From Dongia deserti (lineage in GTDB: Bacteria > Pseudomonadota > Alphaproteobacteria > Dongiales > Dongiaceae), in contig NZ_QORW01000004.1 of NCBI RefSeq assembly GCF_003574735.1, forward strand, positions 62,001 to 126,000: DNA of 64,000 nucleotides, read 5' to 3'. Within the stretch, counting starts at the first letter, position 1. Each line of letters begins with the position of its first letter. Positions 1 through 64,000 of this stretch are shown piece by piece. Below the pieces are notes generated by a model. That model worked only from the letters and a program-made list of their open reading frames with translations, searched no databases and was not told the origin of the DNA. Position numbers and translations under genes: made by a program.

Positions 1-289
1 GGCCGGCGGCTCCACGACCTGGGAGCGCTTCTGCCTCGGCCTGCCGTCGCTCGTGATCGCGGTCGCAGAGAATCAGGTTCCGACGTCGCAATATTTGAGC
101 AAACTCGGTGCCATCGACTACATTGGCCGCGGATCGGATCTGACCGCCAATGATATCCGAGCCGCTCTGTCGAGATTTCTGTCGGACCACGAGGGGCGTT
201 CGAAGATGGCTGAGTTGGGCATGCCGCTGGTAGATGGGCAAGGCGCCGAACGTGTCAATAAGTGCCTGCTTGAGTTTGCGAGCGCATGA
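1..289 (+). CDS. pseG: PseG C-terminus (partial): UDP-2,4-diacetamido-trideoxy-altrose hydrolase
   Basis: The gene runs in from the left edge (reading frame begins at base 2); about 95 C-terminal residues are visible. They start AGGSTTWERFCLGLPS, followed by VIAVAENQ, which is the GT-B nucleotide-binding C-domain pattern of PseG (gly-rich loop, WE, P-S-hydrophobic). PseG removes UDP from the altrose intermediate in CMP-pseudaminic acid synthesis in the cytoplasm. The next two genes are the following steps of the same pathway (pseH, pseI), which supports the assignment strongly although the N-terminal half is missing from the window. The stop is 7 bases before the pseH start, so the genes are one operon. 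Confidence 0.85.
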   Translation, partial: AGGSTTWERFCLGLPSLVIAVAENQVPTSQYLSKLGAIDYIGRGSDLTANDIRAALSRFLSDHEGRSKMAELGMPLVDGQGAERVNKCLLEFASA

Positions 290-296
290 GGTCGAT

Positions 297-863
297 ATGA
301 GCGTAGCACTTCGTCCAATTGCCCCCGCTGACAAAGATCAGATCCTGCGTTGGCGGAACGCACCGCATGTTGCGGAGTACATGTATACCAACCACGAGAT
401 CAGCCAGGATGAGCATGACAAGTGGTTTGCGCGCGCCCTCGTCCGCGAAGACGCGCGCTACTGGATCATTGAGCTGGATGGCAAGGGCATCGGGCTCGCC
501 AGCGTCTATGCCATCGATGCGCACAATCAGCGCTGCTCGTGGGCGTTCTATCTGGGTGACCAGGATGCCATGGGCCGCGGCGTGGGCGCATTCGTGGAAT
601 ACTGGGTGCTGCGCTACGTATTCGAGGTTCTGCAGCTCAACAAGCTGTGCTGCGAGGTCATCGAGACCAACCTGAAGATCTGGCAGATGCATCTCCGCTT
701 CGGCTTCGTGCGCGAGGGCCTGCTGCGCAGCCACATACGCCGCGGCGATCAATTCGTGGATGTCGTGGTTCTGTCCATCCTGCGGACCGAATGGGACGTC
801 CAGAAGCCGCTGATCGAGGCCAAGCTCAGTCGCCGCTGGCCCTTGCCGGAAACACTTGCCTGA
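297..863 (+). CDS. pseH: PseH: UDP-4-amino-4,6-dideoxy-N-acetyl-altrosamine N-acetyltransferase
   Basis: A 188-residue GNAT-fold acetyltransferase beginning MSVALRPIAPADKDQILRW. The features RNAPHVAEYMYT, the central WAFYLGDQDAMGRGVG acetyl-CoA loop and EVIETNLKIWQMHLRFGFV are typical of PseH. It acetylates the 4-amino group of the altrosamine precursor of pseudaminic acid. I chose the ATG at 297 rather than an in-frame ATG at 234, because the latter lies inside pseG and adds residues that do not fit the fold. Position between pseG and pseI fits the pathway. The product is probably used to glycosylate flagellin or a surface polysaccharide, but no acceptor gene is in the window. Confidence 0.88.
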   Translation: MSVALRPIAPADKDQILRWRNAPHVAEYMYTNHEISQDEHDKWFARALVREDARYWIIELDGKGIGLASVYAIDAHNQRCSWAFYLGDQDAMGRGVGAFVEYWVLRYVFEVLQLNKLCCEVIETNLKIWQMHLRFGFVREGLLRSHIRRGDQFVDVVVLSILRTEWDVQKPLIEAKLSRRWPLPETLA

Positions 864-873
864 GGAAGTCCGC

Positions 874-1926
874 ATGCTTCGTGACTTGAAAATCGGATCC
901 TTCGTGCTCGGGGCCGGCCGGCCGCCCCTCGTCATCGCGGAGATGTCGGGCAACCATAACGGCTCGCTCGACCGTGCGCTCGAGATCGTCGAGATGGCGG
1001 CAAAGGCCGGTGCGCACGCACTGAAGCTGCAGACCTACACCGCCGACACCATGACCATCGACCTCTCAGAGCGGGAGTTCTTCATTTCCGACCCCAACAG
1101 CCTGTGGAACGGCACATCGCTCTACAAGCTCTATGAGCAGGCCCACACGCCATGGGCATGGCATAGGCCGATCTTCGAACGTTGCCGGCAAATCGGCATG
1201 ATCGGATTCAGCACACCGTTCGATGCGACCGCAGTCGACTTCCTCGAAGACCTCGGCGTGCCCTGCTACAAGATCGCCTCATTCGAGAACATCGACATCC
1301 CGCTGGTCCGCAAGGTCGCCTCGACCGGCAAGCCCATGATCATTTCGACGGGCCTTGCTTCGGTGGCCGAGCTCGGCGCGACGGTGCAGGCGGCACGCGA
1401 AGCCGGTGCCCAGGATCTCGTCCTGCTCAAGTGCACCAGCGCCTATCCGGCGAGCCCGGAGAACTCCAACCTCAACACGATCCCGCATATGCGCGAGCTG
1501 TTCGGCTGCCATGTGGGCCTCTCCGATCACACCATGGGGATCGGGGCAGCCGTAGCCAGCGCAGCGCTGGGCGCTGTGGCGATCGAGAAGCACGTGACGC
1601 TGCGACGCGCCGATGGCGGCGTCGATTCGGCCTTCTCGCTGGAGCCGGAAGAGCTGGCCGCACTGGTCGTGGAGACCAAGCGCGCGGTCGAGGCGATGGG
1701 CGGCGTTTCGTACGGCCCGACCGAGGTGGAGCGCAAGTCACTGGTCTACCGCCGCTCGCTCTACATCGTTGCCGACCTCAAGGCTGGTGACGTGCTGACC
1801 AAGGACAATGTGCGCGCCATCCGCCCCGGTCTTGGCCTGCCGCCCGGCGACCTGGACCGCGTGCTCGGCCGCCGCATCAACCGCGACGCCCCGCGCGGCA
1901 CGCCGCTGTCGTGGGATCTACTTTAG
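874..1926 (+). CDS. pseI: PseI: pseudaminic acid synthase
   Basis: A 350-residue NeuB-family enzyme that condenses the 6-deoxy-altrose derivative with phosphoenolpyruvate to give pseudaminic acid. The N-terminal TIM barrel shows VIAEMSGNHNGSLDRALE, LKLQTYTADTMTID and FSTPFDATAVDFLE, and the GLSDHTMGIGAAVASAALGA and EKHVTLRR segments follow. The C-terminal SAF (antifreeze-like) domain begins near residue 285 (RRSLYIVADLKAGDVLT) and contains VRAIRPGLGLPP. I chose ATG 874, which has GAGGAAG just upstream; the ORF could formally open at 856. It is the last gene of the pse operon in view. No terminator is obvious after the stop. Confidence 0.95.
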   Translation: MLRDLKIGSFVLGAGRPPLVIAEMSGNHNGSLDRALEIVEMAAKAGAHALKLQTYTADTMTIDLSEREFFISDPNSLWNGTSLYKLYEQAHTPWAWHRPIFERCRQIGMIGFSTPFDATAVDFLEDLGVPCYKIASFENIDIPLVRKVASTGKPMIISTGLASVAELGATVQAAREAGAQDLVLLKCTSAYPASPENSNLNTIPHMRELFGCHVGLSDHTMGIGAAVASAALGAVAIEKHVTLRRADGGVDSAFSLEPEELAALVVETKRAVEAMGGVSYGPTEVERKSLVYRRSLYIVADLKAGDVLTKDNVRAIRPGLGLPPGDLDRVLGRRINRDAPRGTPLSWDLL

Positions 1927-2243
1927 ACCACGGCCTCTGCGAAGCAGAGATTTGCCTCACAGCTCTCGATACTGCAAAGCGTCTACGGACGGGTGCGAAT
2001 GTGCTACGTCCATCGCTTGCAGAAGCAATGGCTGCCCGACCACAATGCTGGGAGATCATCGCAGACCTCGCAACACATCCCCCGGGGAGCTGGTGACTTC
2101 CGTGGCGTTCCCGAAGGGCAAGAAGCGAGATCCTTCGAGGAAGTATTTGAGATCCGGCTCTGGCCATCAATCGCCCCAAAGAGCCTCTGGTAAAGCTCCA
2201 ACTGCGACTGACCGATTCTCACCCATTCGCAACATCCTCTGCT
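1927..2243. other. intergenic stretch without a convincing gene
   Basis: These 317 bases separate pseI from a minus-strand lipoprotein gene. Short ORFs exist in several frames but none has a good ribosome binding site or a recognisable protein pattern. I see no clear hairpin followed by a T run, tRNA or long repeat. It probably holds the 3' end of the pse transcript. Confidence 0.5.
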
Positions 2244-2429
2244 CTAGTCGATTTCTCCCGCCTCTTCGCCGATCTCCTCACCGGCCTCTTCGCCGACCTC
2301 TGCACCGGCCTCGCCTACGTTCTCCACGTCTTCACCTGCTCCCTCGATCGTGTTGCAGGCCGTCAGAGGCACGGCGAGGAAGACCAAACCAGCTAACAGG
2401 AGGCTGCGGTTAATGAATGGGTCATGCAT
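2244..2429 (-). CDS. entericidin-like small lipoprotein
   Basis: A 61-residue protein: short N-terminus MHDPFINRS, hydrophobic segment LLLAGLVFLAVPL, lipobox LTAC, then NTIEGAGEDVENVGEAG followed by acidic GAEVGEEAGEE-type repeats. The C-NT-x-x-GxGxD pattern after the lipidated Cys is the mark of the entericidin A/B family, small outer-membrane lipoproteins linked to stress and membrane integrity in other bacteria. The Glu/Gly-rich tail is longer and more repetitive than in typical members. Start ATG at 2429 is chosen over an upstream ATG because the signal peptide then has the normal length and GGAG lies upstream. It is monocistronic. Confidence 0.75.
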   Translation of the reverse strand: MHDPFINRSLLLAGLVFLAVPLTACNTIEGAGEDVENVGEAGAEVGEEAGEEIGEEAGEID

Positions 2430-2548
2430 AGCTTTTGCTCCATCTTCAGGAGGCTCGATAGCGGAACATCGGAGGTGCTCCGAACGTTCCACCTGGTACG
2501 CGCTACGGCTCTGACCGTCCGCTGTTCGCGATTCCTGGAGAGGTAGCC

Positions 2549-2944
2549 ATGACGGACCGAACCACGATCACCGGTATCAGTGGCGTTCGCCCAAAGCGCC
2601 ACCAAGATGTTGTCCACATTGACTTCTCGGCAAAGCAGCGCCCGCTGCATCTCGCCCTCCACCGCGGCATCCTCGGGGCTCTGATTACTTCGCTGCTGCA
2701 GGCAGCGCGGGCGTTTCCCAGTGATTCAGATGAGTTCCTGAGCCAACCGCTGCAACTGACGGGCGTAGGCGTGGTTTCCTTCGAGGATGGCAGCTTCGGT
2801 CTCGAGCTGCTGCTGGATGAAGGGCTCCATCTCTTCGTCGCCATTCCGTCGGAAAGCATTGCGTCCCTTCGGGATTCGGTGAATGTTGTCGACGCGCTGG
2901 GTACAGCCATGACCGAAGATCTATCAGGCATGACCCAGCATTGA
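2549..2944 (+). CDS. hypothetical protein, 131 aa
   Basis: The ORF has a good ribosome binding site (TGGAGAGG, 8 bases before ATG) and amino-acid composition typical of a soluble globular protein. It opens MTDRTTITGISGVRPKRHQ and contains alternating hydrophobic stretches (LTGVGVVSFEDGSFGLELLLDEGLHLFVAIP) suggesting a small alpha/beta or beta-rich fold. No signal peptide or membrane segment is present. I do not recognise a family. It lies in a run of small plus-strand genes with the LigD-like fragment and exonuclease III, but nothing links it functionally to DNA repair. Confidence 0.55.
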   Translation: MTDRTTITGISGVRPKRHQDVVHIDFSAKQRPLHLALHRGILGALITSLLQAARAFPSDSDEFLSQPLQLTGVGVVSFEDGSFGLELLLDEGLHLFVAIPSESIASLRDSVNVVDALGTAMTEDLSGMTQH

Positions 2945-2969
2945 TCGAGGTCACCTGCCCGACACGGTT

Positions 2970-3380
2970 ATGCGCAAGCCATCGCGTGGACGAAATGAGC
3001 GGAGCGAGCAAGGCATCCGGCACGCTTTTGTAGGCGGCTGGTCGCAGCGGCGCGGCGACTTCGTCAGCCTGCTCCTCGGCGTACGGGAAGGACGACGCCG
3101 GAAGCTCACCTACATCGGCGAAGTGAAAACCAACCCCGATGGCCTCACGATGAATTTTCTGGAGCCCCGCTTGCGCGAAAGCGAGGTCGAGACCAGCCTT
3201 TTTGTGGACGAGCCACCGACGCATCGCGACCATACGCACCATTGGATCACGCCAGAGGTCGTGGCGGAGATCGAATTTGACTCCTGGAACCGCGATCGGA
3301 CGATCAAGAACGCATCCTTGCGCGCGGTGGCAGAACGACCGGCGTTCCGCCGTGCGAACTGGATCGTGCCGCCAGCCTAG
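2970..3380 (+). CDS. stand-alone OB-fold domain resembling the C-terminus of LigD-type ATP-dependent DNA ligase
   Basis: Of 136 residues, positions about 18-125 look like the OB-fold domain that closes the ligase module of LigD: AFVGGWSQRRGDFVSLLLG, LTYIGEVKTN, then THHWITPEVVAEIEFDSW and RTIKNASLRAVAE. In LigD these parallel the vIGGy, YvGkVGTG and HWVrPeLVaEVeF motifs. The nucleotidyltransferase domain with the KxDG lysine that should precede it is absent, and the first 17 residues do not resemble ligase. It is therefore either a truncated remnant kept open by chance or an OB-fold protein acting alone. Exonuclease III follows 9 bases downstream, making a DNA-repair pair plausible. Ligase activity is not expected. 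Confidence 0.6.
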   Translation: MRKPSRGRNERSEQGIRHAFVGGWSQRRGDFVSLLLGVREGRRRKLTYIGEVKTNPDGLTMNFLEPRLRESEVETSLFVDEPPTHRDHTHHWITPEVVAEIEFDSWNRDRTIKNASLRAVAERPAFRRANWIVPPA

Positions 3381-3389
3381 ACGCTGTCC

Positions 3390-4160
3390 TTGAAAATCGC
3401 CAGCTTCAACATCAATAACATCCAGCGGCGGCTTCCCGTCCTGCTCGCTTGGCTGAAGAAAGCAAAGCCGGATGTCGTGTGTCTTCAAGAGCTGAAGACG
3501 CTGCACGGTTCCTTCCCCACAGATGCGATCAGACACGCCGGATACCTGTCGGTGCATCGGGGAGAGAAGGCCTGGAACGGCGTCGCGATCCTGGCGCACA
3601 AGAGCCAGCCGGTCCTCACCCGCCTGGCCCTGCCGGGAGATCCGGGCGATCGGCAGAGCCGCTATATCGAGGCCGCCGTCAACGGCATCCTCATTGCCTC
3701 GATCTACCTGCCCAACGGCAACCCACAGCCAGGTCCCAAGTTCGACTACAAGCTGGCCTGGTTCGAGCGGCTGATCAATCACGCCGCCTCGCTCAAGCGC
3801 AGCAAGCAGCCGATCATTCTGGCCGGTGACTACAATGTCGTCCCCACCGACCTCGATATCTATCCGAGCAAGTCATGGGACAATGACGCACTGCTGCAGC
3901 CGGAAAGCCGTGCGGCCTTCAAACGCCTGCTCAAGCAAGGCTGGACCGATTCCGTGCGCGCCCTTCATCCCGGCGAGCGCATCTACACTTTCTGGGATTA
4001 CAAACGCGATCGGTGGCGGCGGAACGCCGGGCTGCGCATCGATCACATCCTGCTCAGCCCCAGCATTGCCGGCCGGCTGAAGGCCGCAGGCGTGGACAAG
4101 GACGTCAGAGGCTGGGAAGGCGCCAGTGACCATGCACCGGTCTGGACCGTTCTCGAATGA
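3390..4160 (+). CDS. xthA: exodeoxyribonuclease III (ExoIII/AP endonuclease family)
   Basis: A 256-residue endonuclease/exonuclease/phosphatase-fold enzyme. Visible metal and catalytic motifs are FNINNI near the start, CLQELKT (metal-binding Glu), GDYNVVP (Asp/Asn pair), DHILLS and the closing GASDHAPV (Asp-His pair). The length matches ExoIII. It cuts DNA at abasic sites and removes 3' blocking groups in base excision repair. The start is a TTG at 3390, giving the canonical MKIASFNIN N-terminus; no ATG is close. Coupled with the OB-fold ligase remnant just upstream. Confidence 0.9.
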   Translation: MKIASFNINNIQRRLPVLLAWLKKAKPDVVCLQELKTLHGSFPTDAIRHAGYLSVHRGEKAWNGVAILAHKSQPVLTRLALPGDPGDRQSRYIEAAVNGILIASIYLPNGNPQPGPKFDYKLAWFERLINHAASLKRSKQPIILAGDYNVVPTDLDIYPSKSWDNDALLQPESRAAFKRLLKQGWTDSVRALHPGERIYTFWDYKRDRWRRNAGLRIDHILLSPSIAGRLKAAGVDKDVRGWEGASDHAPVWTVLE

Positions 4161-4165
4161 CGGGA

Positions 4166-4483
4166 TCACTGCCGATTGTGCGGGGCCGCCGCAAGGCCTC
4201 TCAGCGGCATGGGCGCGCCGTTCTTGGCCGGGGCAGGCTCCGGCTTAGAAGCACTGGCAACTGCGCGCTCCGGCGCCAAGTCGACAACCGTGGCAGCAAG
4301 GCCAACGGTCGCCATGGCGGCGATCATGCAGCCGAGCAGCACCTCACGCGGAACGCGGAGAACGATGAAGGCGCTGAGCACGATACCCCAGCAGATCAAG
4401 GCGGTACGGACATTTCCATCCACATCGCGCAAGAACGCACTCAGCAAATCCGCATCAACGAGCGATGGGCTGATTGCAACCAT
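4166..4483 (-). CDS. hypothetical small membrane protein, 105 aa
   Basis: The ORF reads a soluble N-terminus (MVAISPSLVDADLLSAFLRD), two closely spaced hydrophobic segments (TALICWGIVLSAFIVL and VLLGCMIAAMATVGLAATVV) and a Pro/Ala-rich tail. This suggests two membrane helices with a short arginine-containing loop. A longer reading to 4528 is open, but the ATG at 4483 has GGAAGG at a reasonable distance. An opposite-strand ORF overlaps here, but it lacks hydrophobic or domain structure. I recognise no family; the gene ends 5 bases from the xthA stop (convergent). Confidence 0.45.
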   Translation of the reverse strand: MVAISPSLVDADLLSAFLRDVDGNVRTALICWGIVLSAFIVLRVPREVLLGCMIAAMATVGLAATVVDLAPERAVASASKPEPAPAKNGAPMPLRGLAAAPHNRQ

Positions 4484-4880
4484 GCGATCGTAGCCTTCCG
4501 GCCTGTGCGTGAGGGCGTAAGAAAACAATTAGCCCGCGGTGGCGTTGCAATGAGGCGGATGCACGAGCGTAGAGGGGCCGAGCAACGCCAGTGCGCCATT
4601 TTTGTAGCCGGTTATCACGTCATTGATGCGACGCTGCGCGCCCGCAGCTTCCCGACCGGCAATGCGCTGGGCGTAACCAATACCGCCTTGTCTTTCTGAC
4701 GCCAGCTGAGGGATTAGGAAAATTGTTCCTCGCGAACGCCATTTCTCCCAAATGCGGCGCGGAAATTGCGATTACACTAGGACGGCCCTAGACTTCCACG
4801 CGTGCATGGGACGGGGCCGCGTTCCGAAACGGGGGTTACAAAGCTATGCTGTATACAAACCGCGCGCCGCGAGGCGTCGC
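4484..4880. other. intergenic/promoter region ahead of the tct transporter gene
   Basis: About 400 bases without a convincing gene. An ORF in frame with the transporter is open back to 4752, but those 43 residues are polar and basic and unlike a membrane protein N-terminus, so I treat them as untranslated. The part from about 4700 to 4800 is less GC-rich and probably carries the promoters. I saw no riboswitch-like structure. Confidence 0.4.
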
Positions 4881-6788
4881 GTGAGTTTACCCGATATTCT
4901 CTCATCCGCCGTCACGGTCTTCATCGACCCCGCCTTGTTCGGCGCGATGCTCATCGGCATGACCATAGGCATGGTGTTCGGCGCCGCGCCGGGGCTCGGT
5001 GCCAAGATGGGCATCCTGCTGCTGATGCCCATGCTGTTCAGCATGGAGCCGGCCATCGGCCTTGTCCTCATCCTGTCGATGCACGCGGTCATCCACACCG
5101 GCGGATCCATCCCCAGCATCCTGTTCGGCGTGCCCGGCGGCGCCGCCGAGGCGGCGACCGTGCTGGACGGATTCCCCCTTGCGAAGAGCGGTAGGGCCGC
5201 GGAAGCGCTCGGCGCAAGCATGGCCGCGTCGGGCATCGGTGGGATCGGCGGCGCTATCGCCTATTTCCTGCTGCTTCCGGTCTTCACCGCCATCGGCCGA
5301 CAGTTAGGCGCGCCCGAATATCTGCTGCTGGCCTTGATCGGACTCTCCGCCGTTTCAACGCTCAGCCACGGCTCGCCGTTCAAGGGGCTGGCGATGGCGG
5401 CGTTGGGCCTGCTCGCCGGCACGATGGGGATGGATCATGCGACCGGCACGCCGCGCTTCGTGTTCGGGCAGCTCGCCCTATGGGACGGGCTCGATATCCT
5501 GATCCTGGTCGCCGGCCTGTTCGCCATTCCGGAACTGCTCGATCTGGCACGTCACAAGACCTCGCGCCTGAATGCGCGCGACGCTGCCACCGGCTGCACC
5601 TATGGCGGGCTGTTCCGCGGCATGGCGGAGACTTGGCGCCACCGGTGGCTCACCCTGCGCACCACGTTCATCGGCATCGTGATCGGCATGACGCCCGGCC
5701 TCGGCGCGGAGATCGCGAGCTGGCTGGGCTATGGACATGCCGTGCAATTCGCCAAGGACAAATCGCGTTTCGGCCACGGCGCGATTGAAGGCGTGATCGC
5801 GCCGGAGACCGCGAACAACTCGAAGGAAGGCGGCGCCTTCCTGCCGACGGTTGCGTTCGGCCTGCCCAGCACGGCGACCATGGCCCTGATCATGGCCGCG
5901 TTCGCCATCCTGGGCATCCCGATGGGTCCGATGTTGACGGACAACCATCCCGACCTGGTGGTGCTGATCGGCTGGACCATCCTGTGGTCGAACCTGATCG
6001 CCGTGCTGTTTTTCATTGCTGTCCTGCCCGTGGTGGGCCGGCTCGCCTATCTGCGGATCGACATCCTCGCACCCATCATCATGGCAGTGGTGATAACCGG
6101 CACGCTGATCGAGCAGACCGGCTGGTGGCCGATCGGGACCTTGTTCGCGATCTCGCTCCTGGGCTGCGCGCTCGCCACTCTGGATTGGCCGCGCGCGCCC
6201 TTTCTGCTGGGCTTCATCATGGGGCAGCTCGCGGAGATCAACCTGGTCAAGACCATCACACTCTACGATTGGGGCGCGCTCGCACGCTGGCCAAGCCTGG
6301 TGCTGATCGCCGCTCTGGCCGTCATTCTGCTCGCGGCATTCAAGTGGCGATCCTCGGCCGCCCGTGGCAACCTTTCGACCGGCGAGGGCGTATTGGCGGG
6401 CATTCTCTGCCTGGTGTTCGCCGCGGCGGCCGCGATCTCCCTCGGCTACCCGCTCGAGGCGCGCGCCATGCCATTGCTTGCCGGAGTCGCCGGCGCGCTC
6501 CTCACTGCCACACTGGTTCTGAAGTGCGTGACTGCCGCGATCAAGACCAAGGCCGATCGTGGAGTGCGCCCAGTGCCATGGCGGGCCATATCGATCCTCG
6601 CGCTCTATATGGGACTGATCCCGTTCGGGGGCATGCTGGCCGCGGGCGGCCTTTACGCCGGCCTGCATGCGTATGTCGAGCAGCGCTCGACACCGGTACG
6701 AGCGATCCTGGTGGGCGGCACAGTCGCAGTCGTGCTGTGGCTGCTATTCGGTCTTTGGCTGCGGCTTCCGTTGTTCGACCGGCTGTGA
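4881..6788 (+). CDS. tctA: tripartite tricarboxylate transporter permease, TctA fused to a TctB-like domain
   Basis: A 635-residue inner-membrane protein. Residues 1-500 match TctA: SLPDILSSAVTVF, GMVFGAAPGLGAKMG, HTGGSIPSILFGVPGG and GVIAPETANNSKEGGAF, with about 12 membrane segments. From about residue 500 there is an extra module with four hydrophobic segments (starting GVLAGILCLVFAAAAAISLG, then YPLEARAMPLLAGVAGA) that resembles TctB, the small subunit normally encoded separately. TctABC systems import carboxylates such as citrate using a periplasmic TctC. GTG at 4881 is preferred because GAGG lies 6 bases upstream and the protein then starts as in the family. The 3' end overlaps the convergent minus-strand gene by 45 bases. 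The matching TctC is at 8944. Confidence 0.85.
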   Translation: MSLPDILSSAVTVFIDPALFGAMLIGMTIGMVFGAAPGLGAKMGILLLMPMLFSMEPAIGLVLILSMHAVIHTGGSIPSILFGVPGGAAEAATVLDGFPLAKSGRAAEALGASMAASGIGGIGGAIAYFLLLPVFTAIGRQLGAPEYLLLALIGLSAVSTLSHGSPFKGLAMAALGLLAGTMGMDHATGTPRFVFGQLALWDGLDILILVAGLFAIPELLDLARHKTSRLNARDAATGCTYGGLFRGMAETWRHRWLTLRTTFIGIVIGMTPGLGAEIASWLGYGHAVQFAKDKSRFGHGAIEGVIAPETANNSKEGGAFLPTVAFGLPSTATMALIMAAFAILGIPMGPMLTDNHPDLVVLIGWTILWSNLIAVLFFIAVLPVVGRLAYLRIDILAPIIMAVVITGTLIEQTGWWPIGTLFAISLLGCALATLDWPRAPFLLGFIMGQLAEINLVKTITLYDWGALARWPSLVLIAALAVILLAAFKWRSSAARGNLSTGEGVLAGILCLVFAAAAAISLGYPLEARAMPLLAGVAGALLTATLVLKCVTAAIKTKADRGVRPVPWRAISILALYMGLIPFGGMLAAGGLYAGLHAYVEQRSTPVRAILVGGTVAVVLWLLFGLWLRLPLFDRL

Positions 6789-7802
6789 TGACAGTTCCGC
6801 GGCCTGCCAGCGGCACCATGTGACCATGTCCTTGAGCCGCCGCGTCCACGGCCGGTTGCGCAAGCGATGAAGTTTCGGCTTCGGCGTGCGGAAGCGGACT
6901 AGGCCGTGCTCGTGCTCACCCGCGTTCATGGCGTCGAAGCCGGCGACGACTCCCTCGATCACGATCCTGCGCCGGATCATGGTGCGGTCCTGGGTGATCC
7001 GCGCGCGCGGGAAGCTGGGATTGGTGTTGATCTCGAACACCTCCATCCGGCCGTCGACCAGCCCGTAGTCCATGCGCCCGAAATCGATCTGGGCCAGCCG
7101 GAAGATCTCGCGGACTCTATCCGCGTGCGGATTGCTCGTGACGTACCCCTCCTCTTCCTCCGAAAGCTCGGCCGCCGCGTCGGCCATGTCGCGCTTCACG
7201 ACCCAGGACTCGGAGATCATCAGGTGTTGCGGCACGACAAGGCCGCGCAGGCAGAAGGCGCCGTATTTCCGGTGCATGCCATCCGGCCCGGTGGCCCGGA
7301 CATATTGCACGGCCACCCGGCCCGTGAGGCCCTTGCCGGAGGCCAGCAGGGAAGCAACCGCGGCGCGGTATTCCGCCTCGTTGTGCAGCAAGGGACTCTC
7401 CGCGCCCAGCGCGTCCTGCTCGCGGCGGATGAAGACCGGGTAGGCCGTCGGCATGCGGCCCTCGTCCAGGCGCCAGACATTGAAGCTGTTGATGCCGGCT
7501 TCATACAGGCGGCGCAGCAGCCCATAGCGGTTGAGCACGCGATTGGGCGGGTTGGAAATCAGCACTCCGGGCGCGGCGCGCACGACACTCTTCACGATTT
7601 CGCTCGCGGCATCGATCTCGTAACCGCTCAGCCGGTCGATGTCAGTGAAGACATAGTTGCCGATCGGCGCGCGTTTCAGTGCGAACAGCGTCTCGTACGA
7701 CAGGCGCTGCATGGCGGGGCGCGGCAGCCACGAATTCTTGAACGACCCGAGCAGCCGGTCGATCGTATAGGCGTGCTGCTCGCGTGTGACGTAGTAGAGC
7801 AT
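6744..7802 (-). CDS. ATP-grasp-like protein of unknown function
   Basis: A 352-residue soluble protein starting MLYYVTREQHAYTIDRLLG. The C-terminal half has the ATP-grasp metal-binding pattern: IDFGRMDYGLVDGRM followed by EVFEINTNPSFP (acidic residue then E-x-N-x-N-P). Upstream GRVAVQYVRA and KRDMADAAAELSEEEEGYV fit the nucleotide-binding lobes. ATP-grasp enzymes join a carboxylate to an amine or thiol through an acyl-phosphate. The substrate cannot be named. It lies 8 bases after the methyltransferase gene and is co-transcribed with it; the two sit between the two halves of the tct transporter. A longer N-terminal reading overlaps the methyltransferase and is rejected. Confidence 0.65.
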   Translation of the reverse strand: MLYYVTREQHAYTIDRLLGSFKNSWLPRPAMQRLSYETLFALKRAPIGNYVFTDIDRLSGYEIDAASEIVKSVVRAAPGVLISNPPNRVLNRYGLLRRLYEAGINSFNVWRLDEGRMPTAYPVFIRREQDALGAESPLLHNEAEYRAAVASLLASGKGLTGRVAVQYVRATGPDGMHRKYGAFCLRGLVVPQHLMISESWVVKRDMADAAAELSEEEEGYVTSNPHADRVREIFRLAQIDFGRMDYGLVDGRMEVFEINTNPSFPRARITQDRTMIRRRIVIEGVVAGFDAMNAGEHEHGLVRFRTPKPKLHRLRNRPWTRRLKDMVTWCRWQAAELSSQPVEQRKPQPKTE

Positions 7803-7810
7803 TGGCGCTG

Positions 7811-8758
7811 CTACGGCCGGCTGAACTCGAACCACATGCGCACGCGGTCCGACCGAGCCTGGGAGAGGAACGATGGAGTACTCGCGCCGGGCAGCACTTC
7901 CGCGATCGGCAGCGCGAGGTCGGTCTCGAGGCCCGCTTCGGCGGCCCATGCCTCGACCATCTCCTTCGGCATTGCCGGTTGGTCCTGGTGGAACCGCAGG
8001 CCGAACTTGCGGATGAGGTCGGCGAACTCGGCCTCCGAACACGGTAGCCTTGTCCCCTGTTCCGCCAGGCGTCCAAGTGCATCGGCGATCAGGCGCTCGA
8101 GCCGCTCTTTCCGCGCCGCTGGGTCATAGGGCGTGTCGATCGATGACACCCGGTCGGAGAAGCAGAGTCGGCCGCCCGGCCGCAGCCAATCGGCCCACTT
8201 CCGGAACAGAAGCGGCCGGTCGGCGAACGGCTGCCAGGTGAGGAACGAATGGGTGCAGACGAGGTCGTATTGATGCTCCGGCGCGAAGGACAAAGCCGTC
8301 GATTTGAATGTCCCGACGATCAGCCCACGCTCCGCCGCATACCATTCGTTCATGCGGAGCGCAGTCTCGCACTGGTCAACCACGTCGATGACCAGCCGCG
8401 ACTCCCCGCGACCCGCGCCGTGCGCGACGTGGGCCAGCATCGAGTAGTCCGCCGCGCCGCTGATCAAGCCGCGATTGAGACGCCCCTCGCGCGCAAGCTG
8501 CTCGGCGGCCGCCACGAACAGCGCGCCGTCGTTGCGGATCGACTGCCAAGCGCCGGAATGGCGGAGATACTGCCAGACAGAATGATAGGCTCGGCAGTCT
8601 CCGCCCTGACCGTCGTCGCACAGCCGCTGTGCCGTCTCGAACGCGATCGGCGCGCTCACCCCGACCGGCTCCGCGATCTCGTCGATCAGGCGCTGCTTCT
8701 CCATCAGCGGCGCCAAGAACACTGACAGCCGGCTGGGACTCTCGGCATAACCGTGCAT
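7811..8758 (-). CDS. class I SAM-dependent methyltransferase-like protein
   Basis: A 315-residue protein. The central Rossmann portion runs from SGAADYSMLAHVA through RLVIDVVDQCETALRMNEWY (acidic residue ending strand 2) and YDLVCTHSFL (strand 4) to WLRPGGRLCFSD (the post-strand PGG turn). The N-terminal 110 residues are helical. The glycine-rich motif I is reduced, so SAM binding should be regarded as probable only. ATG 8758 has GGGGGCC upstream. It is the first gene of a two-gene operon with the ATP-grasp protein, suggesting joint modification of a small metabolite or peptide. I saw no precursor-peptide ORF nearby. Confidence 0.65.
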   Translation of the reverse strand: MHGYAESPSRLSVFLAPLMEKQRLIDEIAEPVGVSAPIAFETAQRLCDDGQGGDCRAYHSVWQYLRHSGAWQSIRNDGALFVAAAEQLAREGRLNRGLISGAADYSMLAHVAHGAGRGESRLVIDVVDQCETALRMNEWYAAERGLIVGTFKSTALSFAPEHQYDLVCTHSFLTWQPFADRPLLFRKWADWLRPGGRLCFSDRVSSIDTPYDPAARKERLERLIADALGRLAEQGTRLPCSEAEFADLIRKFGLRFHQDQPAMPKEMVEAWAAEAGLETDLALPIAEVLPGASTPSFLSQARSDRVRMWFEFSRP

Positions 8759-8943
8759 TATTTCGGCCCCCGAACGTGATTGCTGGAGTATAGCGGAAGC
8801 CGCCTCGCAATCGAGGGGATTCGGGCTCCAATCTCGCAACTTCACACACACGGGCTTGAAATGGCGCGTCGGTGTGGAGGATGATGGTGGCTGCGCGGGT
8901 ACCCGATTTGGGTCCTAAGCCGCGCCAGCGCTCCGGGGGGAAC

Positions 8944-10056
8944 ATGCGCGAGTCCAGGAAAATTCGACAGTGCAGCGGCATGTCCAGCGTCCGACGAACG
9001 CGGCGCCACTTCCTGGCGGGCAGTGCCGCCTTCATCGGCATCGGCGGATTTGCGCGCGGCGTGCGCGCAGACCGGACCTTTCCCCACCTTGTTGACCGGA
9101 CCGTGACGATGATGATCGGCGCGGAGGTCGGCGGCGGGTTCGACCTGTGCGGGCGCACCCTGGCGCGGCACATGGAGACGCTGGTGCCCGGCCTCCGCTT
9201 CGAGATCAAGAACGTGACCCAGGCGAGCGGCATGCTGGGTGCGAAGATCCTGCAGACGGGCCCCACGGACGGCAGCATGATCCTCACCTGCTCGCCGGCG
9301 CTGATCTCCGGCCAGTTGCTGGGCGTGGAGGGCGTGGCCTTCGACCTGCGCCAATGGAGCTGGCTGGGCAAGCTCACGTCCGAGACCTATCTGCTGGTGA
9401 AGGGACCCGGTGCCGACTTTGCCAATCTGGAGGAACTGCGAGCGAAACAAGCGCCATCCTCGATGTCGGTGCGTTCGACCAGCGGCGCGATCTACTACCA
9501 GGCCCTGTGGACCAACGCCGTCCTGGGCACGCGCATCAAGCCGGTACCGGGCTACAAGTCCGTGGAACGGGAAATGGCAGTGCTCCACGGCGAGGTCATG
9601 CTGACAGTCGACACCTACCCGGCTGGCCAGCAACTGCTTGAGACGCCTGGGGTCGACGTGATCCTGCGCATGGACAGCGGTCCGGTTCCTGAGCGATTCC
9701 GATCACGGCCGCTGTTCGCCGACCTGGTCGCCGACCGCCCCGCCTATGCGCCGATCGTGGCGCTCAACGAGGCAACCGCGCGCGCCTCGCGCTGGTTCGC
9801 GGCCCCGCCGGGCACGGACCCGGCGATCCTTGCCGATTGGCAGGCGCTGTTCGAGGAGACGATTGCGCTTTCCGCGTTCGAGGCTGATCTCAACAGGCTG
9901 GATTTTACGCTTGATCCTATGACGGGAACCGAACTGGCCGGGCTGGTCGATGGGGCGCTTGCCGACATGGAGCGCACGCGTGCGTTTCTGAAATCCACCC
10001 TGGACTGCGGCAAGGCGCTGGCCGACGGCGAGGACGCCGCCTGCCATCAGAGCTGA
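8944..10056 (+). CDS. tctC: TctC-type periplasmic carboxylate-binding protein
   Basis: A 370-residue Bug/TctC-family solute-binding protein. The N-terminus has a twin-arginine signal (SSVRRTRRHFLAGSAAF, cleavage after GVRA), unusual but known for this family. The mature part shows MMIGAEVGGGFDLCGR, VPGLRFEIKNVTQASG, AKILQTGPTDGSM and the later GYKSVEREMAVLHGEV, the pattern of the two-lobed binding site. It delivers substrate to TctA/B at 4881-6788. ATG 8944 is preceded by GGGGGG at a good distance; an in-frame ATG at 8872 is less likely. It ends 7 bases from the convergent glpU stop. Confidence 0.85.
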   Translation: MRESRKIRQCSGMSSVRRTRRHFLAGSAAFIGIGGFARGVRADRTFPHLVDRTVTMMIGAEVGGGFDLCGRTLARHMETLVPGLRFEIKNVTQASGMLGAKILQTGPTDGSMILTCSPALISGQLLGVEGVAFDLRQWSWLGKLTSETYLLVKGPGADFANLEELRAKQAPSSMSVRSTSGAIYYQALWTNAVLGTRIKPVPGYKSVEREMAVLHGEVMLTVDTYPAGQQLLETPGVDVILRMDSGPVPERFRSRPLFADLVADRPAYAPIVALNEATARASRWFAAPPGTDPAILADWQALFEETIALSAFEADLNRLDFTLDPMTGTELAGLVDGALADMERTRAFLKSTLDCGKALADGEDAACHQS

Positions 10057-10063
10057 CGCGCCG

Positions 10064-10357
10064 CTACACCCAGCGGAACACGACGAACGCGTAGACCAGC
10101 GAGATCCCGAGCGGCGCCCAGAGCGGCGTGCCGAACAGGCCCAGCCACGCCAGGAAGATGAAGGCGCTGCCCAGCAGGGAAATGAAGAGGCGATCGCCGC
10201 GCGTGGTGTCGAGGCCGAGGATGCCGTGCCGCGGCGCGCCACCGGGTGAGTAGACCTCCCACACCGACATTGCGATCAGGCACAGCGCGATGAAAGCGAA
10301 GAAGGCGGCGGTCGGCCAGGTCCAGGCCATCCAGGCGATGATCGATGTGCCTTCCAT
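10064..10357 (-). CDS. glpU: GlpU: DUF2160 small membrane protein of the glycerol ABC transporter
   Basis: A 97-residue protein with three hydrophobic stretches (TAAFFAFIALCLIAMSVWEV, LFISLLGSAFIFLAWLGLF, APLGISLVYAFVVFRW) and the conserved segment YSPGGAPRHGILGLDTTRGDR. DUF2160 proteins are encoded with glycerol ABC transporters in rhizobia, where the gene is called glpU; its exact role is unknown. It is the last gene of the glp operon, 18 bases after glpQ. Confidence 0.85.
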   Translation of the reverse strand: MEGTSIIAWMAWTWPTAAFFAFIALCLIAMSVWEVYSPGGAPRHGILGLDTTRGDRLFISLLGSAFIFLAWLGLFGTPLWAPLGISLVYAFVVFRWV

Positions 10358-10375
10358 CTTGTGTTCTCCGCAGGA

Positions 10376-11197
10376 TTAGACGCGCCCGAGGGCGAAGCCC
10401 TTGGCGATGTAGTTGCGCACGAAATAGATCACGAACGCCCCCGGCACGATGGTGAGCGTGCCGGCCGCCGCCAGCAGCCCGAGCTCGTAGCCCGAAGTGC
10501 TGGCGGTTCGCGTCATGGTGGCCACAATGGGCTTCGCCGCCACCGAGGTCAGCGTCTTGGCCAGCAGCAGCTCCACCCACGAGAACATGAAGCAGAAGAA
10601 GCAGGCGACGCCGATGCCGGCCGCAATGGTCGGGATGAATATCTTCAGGAAGAAGCGCCAGAAGGGATAGCCATCAACATAGGCGGTCTCGTCCAACTCC
10701 TTCGGCACGCCCGACATGAAGCCCTCGAGAATCCACACGGCCAGCGGCACGTTGAACAAGGTGTGCGCGAGCGCCACGGCCCACGGCGTGTCGAACAGCC
10801 CGACCGCTGAATAGAGCTGCAGGAACGGCAGCGCGAACACGGCCGGCGGCGCCATGCGGTTAGTCAGCAGCCAGAAGAACAGATGCTTGTCGCCGAGGAA
10901 CCGGTAGCGCGAGAAGGCATAGGCGGCCGGCAAAGCTACGACCACCGACAGAATCGTGTTGGCAATCACGAAGGTGAGCGAATTGATGTAGCCGGAATAC
11001 CAAGTCGAATCCGTGAAGATCTTCACGTAGTTCGCCAGAGTGAAGTTGACCGGCCAGGGCGTGAAGCCGCCCAGGATCTCGTTCGTCGTCTTGAACGACA
11101 TCGTGACCAGCCAGTAGATCGGCAGCATCAGGAAGATGATGTAGATCGCCGGAATGAGCGCGCGCTTGCGTATGAATGTGCGTCGTTCGGGGTGCAT
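10376..11197 (-). CDS. glpQ: GlpQ: glycerol ABC transporter permease
   Basis: A 273-residue MalG-type permease with six membrane segments: ALIPAIYIIFLMLPIYWLV, a periplasmic loop with NEILGGFTPWPVNFTLANYV, then SLTFVIANTILSVVVALPAA. The EAA coupling loop is visible at KELDETAYVDGYPFWRFF. It forms the translocation channel with GlpP. ATG 11197 shares one base with the glpP stop (TGATG), so translation is coupled. The ORF is open further upstream, inside glpP, but that extension is antisense-like noise. This glpQ is a permease gene, not the E. coli phosphodiesterase of the same name. Confidence 0.88.
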   Translation of the reverse strand: MHPERRTFIRKRALIPAIYIIFLMLPIYWLVTMSFKTTNEILGGFTPWPVNFTLANYVKIFTDSTWYSGYINSLTFVIANTILSVVVALPAAYAFSRYRFLGDKHLFFWLLTNRMAPPAVFALPFLQLYSAVGLFDTPWAVALAHTLFNVPLAVWILEGFMSGVPKELDETAYVDGYPFWRFFLKIFIPTIAAGIGVACFFCFMFSWVELLLAKTLTSVAAKPIVATMTRTASTSGYELGLLAAAGTLTIVPGAFVIYFVRNYIAKGFALGRV

Positions 11198-12060
11198 CAC
11201 CGTGCCTCGTTCCGCGTCATGACCGTGTAGAACAGCCAGCTCAGCAGCAGGATTATCAGGAAGTAGATCAGCGACATGGCCGCCGCCGGGCCGAGATCGA
11301 ATTGCCCGAGCGCCATCTTCACCAGATCGATCGAGAGGAACGTGGTCGAGTTCCCCGGCCCGCCGCCGGTCAGCACCACGACCTCGGTATAGATCATGAA
11401 GGAATCCATGAAGCGCAGCAGGATCGCGATGGTCAGCACGCGCTTCAGCTTCGGCAGCTGGATGTAGCGGAACACCGACCAGGCGCTCGCGCCGTCGATC
11501 TTCGCTGCCTGGTAATAGTCGTTGGGGATGGAGACCAGGCCCGCATAGCACAGGAGCACGACCAGCGAGGTCCAGTGCCATACATCCATCAGGACGACGG
11601 TGAACCACGCGGTCAGCGGCTGGCGCGTGTAGTTGAAGTCGAACCCGAGGCTGCGCAGGCCCTTGCCCATCAGGCCGATCTCGGGCAGCGCGAAGATGTT
11701 CCACATCGCGCCGACCACGTTCCAGGGGATGAGCAGCGGCAGAGCCATGGTGACCAGGCAGACCGACACCCACGGTCCCTTGCGCGGCATGGCGAGCGCG
11801 ACGATGAGGCCGAGCGGCACCTCGATGAGCAGGATGATGGCGGTGAACAGGATCTGGCGCAGCAAGGCGTCATGGAAGCGGCTCGAATGCAGGACCTGCT
11901 CGAACCAATCCACGCCGGCCCAGAAGAACACGTTGTCGCCGAAGGTCTCCTGGACGGAGAAGTTGACCACCGTCATCAGCGGAATGATGGCGTTGAACGC
12001 CACCAAGGCCACCACGGGCGCAACCAGGAACCAGGCCTTTTGATTGAGTTGTTTGTACAT
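11197..12060 (-). CDS. glpP: GlpP: glycerol ABC transporter permease
   Basis: A 287-residue MalF-type permease. Membrane segments include AWFLVAPVVALVAFNAIIP, ILFTAIILLIEVPLGLIVALA and SLVVLLCYAGLVSIP. The coupling-helix EAA region appears as DYYQAAKIDGASAWSVFRYI, with the invariant Gly. It pairs with GlpQ in the inner membrane. It begins 10 bases after glpT and overlaps glpQ by one base, consistent with stoichiometric production of the two permeases. Confidence 0.88.
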   Translation of the reverse strand: MYKQLNQKAWFLVAPVVALVAFNAIIPLMTVVNFSVQETFGDNVFFWAGVDWFEQVLHSSRFHDALLRQILFTAIILLIEVPLGLIVALAMPRKGPWVSVCLVTMALPLLIPWNVVGAMWNIFALPEIGLMGKGLRSLGFDFNYTRQPLTAWFTVVLMDVWHWTSLVVLLCYAGLVSIPNDYYQAAKIDGASAWSVFRYIQLPKLKRVLTIAILLRFMDSFMIYTEVVVLTGGGPGNSTTFLSIDLVKMALGQFDLGPAAAMSLIYFLIILLLSWLFYTVMTRNEAR

Positions 12061-12070
12061 CGCCTGTCTC

Positions 12071-13138
12071 TCAGTTCACCAGCCAGCCGTCGCGATAGAC
12101 GTGGGTATGCTTGGGATCGAACCGGACATACGCATGCCCGCTGGGCATCGGCTGGCCTTCCGGCACCAGCAGCCTGATGCGGTGTTCGCGGTGGCGCGTC
12201 TCGACGATGCGGAAACGGCCGACATCGGCGGCCTTCACGATCTCCACCGGGATGCCGATGGAATCGAACCGCGTGAACTCCGGCCGTACGCCGAGCTCGA
12301 GCTTGCCGTTGCCCGAGGAGGCCTGCACCGTGCCCAGGGTCTCAACCGGCTGGCCCATGAAGTCGACCCGCCCGCCATCGAGGCTGCACGGCAGCACATT
12401 CATGCCGGGCGAGCCGATGAAGTGGCCGACGAAGGTGTGAGCCGGCCGCTCGAACAGATCGACCGGCGTGCCGACCTGCACCACTTCGCCGTTGTTCATG
12501 ACCACGACCTGGTCCGCGAAGGTCAGCGCTTCGGTCTGGTCGTGCGTCACATAGATCATCGTGCGCCTGATGCGATGATGCAGCTCCTTGAGCTTCGAGC
12601 GCAGCACCCACTTGAGATGCGGGTCGATCACCGTCAGCGGCTCGTCGAACATGATGACATTGACGTCCGAACGCACCAGGCCGCGACCAAGCGAGATCTT
12701 CTGCTTGCCGTCGGCAGTCAGGCCGGACGCGCGCTTTTTCAGCATGTGGCCGAGATCCAGCATCGCCCCGACCTCGCGCACCCGCTTGTCGATCTCGGCG
12801 GCCGGAACGCCGCGGTTGCGCAGCGGGAACGCGAGATTGTCGTACACCGTCATCGTGTCGTAGATGACCGGGAACTGGAACACCTGTGCGATGTTGCGCT
12901 GCTCCGGTGTTGCTCCCGTCACGTCGGCATCGTCGAACAGAATGCGCCCCACCGTCGGCCGCAGCAGGCCGGAGATCAAATTCAAGAGCGTGGTCTTGCC
13001 GCAGCCAGACGGACCGAGCAGCGCATAGGCGCCTCCGTCCTCGAGCTCCTGCGTCATCTCCTTCAGCGCCCAGTCCTCCGCGCCCTGCGGGTTCGGCATG
13101 TAGCTATGGCGCAGCCGGTCGAGGGTGATCTTCGCCAT
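12071..13138 (-). CDS. glpT: GlpT: glycerol ABC transporter ATPase (degenerate signature motif)
   Basis: A 355-residue ABC ATPase with a C-terminal TOBE-like regulatory domain (from about residue 240). Walker A is GPSGCGKTT, the Q-loop QVFQFP, Walker B VIMFDEPL and the H-loop YVTHDQTEAL, all normal. The signature that should read LSGGQ is LTADGKQ, so this subunit cannot contribute a standard signature to its partner's ATP site. It pairs with GlpS, which has the opposite defects. Start ATG overlaps the glpS stop (TAATG). The name follows rhizobial usage and is unrelated to the E. coli glycerol-3-phosphate antiporter. Confidence 0.88.
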   Translation of the reverse strand: MAKITLDRLRHSYMPNPQGAEDWALKEMTQELEDGGAYALLGPSGCGKTTLLNLISGLLRPTVGRILFDDADVTGATPEQRNIAQVFQFPVIYDTMTVYDNLAFPLRNRGVPAAEIDKRVREVGAMLDLGHMLKKRASGLTADGKQKISLGRGLVRSDVNVIMFDEPLTVIDPHLKWVLRSKLKELHHRIRRTMIYVTHDQTEALTFADQVVVMNNGEVVQVGTPVDLFERPAHTFVGHFIGSPGMNVLPCSLDGGRVDFMGQPVETLGTVQASSGNGKLELGVRPEFTRFDSIGIPVEIVKAADVGRFRIVETRHREHRIRLLVPEGQPMPSGHAYVRFDPKHTHVYRDGWLVN

Positions 13139-14223
13139 TAGACGCGTCCCCCAGAAACACCGCCGACCAGCCGTCCGTCCTGGCCGAAGAGGAACGAGCG
13201 ATCGACATCCACATAGAGCTTTGCTGTCCGCCCGACCTCGTACGGATGTATGCCGTGCGATTGCGAGATCCAGGTGCGGCCGCCGCGATCGAAATGCAGC
13301 ACGCTTTCGGAGCCGCTGAGCTCCGTCACCAGCACGCGGCCATCGACATTCACCGCCGAGCCGTTCTGCGGAAACGGCGTGATGTGGTGCGCGCGGATCG
13401 CAAGCGTGTAGGGCCCGTCCGGCGCGTTCGCCATCGCTGGCGGCGTCGGCCAGCTCGTGCCGTCGTCAAGTTGGATGCGCCCATTCGCCTTGGTGACCGG
13501 TGCCGTGTTGATCGGCGGGTCGGAGAACACCTGCGCGCTGAGCAGGTCTGCGGGTTGCCGGTAGATCTCCGCCGTCGGGCCGAACTGCGTCACGCGCCCC
13601 TCGTGCAGGGTCGCGGTGTTGCCGCCGAACAGCAAAGCCTCTGCCGGCTCGGTGGTGGCATAGGCCACGATGCAGTGGCGGTCGTGGAACAGACGCGGCA
13701 GCTCGTCGCGCAACTCCTCGCGCAGCTTGTAGTCCAGGTTTGCCAGCGGCTCGTCGAGCAGGATGATATCGGAATCCTTGACTAAAGCGCGCGCGATCGC
13801 CGTGCGCTGCTGCTGGCCACCCGACAGCTCGGCCGGCTTGCGCTGGAGCATCGGCGTCAGGCGCAGCAATTCCGCGACCTTGCCCACGCGCTCCTTGATC
13901 TTGACACCGTCCATACCGATCACGCGCAGCGGCGAGGCGATGTTCTCGTAGACGGTCAGATGCGGATAGTTGATGAACTGCTGATAGACCATCGAGACGT
14001 TGCGCTTCTGCACGGCAACGCCGGTGACGTTCCGGTCGCGGAACCGGATTTCGCCGCTGCTCGGCTTGTCGAGCCCGGCCATCAATTGCATCAGGGTCGT
14101 CTTGCCGGCGAGCGTGGTGCCGAGCAGGACGTTGAAGGTCCCCTCTTCCAGCGTCAGGTTGGTCTCGTGGATATGCACGCTCCCACCGACGCTCTTCGTC
14201 ACCTGCCGTAGTTCCAGGGTCAT
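13138..14223 (-). CDS. glpS: GlpS: glycerol ABC transporter ATPase (no switch histidine)
   Basis: A 361-residue ABC ATPase with a C-terminal TOBE-like domain. Walker A is the unusual GTTLAGKTT, the Q-loop is VYQQFINYP, the signature is a normal LSGGQQQR and Walker B is IILLDEPLANLD. The H-loop reads AYATTEPAEAL, with Thr where the catalytic His normally stands. It powers glycerol uptake with GlpT. It is separated from glpV by 110 bases containing a strong hairpin, so its expression is probably lower than that of the binding protein. Confidence 0.88.
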   Translation of the reverse strand: MTLELRQVTKSVGGSVHIHETNLTLEEGTFNVLLGTTLAGKTTLMQLMAGLDKPSSGEIRFRDRNVTGVAVQKRNVSMVYQQFINYPHLTVYENIASPLRVIGMDGVKIKERVGKVAELLRLTPMLQRKPAELSGGQQQRTAIARALVKDSDIILLDEPLANLDYKLREELRDELPRLFHDRHCIVAYATTEPAEALLFGGNTATLHEGRVTQFGPTAEIYRQPADLLSAQVFSDPPINTAPVTKANGRIQLDDGTSWPTPPAMANAPDGPYTLAIRAHHITPFPQNGSAVNVDGRVLVTELSGSESVLHFDRGGRTWISQSHGIHPYEVGRTAKLYVDVDRSFLFGQDGRLVGGVSGGRV

Positions 14224-14269
14224 ACCAGCTGCATATTTGTTATTTGAGTTCTTGCTCCCTGCCGGCAGT

Positions 14270-14293
14270 CCCCGAGGGCCGCAGCCCCCGGGG
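14270..14293 (-). promoter_or_regulatory. intercistronic hairpin between glpV and glpS
   Basis: Arms CCCCGAGGG (14270-14278) and CCCCCGGGG (14285-14293) pair over 9 positions with one mismatch, around a 6-base loop. No T run follows on the minus strand, so it is more likely an mRNA-stabilising or partially terminating hairpin than a full terminator. Such a structure after a binding-protein gene commonly keeps its mRNA more abundant than that of the membrane components. Confidence 0.6.
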
Positions 14294-14333
14294 CGCCGTT
14301 CAGGACACTAGCACACTCGATCAGCGGAGTCCG

Positions 14334-16067
<1,734 letters not shown>

Positions 16068-16232
16068 GATCGCTTCCTCCTTGAGTGCGCCTTTGCTGTT
16101 TCGCGCTCGACCAGTGCGCACAGATCCGGTCGATATGCGTTTGGTACGTTCCTACATGCGATCCGTGCTCGCACCCGGCACGGACCGATTTGCCAGCTCT
16201 CTGGCCAACTCCGGTGCGATCCAGATTTCGTT

Positions 16233-17783
16233 TCAAGGCCGCCCTCCCGCCGAGGCCTGCAGCGGTGCGGTATTGCGCCGGCGCGCCTGCATAGCGTCCT
16301 CCACGGCGGCCGCCTGTTCCGCGCTGAGCCTGAGGCCCAGCTTGCTGCGGCGCCACAGCACATCCTCGGCGCGCTCGGCCCACTCCTCGCGCATCAGATA
16401 GTCGATCTCCGCCTCGGTCAGGGTCGCGCCGAAATCGCGCCCCAGATCCGCAGCCGATTTCGCCGCACCCAGCACATCCTTGGCGCGCGTGCCATACATC
16501 CGCACTAAGCGCGCCGCATGCGGGCGTGCCAGAAAGCCATAACGGCTCATGAGCTGGTCGACCTGCGCCGCGACGCGATCGACCGGGAATTCGCCGCCGG
16601 GCAGCGGCTCGCGCCCGGTCCATCGCTTGTTCTGCGCCGCGTTCGCTCCTAGAAAAGGGGACAGTTTTTCCAGCGCGTGCTCCGCCAGCCTCCGATAGGT
16701 CGTGATCTTGCCGCCGAACACCGACAGCAGCGCCGGCTGATTGTTCTCCGCATCAATGGCCAGGACATAATCGCGTGTTGCCGCCTGGGCAGCGCTCGCG
16801 CCATCGTCATAGAGCGGCCGCACGCCGGAATAGCTCCATACCACTTCCTTGGGCGTGATCTGCCGCGCGAAATAACCGTTCGCAAGACTGCAGAGGTACG
16901 CGGTCTCTTCTGCCGTGATGCGGATGCTGTCGAGCTCCCCTTCGTAGTCCTGGTCGGTGGTGCCGATCAGCGTGAAGTCCTGCTCGTACGGAATCGCGAA
17001 CACGATCCGGCCGTCGGTATTCTGGAATATGTAGCAGCGGTCGTGGTCGAACAGCTTCGGCACCACGATGTGTGAGCCCTGCACCAGCCGGATGCGCGCC
17101 TTGGTCTCCACTTTCGCCACGTCGGACAGGGTGCGGGCAACCCACGGGCCGGCGGCATTGACCAGAGTCCGCGCCTTGATCTCTGCGCGATGGCCGCTCT
17201 CCACATGCTCGGTCGCCAACAGCCAGTGGTCGCCGCGTCGCTCGGCCGCAATGGCGCGCGTGCGGGTGTGGATCTCGGCCCCGCGCCGTGCGGCATCGGC
17301 CGCGTTCAGCACCACCAGCCGCGCGTCATCAACCCAGCAATCGGAATATTCGAAGCTCTTGGTGAAGTCGCCGGGCTTCAGCGGCTTACCGGTCGGATCG
17401 GAGCGCAGATCGAGCGTGCGCGTCCCGGGCAGCAGCTGGCGCCCGCCGAGGTGATCATAGAGGAAGAGGCCGAGCCGCAGCAGCCAAGCCGGCCTCAAGC
17501 CGCGATGATGCGGCAGCACGAAGCGCAGCGGCCAGATGATGTGCGGTGCCACGCGCCACAGAACCTCGCGCTCCTGCAGCGCCTCGCGCACCAGACGGAA
17601 TTCGTAATATTCCAGGTAGCGCAGGCCGCCATGGATCAGCTTGGTGGAGGCGGACGACGTGCCGCTCGCTAGATCAGCCTGCTCGCAAAGATAGACGGAC
17701 AGGCCCCGCCCCGCTGCATCCCGCGCGATCCCGGTTCCGTTGATCCCGCCGCCGATGATGGCAACGTCAACTGTGCCCACCAA
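16233..17783 (-). CDS. glpD: GlpD: FAD-dependent glycerol-3-phosphate dehydrogenase
   Basis: A 516-residue membrane-associated flavoenzyme oxidising glycerol-3-phosphate to dihydroxyacetone phosphate and passing electrons to quinone. The FAD-binding motif IIGGGINGTGIARDAAGRG is at residues 9-27, followed by GTSSASTKLIHGGLRYLE, the VNAAGPWV and SVFGGKITTYRRLAEHAL motifs and the C-terminal helical cap domain. The start is TTG 17783 or GTG 17780 (AGGGGG lies upstream of both). No glpK kinase gene is in the window, although GlpD needs phosphorylated glycerol; it must be elsewhere. Confidence 0.93.
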   Translation of the reverse strand: MVGTVDVAIIGGGINGTGIARDAAGRGLSVYLCEQADLASGTSSASTKLIHGGLRYLEYYEFRLVREALQEREVLWRVAPHIIWPLRFVLPHHRGLRPAWLLRLGLFLYDHLGGRQLLPGTRTLDLRSDPTGKPLKPGDFTKSFEYSDCWVDDARLVVLNAADAARRGAEIHTRTRAIAAERRGDHWLLATEHVESGHRAEIKARTLVNAAGPWVARTLSDVAKVETKARIRLVQGSHIVVPKLFDHDRCYIFQNTDGRIVFAIPYEQDFTLIGTTDQDYEGELDSIRITAEETAYLCSLANGYFARQITPKEVVWSYSGVRPLYDDGASAAQAATRDYVLAIDAENNQPALLSVFGGKITTYRRLAEHALEKLSPFLGANAAQNKRWTGREPLPGGEFPVDRVAAQVDQLMSRYGFLARPHAARLVRMYGTRAKDVLGAAKSAADLGRDFGATLTEAEIDYLMREEWAERAEDVLWRRSKLGLRLSAEQAAAVEDAMQARRRNTAPLQASAGGRP

Positions 17784-17809
17784 CTCGCCCCCTGACCCGA
17801 TGCATCTTT

Positions 17810-17884
17810 TTTCTTTCGCATCATTTCGGAACCGAACCCTAGATGAACCTTTTTAGGTTCGCAATAGGGTTCATTCGAAAGAAA
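17810..17884. promoter_or_regulatory. nested inverted-repeat operator between glpR and glpD
   Basis: The 107-base gap holds four inverted repeats centred near 17847-17853: TTTCTTTCG (17810-17818)/CGAAAGAAA (17876-17884), TTTCG (17824-17828)/CGAAA (17876-17880), GAACCCTA (17834-17841)/TAGGGTTC (17865-17872) and GAACCT (17845-17850)/AGGTTC (17855-17860). The centre is AT-rich. This is the likely binding region of the DeoR-family regulator GlpR, controlling glpD and downstream genes. The inner arms could also form an RNA hairpin in the leader. Confidence 0.65.
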
Positions 17885-17890
17885 TGAAGG

Positions 17891-18691
17891 TCAGGCTGCT
17901 GAGTTTTCGGCTTCGAATCCGCCCGGGCTGCCGGTCTCGATGACCTGGACATTGTGCGTTGCACACAGGTCGCGGAGCTCGTTGGACGTCAAGGAATCCG
18001 TGATAAACGTATGAATTTGCGAGAGATGTGCGATCTTCACCGGAGCGGCTCGCTCCAACTTCAGCCGATCCGCTACCAGGATCACCTTGCGCGCATTTTC
18101 GATGATCGCCTGGCTGACTTTCACTTCGCGATAATCGAAATCGAGCAGCGCCCCGTCCTCGTCGATCGCGGAGGCGCCGATGACGGCGGTGTCGACTTTG
18201 AATTGCCGAATCAGGTCGACCGCGCTCGAACCTACCACCGCCCCGTCGGTGCGCCGGACCACGCCGCCGGCCACGATCACCTCGATGGTCGGGTGGCGAT
18301 ACAGCAGCATCGCGACATTGAGGTTGTTGGTGATGACCAACAATTCCTCATGCCCCATCAGGTTGGCCGCCACCTCTTCCGTGGTGGTGCCGATGTTGAT
18401 GAAGAGCGAGCTCTGGTTCGGAATGAGGGCGGCGGCGGCCTTGCCGATCGCCCGCTTCTCTTCCGCTGCAATGAAGCGCCGCGCCTCGTAGGCGAGGTTC
18501 TCGATGCCGGAGGCGACCACGGCGCCGCCATGAATGCGGTTCAGCAGGCGGCGGTCGCACAGATCATTCAGGTCCTTGCGGATGGTCTGCGGCGTAACGT
18601 TGAAGCGCACCGCGAGATCATCGACGCTGACCCGCCCCGCCGAACGCGCCAGCGCGAGAATCTCGTTCTGCCGATGGCTGAAATCCTGCAT
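17891..18691 (-). CDS. glpR: GlpR: DeoR-family repressor of the glp operon
   Basis: A 266-residue DeoR-family regulator. The N-terminal helix-turn-helix (HRQNEILALARSAGRVSVDDL, then VTPQTIRKDLNDL and LLNRIHGGAV) is followed by the sugar-phosphate-isomerase-like sensor domain (FINIGTTTEEVA, LLVITNNLNVA, GGVVRRTDGAVVG, DTAVIGASAIDEDG). Glycerol-3-phosphate is the known inducer in the family. I use ATG 18691 with GGGAG upstream; 39 further residues are open in frame but not family-like. It is first in the operon on the same strand as glpD, with the operator between them. Confidence 0.88.
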   Translation of the reverse strand: MQDFSHRQNEILALARSAGRVSVDDLAVRFNVTPQTIRKDLNDLCDRRLLNRIHGGAVVASGIENLAYEARRFIAAEEKRAIGKAAAALIPNQSSLFINIGTTTEEVAANLMGHEELLVITNNLNVAMLLYRHPTIEVIVAGGVVRRTDGAVVGSSAVDLIRQFKVDTAVIGASAIDEDGALLDFDYREVKVSQAIIENARKVILVADRLKLERAAPVKIAHLSQIHTFITDSLTSNELRDLCATHNVQVIETGSPGGFEAENSAA

Positions 18692-18765
18692 CTTGCTCCC
18701 CTCAATTCGGCAGGCTAGCACAAGGCGGCGCGAAAGCACCACAGGGGCGCGCGGCCCCATCTCGC

Positions 18766-19668
18766 TCAGCGGCCGGCCTCGGTGCTTGCTGCCTCGCCGG
18801 TGAGCCATTCGATGAACGCCGTCGCCGCTTCGGTCGGCTGCAGACGCTTCGGCGTCACAAGCCAGTGCCCCGCCCGCGGCGAGCTGACGACCTCGTAGGG
18901 TTGCACCAGTGCGCCGCTGCGAATTCGATCCGCGATCAAGAGCAGCCGCCCGATCGCGATTCCTTGGCCATCGAGGGCCGCCTGCAGGACGACGTTGTAG
19001 TCCGAGAGCTTGATCGTTTGCGCCGCACGCAGGTCGACGGCGTTTGCCTCCGCCCAGACCTCCCAGTCGTACGGGCGCGCCGGCAACAGGAGCGTGTGAT
19101 TGAGAACATCCCTCGGCTCGGACAACTTCGGTCCTCGTTCCAGCAGCGCGGGACTGAGTACCGGGGTCAGACTTTCGGTCATCAACAGGCGGTTCTCAGA
19201 CCCTTGCCACGAACCATCGCCATATCGGATCGCGAGGTCGGCCTCGTCGCTGCCGAAATCCGCCAGCCGCAGGGTGGGATCGAGAATAAGGTCGATATCG
19301 GGATGAGCCGTGGTGAACCGCGCCAGCCGCGGCACCAGCCAGTTCGCGGCGAACGACGGCAAGAGGCTGACCCTCACCTGCTCCTTCTTGGCGTGACGAC
19401 GGAGAGCGATGGTTCCAGAGCGGATCAGGTCGAATGCCTGCTGGACGCTGTCGAAGTAGCCCTGTCCTTGCGCCGTGAGCTCGATGCTCCGCGCCTTTCG
19501 GACGAAAAGCTTGGCTCCCAGATTCTGTTCGAGTTCGCGGATCTGGTGACTGACTGCGCTCTGCGTGATCAGGAGCTCTTCGCCGGCGCGCCGAAAGCTC
19601 GATAGGCGCGCGACCGCCTCGAACGCGCGCAGGGCCTGCAAAGGCGGCAATGTCCGCGAAGAGCGCAC
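18766..19668 (-). CDS. LysR-family regulator, GcvA-like
   Basis: About 300 residues. The winged helix (LPPLQALRAFEAVARLSSF, then ELLITQSAVSHQIRELEQN and FVRKARSIELT) and the effector domain (LLPSFAANWLVPRLARF, SDEADLAIRYGDG, AALDGQGIAIGRLLL) are those of the GcvA subgroup. The start is uncertain: the ORF opens with a GTG at 19728, but the normal family N-terminus starts near SRTLPPL; I give GTG 19668 as a compromise. It is divergent from the RidA/aminotransferase/tautomerase operon and most likely regulates it. Confidence 0.82.
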   Translation of the reverse strand: MRSSRTLPPLQALRAFEAVARLSSFRRAGEELLITQSAVSHQIRELEQNLGAKLFVRKARSIELTAQGQGYFDSVQQAFDLIRSGTIALRRHAKKEQVRVSLLPSFAANWLVPRLARFTTAHPDIDLILDPTLRLADFGSDEADLAIRYGDGSWQGSENRLLMTESLTPVLSPALLERGPKLSEPRDVLNHTLLLPARPYDWEVWAEANAVDLRAAQTIKLSDYNVVLQAALDGQGIAIGRLLLIADRIRSGALVQPYEVVSSPRAGHWLVTPKRLQPTEAATAFIEWLTGEAASTEAGR

Positions 19669-19818
19669 TGAGCGACACCGAAACCTGTTCAAGTCCGTCG
19701 GGCCGCCATCATATAGGCCACCCCACACATGAGCCAGATCGATCGCTCGCGGCTGACATTTGAATTGGTCAGACGCCCTCAGTGGCTGCCATTTTCCGAA
19801 AAAAGAAGCGGGTTTATC

Positions 19819-20292
19819 ATGACTGGATCAATCACTCAGAAAGTCGCGGCCCTCGGCCGTCAGTTGCCACAAGTGGCCGCACCGGCCGGCAACTACGTTT
19901 CCACCGTCCGCGTGGGCAATCTGTTGTTCGTTGCCGGGCAAATCGGTTCGCATGTGCACGGATCCGGTTATGCCGGCCGCATAGGGGCCGACTTCGATGT
20001 CGAGCAAGGCCGGCAGGCTGCGCAAGCCGCCTGCCTCAATGTACTGGCACAAATTGTAGCGGTGACAAACGACCGCGTCTCGGCCGTTCGCCGCGTGGCG
20101 AGGCTCGGCGTATTCGTCGCATCAACACCTGAATTCACGCGGCAGCTGGATGTCGCGAACGGCGCGTCCGACCTCATCGCGGCCGTGTTCGGAGAGGCCG
20201 GCAAGCATGCCCGGGCTGCGGTGGGCGTGGCTTCCTTGCCGCACGGGGCGTTGGTCGAAGTCGACGCCATCATCGAGCTGACGGAGGTCTAG
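19819..20292 (+). CDS. RidA/YjgF-family protein
   Basis: A 157-residue RidA-superfamily protein: PAGNYVSTVRVGNLLFVAGQIG at the N-terminus, QGRQAAQAACLNVLAQI in the helix, and ARAAVGVASLPHGALVEVDAIIEL at the end, with the conserved Arg before VGVASLP. RidA proteins hydrolyse reactive enamine/imine intermediates released by PLP enzymes. That fits its position 3 bases before a PLP-dependent gene. ATG 19819 was chosen; a longer form to 19729 lacks similarity. Confidence 0.85.
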   Translation: MTGSITQKVAALGRQLPQVAAPAGNYVSTVRVGNLLFVAGQIGSHVHGSGYAGRIGADFDVEQGRQAAQAACLNVLAQIVAVTNDRVSAVRRVARLGVFVASTPEFTRQLDVANGASDLIAAVFGEAGKHARAAVGVASLPHGALVEVDAIIELTEV

Positions 20293-20295
20293 CCC

Positions 20296-21534
20296 ATGCA
20301 GGTCGCCATGGATGTCGAGGCGCTGCGCGCCCAAACGCCGGGCTGCGCCATCGGTGCCCACTTCAATCACTCCGGCGCGTCGCTGCCGACCAGGGCCACG
20401 CTCGCAGCCGTTGTGGATCATCTCGAGCGCGAGGCCCTCTACGGTGCGATGGAAGCGGCAACCGGCGCCGCCGAAGGAGTTGCCGCCGCACGTGCGGACG
20501 CCGCGGCACTGTTGGGCGCCAAGCCGGATGAGATCGCGTTCACGTCGAGCGGATCGGCGGCCTTCGGTCTCGTCTTCGCGGCATTGCCGAAGCTTGCGCG
20601 CGGCGAGCGGATCCTGGTCGGCCGACAGGAATGGGGCGGAAACCTGGCGACCATGCGCGCGGCGGCGGATCGTGCCGGCGCGAGCGTAGAAGCCATACCG
20701 GTCCGACAGGATGGCAGCGCCGACCCGGAGGCCCTTGCCCGGCTGATCGACGACCGGGTCCGGCTGATCTCATTGACCTGGCTGCCGGCGAATGGCGGTC
20801 TGATCAATGATGCCGTCGCGATCGGCCGTATCGCGCGGGCCGTAGGCGTTCCGTACTTCGTCGATGCGGGCCAGGCAGTCGGGCAGATTCCCATCGACGT
20901 CGAGACAATCGGTTGCGACATGCTGAAAGGAGCGGGCCGCAAGTATCTGCGCGGGCCGCGCGGTACGGCGTTGCTCTATGTGCGCCGGACCTTGCTCGAA
21001 CGTCTCGAGCCGCCCTTCCTTGACGTCCAGTCGGGGCCATGGAGCGAGCACGGTCCGGTTCGCCGCCAGGATGCACGCCTGTTCGAGACCATTGAAGGTT
21101 CCGTGGCGTTGCTGCTCGGGCTAGGCGCCGCGCTGAAGCAAGCTCGGTCGATCGGGATCGAGCCGATCGGCGCGCGCATCGGGAGCCTTGCCGAATCCCT
21201 GCGTGGGGGTTTGCGCGCGATTCCCGGCGTGACCGTGCGCGACCTCGGCGCGGTACAATCGGGACTGGTGTCCTTCACCGTCGACGGGCTCGGCGCGCAG
21301 GACGTCCGAACGAGACTTGCCCAGGACCGGATCACAGTCGGTGCCAATGGTGTGCCTTACACGCCACTCGACATGACTGCACGCAACCTGCGCGAGATCG
21401 TGCGTGCTTCGGTCAGCTATATCAATACCGAGGCCGAGATCGACCGCTTGGTCTCCACAGTCGCCGCGATAGCCAAGAACACCGACGGACCGCTACGCTC
21501 CGTCGACCGACCGCGCGCCGCAGGCGCAACTTGA
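20296..21534 (+). CDS. class V aminotransferase-fold PLP enzyme
   Basis: A 412-residue fold-type I PLP enzyme of the class V group (cysteine desulfurase/selenocysteine lyase/isopenicillin-epimerase-like). Landmarks are FNHSGASLP near the N-terminus, IAFTSSGSAAFGLVF (cofactor phosphate loop), PYFVDAGQAVGQIPID (Asp contacting the pyridine nitrogen) and GAGRKYLRGPRGTALLYV, where the Lys should form the Schiff base. No catalytic Cys characteristic of desulfurases was apparent, so a lyase, epimerase or transaminase acting on an amino acid is more likely. Its substrate is unknown. It is the middle gene of a RidA-PLP enzyme-tautomerase operon. Confidence 0.8.
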   Translation: MQVAMDVEALRAQTPGCAIGAHFNHSGASLPTRATLAAVVDHLEREALYGAMEAATGAAEGVAAARADAAALLGAKPDEIAFTSSGSAAFGLVFAALPKLARGERILVGRQEWGGNLATMRAAADRAGASVEAIPVRQDGSADPEALARLIDDRVRLISLTWLPANGGLINDAVAIGRIARAVGVPYFVDAGQAVGQIPIDVETIGCDMLKGAGRKYLRGPRGTALLYVRRTLLERLEPPFLDVQSGPWSEHGPVRRQDARLFETIEGSVALLLGLGAALKQARSIGIEPIGARIGSLAESLRGGLRAIPGVTVRDLGAVQSGLVSFTVDGLGAQDVRTRLAQDRITVGANGVPYTPLDMTARNLREIVRASVSYINTEAEIDRLVSTVAAIAKNTDGPLRSVDRPRAAGAT

Positions 21535-21547
21535 TGGGAGAGACTTC

Positions 21548-21937
21548 ATGCCCCTCGCTCGAATTAGCCTTGTCGCCGGCAAGTCTGCCGACTATCGCCG
21601 CGCCATCGGCGATGTCATCTACGATGCGATGATCGAAACGCTCAAGGTCCCCAAGGACGATCGGTTCCAGATCTTTACGGAGCATGCCCCTGACAGTCAC
21701 ATCGCGGACGAGGGCTACCTTGGGATCAGGCGCACGAAGGATTGCATCATCATCCAGCTGTTCCTGAACCAGGGACGGACGGTGGAGCAAAAGAAGCAGT
21801 TCTACCGGGCCGTCGCCGACGGGTTGCACCAGCGCATCGGGTTGCGGCGTGAAGATGTCTTCATCGGCCTTGTCGAGGTTGCCAAGGAGAACTGGTCGTT
21901 CGGGAACGGTGAAGCGCAGTATGCCGACCCGGGTTGA
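21548..21937 (+). CDS. tautomerase-superfamily protein like malonate semialdehyde decarboxylase
   Basis: A 129-residue protein with the catalytic N-terminal proline (M-PLARISLVAG). Along its length it matches the malonate semialdehyde decarboxylase pattern: VPKDDRFQIFTEH, EGYLGIRRTKD, IIIQLFLNQGR, REDVFIGLVEV and ENWSFGNGEAQY. After Met removal, Asp37 and Arg76 are near the positions of catalytic Asp37 and Arg75 in that enzyme. It may decarboxylate or tautomerise a keto-acid produced by the upstream PLP enzyme. RBS: TGGGAGAG before ATG 21548. Confidence 0.8.
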   Translation: MPLARISLVAGKSADYRRAIGDVIYDAMIETLKVPKDDRFQIFTEHAPDSHIADEGYLGIRRTKDCIIIQLFLNQGRTVEQKKQFYRAVADGLHQRIGLRREDVFIGLVEVAKENWSFGNGEAQYADPG

Positions 21938-21945
21938 GCTCCAGG

Positions 21946-22440
21946 CTATTTCCGCTTCAGCGCCTCGACTACGCGGGGCGAGACGAACTGGCTGACATCG
22001 CCACCGAGCTTGTGGATCTCCTTCACGAACCGGGAGGAGATGAACTGGCTGCGCTCCGCGGCCATCAGGAACACGGTCTCGATCTCCGGATTGAGGCGAG
22101 CGTTCATGCCGGTCATCTGGAACTCGTATTCGAAATCCGACACGGCCCGCAGGCCGCGGATGATGACGCCGGCCTTCATCTGCTCGGCGAAATGCATCAG
22201 CAGACTGTCGAAGGACACGACCTCAATGGAGTTGGACAGGCCGTTCTTGGTGTCGGCGATCTCCCCCTTCAGAAGGGCCGCGCGCTCCTCGACCGTGAAA
22301 AGCGGCCCCTTGCCGGCATTCACCGACACCGCGACGATCAGTTTGTCCACCAGCTTGGCGGCGCGGCGAATGATATCGACATGGCCGTAGGTAACTGGGT
22401 CGAACGTGCCCGGATAGATGCCGATCCGCTTGCCTGTCAT
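21946..22440 (-). CDS. coaD: phosphopantetheine adenylyltransferase
   Basis: A 164-residue CoaD, the fourth step of coenzyme A synthesis (4'-phosphopantetheine + ATP to dephospho-CoA). Signatures: IGIYPGTFDPVTYGHVDII (nucleotidyltransferase T/H-x-G-H), VIIRGLRAVSDFEYE, MTGMNARLNPEIETVF and FISSRFVKEI. It follows gyrA by 20 bases on the same strand, the usual alphaproteobacterial order. Confidence 0.97.
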   Translation of the reverse strand: MTGKRIGIYPGTFDPVTYGHVDIIRRAAKLVDKLIVAVSVNAGKGPLFTVEERAALLKGEIADTKNGLSNSIEVVSFDSLLMHFAEQMKAGVIIRGLRAVSDFEYEFQMTGMNARLNPEIETVFLMAAERSQFISSRFVKEIHKLGGDVSQFVSPRVVEALKRK

Positions 22441-22460
22441 CTACGCCCCTCCTGTTGGCG

Positions 22461-25205
22461 TTATTTTCCGCCGTTGCCTGCCGGTACGTCGCCATCCGGC
22501 GCATCCTCGCCGCCGTTGCCGCCCTCGTCTTCGCCCAGGTCGCTAAGATGCGCCACCGCCACCACTTCCTCGTCCTCTGCGACGCGGAAGATGGTGACGC
22601 CCTGGGTCTGGCGCCGGGCGATGCGGATGTCATGGACCGGGCAGCGGATGAGCTGCCCGCGGTTGGTCACCAACATGATCTGGTCATCGTCGCCCACCGG
22701 GAACGAGGCGACCACCGGTCCATTGCGTTGCGACACCTCGATGTTGGCAACGCCCTGCCCGCCGCGGCCGATGACGCGGTACTCGTAGGCCGAGGTCCGC
22801 TTACCGAAGCCCTTGGCGGTCACGGTCAGGATGAACTCCTCGCGGATCTCGAGCTCATTGAGCCGCTCTTGTGGCAGGACGACTGCCGTCGGCTCGGTGC
22901 CCTCCTCCGCCTCCGCCTCCTCGCCCAGCGCACGGCGCTTGGCGACGGCATAGCGCAGATAGGCGTCGCGCTCCTCGAGCTCGATATCCACGTGGCCCAG
23001 CACGGACATCGAGACGACGCGATCGCCTTCCTCCAGCCTGATGCCGCGCACGCCGATGGAATCGCGGCTGGTGAATACGCGCACGTCGCCGACCGCGAAG
23101 CGGATCGCCTTTCCACTGCGCGCGGCGAGCAGGATGTCGTTGGCCTCGTTGCAGACGCCGACGCCGATCAGCCGGTCGCCGTCCTCCAGCTTCATGGCGA
23201 TCTTGCCGTTCGCCTTCACATCGACGAAGTCGCTGAGCTCGTTGCGGCGAACGTAGCCGCTGGCCGTCGCGAATATGATCTGGCTCTGCGCCCAGGTCGA
23301 TTCATCCTCCGGCAAGGGCATGACAGTAGAGATAGTCTCGCCCTCCTCCAGCGGTAGCAGGTTGACCAGAGCCTTGCCGCGCGCCTGCGGATTGCCGAGC
23401 GGCAGGCGGTAGACCTTCGACTTGTAGACCATGCCGCGGGTGGAGAAGAACAGCATGGGCGTCAGGGTATCCGCGACGAACACCTGGCTGACGAAATCCT
23501 CGTCGCGCGTCGCCATGCCGGCACGGCCGCGACCGCCCCGGCGCTGCGAGCGATAGGTGGAGAGCGGCACGCGCTTGATGTAGCCACCGTGGGTGACGGT
23601 CACGACCATATCCTCGCGCTGGATCAGGGCCTCGATATCGGCCTCGAACTCCAGGTCCTGAATCTCCGTCATGCGCGGCGAGCCGAACTTCTCCTTCATC
23701 TCCAACAGCTCGGTGCGCAGAAGATCAAGCCGCTTTGGCCGGCTGTCCAGGATCTCCAGGTTATAGGTGATCTTGGCTGCCATCTCGCGCAGGTCGCCGG
23801 CGATCTTGTCGCGCTCCAGGCCGGTCAAGCGCTGCAAGCGCAGATCGAGGATCGCCTTGGCCTGCGCCTCGGACAGTTGATAGGCGCGCGCGACCTCCTC
23901 CAGGTTCGCAGGGTCGTCGATCAGCTTGATCAGGTCGATGACCGATTCCGCTGGCCAGCGCCGCGCCAGCATCTGCTCTTTCGCGGTCTGGGGGTCCGGA
24001 GCGCGCCGGATCAGGGTGATAATCTCGTCGATGTTCGCCACCGCCACCGCCAGACCCATCAAGTTGTGGGCCTGCTCGCGCGTCCTGCGCAGCAGGAACG
24101 CAGAGCGGCGATTGATGACCTCTTCGCGGAACTCGATGAACGCAGCGATGATCTGCTTCAGGTTCAACAGCTCCGGCTTGCCCCGGTTGAGCGCCAGCGC
24201 GTTGACGCCGAAGCTGGTCTGCAGCGTGGTGAACTGGTAGAGTTGATTGAGCACGACATCGGCCATCGCGTCGCGCTTCAGCTCGACGACGACGCGCACG
24301 CCTTCGCGGTTGCTCTCGTCGCGGATGTGCGAGATACCGTCGATCAACTTCTCCTTCACCACCTCGGCCATGCGCGCGATCATGCGCGACTTGTTCTGCT
24401 GGTACGGGATCTCCGTGACCACGATGGCTTCGCGATCGCGCATGTCCTCGATATGGGTGCGGCCGCGCATGACGATGGAGCCGCGGCCGGTGTGGTAGGC
24501 CTCGCGGATGCCGTTGCGCCCCAGGATGATGCCGCCGGTCGGGAAGTCCGGTCCCGGCAGATACTCGATCAGCTGATCGATGGTAATGTCCGGGTTCTCC
24601 AGGTACGCCACGCACGCATCAATGGTTTCCGACAGGTTGTGTGTCGGAATGTTGGTCGCCATGCCAACGGCGATACCGCCCGCGCCGTTCACCAGCAGAT
24701 TGGGGAAGCGCGCCGGCAGGACGGTCGGCTCCTTGGACTTGTCGTCGTAGTTCGGCTGGAAATCGACGGTCTCGTTTTCGAGATCGTCGAGCAGCGCCTC
24801 GGCCGCCCGGTTCAACTTGGCCTCGGTGTAGCGCATGGCCGCCGGCGGATCGCCGTCCATGGAGCCGAAATTCCCCTGCCCCTCGATGAGCGTGACGCGC
24901 ATGGAGAAATCCTGCGCCATGCGCACCAGCGCGTCGTAGATCGACTGGTCGCCGTGCGGATGGTACTTACCCATGATCTCGCCGACGGCGCGAGCGGATT
25001 TCTTGGTGCCGCCACTGGAGCCGAAGCCGCCCTCGTACATGCCGTAGAGGATGCGGCGATGAACCGGCTTCAAGCCGTCGCGCACATCGGGCAGCGCGCG
25101 GCTGACGATCACGCTCATCGCGTAATCGAGATAAGAGCGCCGCATCTCGTCTTCGATGGGAACCGGCGCGATGTCGAATCTGGGCGTGTTGGGTGTGTCG
25201 TTCAC
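22461..25205 (-). CDS. gyrA: DNA gyrase subunit A
   Basis: A 914-residue type IIA topoisomerase subunit. The active-site tyrosine is in [11 protein letters not shown], the winged-helix region includes [16 protein letters not shown], and the C-terminal beta-pinwheel starts after the GyrA box [10 protein letters not shown]. The tail is acidic and Gly-rich (from [13 protein letters not shown]). The residue at the E. coli Ser83 position is Gln ([10 protein letters not shown]). Together with GyrB (not in the window) it introduces negative supercoils. The protein is essential, with a probable promoter at 25271-25299. Confidence 0.98.
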
Positions 25206-25531
25206 TGCACTTGAACTCGATTTTTGGGGCTGGCGAAGGGGCAGGAATCGCCCTTAAGTCCGGCCACCGGTTGATAGCAGATTCGAACCGCTGAAACAAC
25301 CTTTCGCAGCCGCAAAAACACCCTGTGATTTCAATCATTTACGACCGAAATTTTTGAGTCAACGCAGAAGCCGCAAGACCTCGCCTTCGGGCGCCCTCGG
25401 AAGGCCGAAACTGGGGGCGATTCCGGCACCGCACATCACGGCGCCGCGTCAGTGATGCGCACCCAAAGGGCGCAACGTGCCCCCTTTGCCACCTGTTCTT
25501 CTAGGCACGCTTTCGCGCCAGGAGGGCCGCC
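25206..25531. other. divergent intergenic region between gyrA and the Rieske oxidoreductase
   Basis: These 326 bases carry the gyrA promoter near the left side and the ribosome binding site AGGAGGG of the plus-strand gene at the right end. A stretch around 25310-25360 is AT-rich. I saw no tRNA, repeat or terminator. Confidence 0.5.
25271..25299 (-). promoter_or_regulatory. probable sigma70-type promoter of gyrA
   Basis: Read on the minus strand: TTGTTT (-35, 25299-25294), 17-base spacer, TATCAA (-10, 25276-25271), about 65 bases before the gyrA start. Spacing is ideal and the hexamers are near consensus. Confidence 0.5.
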
Positions 25532-27118
25532 ATGTCGAACCAGAACCATCGCCAGGACGAATTCGCAACCGACAACGGCGCATGCCGCTCGCTTTGGATG
25601 TCGGCTGCAAAGATCCCCTCGCGCGATGCGTTGGCGGGCGATGTGCGCACCGATGTGTGCATCGTCGGTGCCGGCATTGCCGGCTTGACCATCGCCTACC
25701 GCATGGCGCGGCCGGGGCGAAAGATCATGGTTCTGGAAGACGGACCAATCGCCGGCGGCGAAAGCTGCCGCACCACCGCGCACCTCTGCAGCGCGCTTGA
25801 CGACCGGTTTGTCGAGCTCGAGCGTCTGCACGGCCAGGATGGCGCGCGCCTCGCCGCCGAAAGCCACGCGGCCGCGGTTGACGAGATCGAGCGCATCGTT
25901 ACGACCGAAGGCATCGACTGTGACTTCGAGCGCCTGGATGGCTATCTGTTCCAGCCGGAAGGCAATCCAGAGTTCCTACTGGACGAGCTCAACGCGGCGC
26001 GTCGCGCTGGCCTCGAAGAAGCGGAGCTGGTCCAGCGCGTCCCGATCACCTCGTTCGATTTCGGCCGTGCCATTCGGTTTCCGCACCAGGCTCAGTTCCA
26101 CATCCTCGAGTACCTGCGCGGCCTGGTGCTTGCCGCAACCAAGAGCGGCGCCTGGCTCCACGACGGCACCCATGTGACGGCCGTCGAGCCAGGACGCCCG
26201 GCGCGCGTTATCACCGCCAATGGTCCGGTTGTCACCGCTGACGCCGTGGTGATCGCCACCAACACCCCGGTGATCGACCGCGTCACCATGCACACCAAGC
26301 AGGCCGCCTACCGCACCTACGTCGTCGCCGGCCGCGTCGCCGAAGAAAGCGTGCCGCACCTGCTGCTCTGGGACACGCTCGATCCCTACCACTACGTTCG
26401 TTTGCAGCGGGGTGAAGCCGGCTTCGACTATCTGATCGTGGGCGGCGAAGATCATCGCACCGGCGAAGCGGACGATATGGAAGACCGCCACAACCGCCTG
26501 ATGGAGTGGACCCGCGAACGCTTTCCGCAAGTGCGCGACTACCCCCATCGCTGGTCCGGCCAGATCATGGAGCCGGTGGACGCGCTCGGCTTTATCGGCG
26601 TCAATCCCGGCAGCGAGACCAACCTGCTGATCGCGACCGGCGATAGCGGCAACGGCATGACCCACGGCACCATCGCTGGCATGCTGATCCCGGATCTGAT
26701 CGAAGGTCGCTCCAATCCTTGGGCCAACCTCTACGATCCATCGCGCAGGACGCTGCAGTCAGCCGGCACTTTCGCTCGCGAGAACCTGAAAGTCGCCGGA
26801 CACTATGTCGACCATGCCACCACCAGCGAGGTGGACCAGATCTCGGACATCCGCTCCGGTGAAGGCGCCATCGTGCGTCAGGGATTGAAGAAGCTCGCGG
26901 TCTACCGCGACCCGGTGGGGCAGCTGCACATTCATTCCGCCACCTGCCCGCATCTTGGCTGTATCGTGCATTGGAACAGCGGCGAAAAGACCTGGGATTG
27001 CCCATGCCACGGGTCGCGCTTCCATGCGCTGGGCCATGTGGTGAACGGACCGGCGAACAAGGGGCTGGCCGAGGCGGAGCTCGAGCAAACGAAGCCTCAG
27101 GTCAGCGCCACCAGTTAG
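25532..27118 (+). CDS. FAD-dependent oxidoreductase (DadA-like) with C-terminal Rieske domain
   Basis: A 528-residue two-domain protein. Residues 30-400 form a DAO-type FAD domain: VCIVGAGIAGLTIAYRMA (dinucleotide fold), GGESCRTTAHLCSAL, then the C-terminal FAD loop TGDSGNGMTHGTIAGMLIP. Residues 420-515 are a Rieske [2Fe-2S] domain with CPHLGC and CPCHGSRF, supplying both CxH and CxxH ligand pairs. Similar fusions are widespread and usually uncharacterised; amine or amino-acid oxidation is plausible. RBS CCAGGAGGG precedes ATG 25532. It stands alone. Confidence 0.85.
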   Translation: MSNQNHRQDEFATDNGACRSLWMSAAKIPSRDALAGDVRTDVCIVGAGIAGLTIAYRMARPGRKIMVLEDGPIAGGESCRTTAHLCSALDDRFVELERLHGQDGARLAAESHAAAVDEIERIVTTEGIDCDFERLDGYLFQPEGNPEFLLDELNAARRAGLEEAELVQRVPITSFDFGRAIRFPHQAQFHILEYLRGLVLAATKSGAWLHDGTHVTAVEPGRPARVITANGPVVTADAVVIATNTPVIDRVTMHTKQAAYRTYVVAGRVAEESVPHLLLWDTLDPYHYVRLQRGEAGFDYLIVGGEDHRTGEADDMEDRHNRLMEWTRERFPQVRDYPHRWSGQIMEPVDALGFIGVNPGSETNLLIATGDSGNGMTHGTIAGMLIPDLIEGRSNPWANLYDPSRRTLQSAGTFARENLKVAGHYVDHATTSEVDQISDIRSGEGAIVRQGLKKLAVYRDPVGQLHIHSATCPHLGCIVHWNSGEKTWDCPCHGSRFHALGHVVNGPANKGLAEAELEQTKPQVSATS

Positions 27119-27478
27119 GTGCTGCTGTTTGGGGTTCATCTGGCGTTGGGCTCGTGGCGCCGGCCCGGGGACCTTTACCGCCCGCCTCTGAATCGGTCAT
27201 CCTCGGAGCCGCCCGCGTTCAGCTATCCTGGGCGGCAGGGTCTTCGACCAGCACGTGAATCTTGCAATTTGCGTGTTAGCCTCGCCGCGCGGAGCCTTTC
27301 AAGCTTCTTGATCTCCTCGGCCAGGCGGCGTTCTCGCGCCCCGGCTGGCGGCGATATGACCGCTGCCGAAATATCGATGCCCAACGCAGGGGAATGCGCG
27401 CCTTGTATGCCCCTTAAATTATCAAACGCTCGCTTTTGGATTGGTCCGAGGTGGTGACAGAGCGAACGAACACGTCCC
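27119..27478. other. intergenic stretch, possible small minus-strand ORF
   Basis: No secure gene in these 360 bases. On the minus strand a 53-codon frame from a TTG at 27384 to a stop at 27223 reads like an alpha-helical fragment (ARERRLAEEIKKLERL), which could be a small protein or the end of a decayed gene. It has no good ribosome binding site. No terminator is evident for the oxidoreductase. Confidence 0.35.
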
Positions 27479-28057
27479 TCAGCGAAGAGTATCCTTGGTG
27501 CTGGTGATGAGAACGCAGGTGCAGCCGGTCTCGCTCCAGACGCGCTCGTCGCCCGCGCCGGGCGCACCATAGTTGTAGTCGCCGGGGAAGAGCTTGCGCT
27601 CGTCGATCCACAGCTCGCCGTCGAGGAGATGCAGCTCCTCCACGCCGGCATGGGTATGCGCCGGGTAGCTCGCCCCGGGCGCCAGCCGCACCAGCATGCT
27701 GACCCGGTGCCGGTCCGGATCGGTCGCGAGCAGCTTGCATTCAATGCCGGGCGCAACCTGCTCCCAGTCCGGCTCGGACCACTGCCGTCCCGATGGCAGC
27801 ACCGGCTGCTCTCCCGTCTCATCGGCGATGCGGAGCGCAAGCCGCGCTTGTAGCGATGTGGTCGGACGCAGCACGTCGGTGGGCCAGGAGACGAACCGAT
27901 CGACCACCGGGCGGAGACCCTCCAGCTCGCGCTGGCAATCCGGGCACGCGGCGATGTGGGCTTCGGCCGCCGTAATCTCGCCCGCAGGCAGGGCTTGCAG
28001 GGCATACGCGCACGTCACCTCGCTCTGCCCGCAGCGGTTCCCATGGGACGTACTCAT
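27479..28057 (-). CDS. ChrR-type anti-sigma factor (zinc-binding domain plus cupin)
   Basis: A 192-residue protein with an N-terminal zinc anti-sigma domain (AEAHIAACPDCQRELEGL, the H-x3-C-x2-C motif) and a C-terminal cupin (MLVRLAPGASYPAHTHAGVEE, then LHLLDGELWIDERKLFPGDY). This two-domain design is that of ChrR, which holds its ECF sigma factor until singlet oxygen or organic peroxide is sensed through the cupin. The start overlaps the sigma factor stop by four bases (ATGA), a clear sign of co-translation and partnership. Confidence 0.88.
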   Translation of the reverse strand: MSTSHGNRCGQSEVTCAYALQALPAGEITAAEAHIAACPDCQRELEGLRPVVDRFVSWPTDVLRPTTSLQARLALRIADETGEQPVLPSGRQWSEPDWEQVAPGIECKLLATDPDRHRVSMLVRLAPGASYPAHTHAGVEELHLLDGELWIDERKLFPGDYNYGAPGAGDERVWSETGCTCVLITSTKDTLR

Positions 28058-28683
28058 GGCTTCCCCGCTTCCGCGCTCAGGGTGTGCCGCAGCTTATGCA
28101 GCCCTGAACGAATGCGCGTCTTGACGGTGCCGAGCGGCTGCTTCAGCCGCGCCGCGGCTTCAGCATGCGTAAGCCCGGCGAAGAACGTCGTTTCGATCGC
28201 CTGGCGCTCGTCCCGCGTGAGCGCTGCCAATGCTGCACGCAGCGAGTCCCCCTGCTCTCGCAACTCCAGCACGTCGCGCGGATCGGCAGTCACCTCTGCC
28301 AGCGGCTGAACGTCGCCGTCGCGGCTGCGCTTCTTTCTGCTCTCGAAGCGCAGACGGTCGATCGCCCGCGAGCGCGCCTGATTCATAATCCAGCCGAGCA
28401 CGGTACCGTTCGCCGCATCGTAACCCGACGCGCGCCGCCAGACGTCATGGAAGACGTCAACCGTGAGCTCCTCAGCGGTTTCCCGGTTGGCTGTGATCCG
28501 CATGATCAAAGTGAAAACGGGCCGATGGGCCATCTCGTAGAGCGCATGCAGCGCGAGCTGGTCACCCGCGGCAATCGAACGGACGAGCTTTGCCCAGTCC
28601 TGCTCCAGTATCGGAGGTTTGGACTTGGCGTACAGCACGTCGCCGAGTGTTGCCGGCGTCTTCTGTGTAGGTTCCTTGGCCAT
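28054..28683 (-). CDS. ECF RNA polymerase sigma factor
   Basis: A 209-residue sigma factor. Region 2 includes LALHALYEMAHRPVFTLIM, AEELTVDVFHDVWRRA and TVLGWIMNQARSRAIDRLR; region 4 is LTRDERQAIETTFFAGLTHA followed by LKQPLGTVKTRIRSGLHKLR. It is of the RpoE/SigK type usually regulated by ChrR-like proteins, and the anti-sigma gene is directly coupled. I chose ATG 28683 (AAGGTGG upstream); an ATG at 28758 would overlap the preceding small gene. A photooxidative or peroxide stress role is inferred from the partner. Confidence 0.88.
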   Translation of the reverse strand: MAKEPTQKTPATLGDVLYAKSKPPILEQDWAKLVRSIAAGDQLALHALYEMAHRPVFTLIMRITANRETAEELTVDVFHDVWRRASGYDAANGTVLGWIMNQARSRAIDRLRFESRKKRSRDGDVQPLAEVTADPRDVLELREQGDSLRAALAALTRDERQAIETTFFAGLTHAEAAARLKQPLGTVKTRIRSGLHKLRHTLSAEAGKP

Positions 28684-28700
28684 GCTAGACACGTCCACCT

Positions 28701-28907
28701 TCAGGTCGTACCGGCTGGGTTGGCACTCCATTTCCCGACTAGTCGGGCGCTCTGCCACAATTCTGCAGTTTTGTATTTTGATGCTGCCAGCAACTCCTCG
28801 ACCTTCAAGACGGCCGTGACATCATTGGGACACTCGAGCCGCTCGCAGATCTGAATTCGATCGTTGCTATCCGTGAAATGGGAGTGATAGCTCTTGTTGA
28901 TCATCAT
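28701..28907 (-). CDS. small conserved-type protein in the kinase-sigma operon
   Basis: A 68-residue protein starting MMINKSYHSH with GGAG upstream. The C-terminal half, DVTAVLKVEELLAASKYK then AELWQSARLVGKW, has the 'ELWQGaRLVGRW' ending seen in small alphaproteobacterial proteins of unknown function. It lies between a histidine kinase gene (44 bases upstream) and the ECF sigma gene (17 bases downstream) on the same strand. It does not resemble NepR. Its role, if any, in the signalling pathway is unknown. Confidence 0.55.
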   Translation of the reverse strand: MMINKSYHSHFTDSNDRIQICERLECPNDVTAVLKVEELLAASKYKTAELWQSARLVGKWSANPAGTT

Positions 28908-28951
28908 TATTCTCCAAGCTGGCACCGCAGGCGATGTCACTGAGCCAAACA

Positions 28952-29614
28952 TCAAACCACCGTCTCCGTAGGCATTTTCAGTTCAAAAGATGTTCCAAGC
29001 GGGTCATGCGCGAAACTGATACGAGCAGCCAGCTCCGACGCGAGGCAGCGCACGAGTTGCAGACCGAGGTTGCCGTTCTTCATCGGATCAAAGCCTTCGG
29101 GAAGACCGATCCCATCGTCCGAGACTTCGATCGTGACGGTCTGGTCATCAGCTACACCGCATGCCACGGAAATCTCCCCTGCAACGCCTGCTGGATGGGC
29201 GTATTTGACGGCATTCGTGACCAGTTCGGCGACGATCAGGCCGAGCGGCAAGGCGCGCTCGGGCGCTACCAGGCAATCCTTCTCGCACGCGAAGCGCAGG
29301 CGGACCTGCCCGGCGGCAGAGAGTGCCGAGACAACAGCAGCGGCAACATCGCGCAGATAATCGCCAAGCGCGACGGCTCCGTCCGGAGGTCCGGCTGCCA
29401 AGCGACCGTGCAATCGGGCGATTGTATGAACGCGATTGCCAAGCTCCTCTAGGACGGTTCGGACCTCATCGCAGCTCACCATGTCCGGTCTCTTGCCGAA
29501 CGCTGAGGCTTGCATCCGTACGATGCTCGCCAAAAGGGCAAGGCTGTTGGCCACCCGGTGATGGGCCCCGGCTGCAAAATCTGGCCTCGAATAGGCCAAA
29601 GTCGGGACTGCCAT
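28952..29614 (-). CDS. HWE/HisKA_2-type histidine kinase lacking a sensor domain
   Basis: A 220-residue kinase core. The phosphoacceptor box is AGAHHRVANSLALLASIVRM (about residues 15-35), so nothing but a short leader precedes it. The ATP-binding domain follows: GLIVAELVTNAVKYAHP (N-box), EVSDDGIGLP (G1), GNLGLQLVRCLA (G2) and GTSFELKMP. Such soluble kinases in alphaproteobacteria feed response regulators of general stress pathways. ATG 29614 has GGGAGC upstream. First gene of the operon with the small protein, ECF sigma and anti-sigma factor. Confidence 0.82.
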   Translation of the reverse strand: MAVPTLAYSRPDFAAGAHHRVANSLALLASIVRMQASAFGKRPDMVSCDEVRTVLEELGNRVHTIARLHGRLAAGPPDGAVALGDYLRDVAAAVVSALSAAGQVRLRFACEKDCLVAPERALPLGLIVAELVTNAVKYAHPAGVAGEISVACGVADDQTVTIEVSDDGIGLPEGFDPMKNGNLGLQLVRCLASELAARISFAHDPLGTSFELKMPTETVV

Positions 29615-29706
29615 CGCTTGCTCCCAGATAATGGTCGAGATTGAGAGCTGGCAGCATGGCATAATTTAAAAATTAAGCAACTATTACTTCCTTCTATATT
29701 AGGAGA

Positions 29707-29721
29707 CTTCTGTATCAGAAG
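29707..29721. promoter_or_regulatory. perfect palindrome in AT-rich divergent promoter region
   Basis: CTTCTG-TAT-CAGAAG lies in the unusually AT-rich 230-base gap between the histidine kinase (minus) and the RHH-like gene (plus). It could be an operator for either gene, or a short hairpin; no T run follows. Confidence 0.35.
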
Positions 29722-29892
29722 CGATTCTACCACAAGAATACTGTTTAACTACTTATGCGCATTTGCCTCTATAGCCGTCAATCCAGACTGATAGGTCAAG
29801 AGAGATAAATGAGTAGATAGCGCTTTCCGCTTACTTGACGCCTTTTGAGCGGGCGCTATATTCTGCAACTGAGGAATTTCCGGAGGTGAACT

Positions 29893-30129
29893 ATGGGCGA
29901 TCTCTCGCGTGGAGAACGGCTGCAGATCATGCTGACGGGGGAGGAGTTGAAGGTTGTGGACGACTGGCGCTTTCAGGCGCGGATGCCGAGCCGAGCCGCC
30001 GCCGTGCGCGAACTTCTGAAGCGCGGTCTGGCTGCGGAAGGATTCCATGCGGCGGACGGCGCCACCAAATCAAAGGACTTCAGCGTCGTCGCCGCGCAGC
30101 CACGAGGCAATCGCCGGACCGGCAAGTAA
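29893..30129 (+). CDS. small ribbon-helix-helix-like protein
   Basis: A 78-residue protein: MGDLSRGERLQIMLTGEEL, DWRFQARMPSRAAAVRELLKRGL, then a polar tail. A beta-strand (RLQIMLT) followed by two helices with the MPSRAAAVRELL turn is the arrangement of ribbon-helix-helix DNA-binding proteins, and small proteins of this type are common in rhizobia. GGAGGTG precedes ATG 29893. It is divergent from the kinase-ECF operon and may regulate it. Confidence 0.65.
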   Translation: MGDLSRGERLQIMLTGEELKVVDDWRFQARMPSRAAAVRELLKRGLAAEGFHAADGATKSKDFSVVAAQPRGNRRTGK

Positions 30130-30163
30130 GCACGACTGTGCCATCTGACGCTCGAAGCTACGA

Positions 30164-30605
30164 ATGACGGTTTCGGTTTCGCGGCATGCTGACCCGCCGT
30201 TCGCGGCAGGTCTCGGCGCGCGCGGACTTGCGCCACTCCCCGCCAAGCGCGATCTTCTGCCGCAGGCTGCCCTCGCCGATGCCGACCGGCCGAGCGCAAC
30301 GTTCTGCAATGTCGGTTGGCTTTCGCGACCACATTGCGAGCGGTGCTGTGTGATGAGCCCCGGGAACGGATTGCTCGGCGTCACCAGGCCTGAACCAGTA
30401 GGCGCTCAATATGAGAGCAGAAGGGCCTGTCATGTCGTGTCCAGATGGTCTCATCTGGGCCGGCGCCGCCACAAATCGAAAGGCGTCAATACTTAGCTGC
30501 CCTAGCCGAGAAAGTCGCTGAACGGGACCACATCGGCGCCCGCCGCTTTGGCGTTGCGATCATCCGCTTGACGTGCCGAGCATTGCGCAAGAATGCCGAC
30601 CTGAG
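30164..30605 (-). pseudogene. degenerate partial copy of the adjacent carbon-nitrogen hydrolase
   Basis: Fragments of the intact nitrilase gene (30830-31702) recur here in different frames. TPSNPFPGLITQ and IGEGSLRQKIALGGEWRKSA followed by CRERRVSMPRNR correspond to TPSNPFQGPVTQ, IGERSLWHKIAWGRAWRDSA and YRERRIDTPRSR of the intact copy. LRNARHVKRMI matches CNARHIKAMM of its N-terminus. The middle of the gene, including the catalytic Lys and Cys regions, is missing, and frames shift at least twice. It is a decayed tandem duplicate. Confidence 0.75.
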
Positions 30606-30609
30606 CAAT

Positions 30610-30829
30610 TTAGGCCGCGGCGCTCTCGACCGCGCGGCGCAAGGCGGCACGAGCGAGCAGGCGTGTGGAATCGAGTGTCTGCGCGGGGATGTCGCATCGC
30701 TGATGATCAGCGGGATTTCGGTGCAGCCGAGGATGACGGCATCGCCCCCCTGCTCCTTCATCCGCGCAATGATCGTGGCGGCGAAGACCGTCGCACCGGC
30801 GAAGTTTCCGCTGCGGGCACTGCGCCGGG
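30610..30829 (-). pseudogene. degenerate C-terminal copy of the adjacent Asp/Glu racemase
   Basis: IIARMKEQGGDAVILGCTE and IPLIISDA match the end of the racemase at 31716-32420 (VIARMKEQGCDAVILGCTE, ISLIISDA). After a frameshift, TLDSTRLLARAALRRAV continues to a stop at 30610. The nucleotide match is near-identical over about 110 bases (compare 30661-30770 with 31759-31870). The N-terminal two-thirds with the first catalytic Cys is absent. It ends where the intact nitrilase 3' end begins, so the two pseudogenes form one duplicated block. Confidence 0.8.
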
Positions 30830-31702
30830 CTAGAAGCTCTGTCGGTCCCTTGATCGTGGCGTGTCGATACGACGCTCGCGATAAATCTCTCCACTGCGCG
30901 CGGAGTCCCGCCACGCCCTTCCCCACGCGATCTTGTGCCACAGGCTCCTCTCGCCGATCTCGATGCGGCCGAGCACGAGGTCGCTGCGATGGCGGCTGCT
31001 CTTCGCAACAACGTTGCCCAGCGGGTCGATCAGCTGTGTGACCGGTCCCTGGAACGGATTGCTAGGAGTCACCAGGCTGACCCAATAGCAGTTGTTGGCC
31101 GCATGTGCCTGGGCCGTGACGGCGAAGATGTTGTCCTGTTTCGCATCCTCCGCGTCGTTGCGTGCTGCGGTGAACGTAGACACCAGCACGCCATGGACCC
31201 CAAGCCGCCGGTACTCGTCGAACACCTCCGGGAAGCGCACCTCCAGACAGATGGCGAAACCGAACCGTACACCGTTGATCTCAAACACAACCGGTTCAGC
31301 CCCCGGAATGTACCAGCCCGTCAGCTCGTTGCGAGAGCAGAAGCGTTTGTCGTAGCGGGTCCGCAGCGTGCCGTCCGGTCCGATCAGATAGAGGCAGTTA
31401 TGCGGGCGGCCGCCATTTTCCAGTGGATGGACACTGCCGACCAGCACCCAGAGCCGTAGTTCCCCAGCCAGGCTCGCGATCGCACGCGACTCGTGCCGCA
31501 GCTGTGCCCAATCATTCGCCTGCCATTGCTCGAAGGGAGTTAGCACCTTCCGGCCATAGCCGGAGAGCGCGCCTTCCGTGACCTGCACCAGATCGGCGCC
31601 TGCTGCCTTGGCTTTGCGCATCATCGCCTTGATGTGCCGCGCGTTGCACGTGACATCGGCGCCCACGGGCGTCTGTGCCAGCGCAATGGTCACTGTGCTC
31701 AT
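30830..31702 (-). CDS. carbon-nitrogen hydrolase (nitrilase superfamily)
   Basis: A 290-residue nitrilase-fold amidohydrolase. The catalytic triad is visible as Glu in QVTEGALSGYG, Lys in RTRYDKRFCSRNE and Cys in GFAICLEVRFPEVF. Further family features are NCLYLIGPDG and QAHAANNCYWVSLVTPSN. It should hydrolyse an amide or carbamoyl bond in a small molecule. ATG 31702 lies 13 bases after the racemase stop, so both are one transcription unit; an amide or amino-acid catabolic step on a racemised substrate is plausible. The longer open frame upstream overlaps the racemase. Confidence 0.85.
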   Translation of the reverse strand: MSTVTIALAQTPVGADVTCNARHIKAMMRKAKAAGADLVQVTEGALSGYGRKVLTPFEQWQANDWAQLRHESRAIASLAGELRLWVLVGSVHPLENGGRPHNCLYLIGPDGTLRTRYDKRFCSRNELTGWYIPGAEPVVFEINGVRFGFAICLEVRFPEVFDEYRRLGVHGVLVSTFTAARNDAEDAKQDNIFAVTAQAHAANNCYWVSLVTPSNPFQGPVTQLIDPLGNVVAKSSRHRSDLVLGRIEIGERSLWHKIAWGRAWRDSARSGEIYRERRIDTPRSRDRQSF

Positions 31703-31715
31703 GCAGGCAGGCGAT

Positions 31716-32420
31716 CTAGGCGGCGGCAGCGGCGCGCTGCAGCGCGGCGCGGGCGAGCAGGCGTGTGGAATCGAGTGTCGGCAGCGGGGAGTTCGCATCG
31801 CTGATGATCAGCGAGATTTCGGTGCAGCCGAGGATGACGGCATCGCACCCCTGCTCCTTCATCCGCGCAATGACCTGCTGGAAATAGGCGACGGAGTCCG
31901 ACTTGAAGACGTCGTAGACCAGTTCCTCCATGATGATGCGGTTGCATTCCGCGCGCTCGTCATCAGACGGCCGCAGATGGTCGAGACTATGCGCCGCCAG
32001 TTTCTCCGGATAGACCGCGCTGTCCACCAGCCAGCGCGTGCCGGTAATGCCGAGGCGCTTGAAGCCGCGCGCGACCGCTTCCCTCGCCACCACTTCGGCG
32101 ATGTGCAGCCACGGCAACGGCGAGTGCGGCGCCACCAGCGGCATCGCCTGATGGATCGTGTTGTCGGGGCAGATCAGGAAATCGGCGCCGATCTTCTCGA
32201 GCTTTTCGGCGGAGACGAGCATGAGATCCGCCACGCCGCGCAGGTCGCCGCGATCGAGGCACGCCACGTATTCCGCCAAAGACGGCGTGTGCATCGAGAC
32301 CTCCGGATGCGCATGCGAACCGAGCAGCTGCGCCCCCTCGACGCAGATCGTCGTGTAGCAGAGCGCCGCACCTTCGGCGGAACAGGCGACGATCCCGATG
32401 TGTTCCGGTGTGGATTTCAT
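31716..32420 (-). CDS. Asp/Glu racemase-family protein
   Basis: A 234-residue two-domain racemase. The first catalytic Cys lies in FLICPDNTIHQA and the second in VILGCTEISLI; HIGIVACSAEGAAL at the N-terminus and KRLGITGTRWLVDS at the domain boundary fit the aspartate racemase group. A racemase for aspartate, glutamate or a related amino acid, or a hydantoin racemase, is possible. It is co-transcribed with a nitrilase-type hydrolase and divergent from cydAB. Confidence 0.82.
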   Translation of the reverse strand: MKSTPEHIGIVACSAEGAALCYTTICVEGAQLLGSHAHPEVSMHTPSLAEYVACLDRGDLRGVADLMLVSAEKLEKIGADFLICPDNTIHQAMPLVAPHSPLPWLHIAEVVAREAVARGFKRLGITGTRWLVDSAVYPEKLAAHSLDHLRPSDDERAECNRIIMEELVYDVFKSDSVAYFQQVIARMKEQGCDAVILGCTEISLIISDANSPLPTLDSTRLLARAALQRAAAAA

Positions 32421-32548
32421 CGCGCCACTCTAGTCGCTGCCCACAATGCGCGCAAATGCCGCTTCGCGCTCCACACTGTACCAATTGAAATGTCGTCGCA
32501 ACGGGGTCAACCTACGCAAGCCGCGAACAGCTCCACAGGATACGCGCC

Positions 32549-33943
32549 ATGGAACTCGATCCGGTCTTCCTCTCTCGCCTGCAATTCGCCTGGGTCGTCG
32601 CATGGCACATCCTGCTGCCCGCTTTCACGGTTGGCCTCGCGTCGTACATTGCGGTGTTGGAGGGGATCCACCTGTTCACCGGTCGCGAGATCTATCTCCG
32701 GATCTCGATGTTCTGGATCAAGATCTTCTCCGTATCCTTCGGCATGGGCGTGGTCTCGGGCGTCATCATGCCGTTCCAGTTCGGCACCAACTGGAGCCGC
32801 TTTTCCGACGCCACGGCGGACATCCTGGGCCCGCTGCTCGCGTATGAGGGTCTGACTGCGTTCTTCCTGGAAGCCGCGTTCCTCGGTGTCCTGCTGTTCG
32901 GACGCAAGCTGGTCCCTCCGTGGGCGCACTTCACGGCGGCGCTGATGGTGGCGCTGGGAACCTTGTTCTCCTCCTTCTGGATCCTGGCGGCCAACAGCTG
33001 GATGCACACCCCGGCGGGATACGACATCGTCGAGGGTCGTTTCGTACCGCGCGACTGGATCGAGATCATCTTCAATCCATCCTTTCCGTACCGGCTGGCC
33101 CATACGGTGACCGCGTTCTATGTGACGACCGCCTTTGCGGTGGTCGCTGTCGCCGCCTGGCTGCTGCGGAGCGGCCGCTTCGCAGCCGAGGCGCGCATCA
33201 TGATGTCCATGACGCTGTGGCTGCTGAGCCTGCTGGTGCCGCTGCAGATCCTGATCGGCGATTTCCATGGCCTCAACACCCGCGATCATCAGCCGGCGAA
33301 GCTGGCTGCGATCGAGGCGCGCTGGGAGACGGCGCGCAGCGTCCCCCTCACCTTGTTCGCGATTCCCGACGAAGCCAGCGAGACCAACCGGTTCGAAGTC
33401 GACGTTCCCTATCTTGCCAGCCTGATCGTGACGCACAGCTGGGATGGCGAGATCAAGGGATTGAAAGACTGGCCGCGGGAGGACCGGCCGCCTGTCGCAA
33501 TTCCCTTCTTCGCTTTCCGCATCATGGTCGGGATCGGGCTGCTGATGCTGGCGGTGGTGATCGTGAGCTGGTGGCTGCGTTTCCGTGGCAGACTGTTCGA
33601 TACGGCCTGGTTCCAGCGCGCGTGTTTCCTGATGGCGCCGCTCAGCTTTATTGCCGTGCTTGCCGGCTGGACGACAACCGAAGTCGGCCGTCAGCCCTGG
33701 ACCATCTACGGATTGATGCGCACGGCAGATTCGGTGCCGCCGTCGCTGTCCGGTGCCGAGGTGTTGATCTCATTGCTGGGCTATGTCGTTGTCTATCTCA
33801 TCATCTTCCCGGCCGGTGTGATGGTGATGGCGAACTTCGTGCGCAAGGGGCCGGATTCCATCGAATCCGATTCCCCCATCGAAAGCGGCCGTCCCGAACG
33901 ACCGACCAGAATCCAGATCCAGTCGGAAGGGGAAAGCTCGTGA
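32549..33943 (+). CDS. cydA: cytochrome bd-type quinol oxidase subunit I
   Basis: A 464-residue integral membrane protein. It contains the heme-ligand region WVVAWHILLPAFTVGLASY (His19-type), GVIMPFQFGTNW, the quinol-binding loop around PLQILIGDFHG and the hallmark GRQPWTIYGLMRT. The short Q-loop resembles the cyanide-insensitive (CioA) branch. With CydB it reduces oxygen at low concentration without proton pumping. The GTG of cydB overlaps its stop by four bases. No small cydX gene is visible after cydB. Confidence 0.95.
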   Translation: MELDPVFLSRLQFAWVVAWHILLPAFTVGLASYIAVLEGIHLFTGREIYLRISMFWIKIFSVSFGMGVVSGVIMPFQFGTNWSRFSDATADILGPLLAYEGLTAFFLEAAFLGVLLFGRKLVPPWAHFTAALMVALGTLFSSFWILAANSWMHTPAGYDIVEGRFVPRDWIEIIFNPSFPYRLAHTVTAFYVTTAFAVVAVAAWLLRSGRFAAEARIMMSMTLWLLSLLVPLQILIGDFHGLNTRDHQPAKLAAIEARWETARSVPLTLFAIPDEASETNRFEVDVPYLASLIVTHSWDGEIKGLKDWPREDRPPVAIPFFAFRIMVGIGLLMLAVVIVSWWLRFRGRLFDTAWFQRACFLMAPLSFIAVLAGWTTTEVGRQPWTIYGLMRTADSVPPSLSGAEVLISLLGYVVVYLIIFPAGVMVMANFVRKGPDSIESDSPIESGRPERPTRIQIQSEGESS

Positions 33944-34950
33944 CGCCCGTCCTGGATTTCGTGCCGATCTGGACGCTGATCCTTGGCGCCGGGATCTTCT
34001 TCTACGTGCTGCTGGACGGGTTCGATCTCGGTGTCGGCATGCTCTATGGCCTGGCGCCCGATGTAGAGACGCGCAACATCGTCATGAACTCGATCGCGCC
34101 GGTGTGGGACGGCAACGAGACCTGGCTGGTGTTGGGCGGCGTGGGACTGTTGGCGGCTTTTCCGCTCGCCTTCGCCATCATCATCCCGGCGCTCTATTTC
34201 CCGATCCTGGCCATGCTGCTGGCGCTCGTGTTCCGCGGCGTGGCGTTCGAGTTCCGCTTCCGCGATTCGCCGCACCGCAGCTTCTGGGATCACGGTTTCT
34301 GCTACGGCTCCGCGATCGCGACCTTTGCGCAGGGCATGATGCTCGGCGCCTTCATCCAGGGCTTCGAGGTCGAAGGAAGGCATTTCACCGGTTCGGCGCT
34401 CGACTTCATCACGCCGTTCTCGCTGATGACGGCGATCGCGCTGATGTTCGGCTATGGGCTGCTCGGCGCCGGTTGGCTGATCCTCAAGACCGAGGGCGAG
34501 ATCCAGGCCGCCGCGCGCCGCCACGGCAAGGTCTGCCTCATCGCGGTGCTGATTGCGATCGCGGTGGTCAGCATCTGGACGCCGCTGATGAACGAGGATA
34601 TCGCGCGCCGCTGGTTCTCTTGGCCGAACATCGCTTTCCTCTCACCCGTCCCGATCGCAACGGCGGTGAGCGCTTTCGGCACCTGGCGCGCGTTGAACGG
34701 CAAGTCCGAAGCCGGCAGTTTCATCGGTGCCGTGCTCCTGTTCGCGCTCTCCTACATCGGTATCGCCATCAGCCTGTGGCCGATGATCGTGCCCTATCAC
34801 TACGATCTGTGGGAGGCCGCCTCGTCGGCGCGCACCCAGGCGTTCCTGCTAGTCGGCACCTTGTTCCTGCTGCCGGTGATCCTGGTCTACACCGGCTGGT
34901 CGTACTGGGTATTCCGCGGCAAGGTGCGCGGGGATGGGGGGTATCACTAG
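33940..34950 (+). CDS. cydB: cytochrome bd-type quinol oxidase subunit II
   Basis: A 336-residue membrane protein with about eight helices. Markers: WTLILGAGIFFYVLLDGFDL, MNSIAPVWDGNETWLVLGG, ALYFPILAMLLALVFRGVAF and AWFxx-type SYIGIAISLWPMIVPYH near the end. The start is GTG 33940, overlapping cydA (GTGA), giving MTPVLDFVPIWTL. It is co-translated with cydA and followed after 72 bases by the dehydrogenase gene. Confidence 0.94.
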   Translation: MTPVLDFVPIWTLILGAGIFFYVLLDGFDLGVGMLYGLAPDVETRNIVMNSIAPVWDGNETWLVLGGVGLLAAFPLAFAIIIPALYFPILAMLLALVFRGVAFEFRFRDSPHRSFWDHGFCYGSAIATFAQGMMLGAFIQGFEVEGRHFTGSALDFITPFSLMTAIALMFGYGLLGAGWLILKTEGEIQAAARRHGKVCLIAVLIAIAVVSIWTPLMNEDIARRWFSWPNIAFLSPVPIATAVSAFGTWRALNGKSEAGSFIGAVLLFALSYIGIAISLWPMIVPYHYDLWEAASSARTQAFLLVGTLFLLPVILVYTGWSYWVFRGKVRGDGGYH

Positions 34951-35022
34951 CGATCGGGGAACTTTGACCACGCGGTGCGGTTCAAACAGCGCACGCGTCG
35001 CGAACGCACCGGAGAACCATCT

Positions 35023-36072
35023 ATGCGGGCCCTCGCCGTCGTTCCCCATCAGCCAGGTTCTTTGGCATTAACCGAGTTCAATGCGCCGGTCCCAGGCGAG
35101 AACCAGCTTCTTGCCCGCACCCTCGCGATCGGCGTATGCGGCACTGATCACGAGATCATCGACGGCAAATATGGCGAGGCACCGGAGGGCACCGAGCATC
35201 TCATCATCGGCCACGAGTCACTGGCGGAAGTCGTCTCCGCGCCAACAGGCAGCGGCTTTTCGGCTGGTGACCTGATCGTCGGAATCGTCCGCCGGCCCGA
35301 TCCGGTCCCCTGCCCCAACTGCGCGGCGGGCGAATGGGATATGTGCCGCAACGGCCTCTACACGGAACATGGAATCAAGGGTGCGCAGGGCTATGCAGCG
35401 GAATATTTCGCGATCGATCCCGGCTACGCCGTCAAGGTCGACCGTGGCCTGCGCGATACCGGCGTGCTGCTCGAGCCGACGAGCATCGTGGCGAAGGCCT
35501 GGGATCATATCGAGCGGATCGCCACGCGCGCGATCTGGAAACCTAGGACAGTGCTCGTCACCGGCGCGGGACCAGTCGGACTGCTCGCCGCCATGATGGG
35601 CCTGCAGCGTGGGCTGGATGTGACGCTCTTCGACCGCGTCGACACCGGCATCAAGCCGAAGTTGGCCGAGCGGCTCGGAGCGCGCTACCGCGTCGGCGAT
35701 CTAGCACGGATTGATCCGCGGCCCGACGTTGTGATCGAGTGCACGGGCGCGCCCAGCATCGTCATCGCCGCCCTGGAAATCACCAGCCCCGTCGGCATCG
35801 TGTGCCTGGCCGGTATTTCCAGCGGGCAGCGCACGGTTCAAATCGATGGCGATGTGCTTGGCCGAACGATGGTCCTGGAAAACGATGTGGTGTTCGGGAC
35901 CGTCAATGCCAACCGCCGCCATTATGCGATGGCGGCCGATGCGCTCGCTGCCGCCGACCAGGGCTGGCTGCGCATGATGATCACGCGCCGCGTGCCGTTG
36001 TCTTCGTGGGCGGAGGCGTTCAAGCGCGGCGGCGATGACGTTAAGATCGTGATCGATTTCGCGATGGGCTGA
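35023..36072 (+). CDS. zinc-dependent glucose (sugar) dehydrogenase, MDR family
   Basis: A 349-residue medium-chain dehydrogenase. Catalytic zinc ligands appear as GVCGTDHEIID and IIGHESLAEV; a structural-zinc-type CPNCAAGEWDMC lies at about residues 94-105; the Rossmann turn is VTGAGPVGLLAA. VLLEPTSIVAKAWDHIE and the DNANRRHYAMAAD-like NVNANRRHY region match the archaeal-type glucose dehydrogenase (GDH) branch, which oxidises glucose to gluconolactone with NAD(P). ATG 35023 has GGAG upstream. Coupled to the GH15 hydrolase by a TGATG overlap, so it may oxidise the sugar it releases. Confidence 0.8.
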   Translation: MRALAVVPHQPGSLALTEFNAPVPGENQLLARTLAIGVCGTDHEIIDGKYGEAPEGTEHLIIGHESLAEVVSAPTGSGFSAGDLIVGIVRRPDPVPCPNCAAGEWDMCRNGLYTEHGIKGAQGYAAEYFAIDPGYAVKVDRGLRDTGVLLEPTSIVAKAWDHIERIATRAIWKPRTVLVTGAGPVGLLAAMMGLQRGLDVTLFDRVDTGIKPKLAERLGARYRVGDLARIDPRPDVVIECTGAPSIVIAALEITSPVGIVCLAGISSGQRTVQIDGDVLGRTMVLENDVVFGTVNANRRHYAMAADALAAADQGWLRMMITRRVPLSSWAEAFKRGGDDVKIVIDFAMG

Positions 36073-37913
36073 TGGCGTCCAAGATCGAAGACTATGCATT
36101 GATCGGAGATTGCGAGACCGTCGCCCTGGTGGCGCGCGACGGCTCGATTGACTGGCTGTGCTGGCCACGTTTCGATTCCGGCGCCTGCTTCGCCGCGCTG
36201 CTGGGCACGCCGGACCATGGCCGCTGGTTGATCGCGCCGGCCCAAAGCCCCACCAAGGTCGCACGGGCCTACGTGGAAAACACGCTGGTCTTGGAGACCA
36301 CCTTCGTCACCGACCATGGCGAGGTAACTCTGGTCGACTTCATGCCGCCGCGGGTGGAGGAGGACGACCACGACATCTCCGACCTCGTGCGCCTGGTGGT
36401 CGGAAAGCGCGGCACGGTCGCCATGAAGATGGACCTGGTCCTGCGTTTCGATTACGGCAGCGCGGTACCCTGGGTCGAGAAGCTGCCCGATGGCTCCGGC
36501 ATCAGCGCAGTGGCCGGCCCCGACCGCGTCATCCTGCACGCGCCGGTCGAACTGCGCGGCCACAACAAGCACACGGTTGCGGAGTTTACCGCCAAAGAGG
36601 GCGATGTCATTCCCTTCGTGTTGACACACGAGGCCTCGCATCTGCCACTGCCGGCGGCGATCGACGCCGTGCGATCCCGGGACGAGACAGTACGAACCTG
36701 GCGCACTTGGTCGTCGCATTGCAACTACGGCGGACCGTGGAGCGAGGCCGTGCAGCGCTCGCTTATCACATTGAAAGCCCTCACCTATCGGCCGACCGGC
36801 GGCATCGTCGCCGCGCCCACCACCTCTCTGCCCGAGAAGCTGGGCGGTGTCAGAAACTGGGACTACCGTTACTGCTGGCTGCGCGACGCCACCCTCACCC
36901 TGATCGCGCTGATGCAAACCGGCTACTACGAGGAGGCGCAGGAATGGCGCCGCTGGCTGCTGCGCGCCGTCGCCGGCACGCCGGAGCAGATGCAGATCAT
37001 GTACGGCATCGGCGGCGAACGGCGCCTGCCGGAATGGGAGATCCCGTGGTTGCCCGGCTACGAGAACTCGAAGCCCGTTCGCATCGGCAATGCCGCTGCC
37101 GATCAGCTGCAGCTCGACGTCTATGGCGAGGTGATGGACGCGCTCTATCAGGGCCGCCAGGGCAAGCTGAAGCGCGACAAGACGGCCTGGGGCATGCAGC
37201 TGGCCCTGGTCCGCCACCTGGAGGAGGCATGGCGCCGGCCGGACGAGGGTATCTGGGAGACGCGCGGCGACCCGCAGCATTTCACCTTCTCCAAGGTGAT
37301 GTGCTGGGTCGCATTCGACCGCGCCGTGAAGTCGCTGGAGACCGAGGAGCCGGAGGACGCGCTTTGCAACAAGTGGCGCCGGCTTCGGGATGAGATTCAT
37401 CAGGACGTATGCCGCAACGCCTTCGATCCAGCGCAGAACAGCTTCGTGCAGGCCTACGGCTCGAAACAGCTCGATGCCAGCCTCCTGCTCATGCCGCTCG
37501 TCGGTTTCCTGCCGCACGACGACCCTCGCATGATCGGCACGGTGGCGGCGATCCAGCAGCGCCTGCTCGATGGCGGCTTCGTCCGCCGCTATGACACGGT
37601 GGAGATGGACGACGGCCTGCCGCCGGTGGAAGGCGTCTTCCTCGCCTGCAGCTTCTGGCTGGTGGACAATCTCGTGCTGCAGGGCCGGCGCGATGAGGCA
37701 ACCGAGCTGTTCGAACGGTTGCTGGCATTGCGCAACGACGTCGGGCTCCTGGCGGAGGAGTATGATACCGGCGCGCGCCGCCAGATCGGCAACTTCCCCC
37801 AGGCGTTCTCCCATGTCGCACTGATCAACAGCGCGCTCAACCTTACCCGCACCGAGGGGCCGACGCGCCAGCGCGCCGAGGATGAGCCGCCGAAGGAAAG
37901 CACAGCCGGGTAG
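36072..37913 (+). CDS. glycoside hydrolase family 15 protein (glucoamylase/trehalase-like)
   Basis: A 613-residue cytoplasmic protein with the two-part GH15 layout. An N-terminal beta-sandwich begins MASKIEDYALIGDCETVALV with DGSIDWLCWPRFDSGACFA. An (alpha/alpha)6 barrel follows, with RNWDYRYCWLRDATLTL (first conserved segment), GGERRLPEWEIPWLPGY and the late NFPQAFSHVALI. Glucoamylase or trehalase activity is the known range; no signal peptide is present, so an internal alpha-glucan or trehalose is the likely substrate. It starts on the stop of the sugar dehydrogenase. Confidence 0.9.
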   Translation: MASKIEDYALIGDCETVALVARDGSIDWLCWPRFDSGACFAALLGTPDHGRWLIAPAQSPTKVARAYVENTLVLETTFVTDHGEVTLVDFMPPRVEEDDHDISDLVRLVVGKRGTVAMKMDLVLRFDYGSAVPWVEKLPDGSGISAVAGPDRVILHAPVELRGHNKHTVAEFTAKEGDVIPFVLTHEASHLPLPAAIDAVRSRDETVRTWRTWSSHCNYGGPWSEAVQRSLITLKALTYRPTGGIVAAPTTSLPEKLGGVRNWDYRYCWLRDATLTLIALMQTGYYEEAQEWRRWLLRAVAGTPEQMQIMYGIGGERRLPEWEIPWLPGYENSKPVRIGNAAADQLQLDVYGEVMDALYQGRQGKLKRDKTAWGMQLALVRHLEEAWRRPDEGIWETRGDPQHFTFSKVMCWVAFDRAVKSLETEEPEDALCNKWRRLRDEIHQDVCRNAFDPAQNSFVQAYGSKQLDASLLLMPLVGFLPHDDPRMIGTVAAIQQRLLDGGFVRRYDTVEMDDGLPPVEGVFLACSFWLVDNLVLQGRRDEATELFERLLALRNDVGLLAEEYDTGARRQIGNFPQAFSHVALINSALNLTRTEGPTRQRAEDEPPKESTAG

Positions 37914-37925
37914 AACGGAATATCG

Positions 37926-38426
37926 TTATCCGGGGAGGTCGTCGCTGGCTTCGACGTAGATCTCGGCGACTGCCTCGATACCGCGCTGATCGTCGCGGTC
38001 GAAGCGCGCCGGCAGCGGACTGTCGAGGTCGATGACGCCGAGGATGCGATCGCCTCGCATGAGCGGCACCACAAGCTCCGAGCGAGAGGCGGCGTCGCAG
38101 GCGATGTGGTCGGCAAAAGCGTGCACATCTTCGACCAGCATCGACCGGCGCTGCGCAACCGCTGTGCCGCACACGCCGCGACCGACCGCGATGCGGACGC
38201 AGGCGGGCTTGCCCTGGAACGGCCCCAGGACAAGCTCGGTCGGAGACTTCAGGAAGTAGAAGCCGGCCCAGTTCAGATCGGGGAGCGTCGTGAACAGAAG
38301 CGCCGCGGTGTTCGCGGCATTGGCGATCGCATCGCGCTCGTCGCTGAGGAGGCCGCCGAGTTGCTGTATCAACTCGCGATAGAATGCAGCCTTGTCGTCG
38401 GCCTTGATTGCCTTCGCCTCGAACAC
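37926..38426 (-). CDS. msrC: free methionine-(R)-sulfoxide reductase (GAF-domain)
   Basis: A 166-residue single GAF domain. NWAGFYFLKSPTELVLGPFQ, KPACVRIAVGRGVCGTAV and HIACDAASRSELVVPLM contain the three conserved Cys used in catalysis and resolution by free-methionine-R-sulfoxide reductases; GVIDLDSPLPARFD closes the domain. It repairs oxidised free methionine using thioredoxin. The start is a GTG at 38426 with GAGGA upstream, giving a family-typical length; no suitable ATG exists. Confidence 0.85.
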   Translation of the reverse strand: MFEAKAIKADDKAAFYRELIQQLGGLLSDERDAIANAANTAALLFTTLPDLNWAGFYFLKSPTELVLGPFQGKPACVRIAVGRGVCGTAVAQRRSMLVEDVHAFADHIACDAASRSELVVPLMRGDRILGVIDLDSPLPARFDRDDQRGIEAVAEIYVEASDDLPG

Positions 38427-38491
38427 TGCAATCGTCCTCAGCAGGTTCTCGCCTCGCCGGGACGCGAGATATGCGGTTCCCGGTTGAAGCC

Positions 38492-38977
38492 CTAGAACGG
38501 AATATCGTCGTCCAGGTCGCCGCCGCCGGCGCCGGCTGGGGCGCGGCCCATGCGGCCGGGGCCGCCCGCGTTGGTGTCGCTGAAGCCGCCGGCATCTTCC
38601 TCGGGCCCGGCACCGGCGCTGCCGCCGCGGCCATCGAGCATGGTCAGCTCGCCGCGGAATTTCTGCAGTACCACCTCGGTCGTGTATTTCTCCTGGCCGG
38701 ACTGGTCCGTCCATTTGCGAGTCTGCAGGGCGCCCTCGAGATAGATCTTGCTACCCTTCTTGAGGAACCGCTCGCAGATATCCACAAGGCGGTCGTTGAA
38801 GACCACGACGCGGTGCCATTCCGTGCGCTCGCGCCGCTCCCCGCTGTTCTTGTCGCGCCAGCTTTCCGAGGTTGCCAGGGACAGGTTGGCGACCCGCGTC
38901 CCGTCCTGGGTCGAGCGGATTTCCGGATCGCGGCCCAGATTGCCGACCAGAATGACCTTGTTGACGCTGCCAGCCAT
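38492..38977 (-). CDS. ssb: single-stranded DNA-binding protein
   Basis: A 161-residue SSB. The N-terminal OB-fold starts [20 protein letters not shown] and includes [26 protein letters not shown] and [16 protein letters not shown] Gly-rich linker ends in the protein-interaction tip DLDDDIPF. It coats single-stranded DNA in replication, repair and recombination. ATG 38977 has AGGGAAG upstream; a longer reading to 39022 is not family-like. Confidence 0.97.
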
Positions 38978-39033
38978 AGCTTCCCTGCCTGTCTCGGATC
39001 GATGAAAGCGCACCTGTAGCATTCCTGGCGCGA

Positions 39034-39048
39034 GAACGCAAAGGCAAC
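39034..39048. promoter_or_regulatory. possible LexA-type box upstream of ssb
   Basis: GAAC-N7-CAAC, one mismatch from the alphaproteobacterial LexA consensus GAAC-N7-GAAC, about 57 bases before the ssb start. In this class ssb and uvrA are commonly SOS-controlled. The match is short and could be chance. Confidence 0.3.
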
Positions 39049-39101
39049 AAGCACGCTTGCCGCCCGCGCACTTGCAGAGGCTTCAGCACCCATTGTCCTT
39101 T

Positions 39102-39926
39102 TCAGAAGGTGATCGACAGGCCGACCTTGACCCCGTCACGGCGGGCAAATGCTTGGAGCATCACCGACTCCCCGAGGGAATCCCGCAAGAATGCTTCGGT
39201 AGCGAAGACGGCCAGGAAGTTTCCCAGCGCTGCGCCTGCCAGCACGTCGGCCGGATGATGCTCGCCCGCTTCGACGCGCGCCCACCCGGTTGTCAGGGCT
39301 AGGCTCGCAAGGCCGGTGTTGGCGGCGATCCGTGCGCCTTGCGACATATCGTAATAGCGCAAGACTTCGGAGGTGAGGCGAGCGCTGGCCGAGGTCAAAC
39401 TGGCGTGGCCCGATACAAAGCTGCCGTCGTCCTGGCCCAGGGGGCGCTCCCGGTCCGATACCTCCTTCAGGAGAGTGGTTGCCCCGATCGTGGTCCCGAC
39501 CGCGGCCGCGCCGACGGCAAAACCCTTGGCTTTTGCGCCCAGCCAGCCGCCGCGTGGTGCCGGCGCACCAAGGCCGGTTCCCGCATAGATCGCCACGCTG
39601 GCATTGCGCAGCCAGTCACTGGCATCGGACGCGGTCCCGCGCGAGCCGAAGAGCGGCGTCTCCTCATTCGCCCAGTCGGCGATCTCGTTGTCGAGGTCGC
39701 CAATCTGCAGCGCAGCGGCGCCGACCGCTGGAGCCCACGTGAACGGGTCCTTTGCGGCGTCCACGGCGGCGCGGCCCAAGCGGTCCCAGCCCGGCGCAAT
39801 CGTGGCGTCCGCGCCCCAGAACGATCGATCGCTCGTCGTCGCGCACGCGCCGAGCCCAAACGCAAGGAGGGCGCACCGGCCAATCCTGCACCACCACCTT
39901 GCCGCTGAAGCCACCGCCTTCGGCAT
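39102..39926 (-). CDS. PAP2-superfamily phosphatase, predicted lipoprotein
   Basis: A 274-residue protein with a lipoprotein signal (RCALLAFGLGAC lipobox). Its C-terminal half carries the three acid-phosphatase motifs: KEVSDRERPLG (K-x6-RP), SGHASLTSASA (PSGH-like) and ARVEAGEHHPADVLAG (SR-x5-H-x3-D). Members dephosphorylate lipid phosphates such as phosphatidic acid or undecaprenyl pyrophosphate. ATG 39926 gives the correct signal peptide, with GGAGG upstream. A transposon has inserted 111 bases upstream of the start, so its promoter may be altered. Confidence 0.85.
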   Translation of the reverse strand: MPKAVASAARWWCRIGRCALLAFGLGACATTSDRSFWGADATIAPGWDRLGRAAVDAAKDPFTWAPAVGAAALQIGDLDNEIADWANEETPLFGSRGTASDASDWLRNASVAIYAGTGLGAPAPRGGWLGAKAKGFAVGAAAVGTTIGATTLLKEVSDRERPLGQDDGSFVSGHASLTSASARLTSEVLRYYDMSQGARIAANTGLASLALTTGWARVEAGEHHPADVLAGAALGNFLAVFATEAFLRDSLGESVMLQAFARRDGVKVGLSITF

Positions 39927-40037
39927 GACAGGCAGTCCTCCACGCAACCGCTGCGTCCCTGCGGGGAAGCGAGTGATTGTATCCCGACCATAGTGCTGGA
40001 CGGGTGCATCTGGTTCCGGTCTCTCCCCCGTCCTGCC

Positions 40038-40045
40038 AGTTTTTG
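40038..40045 (+). repeat. target-site duplication, left copy
   Basis: AGTTTTTG immediately precedes the left inverted repeat and is repeated exactly at 43553-43560 after the right one. An 8-base duplication fits IS1-like transposition. Confidence 0.9.
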
Positions 40046-40064
40046 GGCAGTGTCTCAGTTTGAA
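40046..40064 (+). repeat. left terminal inverted repeat of the transposon
   Basis: GGCAGTGTCTCAGTTTGAA is the exact reverse complement of 43534-43552. Confidence 0.95.
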
Positions 40065-40085
40065 TTTTCCACAACCTTGCCATGC

Positions 40086-40114
40086 TTGACCGGTCACGGA
40101 TGCGTGCCTAGCTT
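40086..40114 (+). promoter_or_regulatory. probable promoter of the KGG-type gene
   Basis: TTGACC (40086-40091), 17-base spacer, TAGCTT (40109-40114). The expected transcription start would fall at or next to the ATG at 40121, suggesting a leaderless or nearly leaderless message. Confidence 0.45.
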
Positions 40115-40120
40115 CAGGGT

Positions 40121-40354
40121 ATGGCAAAGAAACCGAAGCGCCCGCGTGATCCCAGCCAGCTCGCCAAGTTCATTGTGGACTTGGCGACGGGCGAGATCGA
40201 GGACAAGACCGAGGACGGGAAAAACCCGGCTGCGGTCGCTCTTGGTCGCCTAGGGGGCCTTAAGGGCGGCAAGGCCAGGAAGAAGGCGCTGACCAAAGAG
40301 CAGCGCGCGGAGATCGCTAAGAAGGCAGCGGCGGCGCGCTGGAAGAAAGATTAG
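40121..40354 (+). CDS. small basic KGG-type protein (transposon passenger)
   Basis: A 77-residue, strongly basic protein: MAKKPKRPRDPSQLAKFIVD, LATGEIEDKTEDG, then AVALGRLGGLKGGKARKKAL and IAKKAAAARWKK. The GGLKGGKAR and KAAAARW patterns occur in small alphaproteobacterial chromosomal proteins of unknown function, with some resemblance to stress-induced KGG or histone-H1-like repeats. Nucleic-acid binding is likely from charge. First gene inside the left end of the transposon; its stop overlaps the convergent next gene. Confidence 0.7.
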   Translation: MAKKPKRPRDPSQLAKFIVDLATGEIEDKTEDGKNPAAVALGRLGGLKGGKARKKALTKEQRAEIAKKAAAARWKKD

Positions 40355-41148
40355 CTGCCGGATTTTTCGACAGACTTAATTTCGATCTGGTCTTTCTGGC
40401 CATAGGCCATCTGGAACGCCATTGACATCATCTGCAACCACATAACGCGCTCCTGCACGGACCAGTCAGACCCGGCCTTGGGTAGTTTTTGAATCAGCGC
40501 TCCGATCAATGGATCTGGCTTGTCCCCACCATCGTCGCCTCCACCGTTCTTACTGCCAGCATCATCACGCTCTGATCGGGGAGCTTCTCCAATTCCACTC
40601 GGCATGATGAGCCGATCACGACCCATTTCGAAGAAACCAGCCGCCTCGGCTGATCGCTCAAAGGCCTGTCGCGCCCGGTCAGTCTGCTTAGGGGCAACCC
40701 CCATTGATGCCATCTCGCGTTCGAGGGCTGAGGCCGGGGGCAATACCTTGCCGCGATAGTAGTTGTAGAGCTTTTCATAAAGCTCCACGGCCAAGAATGC
40801 CTTGGCCTTGGCTTCACGCTCTTGGGCTGAGTCTAAGACTGCGTGGCCTAGCTGAGTAAGCTTAACGCCACCTCCAGAGCGGTCCGATTCGATCAGATCA
40901 AACATGCGGGCAGTCGCTAGCCGAACTCGATACCCGCTGCTGTTCATGCTTAATCCGAGTTTCGCCGCCAACTGGTCGTGCTGGCAGAGTCCTCCGCCGG
41001 ACGTTTTGTGGACTCCATCGGCGACCTGGATTGCATCCGGCAATGCCATGTATGGGAACTCGATTGAGGACCGTTCCCGCTTGCCGCCGTCCCCGACAAG
41101 TTCCTTTATATCTTCGTCGCGGATTGGCGATGTCGTTGTGTCAGCCAT
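40351..41148 (-). CDS. hypothetical protein with winged-helix-like segment (transposon passenger)
   Basis: A 265-residue protein. The first 110 residues (FPYMALPDAIQVADGVHK, HDQLAAKLGLSMNSSGYRVR, ARMFDLIESDRSGGGVKLTQ, LGHAVLD) look like a helix-turn-helix followed by a beta wing. A helical middle with ELYEKLYNYYRGKVLPP, a Gly/Asp-rich linker and a C-terminal helix (VQERVMWLQMMSMAFQM) follow. No catalytic motif is seen. It has a strong sigma70-like promoter overlapped by repeated CCGCAAACA sites, so it may be a self-regulated DNA-binding protein. It is transcribed away from the tRNA-like unit. Confidence 0.65.
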   Translation of the reverse strand: MADTTTSPIRDEDIKELVGDGGKRERSSIEFPYMALPDAIQVADGVHKTSGGGLCQHDQLAAKLGLSMNSSGYRVRLATARMFDLIESDRSGGGVKLTQLGHAVLDSAQEREAKAKAFLAVELYEKLYNYYRGKVLPPASALEREMASMGVAPKQTDRARQAFERSAEAAGFFEMGRDRLIMPSGIGEAPRSERDDAGSKNGGGDDGGDKPDPLIGALIQKLPKAGSDWSVQERVMWLQMMSMAFQMAYGQKDQIEIKSVEKSGS

Positions 41149-41187
41149 GGATTAACTCCTCTGCGGGCGCGCCACTTTGATGGCTGG

Positions 41188-41216
41188 AACATAAGGAAAA
41201 CCGCAAACATAGTCAA
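41188..41216 (-). promoter_or_regulatory. sigma70-like promoter of the winged-helix passenger gene
   Basis: On the minus strand: TTGACT (41216-41211), 17-base spacer, TATGTT (41193-41188), about 40 bases before the start at 41148. Hexamers are close to consensus. Confidence 0.65.
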
Positions 41217-41252
41217 CTTAGTTTATGCGGACTCCGCAAACACGCCGCATAA
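41201..41252. promoter_or_regulatory. operator array: repeated CCGCAAACA sites and a dyad
   Basis: CCGCAAACA occurs at 41201-41209 and again at 41234-41242, 33 bases apart (about three helical turns). CCGCATAA follows near 41245-41252, and its inverse TTATGCGG precedes. The second site is half of the perfect dyad TGCGGACTCCGCA (41226-41238). The array covers the minus-strand promoter and lies just upstream of the plus-strand promoter, so one protein could control both. Confidence 0.6.
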
Positions 41253-41257
41253 TGCCC

Positions 41258-41287
41258 TTGACGATGCCATTTCACCTGCATTAACTA
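41258..41287 (+). promoter_or_regulatory. sigma70-like promoter of the small-ORF/tRNA-like unit
   Basis: TTGACG (41258-41263), 18-base spacer, TAACTA (41282-41287). The predicted start lies near the foot of the hairpin at 41292. The promoter is divergent from the winged-helix gene's. Confidence 0.6.
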
Positions 41288-41291
41288 ATGC

Positions 41292-41437
41292 AGCCGACGG
41301 CGAGTCGGCTATTCGCGCGCATGGAGGCGACGATGTCGAGGAGGGTAAGAGCCCTGCATGTCCTGCCGAGCGGCATGTGGGGCGATGAAAAACAGCAGGG
41401 CCGCTACCCGGCTCCGTGGAAGGAAAGGTAGCGGCCC
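41292..41437 (+). ncRNA. structured leader RNA with alternative hairpins
   Basis: Three stems are visible. AGCCGAC/GTCGGCT (41292-41298 with 41304-41310) forms a perfect 5' hairpin. GCCCTGC/GCAGGGC (41351-41357 with 41395-41401) and GGGCCGCTACC/GGTAGCGGCCC (41398-41408 with 41427-41437, perfect 11 bp) share bases 41398-41401 and so exclude each other. A 32-codon ORF spans both, so translation could choose between them. This resembles an attenuation or switch arrangement upstream of the tRNA-like gene. Confidence 0.5.
41333..41431 (+). CDS. 32-codon small ORF ahead of the tRNA-like gene
   Basis: ATG at 41333 has GGAGG at 5 bases distance. The peptide is basic at its start (MSRRVRALHVLPSG), with two Trp later (MWGDEKQQG, APWKER), and stops inside the 3' arm of the 11-bp hairpin. 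It could be a leader peptide or a small effector. No relative is known to me. The good RBS and its position between promoter and tRNA-like gene support translation, but such a short frame can be chance. Confidence 0.4.
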   Translation: MSRRVRALHVLPSGMWGDEKQQGRYPAPWKER

Positions 41438-41456
41438 CTAATCGGCACCGGAATTA

Positions 41457-41532
41457 GCGCTTGTAGCTCAACAGGATAGAGCAGGTTCCTACTAAGTCCC
41501 AGATGCCCGTTCGAGTCGGGCCAAGCGCGCCA
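41457..41532 (+). tRNA. tRNA-like gene with encoded CCA and disrupted anticodon stem
   Basis: The 76-base sequence folds as a tRNA: 7-bp acceptor stem GCGCTTG/CAAGCGC, D-stem GCTC/GAGC with GG in a 9-base loop, T-arm GCCCG-TTCGAGT-CGGGC with five perfect pairs, discriminator G and CCA at 41530-41532. The anticodon arm is GGTTC-CTACTAA-GTCCC: only three of five pairs form and the loop would present ACT, an anticodon not normally used by bacteria. The body resembles tRNA-Arg (acceptor end, GGATAGAGC D-arm). It is a non-decoding tRNA relative, a pseudo-tRNA, or an RNA with another role. A terminator follows 8 bases later. Confidence 0.7.
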
Positions 41533-41540
41533 TCCACGGT

Positions 41541-41573
41541 GACCAGGGGAGTATATCCCCTGGTCCTTTTTTT
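41541..41573 (+). terminator. rho-independent terminator after the tRNA-like gene
   Basis: Perfect 10-bp hairpin GACCAGGGGA-GTATA-TCCCCTGGTC followed by C and seven T. It ends the small transcription unit before the transposase gene. Confidence 0.92.
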
Positions 41574-41619
41574 GTGAATCCCCTTGAAAATGCGCGACCG
41601 CTCAAGCATATTGTTCAGT

Positions 41620-42441
41620 ATGAACAGACTGGACATCAGCAAGCGCGCACAGATCATCGGCCTTCTGGTCGAGGGCAACAGCCTCCGCGCCGCTTCCCGC
41701 CTCGCTGATGTTTCAATCAATACTGTGACCAAGCTGCTGGTCGATGTGGGCCGCGCCGCTGCCGAGTATCAGGACAAGACGCTGCGCAAACTGCCCTGCA
41801 ATCGCGTGCAGGTCGATGAGATTTGGTCGTTCGTCTATGCGAAGGCGAAGAACGTTGCTGGCGCCAAGTCCGCTCCTGATAACGCTGGCGACGTGTGGAC
41901 GTGGACCGCGATCTGCGCTGACACGAAGATCGTTCCGACTTGGCACGTCGGCAGCCGCGATGCGGAGTGCGCTTTGACGTTCATGGACGACCTGGCGCGC
42001 CGCCTCACCAATCGCGTGCAGCTCACGTCAGACGGCCACAAGGCCTATCTGGACGCGGTTGACGGCGCTTTCGGCGGCGACATCGACTATTCGATGCTGG
42101 TCAAGATTTACGGCAAGCCATGGGAAGTCGAGAAGCGTTACAGCCCGATGGTCTGCACAGGCGCTCGCAAGCAGCCGATGATTGGTAATCCAGATCCGAA
42201 GCACATTTCGACCAGCTATGTTGAGCGGCAGAACCTCAACATGCGCATGTCGATGCGGCGCTTCACTCGGTTGACCAATGCGTTCTCAAAGAAGATCGAA
42301 AACCACGCGCACGCGATCGCGCTGCACTTCATGTATTACAACTTCGGCCGCATTCATAAGACGCTGCGAATCACTCCAGCGATGGCTGCGGGCGTTGCGC
42401 AACACGTCTGGTCTCTGGAGGAGATTGCCGCCCTCGCTTAA
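41620..42441 (+). CDS. IS1-type transposase
   Basis: A 273-residue DDE-type transposase. The helix-turn-helix is LVEGNSLRAASRLADVSINT. The catalytic core shows VQVDEIWSFVYAK (first acidic residue), a beta-strand WTWTAICADTKIV, LTSDGHKAYLDAV (second Asp) and STSYVERQNLNMRMSMRRFT (Glu), the order of the IS1 transposase domain. Homologous proteins in alphaproteobacteria are usually labelled IS1 family. The ORF opens with a TTG at 41584, but MNRLDISKRAQ at 41620 is the family start. It lies immediately after the terminator of the tRNA-like unit and is intact. Confidence 0.9.
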   Translation: MNRLDISKRAQIIGLLVEGNSLRAASRLADVSINTVTKLLVDVGRAAAEYQDKTLRKLPCNRVQVDEIWSFVYAKAKNVAGAKSAPDNAGDVWTWTAICADTKIVPTWHVGSRDAECALTFMDDLARRLTNRVQLTSDGHKAYLDAVDGAFGGDIDYSMLVKIYGKPWEVEKRYSPMVCTGARKQPMIGNPDPKHISTSYVERQNLNMRMSMRRFTRLTNAFSKKIENHAHAIALHFMYYNFGRIHKTLRITPAMAAGVAQHVWSLEEIAALA

Positions 42442-42445
42442 GAGA

Positions 42446-42715
42446 TCACTCAGCCGCCATCGCCATCGGCCGCCGGACACCGTCTCGCGCCATCAGGTAG
42501 ATATCGATTAGACGAAGGGCTGCATCGTATGATACAGCTTTAGCGAGAATTTCGATTCCGGATGAGGGCCTCACCGCGTCGAATTCGTAGATGAAGTAGC
42601 CGGTGTCATCACCGAGCGACTGGGCGTGGTTCGCCTCAAAGGCATCTATCGAGACCGGCGCGACGCAGACCTCTTTCCCGTCAGGTGTTCTGGCAGAGAA
42701 TAGTAGGTGTTTCAT
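42446..42715 (-). CDS. small hypothetical protein, 89 aa (transposon passenger)
   Basis: Reads MKHLLFSARTPDGKEVCVAP, then ANHAQSLGDDTGYFIYEFD and ILAKAVSYDAALRLIDIYL: an alpha/beta pattern typical of a small soluble protein. GGGGG lies before the ATG. Its start overlaps that of the divergent 260-residue gene by two bases (CATG), so at least one start is probably misplaced. No family recognised; its stop is 5 bases from the transposase stop (convergent). Confidence 0.45.
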   Translation of the reverse strand: MKHLLFSARTPDGKEVCVAPVSIDAFEANHAQSLGDDTGYFIYEFDAVRPSSGIEILAKAVSYDAALRLIDIYLMARDGVRRPMAMAAE

Positions 42716-43496
42716 GGCAGTGCCCCCAGGCAAGATTTGGCGTGTTAATAGGCGCCCTCGATTCACGTTGCTTGAACTTGGCGAATACATGGTCGCGGAC
42801 GACAAGCAGCGCGAAACAATGCGTCGCAACCTGAAGTACGAACGCATCAGTCGCTCGCTCATTTACTCCAAGTTGCACCAAGCTGTATCCAGTTTCCTCG
42901 CTAGCCCCGTTCGGGATCGATCGGTATTGGCCCGTTGCCGCGCAATGATTGAGACAGAGAGGGATACTGCCGAGAGCCCCCAACGGCGCGATAACGCGAT
43001 CTACGCATTGCGGAGCCTTGACCAATTTGAAGCGAGCTTGAATGCGCTGCCCATTGCCGGGTTGGTTATTGAGCGTGCCCCGCTTGCCCATCCTCACATC
43101 ATTCATGGCGTGAGGGTCAGCATTCAGCCTACCGTGCTGGTGCGCGTAAACCGACCGAGAGGAGCGCCGCTGCGCGGAGCTATCGCCGTCGACCTCGCCA
43201 AGGGTGACACGCCGAAGTCTGAAGCCATTAAGGCGCGAATGACACAGGCGATGACCTACTCGGCCATGCTGCTCCATGAGCATGTCGGAAATTCTGTGAT
43301 TGGCGATGGGGAGAGATCGTCCCCGGATCATTGCCAAGTGTTCCATTCCCATAGGCAGGAGCTTGTGTGCTCGCCAACCAACTACCGCCGAGACCTCGCC
43401 AACATGGAAGCCAGTTGTCGAACGGCGGCGGCTCTGTGGCAAGACATCGAACCGCCTGCCAGCTTCGATCCTGCCCTGGCAATATACAGAAACTGA
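42714..43496 (+). CDS. hypothetical protein, 260 aa (transposon passenger)
   Basis: The protein begins AVPPGKIWRVNRRPRFTLLE, continues with a helical portion (RNLKYERISRSLIYSKLHQA, RDNAIYALRSLDQFEASLN) and a beta-rich portion (GVRVSIQPTVLVRVNRPRG, GAIAVDLAKGDTPKSE), and ends HCQVFHSHRQELVCSP, then IEPPASFDPALAIYR. I think similar uncharacterised proteins occur in other Alphaproteobacteria, but can name no function. VDLAKGDTPKSE with a preceding basic motif has a nuclease-like look (D...K spacing), which is only a guess. Last passenger, ending 38 bases inside the right inverted repeat. Confidence 0.6.
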   Translation: MAVPPGKIWRVNRRPRFTLLELGEYMVADDKQRETMRRNLKYERISRSLIYSKLHQAVSSFLASPVRDRSVLARCRAMIETERDTAESPQRRDNAIYALRSLDQFEASLNALPIAGLVIERAPLAHPHIIHGVRVSIQPTVLVRVNRPRGAPLRGAIAVDLAKGDTPKSEAIKARMTQAMTYSAMLLHEHVGNSVIGDGERSSPDHCQVFHSHRQELVCSPTNYRRDLANMEASCRTAAALWQDIEPPASFDPALAIYRN

Positions 43497-43533
43497 GGGT
43501 CGCTGTACATACCCTTGTCAAGCCTCAGTATTT

Positions 43534-43552
43534 TTCAAACTGAGACACTGCC
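43534..43552 (-). repeat. right terminal inverted repeat of the transposon
   Basis: TTCAAACTGAGACACTGCC, the exact reverse complement of 40046-40064. Confidence 0.95.
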
Positions 43553-43560
43553 AGTTTTTG
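43553..43560 (+). repeat. target-site duplication, right copy
   Basis: AGTTTTTG, identical to 40038-40045. Confidence 0.9.
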
Positions 43561-43709
43561 TCACCACGCTGGCTTAGAGTGCACAATCGGGTGCTTCCGA
43601 TCGCCGAAAAGCGCATAGGATCAGCGCCTTCCAGCATTGCATTTATGGCGCTTTACAGCCCGGTGGAATCCGGGATAGTCGCTCTTCTCCCGGAAGGAAA
43701 CAGGCACAC

Positions 43710-46631
43710 ATGGCGACGGCGGGCGATCGGTCGAACAGGACAAATGCGAGCGGCGCGGACCTCTGGTCGCACGGATCCATTTCCGTGCGCGGGGCCAAGG
43801 AGCACAACCTCAAGGACATCGACGTTGATATCCCGCGCCAGACTCTGACCGTCATCACCGGCCTTTCCGGTTCCGGCAAATCCTCGCTCGCCTTCGACAC
43901 GATCTATGCCGAGGGCCAGCGACGTTATGTCGAATCGCTCTCGGCCTATGCGCGCCAGTTCCTGGAGCTGATGCAGAAGCCGGACGTGGAATCGATCGAA
44001 GGCCTGTCGCCCGCCATCTCGATCGAGCAGAAGACCACCTCCAAGAACCCACGGTCGACCGTCGGCACGGTGACGGAGATCTACGACTACCTGCGCCTGT
44101 TGTTCGCGCGCATCGGCATCCCCTATTCGCCGGCGACCGGCCTGCCGATCGAGAGCCAGACCGTCAGCCAGATGGTGGACCGCATCCTGACGCTGCCGGA
44201 AGGCACGCGCATCTATCTGCTGGCGCCGATCGTCCGCGGCCGCAAGGGCGAATACAAGAAAGAGCTCATGGACCTGCAGAAGCGCGGCTTCCAGCGTGTA
44301 CGGGTCGACGGCAAGCTCTATGAGATCGGCGAGGCGCCGGCGCTCAACAAGAAGCTGAAGCACGATATCGAGGTTGTGGTCGACCGCCTGGCGGTGAAAC
44401 CTGATTTGGGAACCCGATTGGCTGACAGCGTCGAAACCGCCCTCAGCCTCAGCGAAGGCCTGCTGTTCGTCGACCCGGCCGACAAGGGCGAGCGCATCAT
44501 CTTCTCCTCGCGCTTCGCTTGTCCGGTCAGCGGCTTCACCATCGACGAGATCGAGCCGCGCCTGTTCTCCTTCAACAACCCGTTCGGCGCCTGCCCGGTC
44601 TGCGACGGCTTGGGCAGCAAGCTCTATTTCGATCCCGAGCTGGTGGTGCCGGACGAGAAGAAGAGCCTGCGCGGGGGGGCGATCGCGCCCTGGGCCAATT
44701 CCTCCTCACAATATTACATGCAGGCACTGGAAAGCCTCGCCAGGCACTACAAGATCAGCCTGACCCTGCAATGGCAGGAGCTGCCGAAGAAGATCCGCGA
44801 CATCATCCTGTTCGGCTCCGGCGACGAAGCGATCACCATGAGCTTCGACGACGGCGTGCGCAGCTACAAGACCACCAAGCCGTTCGAAGGCGTCATCACC
44901 AACATGGAGCGGCGGTTCCGCGAGACGGATTCCTCGTGGATCCGCGACGAGCTGAGCCGGTACCAGGCCACCTCGCCGTGCGAGGCCTGCACCGGCCAGC
45001 GCCTGAAGCCGGAAGCCCTGGCAGTCAAGATCAACGGGCTCAACATCGCGCAGGTGACGGAATTCTCCATCCTGCAGGCCGCCGAGTGGTTCCAGGCGCT
45101 GAGCGGCAAGCTCACGTCCAAGCAGAAGGATATTGCCCAGCGCATCCTCAAGGAGATCAACGAGCGCCTGGGGTTCCTCAACAGCGTCGGCCTGGAATAC
45201 CTGACCCTCAGCCGCGCCTCCGCGACCTTGTCGGGCGGCGAAAGCCAGCGCATCCGCTTGGCGTCGCAGATCGGCTCCGGCCTCACCGGGGTGCTCTATG
45301 TGCTGGACGAGCCTTCCATCGGCCTCCATCAGCGCGACAACGACCGGCTGCTCGCAACGCTGCAGAGGCTACGCGATCTCGGCAACACGGTCCTGGTGGT
45401 GGAGCATGACGAAGACGCGATCCGCCATGCCGATTACCTGATCGACATGGGACCAGCCGCCGGCATCCATGGTGGCGAAGTCGTTGCGAAAGGCACCCCG
45501 ACGGAGGTGATGCGCTCCGACGGCCTGACCGCGCAGTATCTGAGCGGCCGGCGCGAGATACCTGTGCCGGGCGAGCGCCGTCCGGGCTTCGGCAACGAGG
45601 CGAAGCTCCGCATCGTCGGCGCGCGCCACAACAATCTGAAGAACATCTCGGTCGACATCCCGCTCGGCGTCTTCACCTGCGTGACGGGTGTGTCCGGTGG
45701 CGGCAAGTCCACGCTGATCATCGAGACGCTCTACAACGCCCTTGCCCGCCGCCTGCACGATGCGCGCACCCATCCGGGCGATCACGACCGGATCGAGGGC
45801 ATCGAGTATCTCGACAAGGTCATCGACATCGACCAGTCGCCGATTGGCCGTACGCCGCGCTCCAACCCCGCGACCTATACCGGCGCCTTCACACCGATCC
45901 GCGACTGGTTTGCCGGCCTTCCAGAGGCGCAGGCCCGCGGCTACAAGCCCGGCCGCTTCTCCTTCAACGTGAAGGGCGGGCGCTGCGAAGCCTGCGAGGG
46001 CGACGGCGTCATCAAGATCGAGATGCACTTCCTGCCCGACGTTTATGTTCAGTGCGACCAGTGCAAGGGCAAGCGCTACAACCGCGAGACCCTGGAAATA
46101 ACCTTCAAAGGCAAGTCGATCGCGGACGTCCTTGAGATGACGGTCGAGGAGGGCGTCGAGTTCTTCCGCGCTGTCCCGGCGATCCGCGACAAGCTGGCGA
46201 TGCTGCAGCAGGTCGGCCTCGGCTACATCCATGTCGGCCAAGCGGCCACCACCCTCTCCGGCGGCGAAGCGCAGCGCGTAAAGCTGGCCAAGGAGCTGTC
46301 GCGGCGTGCCACGGGCCGCACGCTCTACATCCTGGACGAGCCGACCACCGGCCTCCATTTCGAGGACGTGCGCAAGCTGCTGGAGGTGTTGCACCAGCTG
46401 GTCGACCAGGGCAACACGGTGATCGTGATCGAGCACAATCTGGAGGTCATCAAGACGGCAGACTGGATCGTCGATCTCGGCCCGGAAGGCGGCGACAAGG
46501 GTGGCCGCGTGGTGGCGGCCGGCACGCCGGAGACGGTGGCAGATACGGCGGCCTCCTACACCGGCAAATACCTGGCGCCCTATCTTGTGCCCCGGCGCGG
46601 CGCGCGGCGGTCCGGCACCCGTGGCCGCTAA
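43710..46631 (+). CDS. uvrA: UvrA: excinuclease ABC subunit A
   Basis: A 973-residue nucleotide-excision-repair ATPase. Two ABC cassettes are visible: Walker [15 protein letters not shown] and [15 protein letters not shown], signatures [14 protein letters not shown] and [15 protein letters not shown]. Zinc-binding CxxC pairs are at [25 protein letters not shown] and CDQCKGKRY. It recognises DNA lesions with UvrB. RBS CCGGAAGG precedes ATG 43710. The nucleoside hydrolase gene overlaps its end by 11 bases. No LexA box was seen immediately upstream, where the transposon has inserted. Confidence 0.98.
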
Positions 46632-47544
46632 GCGCTCCATCATCATCGACACCGATCCCGGGATCGACGATGCGCTTGCCATTTTCCTGGCCTGCGCGTC
46701 GCCTGAGTTCGATATCCGCGCCATCACCACTGTCGCCGGCAATGTCGGCATCAACCGCACCACGCGCAATGCGCTGCAGCTGACCGAGTTGGCGGGCCGC
46801 GTGAGCATTCCGGTCCATCGCGGCGCCGACCGGCCGCTCCGCGGCAGCTGGACCACGATCGAGGACATCCACGGGCAGAATGGATTGGGCGATATCGATC
46901 TGCCGGCGCCGTCGCGCACAGAATTCAGCACCGCTGCCGTTGATGCGCTGATCGCATTGCTGAGCGATGCCGCAGCCGACAGCATGACCCTAGTCCTGAT
47001 CGGCCCACAGACCAACCTCGCCTTGGCCTTGCAGCGCAAGCCCGCCATCGCCAATGCCATCCGCGAGATCGCGGTGATGGGAGGCACGCTCGAGCCCGAA
47101 GGCGGCAACGCCACCCGTTTCGCCGAATTCAACATCCATGTCGACCCGGTGGCCGCGGACATTGTGCTGAAAGCCGGACGCCCGATGATCTGGGCGCCTT
47201 TGGAAGTGGCGCGGCAGGCGAGCGTCGATGCGCTCTGGATCGACCTGCTGCGCGCCGTCAGCCGCCCCTGCACCGTCGCCGCTGCCGGCATGCTGGATTT
47301 CTATCTCCGCTCTTTTGCGAGGCCGACTGCCGCGCTCTACGATCCGCTGACCATCCTGGCGCTGCTGATGCCGGAGCTGTTCGAGCTGCGCAGCGCCGCG
47401 TTGGAGATCGACGTCAGCGAAGGCGAAACCGCCGGTCAGACCCGCTTTCGATTGAGCGATGGCGACGGCCAAGTCCGCGTCGCCGCCACCTGCCACGCCG
47501 ACCGCGTCCGTACCGTCCTGCTGGAACGGCTGGCGGCGCTCTAG
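46621..47544 (+). CDS. inosine/uridine-preferring nucleoside hydrolase
   Basis: A 307-residue enzyme with the calcium-binding nucleoside hydrolase signature [18 protein letters not shown] at the N-terminus, [30 protein letters not shown] and [15 protein letters not shown], and the C-terminal Asp in [11 protein letters not shown]. It cleaves the N-glycosidic bond of nucleosides for salvage. The start is GTG 46621, inside the last codons of uvrA, implying translational coupling. The region upstream of the GTG in the same frame belongs to uvrA and is not translated here. Confidence 0.88.
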
Positions 47545-47553
47545 AAACGAGCC

Positions 47554-48207
47554 ATGGGAAACAACAGCATGTACAAGCTCTATTGGTCGCCCGGGAGTGC
47601 CGCGATGGCACCGCACGCGATGCTGGAAGACATCGGCGTGCCTTACGAGTTGGTCAGGGTCGATACCGCGAAAGGCGAGCAGCACAGCCGGGATTATCTC
47701 AAGCTCAATCCGCACGCCCGCGTGCCGACGCTGATCTATGACGGCGACAAGGTCATGTACGAATCCGCCGCCATCTGCTTGCTCCTCGCCGAGCGCCATC
47801 CGGAAGCGGGCTTCGCGCCAGAGATCGGCAGCGCGGATCGCGCGCCCTTCCTGCAGTGGATGGCGTATCTCACCAACACGGTGCAGGAAGCGTTGATGCA
47901 TTGGTGGCATGCCGAGCACTTCGTCGACGGCGTCGACCTGCAGGCCGCGGTCAAGCATAAGGCCGAGCGGCGCGTGGCGGACATGTTCCGCTTCCTCGAC
48001 GAGCAGCTCGCCAAGTCCGGACCCTATCTGTGTGGTGCCAAGCTTTATGCCTGCGACTACTATGCCGTGATGCTGGCGCGTTGGACCCGCGCGATGGCAG
48101 CGCCGGTGCATACCAACCCGCAGATCAACACGCTGATCCGTGCCGTCATGGCACGGCCGGGCTATGCGCGCATGCTGAAGGCAGAGGGCATCGAGCAACT
48201 GGTCTAG
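47554..48207 (+). CDS. glutathione S-transferase family protein
   Basis: A 217-residue GST. The thioredoxin-like N-domain runs from MYKLYWSPGSAAMAPHAM to PHARVPTLIYDGDKVMYESAAIC (cis-Pro VP and the ES glutathione contact), followed by the helical C-domain (FLQWMAYLTNTVQEALMHWW, then KSGPYLCGAKLYACDYYAVM). Substrate unknown. ATG 47569 is an equally good start, as it begins the fold exactly and has GGGAA upstream. It follows the nucleoside hydrolase by 9 bases. Confidence 0.87.
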   Translation: MGNNSMYKLYWSPGSAAMAPHAMLEDIGVPYELVRVDTAKGEQHSRDYLKLNPHARVPTLIYDGDKVMYESAAICLLLAERHPEAGFAPEIGSADRAPFLQWMAYLTNTVQEALMHWWHAEHFVDGVDLQAAVKHKAERRVADMFRFLDEQLAKSGPYLCGAKLYACDYYAVMLARWTRAMAAPVHTNPQINTLIRAVMARPGYARMLKAEGIEQLV

Positions 48208-48246
48208 CCGCCGCGAAAGCCGGAACGGTCTGACGGGGGATAGGCC

Positions 48247-49203
48247 ATGGCACACAGGGGCCAGGTAAGGCTCGATCGCACGGCTCAAGGGATCGGTCTG
48301 ATCCTGGTGTCCGTTGTGACCATGGCTTTCGCCGATGCCCTGGTGAAACTCGTCAGTGCGGATCTGACGGTCTGGCAGGTCTTTGCCGCCCGCTCGCTCT
48401 TCGCGATCCCCATCATCGTCGTGCTCGCGCGCGCAGCGCGTGTCGGTGTCAAACCCCGCTCGCCAAAATGGGCCCTCATTCGGACCGCTCTGCTGGTCCT
48501 TACGTGGCTTGCGTTCTACGCCGCGCTTCCGGTGCTCAAGCTGTCGGTGGCGGCGGTGGCCGTCTATACCGGCCCGATCATGATTGCGCTGCTGTCGGGC
48601 CTGCTGATTGGCGAACCGGTTACCAGGCGACAATGGGGTGGTGTCCTGCTGGGGTTTTTGGGCGTGGTGGCAATCCTGAGGCCCGGCACCGATGCCTTTT
48701 CGTGGTTTACAATACTGCCGTTGATGGCGGCTGCTTTCTATGCCCTCGCCATGGTTCTCACTCGAAGCAAATGCCAGGAGGAAGCGCCACTTAGCCTGGC
48801 GCTCGCTCTTCACGGTTCGTTTCTCGTGACCGGGGTGATCGCCACTGCCGTGCTCAGTCTCATTGGCCTCGACACTGGGACGAAGGCAGCATTTTCATTT
48901 CTGCTCGGCGATTGGGGGCCAATGGGTCTACGGGAGTGGGGCGTGATGGCACTCCTCGGCGCGCTCTCGGCTGCCTACTTCGTTGGCGTCGCGCGCGCCT
49001 ATCAGATCGCCGCGCCGTCCATCGTTGCGACTTTTGACTATGGCTATCTGGTCTCGGCAGCCGTCTGGGGATTCGTCTTCTTCGCCGAGAAACCTGATCT
49101 GCTGACAATCGTCGGAATGATCTTGATCACGGCGGCCGGCCTGCTCGTCGCCGCACCGCCTTTGAGGAGAGCGCCACCAGCGAAGGAGTCCGCTACGACG
49201 TAA
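48247..49203 (+). CDS. EamA/DMT-family transporter
   Basis: A 318-residue membrane protein with ten predicted helices in two EamA repeats. The first repeat includes GLILVSVVTMAFADALVKL, LTVWQVFAARSLFAIPIIV and VAAVAVYTGPIMIALLSGLL; the second ends SIVATFDYGYLVSAAVWGFV and LLTIVGMILITAAGLLVA. These transporters export small metabolites such as amino acids or nucleosides; substrate cannot be told. RBS GGGGGA precedes ATG 48247. Convergent with the LysR gene at 49266. Confidence 0.85.
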   Translation: MAHRGQVRLDRTAQGIGLILVSVVTMAFADALVKLVSADLTVWQVFAARSLFAIPIIVVLARAARVGVKPRSPKWALIRTALLVLTWLAFYAALPVLKLSVAAVAVYTGPIMIALLSGLLIGEPVTRRQWGGVLLGFLGVVAILRPGTDAFSWFTILPLMAAAFYALAMVLTRSKCQEEAPLSLALALHGSFLVTGVIATAVLSLIGLDTGTKAAFSFLLGDWGPMGLREWGVMALLGALSAAYFVGVARAYQIAAPSIVATFDYGYLVSAAVWGFVFFAEKPDLLTIVGMILITAAGLLVAAPPLRRAPPAKESATT

Positions 49204-49265
49204 CGGGTTTTCTGACGTTTAGCGATCGCGAGCGCGCTGAGGGCAGAGGGCATCGCGCAGCCTGC

Positions 49266-50228
49266 TTAGCCTGATCGCTGCGCGCGCTGTCGGTCGCTCG
49301 GCTTGGGCTTTGCCTGTTCCATCATCGCAGCCTCGGACCGCAACCAGTCGCGAAAGGCGTTTACCAGCGGGCGCTCTGCCGTATGCGGCGGCACGACGAT
49401 CCAATAGGCAAACCGCGCCGGTGCATCGAGCGCGAGCGCGAACGGCCGCACCAGCCTGCCCTGCGCTAGGTCCGTGCCCGTCAGGCTGGAATCGCCAAGT
49501 GCGACGCCTTGGCCATCGATGGCGGCCTGGATCGCCATGACGCCCTGGTCGAAGTGGATTCCCCGCGTCGTATCGATGCCTGTTATGCCGGCCGCCGTCA
49601 TCCACATCTGCCACGTCGGCCAAGTTGCACCCTGCGCCTGCCAGTCGACATGGATGAGCGTAAAGTGACGCAAGTCGCGCGGATGGCGAAGTGGCCGCGG
49701 ACCTTTCAGCATTTTCGGGCTGCAGATCGGGAAGATCTTGTCCGATAGCAAACGTTCGACCTGCAATCCGGGATATTGTCCCGTCCCGAAACGGATCGCG
49801 ATGTCCATGTCCTCGCGCATGAGATCCACGGGGCGATGAGACATGTCGACGCGCACGTCGACATCCGGGAACTTCTCCAGGAAGCCGTTCAATCGCGGCA
49901 CGAGCCATTTCATCGCGATACCCGGTGTGGTCGTCACTTTGACTACCGGATGACCGTCCAAGCTGCGCACGCGTTCCAATGCGTGCCCGATGCTCTCGAT
50001 CGCGCTGCTCACCGTCACGTTCAAGATCTCGCCCGCCTGCGTCAGCCGCACCGCGCGCTTCGTGCGATGGAACAACTTGACCTTCAGCTGTGCTTCAAGC
50101 TCGCGCACAACATAGCTCACTGCCGCAGGTGTGACGCGCAGCTCCTCCGCCGCGCGCGTGAAGCTTTGATGGCGCGCCGCCGCCTCGAAGGTAGAGAACG
50201 CGCTCAAGCTCGGCAATCGCGCAATCAT
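49266..50228 (-). CDS. LysR-family regulator, GcvA-like
   Basis: About 320 residues. Winged helix: LPSLSAFSTFEAAARHQSFT, VTPAAVSYVVRELEAQLKV and LFHRTKRAVRLTQAGE. Effector domain: TTTPGIAMKWLVPRLNGFL, DMDIAIRFGTGQYPGL and AAIDGQGVALGDSS. ATG 50228 is chosen over GTG/ATG options ten codons upstream because MIARLPSLSAF is the family start. Its target is unknown; the divergent neighbour is the DUF1127 gene, and the EamA gene ends 62 bases away. Confidence 0.85.
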   Translation of the reverse strand: MIARLPSLSAFSTFEAAARHQSFTRAAEELRVTPAAVSYVVRELEAQLKVKLFHRTKRAVRLTQAGEILNVTVSSAIESIGHALERVRSLDGHPVVKVTTTPGIAMKWLVPRLNGFLEKFPDVDVRVDMSHRPVDLMREDMDIAIRFGTGQYPGLQVERLLSDKIFPICSPKMLKGPRPLRHPRDLRHFTLIHVDWQAQGATWPTWQMWMTAAGITGIDTTRGIHFDQGVMAIQAAIDGQGVALGDSSLTGTDLAQGRLVRPFALALDAPARFAYWIVVPPHTAERPLVNAFRDWLRSEAAMMEQAKPKPSDRQRAQRSG

Positions 50229-50336
50229 ATATTCAAGTCTACCTTGTCGTTTGCCCAAGATCGTTTCGTTTGACGATCGATGTTTTCGCAGATGACTATC
50301 ACATGGAGAGCTTCTGTTCGAAAGTGAAACTTGAAC

Positions 50337-50552
50337 ATGGATCGCGCGCTCCGAGTGCGAGCCAACTCAGGGGCCAAGAACCGCCTGGCACGTGTCGGCC
50401 CTCTTTTGCGCCGCTTCTATCGTTGGATGACCAAACCTTGGCGACGACGCACCGCGATCAATGAGCTGCGCCGCCTGAATCCGCGCATGCTGCGCGACGC
50501 CGGTATCGAACGCCATGAGATCGATCACGTCGTCGATGATATGCTTGCCTAG
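50337..50552 (+). CDS. DUF1127 (YjiS-like) small protein
   Basis: A 71-residue, Arg-rich protein. RRFYRWMTKPWRRRTAINEL, RRLNPRMLRDAGIERHEIDH is the DUF1127 pattern (L-x2-L-d-d-x2-L-x-D-i-G-I), with a basic N-terminal extension. Small DUF1127 proteins bind RNA in Rhizobiaceae and Rhodobacter and influence small-RNA turnover and phosphate or stress responses. TTG 50331 is an alternative start two codons upstream. Confidence 0.8.
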   Translation: MDRALRVRANSGAKNRLARVGPLLRRFYRWMTKPWRRRTAINELRRLNPRMLRDAGIERHEIDHVVDDMLA

Positions 50553-50580
50553 AAGCACTTGGATGAGTGAGAGGGACGCC

Positions 50581-50982
50581 ATGGATGGGACAAAGGGACG
50601 TTGCCTGTGCGGCCGCGTGACCTTCGAGTATCGCGGCCCAGAAATCTGGTGCGGCCATTGTCACTGCGAGAGCTGCCGGCGGGCGACCGCCTCACCTCTT
50701 ACGACCTGGGTGGGCGTGGCGAGAGGCGCATGCCGCTTCACGGGCGCAGAACCCAGCGCCTATGCTTCATCTCCGGGTGTCCGAAGGCTGTTCTGTTCGC
50801 ATTGCGGCAGCCCCATCGCATACGAAAGTGATCGCTGGCCGGATGAGACTCACCTCTATGCCGCGCTCATCGAACGCGCACGCGATCTGGCACCGCAATT
50901 CCATAGCCATGTGGCGGAGAAATTACCCTGGATCAGGCTGACGGACGGCCTGCCGCAATACGACCGCGGCGCAGGCGGGTAG
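50581..50982 (+). CDS. GFA-family (glutathione-dependent formaldehyde-activating-like) protein
   Basis: A 133-residue zinc protein: GRCLCGRVTFEYRGP, CGHCHCESCRRATASPLTTW and RLFCSHCGSPIAYESDRW. The Cys clusters (C-x-C, C-x2-C-x-C-x2-C and C-x2-C) form the two-zinc GFA fold. Despite the name, most members are not proven to act on formaldehyde. ATG 50581 is chosen (GAGAGGG upstream); the ORF is open further left. The IS element begins 6 bases after its stop. Confidence 0.85.
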   Translation: MDGTKGRCLCGRVTFEYRGPEIWCGHCHCESCRRATASPLTTWVGVARGACRFTGAEPSAYASSPGVRRLFCSHCGSPIAYESDRWPDETHLYAALIERARDLAPQFHSHVAEKLPWIRLTDGLPQYDRGAGG

Positions 50983-50988
50983 CGTCTA

Positions 50989-51832
50989 GGGTCGAGACTC
51001 ATAAAATCCACCATACGATAGCAGCAACGAGGCAGACCGAGGCGAGGAAGTTTCGGGCCAGCCTGTCGTAGCGGGTCGCGATACGCCGGAAGTCCTTGAG
51101 GCGGCAGAAGGCGTTCTCGATGCGATGGCGTTGTCGGTAGGTCTTCTTGTCGAAGCTGAACGGCTGCTTGCGGTTCGCCTTGTTGGGAATGACGGTTTTG
51201 GTGCCTCGCTTTTGCAACCACGGGCGCAACTCTGCGCTGTCATAGGCCGTGTCGCCGAGGAGCTTCTTGGCCGCGCTGGTTCGGCGGATCAGGCGCGTGG
51301 CGGGCGGGCAGTCATGCGCCTGGCCAGCGGTCAGCAGGATGGAAAGAAGACGGCCCTTAGCATCTGCGATTGCGTGGATTTTCGTGTTGCGTCCGCCGCG
51401 CGAGCGGCCGATCGCCTGTTTCTGCTCCCCCCTTTTCCACCCGAGGCCGAGCGATGCGCCTTAACGTGCGTGCTGTCGATCATCTGGATCTCCTCACAGC
51501 GACCGCGAGCGGCAAGCTCGCGAAACAGCATCTCCCAGACACCGCGCTCAGCCCAGCGGACGAACCGATTGTAGATCGTCGTTGGCGGGCCATACTCCGG
51601 CGGGCAATCCTTCCAACGACAGCCGCTCCGCAGGACGTACAGGATGCCGCTGATCACCCGCCGGTCATCCACACGTTCCTTGCCGCGCACGTCGGTCGGC
51701 AGGTGCGGCTCAATCTGCCGCCATTGTTCGTCACTCAGCCAAAACAGGTTCGATCGCATCTTCTCTGCTCTCCTTGACCGCAGAGAATCAGCAACCGATT
51801 CTAGCCGCAACACATTTATTGGGTTTCAGCCC
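50989..51832 (-). mobile_element. IS5-family (IS427-group) insertion sequence
   Basis: An 844-base element carrying one two-frame transposase. Imperfect inverted ends start GGGTCGAGACTC on the left and GGGCTGAAACCC on the right (complement strand), each bordered by CTA/TAG. The flanks are consistent with a TA or CTAG target duplication typical of the IS427 group. The right end abuts the stop codon of a PilZ gene, so insertion occurred there and duplication regenerated the stop. Confidence 0.85.
50999..51759 (-). CDS. IS5-family transposase, two frames joined by -1 frameshift
   Basis: The first frame (51759 to about 51400) reads MRSNLFWLSDEQWRQIEPHL, CRWKDCPPEYGPPTTIYNRF and IQMIDSTHVKAHRSA (first catalytic Asp). 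It would run on to a stop at 51331. The second frame supplies AIGRSRGGRNTKIHAIAD, GDTAYDSAELRPWLQ (second Asp) and RHRIENAFCRLKDFRRIATR (Glu), ending at 50999. They join at the run AAAAGGGGGG near 51430-51440, where a -1 slip gives KGGEQKQAIG. This organisation is usual for IS427-group elements, so the transposase is probably functional rather than broken. Confidence 0.85.
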
Positions 51833-52098
51833 TAGTCGACGAACTGCACGCCGATCAGATTGCCCTTGGCCCAGCGCAGGCTGCACTTGCGCGCAGGCAG
51901 GTCGGCGATATACAGCTCGAACGTATGAGGCAGCAGCTGCGGGCCTGCGAGCTCGAGCCGCGCGCCGCCTTCCGATATGTTGCGCAGCCGGCACTCGACC
52001 GTGGTGCCGTCCTTGCCAACGATGCGCGCGCTCTGCAGTGCGGTCCGGCGGGTATCGCCGCGGCGCTCACCTGAAGAATTGGACGGCTCATCAGTCAT
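51832..52098 (-). CDS. PilZ-domain protein 1
   Basis: An 88-residue single PilZ domain. The c-di-GMP contacts are present as an Arg-rich SGERRGDTRRTAL (RxxxR) and CRLRNISEGGARLELAG ((D/N)xSxxG). The last strands are CSLRWAKGNLIGVQFVD. Start at ATG 52098 (the ORF is open to 52131). It is a probable c-di-GMP-binding adaptor. The IS5-type element is inserted exactly at its stop codon; the coding sequence is intact. Confidence 0.83.
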   Translation of the reverse strand: MTDEPSNSSGERRGDTRRTALQSARIVGKDGTTVECRLRNISEGGARLELAGPQLLPHTFELYIADLPARKCSLRWAKGNLIGVQFVD

Positions 52099-52336
52099 TT
52101 TGACCACCAGATAATGGACCCGCCCGGTCAACCGGCTACGGATAGTGTCGCTCCGAAGATAGTTTCGAGAGAAGTTCCAGTGTGAATTCAGTCACCTCCG
52201 CAGCCGAAAAGCGCGACTCAGGGGCAACGCGACGGCGTTCGGAGCTAATGTTCTATGGCCCAAGAGCAATAATTCCAACAACCATTGGGCCTTGTGAACA
52301 AGGGGCAAACAACACAATTTTGGGAGGAAAAGCGAA

Positions 52337-53977
52337 ATGCCAAGCAGCGACACTTCCGTTCCCCGTCCGGCGGGAGAAGCCGGGCAGATCGAAACCGAGT
52401 ATGCCATCGGCCAAGACAACATCCGCACCAAGATCGGGCCGGTCGCGCTGGATATCCACAATCCTGTTTTCGTGATCGCCGGGGGCGTGATCGTCCTCTT
52501 CGTCGTCCTCACGCTGATTCTGCAGGATCAGGCGCAAGTGTGGTTCGAAGGCTTGCGCGACTGGCTGACCGCCGCCCTCGACTGGTTCTTCTTGCTGTCG
52601 GGCAACATCTTCGTCCTTCTCTGCCTCTTTTTGATCGTCTCTCCGCTCGGCAAGGTGAGGCTCGGTGGGACGGCGGCAAAGCCGGACTATTCCTACGCCG
52701 CCTGGTTTGCGATGCTGTTTGCCGCCGGCATGGGCATCGGGCTCATGTTCTTCGGGGTCGCAGAGCCCATTTCCCACTTCTCCTCCTCCGTCGCGGCGGA
52801 AGCTGGGCAGCCCGACAGCTGGGCCCCGTTGGCCGGCGCGCCCGGTAACCCGGAAGAGGCCCGCCGGCTCGGCATGGCCGCCACGATCTTTCACTGGGGT
52901 CTGCACCCCTGGGCCATCTACGGCATCGTGGCATTGTCACTTGCCCTCTTCTGCTACAACAAGGGGCTGCCGCTCACCATTCGCTCGATACTCCATCCGA
53001 TCCTCGGCGAGCGGGTCTGGGGTTGGCCCGGACACATCGTCGATATCCTGGCTGTGTTCGCAACGCTGTTCGGTCTCGCGACCTCGCTGGGCCTTGGTGC
53101 GGAGCAAGCCGCCGCGGGCCTGAACCATCTGTTCGGCATTTCTGCGGACAATACGACAAAGGTGCTGCTCATCATCGGCATCACCGCCATTGCCCTGTTC
53201 TCGGTCGTCGCCGGCCTTGATGCCGGCGTGAAGCGGCTGTCGGAAATCAATATGGTGCTGGCTGTGGTGCTGCTGCTCTTCGTCATCATCGCCGGCCCAA
53301 CAATCGCGATTCTGTCCGGCTTCTTCTTGAACCTTGCGGCATACATCGAGTACCTGGCGCCGCTTTCCAATCCGTTCGGACGATCAGACGCGAACTTCTC
53401 CCAAGGCTGGACGGCGTTCTATTGGGCCTGGTGGATATCCTGGTCGCCTTTTGTCGGGATGTTCATTGCGCGCGTCAGCCGTGGGCGCACGGTACGCCAG
53501 CTCCTCACGGCGGTACTGATCGTGCCCTCGCTTGTCTCCGTGCTCTGGATGACGGCTTTTGGCGGTACCGCGATCACGCAGGTGGTCGACCTTGGTCTGA
53601 CCCAGCTGGCCGACGCGGCCCTGGAGCTGAAGCTCTTCGTGATGCTGGAGAGCTTGCCGCTGGCGGCCATCACGTCCGTCGTCGGCATCGTGCTCGTGAT
53701 CGTGTTCTTCGTCACCTCCTCGGACTCCGGATCGCTGGTGATCGACACGATCACCGCCGGGGGCAAGATCGACGCGCCCGTCACGCAGCGGGTGTTCTGG
53801 GCGACCTTCGAGGGCTTGGTGGCGATCGCGCTTCTGGTCGGCGGCGGCCTCGCGGCCCTGCAGGCCGCTTCGGTCTCCACCGGCTTCCCCTTCACGATCG
53901 TGCTGCTGCTTGCCTGTTATGCGGTGGTGAAGGGATTGCGTTCGGAGCCGCGTCCGGCGCGCCAGCCGGCCACTTAG
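52337..53977 (+). CDS. BCCT-family betaine/choline/carnitine transporter
   Basis: A 546-residue membrane protein with 12 helices. The glycine-rich binding segment AAGMGIGLMFFGVAEPISHF is at about residue 135, and the family signature WAWWISWSPFVGMFIARVSRG is at about residue 368. It takes up a quaternary ammonium compound with sodium or protons, for osmoprotection or catabolism. RBS GGGAGGAAAA precedes ATG 52337. The N-terminus has about 40 extra polar residues. Its stop overlaps a convergent PilZ gene (TTAG). An mttB-like gene at the right edge acts on related methylamines. Confidence 0.93.
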   Translation: MPSSDTSVPRPAGEAGQIETEYAIGQDNIRTKIGPVALDIHNPVFVIAGGVIVLFVVLTLILQDQAQVWFEGLRDWLTAALDWFFLLSGNIFVLLCLFLIVSPLGKVRLGGTAAKPDYSYAAWFAMLFAAGMGIGLMFFGVAEPISHFSSSVAAEAGQPDSWAPLAGAPGNPEEARRLGMAATIFHWGLHPWAIYGIVALSLALFCYNKGLPLTIRSILHPILGERVWGWPGHIVDILAVFATLFGLATSLGLGAEQAAAGLNHLFGISADNTTKVLLIIGITAIALFSVVAGLDAGVKRLSEINMVLAVVLLLFVIIAGPTIAILSGFFLNLAAYIEYLAPLSNPFGRSDANFSQGWTAFYWAWWISWSPFVGMFIARVSRGRTVRQLLTAVLIVPSLVSVLWMTAFGGTAITQVVDLGLTQLADAALELKLFVMLESLPLAAITSVVGIVLVIVFFVTSSDSGSLVIDTITAGGKIDAPVTQRVFWATFEGLVAIALLVGGGLAALQAASVSTGFPFTIVLLLACYAVVKGLRSEPRPARQPAT

Positions 53978-54252
53978 CTGTCCGGCCCGACGAACCGGAC
54001 GCCGACAATGTTGTTGCGCGTCCAGCGTCGCTCGCACAGGCGCACCGGCTGGCCGGCGACGTGAAGCTCGAACTTGTCAGGCAGGGCTTGGCGCGGCGGG
54101 AATTCCAGCCGCGCCCCGCCTTGCGAAAGATCGCGCACGCGGCACACCATCACGCCTTTGCCGTTGTTGAAGACGACCTTCGCGCCCTTGAGGATGGTTC
54201 GCCGGTCCTGGGAGCGGCGGGAGGATTGGGGGCTGCCTTGATCTTCGGTCAC
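53974..54252 (-). CDS. PilZ-domain protein 2
   Basis: A 92-residue PilZ domain: SSRRSQDRRTILKGAKVVFN (RxxxR), RVRDLSQGGARLEFP (DxSxxG), then RRWTRNNIVGVRFV. The start is GTG 54252; the upstream extension in that frame overlaps the next gene antisense-like. It is 16 bases after PilZ protein 3 and shares its transcript. Confidence 0.83.
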   Translation of the reverse strand: MTEDQGSPQSSRRSQDRRTILKGAKVVFNNGKGVMVCRVRDLSQGGARLEFPPRQALPDKFELHVAGQPVRLCERRWTRNNIVGVRFVGPDS

Positions 54253-54268
54253 GGCGCCCGCCTCGGAG

Positions 54269-54544
54269 TTACTCGTCGTCGTCCAGGAACCGGACGCCGA
54301 AGAAATTGTCCTTCGCCCAGCGCACTTCGCACCGGTAGATCGCGCCGTTCTGCATCTGGAGGTCGAAGGTGCGGGGCAGCATCTGCCGGCTGGCGAATTC
54401 CAGCTTGGCGCCGCCGTCCGACAAGTCGAGGATTGTGCAATCGAGCAGGCTCTGCTTGTCGTTGAAGAAGACCCTGGCCGCCCGCAACACTTTCTTGCGG
54501 ACGGAGGAACGGCGGTCGGCAAACGGATCGCGTTCAGGATTCAT
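54269..54544 (-). CDS. PilZ-domain protein 3
   Basis: A 91-residue PilZ domain: FADRRSSVRKKVLRAARVFF (RxxxR), TILDLSDGGAKLEFA (DxSxxG) and EVRWAKDNFFGVRFLDD. It begins on the last base of the RidA gene stop (TAATG), so RidA, PilZ 3 and PilZ 2 form one operon. Closely similar to PilZ 1 and 2 in length and layout. Confidence 0.85.
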   Translation of the reverse strand: MNPERDPFADRRSSVRKKVLRAARVFFNDKQSLLDCTILDLSDGGAKLEFASRQMLPRTFDLQMQNGAIYRCEVRWAKDNFFGVRFLDDDE

Positions 54545-54942
54545 TACGTGTTCTCGGCGGCCCGCGCCGCCACTCCCTCGACTTCAATCAACAATTCCGG
54601 CGCAGCCAATCCCGCGACGATCATCAAGGTGCTGGCCGGTTCCACAGATCCCAGCATGCGGTCGCGAATCTCGCGGTAGGCGGCGATGTCGCTGCCCCTG
54701 GTCAACAGCACCGTCACTTTCACCAGGTCCTGCACGTCAAAGCCTGACTCCCGGATGCAGGCGATCAAGTTGTGGAAGGCCCGCTCCGCCTGCGCTTCGA
54801 ACCCGTCGGCGATCTTGCGGTCGCGGTCGCAGCCCACCTGGCCCGATATGTACAGCCAGCGATAACCCTGCGGTGCGATGACCGCATGGGAATATCGGCT
54901 GAACGGCGCCGCTACGCTGGCTGGGTTCAGGCGCTGCAGCAT
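54544..54942 (-). CDS. RidA/YjgF-family protein
   Basis: A 132-residue RidA-like protein: LNPASVAAPFSRYSHAVIAP, WLYISGQVGCDRDRKIADG, AERAFHNLIACIRESGFDV and VEPASTLMIVAGLAAPELLIE. The enamine-deaminase Arg region is replaced by STLMIVAGL, so this is a RidA-superfamily branch of unknown chemistry rather than RidA proper. ATG 54942 starts the family-typical sequence. Coupled to the PilZ 3 gene. Confidence 0.83.
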   Translation of the reverse strand: MLQRLNPASVAAPFSRYSHAVIAPQGYRWLYISGQVGCDRDRKIADGFEAQAERAFHNLIACIRESGFDVQDLVKVTVLLTRGSDIAAYREIRDRMLGSVEPASTLMIVAGLAAPELLIEVEGVAARAAENT

Positions 54943-55132
54943 GGGTGCCCGTGTCCCCTTCTCACGTCCGAATGATTGGCAGATTCGTCCCACTTGTCCA
55001 TTGTCATGCGTGCAATTGGTTACAAAAGACTGAATTTTCCGTTGCCTTTGCCGCGAATGGTGGCCGGACAGCCGTCAAGCCGTTGCAATCACGGGACTTG
55101 AGGCGGCCCGCTGAACCCATTATCTGACCCCC

Positions 55133-56503
55133 ATGAACGCTTCTCGTCCCGCTCCCGTCCATGTCATTGGCGCCGGCCTGGCCGGCAGCGAAGCCGCCTG
55201 GCACCTGGCCCAGGCCGGCGTCCCGGTGGTGCTGCACGAGATGCGCCCGCAGCGCGCGACCGAGGCGCACCAGACCGAGAACTGCGCCGAGCTGGTCTGC
55301 TCGAACTCCCTGCGCTCTGACGATGCGGAGAACAACGCCGTCGGCCTGCTGCACGAGGAGATGCGCCGCGCGGGGTCTCTGATCCTCGCCTCCGCCGACG
55401 CGCACCGGCTGCCGGCCGGCGGCGCCTTGGCGGTCGACCGCGACGGTTTTGCGCGCGCCGTGACCGAGCGGCTGCAGTCTCATCCCCTGGTGGAGATCCA
55501 GCGCAGCGAGGTCGCGGGCCTGCCGCCGGATGAGTGGGACAGCGTCATCATCGCCACCGGCCCCCTCACCTCGCCTGCCTTGTCCGAAGCGATCCGGCGC
55601 CTGAGCGGCGAGGATGCGCTCAGCTTCTTCGATGCGATTGCGCCGATCGTCTATCGCGAGACCATCGACATGGAGAAAGCGTGGCTGCAATCACGCTATG
55701 ACGAGGGCGGAACCGGCGGCGACTACATCAACTGCCCGCTGGAGAAGCCGGACTATCTCGCATTCATCGATGCGCTGCTGACCGGCGAGAAGGCCGCGTT
55801 CAAGGAGTGGGAGACCAGCACGCCCTATTTCGAAGGCTGCCTGCCGATCGAGGTGATGGCGGAGCGCGGACCGGCCACCTTGCGCTTCGGCCCGATGAAG
55901 CCGGTCGGCCTCTCCGATCCGCGCACGGGCCGGCGGCCCTACGCGGTCGTGCAGCTGCGCCAGGACAATGCGCTGGGCACGCTCTACAATATGGTCGGCT
56001 TCCAGACCAAGCTGAAGCACGGCGAGCAGGTGCGCATTTTCCGCACCATTCCCGGTCTGGAGCGCGCCGAGTTCGCGCGCCTCGGCGGCCTGCACCGCAA
56101 CACCTTCATCAATTCCCCCAAGCTGCTCGACGAGAAGCTGCGCATGAAGGCGATGCCGCGCCTGCGCTTCGCCGGCCAGATCACCGGTGTCGAAGGTTAT
56201 GTGGAGAGCGCCGCGATCGGCCTGTTGGCCGGCCGCTTCGCCGCCGCCGAACGCCTCGGCGTCGCCGTGGTTCCACCGCCCGCCACCACCGCGCTCGGCG
56301 CGCTGCTGCGGCACATCACGGTGAACGCCAACAGCGCCAGCTTTCAGCCGATGAACATCAATTTCGGGCTGTTCCCCACATTGGCCGAGCCGGAGGGCCT
56401 CACGCGCGGCGAAATCCGCGAGTGGAAGGCCCAGCGCAAGCCGCTGATGTCCCGCCGTGCGCTCAGCGATCTCAGCGGTTGGCTAGGACAGCAGGCCGGC
56501 TAG
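55133..56503 (+). CDS. trmFO: TrmFO: folate-dependent tRNA (uracil-54-C5)-methyltransferase
   Basis: A 456-residue flavoprotein: [18 protein letters not shown] (FAD fold), [55 protein letters not shown], and at the end [20 protein letters not shown] with [19 protein letters not shown]. It makes ribothymidine at position 54 in tRNA T-loops using methylene-tetrahydrofolate. It is the methylation route in bacteria lacking TrmA. Confidence 0.95.
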
Positions 56504-56509
56504 CGCGGC

Positions 56510-57265
56510 CTACATGCGCGCAATTCCTGTTTTCATATATTTGAGCCCGAAAGCATCTGAAATGCAGCGGCCATACTCGTAGTCCTGATCACGCAGGGGC
56601 GCACAGGGCTGGATATCGTCCTCGGTCAGGTCCAAGGCTTTGATCACACCTTCGACAACGCACTCCTGCGGATCGCTCGCCGAACCGCTGCCAAGGCATT
56701 CCCGGATCTTCATCAGCACAAGCTGCCGCATGGCTTGATCAGCCGAGCTCGCCGGATCGGTCCAATCGAAAGCTGCCAGGGCATCCTGGCCGGCCTTCTC
56801 AGCGACCTTATAGCCGGCCACGCCCACTATGATGCAATCGGCGTCCGCTTTCATGTCCTGCTGCAGGGGGCAACGGCTTCTTGCCAACCCTCCTTGGTCG
56901 AACCCTGCGAGCAATCGTTCGTGGTAGCATGCGACCAAGCCTTCGTGGCCCCTGGCACGGATGCACGCACTCATCAGTCGGTCCATGAGTTCGAGCGCCT
57001 GCCTGTCGCGCTCGGCCTTGAAAGGCTCGCTCGGCATGTAGGTGTCGGCATCCACGGCTCCATCGACGTCGCCATCGGGGCTGATCACTTTGGCAGCAGA
57101 TGTCGCGGAATGAGCATTCATCAATGCCTGGGCTAGGGCGTCAGTCTCCTGGGCTGCCGGCGCCTGGTTTACCGCTCCGTGACTCGTGCTGCTTCCCGCC
57201 TGTTGGCAGCCGACCAGCACAAGCGAACCGCAACATACCGCGAACAAGGTTTTGACCCACCTCAT
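56510..57265 (-). CDS. Cys-rich lipoprotein, paralog A
   Basis: A 251-residue lipoprotein: signal [14 protein letters not shown] (lipobox VGC), a Gln/Ala/Ser-rich linker, then a helical domain with conserved Cys ([87 protein letters not shown]). The aFDqgGLa..C, FDW and Cys-spaced pattern is shared with two other lipoproteins at 58235 and 63016. Function unknown; export to the outer-membrane periplasmic face is likely. Confidence 0.7.
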
Positions 57266-57501
57266 CCAGACGCCCCACCCAAGAATCCCGGTGCAGTCTG
57301 CAGGCTAGCCAAGGGATCTGCAACCATCAATCGTGCCGAGTATCGGTGGCGTTTCACGGGCCGTGCGCAAAATGTGAGCGATTCAGGATCGCCAAAGCCG
57401 CCTGATACGGCGCCGCTTGCTTAGCGACCTGGCTTAACGAGAAAGTAGGATAGTTCCGGCAACTTTCTCCGCAAACGATCTGCTCCCTTCGGGTTCCGCT
57501 G

Positions 57502-58254
57502 ATGCTCTGGCGCCACGCAATCATGGGTTTGATGGCGCTCGTTGCCTTCCCGGCCGCGGCGGACCAGTCCCGCATCACGATTCTCTTTCACGTTCGACCG
57601 CCCTATGCCCTGCAGGAGTCCGGAGACCACGTGACCGGTATTCTGGTCGATCCAGTGGCGGCCGCCTTGGCAAAGGCTGGGATCGGCGCCGATTGGAGTG
57701 AAATGCCGCCCGCCCGCCAGACAGAGGAGATCAAGCGCGCGAAGGAGCCGGTCTGCGGTCTGGGCTGGTTCAAGCGTCCGGAGCGCGAAAGCTTCGCCCT
57801 GTTCAGCGAACCGATCTATCAAGACCAGCCTACGATTATCGTCGCGCGCAGGAATGATGTGCGCTTCTCCGACGGCATGTCCCTGCAGGACAACTTCCGC
57901 GACGCCGCGCGCATGCTGATTGTCAAGACCGGCTATTCCTATGGCGCGGCGATCGACGGATGGATCAAGGCGCTTCAACCGCGTGCCGAGACCTCATCCG
58001 GCAGCAATGAGCTGCTGCTCGGCATGGTCGCCCAGGCGCGGGTCGATTATGCGATCATGGCTCCAGAGGAGGCGCAAGACCTGCTCGGCACGAAGCCCGC
58101 GCTCGGCGCGTCGCTGCGCACTGTGCGCCTGAGCGACGCGCCGGACGGGGAGTTGCGTCACCTCATGTGCTCCAGGGCAACGCCACTGGAACTCATCGCC
58201 CGCATCAACGATGCCCTTGCCCAGTCGGGGTCCGTCATCCCGAAAGCACCGTAA
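57502..58254 (+). CDS. periplasmic family-3 solute-binding-like protein
   Basis: A 250-residue secreted protein with signal peptide (MGLMALVAFPAAA). It reads SRITILFHVRPPYALQESGD, GILVDPVAAALAKAGIGADW, PVCGLGWFKRPERESFALFS and a final ELIARINDALAQSG, the pattern of family-3 (polar amino acid) binding proteins lacking transporter partners nearby. It may be a sensor for a nearby process or an orphan binding protein. Its 3' end overlaps the convergent lipoprotein B by 20 bases. Confidence 0.72.
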   Translation: MLWRHAIMGLMALVAFPAAADQSRITILFHVRPPYALQESGDHVTGILVDPVAAALAKAGIGADWSEMPPARQTEEIKRAKEPVCGLGWFKRPERESFALFSEPIYQDQPTIIVARRNDVRFSDGMSLQDNFRDAARMLIVKTGYSYGAAIDGWIKALQPRAETSSGSNELLLGMVAQARVDYAIMAPEEAQDLLGTKPALGASLRTVRLSDAPDGELRHLMCSRATPLELIARINDALAQSGSVIPKAP

Positions 58255-58879
58255 GCGCCGCCTGGTACATCGCCGCGTCGTGCGCGTCGATGATGCAGGC
58301 GCCGCGTTGCTCCTGCGTCGCCCGTGCGGCGCAGTGCTGCGCCACCACGCCGCTCAAGCCCAGGAGCTTGGCGCTCAGGCTGGTGAAGCAGGAATTGCCC
58401 CGTTCCTCGGGCTTGCCCTCGCAGGCCTCGGTCAACATATCATTCAGCTCCTTGAGGGCCTGGTCGTGCGACTGCTGAGGCTGTGACCAGTCGAAGTCGG
58501 TATCCGGGTTCCCACCGAGCGCGAGCACCCAATCCACTCCCGATCGGCCGAACTGCACGCAGTCGCGGAGCGCCTTGTGGTCGGGCTTGTCGCGGCAGTG
58601 GCTTGCCAGAAATCCGTAGCGATCGAAGGCCACCAGCATCCGCGTGCTCACGCAGGCGCTCCAGTCGACGTCGGGATTGTCGTTGCAGGCTTCGGTCTCC
58701 GCCACGACCACCTGGTTGGAGAGTTCGTTGACCACCGCTCGCGATTGCTCCGGCGGCAGGGAGGCGACGTATTCGGGCGTGACCCCGCCGCTGGCGGTTT
58801 CGGGTGAAGGAGCAGGATCGCCGGACTGACAGGCCGAAAATAAGTGAGCCATCAAGAGAAACAGGAGAGCGCGTGTCAC
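58235..58879 (-). CDS. Cys-rich lipoprotein, paralog B
   Basis: A 214-residue lipoprotein: ALLFLLMAHLFSAC lipobox, TPEYVASLPPEQSRAVVNEL, TEACNDNPDVDWSACVSTRM, LVAFDRYGFLASHC, LRDCVQFGRSGVDWVLALGG, then FDWSQPQQSHDQALKEL, CFTSLSAKLLGLSGVVAQHC and AHDAAMYQAAL. At least ten Cys besides the lipobox. Closest to paralog C (TPEYIASLPRDQ, VAQSC, SAAVYQRAI). Unknown function. Confidence 0.7.
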   Translation of the reverse strand: MTRALLFLLMAHLFSACQSGDPAPSPETASGGVTPEYVASLPPEQSRAVVNELSNQVVVAETEACNDNPDVDWSACVSTRMLVAFDRYGFLASHCRDKPDHKALRDCVQFGRSGVDWVLALGGNPDTDFDWSQPQQSHDQALKELNDMLTEACEGKPEERGNSCFTSLSAKLLGLSGVVAQHCAARATQEQRGACIIDAHDAAMYQAALTVLSG

Positions 58880-58940
58880 GTCGGGCGTACCGAAGGCGAA
58901 TGGGAAACGTCCCTATATAGCGCGAAACGCGCGGCGTACT

Positions 58941-60254
58941 TCAAGCCGTGGCGGATGCCGCGCTGCTCCCGCGCGGTTCCTTCACGAACAGCAGCAGCAA
59001 GCCGCCGATGACGAAAAACGGCAAGATGGTGGCCATGCCCGCGCGCTGGCTCCCAGCCGCGAAGGTCACCCAACCGACCAGTGCCGGGCCAAGGAACGCG
59101 GTGATGCGACCCGCCAAAGCGAACAGGCCGAAGAACTCGGCGCGGCTTTCGGGCGGGGCGAGGCGCGACATCAGCGATCGACTGGAAGCCTGCGCCGGAC
59201 CGAAGAACAGGCCCAGCCCAACGGCAAGCGCGGTGAACGCGAGCTTCGAATCCACGAACAGGATGGCAGCGCCCAGCAGGGTCATGCCGGTCAGCGCTGC
59301 AAGGATCGTCGGCTTGGCGCCGAACCAATCGTCCAGCCACGCGAACGCGATCGCGCCAAGGCCGGAGGAGACATTCAAGGCGATGGCAAACAGCAGGATC
59401 TCATCGAATGACATGCCGAAGGTTCCGGCCGCATAGATCCCGCCGAAGGCGAACAGCGTGTTGAGCCCGTCGGTATAGATCATCTTCCCCAGCAGGAAGA
59501 TCGCGATATTGCGATGGGCGCGCAGCTGCCGGAAGGTGGCGATGAGCGTGCCGAGGCCACGGCGCACAGCCTGTCCCCACGGCAATCCGGTGCCGGTCCG
59601 GTCCGGCACCAGCAGGAACAGCGGCAGCGCGAACAATGCAAACCAGGCTGCCGTCAGCGGGCCAGCAACACGCACATGCTCCGCAGTCTCACGGTCGAGG
59701 CCGAAGGGCGACGGGTCCGGCTGAACGAACAAGACCAGGCTGAGGGCAAGGCAGGTGAGACCGCCAAAGTAGCCAATGCCCCAGCCCCAGCCCGAGATGC
59801 GGCCGACGCTGTCCGGCGGAGCAAGCTCCGGCAGCATCGCATTGTAGAAGACGAGGCCGAGTTCGAAGCCGAGCCCGGCGATGGTGAACGCGACCAGCGC
59901 GAAGGCGACGCTCGATTCCTCGGGCCGCACGAACCAGAGGCTGGCCGTCGCCAGCATGCAGATCACGCTGAGGGCGAGCAGCCACGGTTTCCGGCGGCCG
60001 CCCTGGTCGGCGATGGCACCCAGGATCGGCGCCAGCGCGGCGGCTACCAGCGCCATCACGCTGTTCACCTGCCCCCACAGCGCCGTGCCGAGCTCCGGGT
60101 TGGCGGCGACCGCCGTGGTGAAATAGGCGCTGAACAGGAACGTGACGATGATTGTTGGAAAAGCGGAATTCGCCCAGTCGAACAGACACCAGGCGATGAT
60201 CGCGGTTCTGTTTCCGCGGACCGGCTTCACGGTGATAGTCTTGGGTACAGACAC
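58941..60254 (-). CDS. MFS transporter, UMF1/Atg22-like
   Basis: About 437 residues with 12 helices. The opening WCLFDWANSAFPTIIVTFLF and NSVMALVAAALAPILGAIAD segments are the UMF1 (Atg22-like) signature, and FFGLFALAGRITAFLGPALV is typical of its second half. The ORF opens at 60299, but that ATG overlaps the divergent gene's start, so I place the start at GTG 60254 (or TTG 60257) with GGAGGGAG upstream. Substrate unknown; yeast and bacterial relatives are linked to amino-acid or lipid-linked export. Confidence 0.82.
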   Translation of the reverse strand: MSVPKTITVKPVRGNRTAIIAWCLFDWANSAFPTIIVTFLFSAYFTTAVAANPELGTALWGQVNSVMALVAAALAPILGAIADQGGRRKPWLLALSVICMLATASLWFVRPEESSVAFALVAFTIAGLGFELGLVFYNAMLPELAPPDSVGRISGWGWGIGYFGGLTCLALSLVLFVQPDPSPFGLDRETAEHVRVAGPLTAAWFALFALPLFLLVPDRTGTGLPWGQAVRRGLGTLIATFRQLRAHRNIAIFLLGKMIYTDGLNTLFAFGGIYAAGTFGMSFDEILLFAIALNVSSGLGAIAFAWLDDWFGAKPTILAALTGMTLLGAAILFVDSKLAFTALAVGLGLFFGPAQASSRSLMSRLAPPESRAEFFGLFALAGRITAFLGPALVGWVTFAAGSQRAGMATILPFFVIGGLLLLFVKEPRGSSAASATA

Positions 60255-60297
60255 CAAGCGATCGGGCTCCCTCCGCAGATAGGTGGACGACGCGACC

Positions 60298-63012
60298 ATG
60301 CCGAATCGCCATCTTAGCGATCAACCGGTAGCAAGTCTCCCACGGGCAGCTTCGGCTCAGGTCCGGCGACAGCCGGCCGGCGAACTGCGCACGCTGGTCG
60401 ATCTGATCGGCCGCTGGCGCCAGAATGAAGAGCCTGCGGTCATTGTCGACCAGGAAGGCGAGCCGGAGGTCACGACCTACAGCTGGCTGGCCGACACGGC
60501 GGCAAAGATCGCGGCGCGGCTGCGCAGCGCCGGCCTTGAGCCGGAGGAACGCATCGCCATCCTGGCGCCGAACTCGCCCGCCTGGATCGCCGCCTATTTC
60601 GGGATCATCGCATCGGGCGCAACCGCCGTCCCGCTGGACTATCACAGCGCCGCTTCCGAGCTCGAGGGCATGCTGACGCGCAGCAAATGCCGTCGGCTAT
60701 TCACCAGCAAGGCTGCGCTGGAAAACTTGCCGAAGTCCTGGAGCGATGGCGCCGATGCCGTCCATGTCCTCGACGATCCCGATCGCGCCGAGGGCAAGAT
60801 CACGAGCTGGACGGTGTTGTTCGAGGATGCGCGCGACGTGGCCTTGCCCGCGGTTCGGCCGGACCACCTCGCCTCGCTTCTGTTCACGTCCGGCACGACC
60901 GGCACGCCGAAGGCGGTACCGCTGACCCACAGCCAGTTCCTGTCCAACGTGAATGCCCTGATGCAGGCGAACCTGATCCGCGCGGGCGATCGCGTGCTCC
61001 TGCCGCTGCCGCTGCATCACACCTATCCGTTTACGGTCGGCATGCTCACCAGCCTCAGCATCGGCGCAACGCTGGTCCTTCCCGGTGGTGCTACCGGCCC
61101 GCAGATCCTGCAGGCTGCGCGCACCGCCGCGGTCTCGGCGATCCTTGGCGTGCCTGGCCTCTATGCCGCGATGATCAACGGCATCGAGGCGCGGATGAAG
61201 CGGCGCGGCTGGCTCGCGCGCAGCGCCTTCAGGAACTTGCTGTCGCTGTCCACGTGGCTGAGCCGCAGGCTCGGCTTGCGCGTCGGCCGAGCGCTGTTCG
61301 CGCCTTTGCATCGCGAGTTCGGCGGCAAGCTCCGCGTGTTGAGCTCCGGCGGGGCGAAGCTGGATCCAGAAATCGCCTGGACACTGGAGGGGCTGGGGTG
61401 GCGCGTGCTGACGGGCTATGGCCTCACGGAAACGGCGCCCATTCTCACCTTCAACGCACCGCACAATGCGCGCATCGGATCGGAAGGCAGGCCGATCCCC
61501 GGTGTCCAGCTGCGCACCGTACCGGTGGAAGGCAGCGAATTCGGCGAGATCATCGCCTCGGGCCCGAGCGTCTTCTCCGGCTATCTCGACAATCCCGAAG
61601 CGAATGCGGAGGCGTTCGTCGAGCCTGGCTGGTTCCGCACCAAGGATCTCGGCTTCGTGGATGAGGATGGCTATCTCCACATCGTCGGCCGCGTCAACGA
61701 GACGCTGGTGCTGCCCGGCGGCAAGAAGCTGTTCCCCGAGGATATCGAGGGGCACTACGCCGACATTCTCTTCATCAAGGAAATGGCGATCCTGCAGCAC
61801 AAGAACGCGCTGGTCGCGCTGGTCGTCCCGAATCCCGAAGCGATCCGCACGCGCGGCGCGACGCGGCTCGATGCCATGTTGCGCGAGGAGATCGAGCATG
61901 CGACCGCAACGCTGCGGCCGCATGAAAGGATTACCGGTTATGCCGTTACCAGGGAGGCGCTGCCGCGCACGCAGCTCGGCAAGCTGAAGCGGCATCTGCT
62001 GCCCACCATCTATGAGCAGGCCAAGGCCGGGAAGCGCCAGAAGCCGCAGGTCGAACTGGCAGCGGAAGACAGGGAGCTGCTGGCCCGCCCCGACACCAAG
62101 CCGATCTGGGATTGGCTGGTCGCCCGCTATCCGGATCAGACGCTCACACCCGATACCAGCCCGCAACTCGATCTCGGCGTCGACTCCTTGCAATGGATCG
62201 AGCTCACGCTCGAGCTTCAGGAGCATTTCGGAGTCAGGTTCAACGAGGCCGCGATCAGCCGGATCCTGTCGATCCGCGATCTGCTGAACGAAGCCGCGCA
62301 GCTGCGGGGCGCGCCCACCGCGCCGACGGAACCGGCGCCAGATGCCGCGCAATGGGTCCGGCCGATCGGTCTCGGCCACAAGCTCCTTGGCCTCATTCTC
62401 TACGGCATCGATAAGGGGATGGCGCGGCTCATGTTCCGCCTGCAGGTGATCGGCAGGGACAAGTTGCCCGGCGAGGATCGCATCGTCCTGACGCCGAACC
62501 ATGTCAGTTTTCTCGATCCCATTCTGCTGGCGGCTGCCTTGAATCTGCGCGAACTGCAGCGGACCTGCTGGGTCGGCTGGTCCGGCATCATGCTGGCCGG
62601 CCCGATCATGCGCCTCGTCAGCCGCACCGCGAGCGTGCTGCCGATCGATCCCGACCGCGATCCGGCCGCCGCGCTGGATCTGGTCGACACCGCATTGCGG
62701 ACCAAGACCCGCTTGGTCTGGTTCCCCGAAGGTCGCCGCTCCCCGACCGGCGAGCTCAGCGAGTTCCTCCCCGGCATCGCGCTGGTTCTGGAACGTACCG
62801 GCGCCAAGGCCGTGCCCGTCCATATCAGCGGCACCTACGAAGCTTGGCCCCGCTCACGAACGCTGCCACGCCCTCACAAGGTGACGATCCGCTTCGGCTT
62901 GCCGATCAGCGCCGATGAACTCGCCGAGCGCGGCGAAGGCGCAAACCGTCACGCACGCATTGCCAATGCGCTGCAGAAGGAGGTCGCAGCACTCGGGCAC
63001 GTGAACGTGTGA
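60298..63012 (+). CDS. AMP-ligase / acyl-carrier / PlsC acyltransferase fusion
   Basis: A 904-residue three-domain protein. Residues 20-560 form an AMP-dependent ligase (SLLFTSGTTGTPKAVPLTH, LSSGGAKLDPEI, GYGLTETAPI, FRTKDLGFVDEDGYL). Residues about 605-675 are a phosphopantetheine carrier (PQLDLGVDSLQWIELTLE, with the attachment Ser). Residues about 690-900 are a 1-acyl-glycerol-3-phosphate acyltransferase (LTPNHVSFLDPILL, the N/HxxxxD box, and WFPEGRRSPTGELSEF). This could activate a fatty acid, load it on its own carrier and transfer it to a lysolipid, as Aas does through ACP. Start ATG 60298. Confidence 0.88.
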   Translation: MPNRHLSDQPVASLPRAASAQVRRQPAGELRTLVDLIGRWRQNEEPAVIVDQEGEPEVTTYSWLADTAAKIAARLRSAGLEPEERIAILAPNSPAWIAAYFGIIASGATAVPLDYHSAASELEGMLTRSKCRRLFTSKAALENLPKSWSDGADAVHVLDDPDRAEGKITSWTVLFEDARDVALPAVRPDHLASLLFTSGTTGTPKAVPLTHSQFLSNVNALMQANLIRAGDRVLLPLPLHHTYPFTVGMLTSLSIGATLVLPGGATGPQILQAARTAAVSAILGVPGLYAAMINGIEARMKRRGWLARSAFRNLLSLSTWLSRRLGLRVGRALFAPLHREFGGKLRVLSSGGAKLDPEIAWTLEGLGWRVLTGYGLTETAPILTFNAPHNARIGSEGRPIPGVQLRTVPVEGSEFGEIIASGPSVFSGYLDNPEANAEAFVEPGWFRTKDLGFVDEDGYLHIVGRVNETLVLPGGKKLFPEDIEGHYADILFIKEMAILQHKNALVALVVPNPEAIRTRGATRLDAMLREEIEHATATLRPHERITGYAVTREALPRTQLGKLKRHLLPTIYEQAKAGKRQKPQVELAAEDRELLARPDTKPIWDWLVARYPDQTLTPDTSPQLDLGVDSLQWIELTLELQEHFGVRFNEAAISRILSIRDLLNEAAQLRGAPTAPTEPAPDAAQWVRPIGLGHKLLGLILYGIDKGMARLMFRLQVIGRDKLPGEDRIVLTPNHVSFLDPILLAAALNLRELQRTCWVGWSGIMLAGPIMRLVSRTASVLPIDPDRDPAAALDLVDTALRTKTRLVWFPEGRRSPTGELSEFLPGIALVLERTGAKAVPVHISGTYEAWPRSRTLPRPHKVTIRFGLPISADELAERGEGANRHARIANALQKEVAALGHVNV

Positions 63013-63015
63013 CGA

Positions 63016-63666
63016 CTAGGACAGAGACTTGATGGCCCGCTGATATACGGCCGCGCTCAGCGCGTCGCTGACGCAGTCGAGCCGGTCGAGTAACCGCCGA
63101 TGGACCCGACAAGACTGCGCAACAGTTGATGACAAACCCAGCGAAGTCGCTGTCTGCGCCTCGCTGAAACAGGCAATCTGCCCACGGCAGGTATCCTCGA
63201 GCCAGCGAGCGAACAGCTCTCTCGCCTCGTTGTTCGCGCCATCGATATTGGCCCAATTGACATCAGTGGCCAAGTTGCCGCCCGCGGCTTTCACTAGCGG
63301 AACGGTTTCGGCGGCGACCATGAGGCAAAGCTTGTACTCTGACCCGAGCCCATTCACCTTGCAAAGCGGCGCCAGCTGGCCAGTTTGGTCGAAGGACGTC
63401 TTGAATTGCTCGTTGAGGCAGGCATCGGCACGGTTAGGACAGCGCCCGATCGCCAAGTCAAGGTAGCGATCGACCATCGAATCGATGGCTGCCGTCGCCT
63501 GATCTCGCGGCAAGGACGCGATGTATTCCGGCGTCATCGCTGCGGGATCGATATTGGCTGCTGCCGTGGTCGTGCTGCCAGCCTGCCGAGCAGGCGTCAT
63601 GCCGCCCGTCGCCGAGCATGCGGCGGCCAGGAACAAGACAACAACGGACACCAGGATTGACCGCAC
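63016..63666 (-). CDS. Cys-rich lipoprotein, paralog C
   Basis: A 216-residue lipoprotein beginning at GTG 63666, with GGGGAGG 5 bases upstream. Lipobox: SVVVLFLAAAC. Then TPEYIASLPRDQATAAIDSM, GRCPNRADACLNEQFKTSFD, GQLAPLCKVNGLGSEYKLC, DTCRGQIACFSEAQTATSLG and VAQSCRVHRRLLDRLDCVSD, SAAVYQRAIKSLS. It shares the TPEY-ASLP start, FD..G.LA..C, VAQ.C and final A-YQ-A motifs with paralog B at 58235. It ends 4 bases from the convergent fusion gene. Confidence 0.72.
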   Translation of the reverse strand: MRSILVSVVVLFLAAACSATGGMTPARQAGSTTTAAANIDPAAMTPEYIASLPRDQATAAIDSMVDRYLDLAIGRCPNRADACLNEQFKTSFDQTGQLAPLCKVNGLGSEYKLCLMVAAETVPLVKAAGGNLATDVNWANIDGANNEARELFARWLEDTCRGQIACFSEAQTATSLGLSSTVAQSCRVHRRLLDRLDCVSDALSAAVYQRAIKSLS

Positions 63667-63764
63667 GCTGACCTCCCCCACTCAGAAGTGAGCGTCAAGC
63701 GTAGTGAACGGGAGATATTCGTTCAACAGAAACGTGCATGGACGCCAGCGAGACGGGGCGGCTC

Positions 63765-64000
63765 CTAGACGTTGCTATCCGGGACCGCTGCCTTCTTCTC
63801 GGCCATGAACGCCTGCAGCGCCTCGTCGATCGCGGGATCGAGCGCGGGTGCTTCGTATTCGGCCAGCATCTTCTTATAGAGCTTGTTGGCGCGCTGGGCG
63901 GCGTCCTGCCTTCCTTCCGCTTCCCACTGCTCGAAGCTGTTGTTGTCGGCGATGGCCGAGCGATAGAAGGCGGTTTCGAAATTCGCCTGGGTGTGCGAGC
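63765..64000 (-). CDS. trimethylamine methyltransferase family (MttB-like), C-terminus (partial)
   Basis: About 77 C-terminal residues are visible, the gene running off the right edge. SHTQANFETAFYRSAIADNN, SFEQWEAEGRQDAAQRANK and LYKKMLAEYEAPALDPAID resemble the C-terminus of MttB-family enzymes, which transfer a methyl group from trimethylamine or glycine betaine to a corrinoid protein. The pyrrolysine position, if any, lies outside the window; most bacterial members lack it and act on betaines. The BCCT transporter at 52337 would suit this. Confidence 0.6.
   Translation of the reverse strand, partial: SHTQANFETAFYRSAIADNNSFEQWEAEGRQDAAQRANKLYKKMLAEYEAPALDPAIDEALQAFMAEKKAAVPDSNV

Follow-up and report, generated by a model that had tools for sequence, protein, structure and literature searches.

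At positions 41457 to 41532 of the window, i.e., the stretch of 64,000 nucleotides of Dongia deserti DNA analysed here, lies a gene with the body of a tRNA and an anticodon arm that is poorly paired and carries an anticodon foreign to that body. Is such a gene a captured tRNA on its way to decay or a maintained one, and in the latter case, what could it do for the DNA that carries it? ARAGORN calls exactly 41457-41532 on the + strand, with anticodon act at position 35, as the sole tRNA in the whole window, and Rfam RF00005 matches it with 49.7 bits (E 1.2e-7), no other RNA family being matched in the window; the score is the second-lowest among the genome's 46 tRNA hits. The acceptor stem GCGCTTG/CAAGCGC is paired at 7/7 positions, the D stem GCTC/GAGC at 4/4 and the T stem GCCCG/CGGGC at 5/5, with GCCA encoded after it, and the cloverleaf displays the conserved D-loop and T-loop bases. 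Pairing is incomplete in the anticodon stem GGTTC/GTCCC, where the two non-pairs U29.C41 and U30.U40 leave 3/5 pairs in the canonical register, short of a paired 5-bp stem. The closing C31-G39 and the two outer G-C pairs are intact, and U33 is present in the loop CTACTAA, which is a normal one; shifting the stem by one would give 4/5 pairs, two of which are G-U, with the loss of U33. In the RNA fold, the anticodon arm is essentially unformed and mostly open. On all these structural points, namely a tRNA-like gene in this interval, intact acceptor, D and T stems of 7, 4 and 5 pairs, an encoded CCA, two non-pairs in the anticodon stem and the anticodon ACT, the first-pass annotation agrees with ARAGORN, Rfam and direct reading of the sequence.

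Its proposal of an Arg-like body likewise stands, since the nearest references to the window tRNA deprived of its anticodon arm are of Arg type, the closest being a tRNA-Arg-CCT in a Pseudomonas plasmid tRNA array (80% identity). This array belongs to plasmid pBASL58 of Pseudomonas sp. Leaf58 (L048) and is missing from the feature table of that plasmid. The Arg-type body is accompanied by A20, C35 and U36, as in tRNA-Arg; the anticodon ACT is none of the Arg anticodons (UCU, CCU or NCG), and the variable region of 4 nt is not the long variable arm for SerRS of a tRNA-Ser. The gene is present as a single copy in a genome that also has normal Arg tRNAs (TCT, CCT, CCG and ACG), and is thus not needed for the decoding of Arg codons. 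The same tRNA with a repaired anticodon stem, which the first-pass annotation had named as the sign of a simple sequence variant or error, was found neither in the genome nor in the 96 genomes searched, and a simple variant of a host tRNA is rejected on that basis. Elsewhere, a host tRNA-like hit to which ARAGORN could assign no normal anticodon (L057, G000:C48:73734-74080) adjoins a low-scoring second tRNA hit.

What had been missed at first pass is that the tRNA is the cargo of a transposon, inserted between ssb and uvrA and present as a single copy in the genome. The features of this element, in window positions, are the following.

40038 to 40045, no strand: left target-site duplication AGTTTTTG, 8 bp, from the sequence and by script
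40046 to 43552, + strand: IS1-family transposon of 3,507 bp with the tRNA as cargo, with perfect 19-bp terminal inverted repeats, a low-GC island
40046 to 40064, + strand: left terminal inverted repeat GGCAGTGTCTCAGTTTGAA, perfect over 19 bp, the same end motif occurring in relatives
40121 to 40354, + strand: gene of a 77-aa lysine-rich protein with a GG.KGG.AR...RW motif, a core gene of the family
40351 to 41148, - strand: gene of a 265-aa protein, putatively HTH-like, with homologues beside several tRNA-bearing elements
41398 to 41437, + strand: hairpin GGGCCGCTACC/GGTAGCGGCCC upstream of the tRNA (fold z -2.9)
41457 to 41532, + strand: Arg-type tRNA gene, anticodon ACT (41491-41493), with 2 non-pairs in the anticodon stem (41484-41488 / 41496-41500)
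41541 to 41573, + strand: intrinsic terminator directly after the tRNA, a 10-bp stem plus T run (fold z -4.6)
41584 to 41612, + strand: promoter-like site of the transposase, similarly spaced in relatives
41620 to 42441, + strand: IS1-family (DDE) transposase, above the cut-off of Pfam DDE_Tnp_IS1
42446 to 42862, - strand: small ORF, part of which resembles by eye a small divergent ORF found in the corresponding position of the relative L076
42717 to 43496, + strand: gene of a 259-aa cargo protein with homologues in L076, L291, L355, L342 and L273
43534 to 43552, - strand: right terminal inverted repeat, perfect over 19 bp
43553 to 43560, no strand: right target-site duplication AGTTTTTG, 8 bp, from the sequence and by script

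Terminal inverted repeats with a short target duplication define the element as a transposon, and the transposase is of the IS1-type DDE kind, with 30.7 bits against Pfam PF03400 (cut-off 24.1); against NCBIfam IS1 it reaches 63.8 bits, below the cut-off of 100. The gene of the 77-aa protein is near-universal in the transposon family (109/110 relatives having both ends) and its product has no Pfam match, while the 259-aa cargo protein has none above cut-off and the 265-aa protein none in Pfam, PADLOC or PDB; throughout the proteins neighbouring the tRNA, no defence system or known family was matched in these three resources. The HTH-like gene is associated with tRNA carriage (p=5e-4), an association given no weight here, since carriers were used to build the model and bias it; that of the downstream 259-aa gene with tRNAs is small. 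The predicted transposase promoter, like those of relatives, lies very close to the ATG, which would give an mRNA with almost no leader. At 41584-41620, as in relatives, a palindrome-like ATGCTTGA..TCAAGCAT recurs at the transposase promoter.

Scans of genomes and viral contigs with the transposase yielded about 245-250 distinct relatives, the genome-contig scan contributing the best 80 of 548 matches and many relatives being metagenome-assembled or viral contigs. Where both flanks are available, most show the ends GGTAGTG(T/G)..CAGTTTGAA and 8-bp duplications. About 25 of these 245-250 or so transposons carry a tRNA, a count that leaves out, as no ends were found, the tRNAs of L181/L330, L332 and L306 and the second ones of L136 and L139, which probably belong to a host or a phage; in L140, an odd tRNA-like match whose D loop is enlarged was left unclassified. 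Every element tRNA with an assignable body bears an anticodon that is non-cognate to it. The class I carriers are nearly all of Arg type and mostly have (i) ACT (the window, L360 and L073, the body of the last being ambiguous) or (ii) GCT (L076, L092, L097, L132, L219 and L291), the others having CCC, CGT or GGA and the bodies of L139 and L166 being other and unclear. The class II carriers are of Ser type, with TTA (L074, L263, L271 and L373), TCG (L078), TAA (L079) or TAG (L082), or of Leu type, with TTA (L153). The window tRNA is, as such, a member of a recurring mobile set in which the anticodon is mismatched to the body. The UUA Ser-type tRNAs resemble ochre suppressors and recur in four related transposons (L074, L263, L271 and L373) with anticodon stems that differ and are mostly paired; they sit at about -1190 on the minus strand in the first three and downstream in L373. 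No tRNA of the 8/4 or 9/3 type occurs in this transposon family, and identity with the allo-tRNAs of that architecture is rejected for the related elements.

Carriage is labile. It takes 23 changes for 24 carriers on a transposase tree quickly built from 211 rows, so that the tRNAs appear to be gained and lost often. Four elements with very similar transposases have four different contents, namely a toxin-antitoxin-like region (L072), a Ser-type UUA tRNA (L074), an Arg-type GCU tRNA (L076) and, in L083, an Arg body near-identical to that of L076 with an unrelated anticodon arm and the anticodon CCC; the comparison of L076 with L083 suggests rapid change or replacement of the anticodon arm. By eye, HigBA-, RelE/XRE-, HicAB- and SocA-like toxin-antitoxin genes are seen in L072, L073, L078, L139 and L095, in the cargo space that also houses the tRNAs. 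In L310 (=L184) and L075, the acceptor and T arms are intact or nearly so and the anticodon arm is enlarged or replaced.

Neutral decay of a tRNA captured by the transposon would be in line with such scattered carriage, with the imperfect anticodon stem and with the low score among the genome's tRNAs. The distribution of the damage nonetheless makes a pseudogene decidedly improbable. In a motif scan where only the D arm and the T loop were fixed, acceptor and T stems being free, 17 hits had full acceptor (7/7) and T (5/5) stems, 14/17 being counted carriers and three uncounted ones; two more were slightly damaged and the remainder was background. Among class I carriers, mismatches amount to 2/105 in the acceptor stem, 0/75 in the T stem and 11/75 in the anticodon stem taken in its most favourable register, i.e., 11/75 against 2/180 for acceptor plus T (p=3.7e-5), and strong covariation is found in the Arg-type set, where acceptor and T stems covary. 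Decay would also have to produce the same mismatches, with compensated neighbours, in divergent copies, and cognate anticodons are absent: that all assignable element tRNAs are non-cognate is unlike the outcome of neutral drift. Judging from these stem scan and covariation patterns, the window tRNA is a well-preserved gene whose cloverleaf outside the decoding arm appears to be under selection, which upholds the earlier view that change is confined to that arm.

Whether the arm itself is broken can be appreciated from other ACT tRNAs. A search of viral contigs with the motif AGGTNCCTACTAAGTNCC retrieved the L360 element together with L378, a phage contig that encodes RecT and exonuclease VIII; a second one with GGATAGAGC-N6-CTACTAA, in which the stem is unconstrained and the loop fixed by the pattern, gave further ACT tRNAs, several of them on contigs where terminase, partition or antiterminator genes are present. 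Arg-type ACT tRNAs thus also occur as lone genes on phage contigs devoid of such a transposase; a body-pattern search of viral contigs returned ordinary phage Arg tRNAs. Over 10 distinct ACT tRNAs, pairing reaches 98.6% in the acceptor, 100% in the D, 100% in the T and 70% in the anticodon helix, where pair 29-41 fails in 6/10 and pair 30-40 in 5/10, the loop-closing pair fails in 0/10 and changes in the outer pairs are compensated. L393 (CCTTC/GTCGG) has the exact inner mismatches of the window (U.C and U.U) with outer pairs C-G, C-G in place of G-C, G-C, and mismatches at these positions are also present in L378 and partly in L360. The whole 7-nt anticodon loop is common to the window and L360, loop conservation being independent only for the window, L360 and L073, which were found by their transposases, since the phage search pattern fixed the loop. 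In this small ACT set, an anticodon-stem mismatch is present in 10/12 tRNAs against 3/34 ordinary Arg tRNAs (p=4e-6), and in 5/15 GCT tRNAs. The window subtype, then, combines an Arg-type body, the anticodon ACU and a weak stem, typically with 29.41/30.40 mismatches, and is found on IS1-family transposons and phage contigs. Recurring in this way, the mid-stem mismatches give the impression of an anticodon arm that is weak and conserved, and not of a broken one. The loss of decoding put forward by the first-pass annotation is accordingly unsupported as stated, with these mismatches recurring in divergent ACT relatives and with outer and loop-closing pairs that covary. A chromosomal tRNA-Arg-UCU from another genome of the class (L380, genome G340) has the anticodon arm GGTGC CTTCTAA GCTCC with a U29.U41 mismatch, and one mid-stem mismatch there indicates that a working tRNA can tolerate a weak arm.

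As to function, our tentative reading, which we hold at somewhat less than even confidence, is that the window tRNA may still be charged with Arg and read AGU and AGC (Ser) codons weakly, i.e., act as an attenuated Ser-to-Arg missense suppressor. Transcription would yield a short RNA that stops at the gene's own terminator and is then processed; ArgRS would still charge it with Arg, because A20, C35 and U36 are present; the charged tRNA would read AGU/AGC codons poorly, and the weak anticodon stem would keep the resulting mistranslation tolerable. Candidate gains for the element would be a host stress response, the masking of mutations or interference with competitors. Arg-type bodies favour ACU and GCU, anticodons that retain C35 and U36, and class II bodies are those of Ser or Leu, whose synthetases, SerRS and LeuRS, ignore the anticodon. 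According to a review (PMC7609411), allo-tRNAs with non-cognate anticodons insert the amino acid of the body in E. coli. AGY codons are not scarce in the transposases of ACU/GCU carriers and sit at conserved Ser positions, so that strong misreading would harm the element itself and any misreading must be weak, which fits the weak stem and equally fits the absence of decoding. Against suppression, moreover, the anticodon arm hardly folds in silico.

The main rival to the suppressor reading is possible, if unlikely: a tRNA-like RNA that would not decode and would be processed, perhaps charged, and serve as a structural element, e.g., an RNase P/Z site and a terminator insulating the transposase from read-through. 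In many carriers the tRNA lies on the + strand and precedes the transposase start by 157-235 nt, which agrees with such a role; in some it is elsewhere or on the opposite strand, and minus-strand or far-upstream copies (L074, L263, L271 and L097) as well as copies downstream of the transposase (L393 and L373) cannot insulate it. A terminator follows the window tRNA, between it and the transposase, with a similar hairpin in L360; lone ACT tRNAs on phage contigs have no such transposase to protect. The top half of the molecule is preserved and the anticodon arm varies, most clearly between L076 and L083, and the arms of L075 and L310 could not decode normally, which argues for a non-decoding role in at least some elements; a purely structural role would, however, leave the bias to ACU/GCU and UUA unexplained.

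Two other readings involve the code itself. The loop CUACUAA is one base apart from the loop CUACGAA of the TadA substrate, and deamination of A34 by TadA could let the tRNA read AGA (Arg) plus AGU/AGC, replacing a tRNA-Arg-UCU depleted by nucleases or sequestering RNAs, with an altered arm that escapes recognition. Lone copies on phages would suit such a replacement; yet TadA prefers an ACG context, the route is closed to GCU carriers and the element has no recognisable tRNA-depleting or defence gene of a known kind, all of which makes it improbable. Suppressor tRNAs that serve recoded genes are known from phages, and by analogy the element could read its own genes through its tRNA under a private code. 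This is hardly credible, since the transposase codons for such tRNAs fall at positions of conserved standard amino acids, and the transposases of UUA carriers show no convincing in-frame TAA; the codon positions rule it out for the transposase, the other cargo genes having been judged by eye.

Among known systems, a close likeness is to allo-tRNAs (Mukai et al., 2017, via the review PMC7609411), described there as bacterial tRNAs whose very diverse anticodons are at odds with the body, mostly of Ser identity and with 8/4 or 9/3 acceptor branches, one group overlapping a transposon-related ORF and carrying stem-destabilising changes. The window tRNA has in common with them the non-cognate anticodon and a hinted transposon link; it differs in its 7/5 branch and Arg-type body. 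With IS1-family elements bearing passengers, the transposon has in common the IS1-type DDE transposase, inverted ends, 8-bp duplication and cargo genes, and differs from them in a transposase under the NCBIfam IS1 cut-off, the conserved 77-aa protein and a tRNA in about a tenth of its members. Like phage-encoded and suppressor tRNAs, the window subtype is mobile and often a lone gene on phage contigs, whereas the Arg tRNAs usual in phages carry Arg anticodons, with anticodon stems that are mostly paired. The tRNA-Arg-UCU of L380 is similar in its mid-stem mismatch, but has an Arg anticodon and one mismatch only, and lies beside tRNA-Pro as in other genomes. A partial literature search found no paper on Arg-type ACU tRNAs on transposons or phages and no text on an IS1 subgroup with passenger genes.

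Non-cognate tRNAs of bacteria have so far been known chiefly as allo-tRNAs of metagenomic origin that lack a clear genetic home. Similar mismatched tRNAs are here given a defined vehicle, i.e., an IS1-type transposon family that seemingly also carries toxin-antitoxin modules, and the Arg-type ACU subtype is common to these transposons and to phages, so that one can directly test why miscoding tRNAs are carried by mobile DNA. A very improbable further reading is a code-level addiction in which weak missense and nonsense suppressor tRNAs of transposons and phages would mask host mutations at low cost until hosts become dependent on them; through the fixation of suppressed mutations, the element would then be retained much as a toxin-antitoxin module is, but with no toxin involved. 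More generally, a conserved weak anticodon stem would constitute a natural example of tuned tRNA decoding strength.
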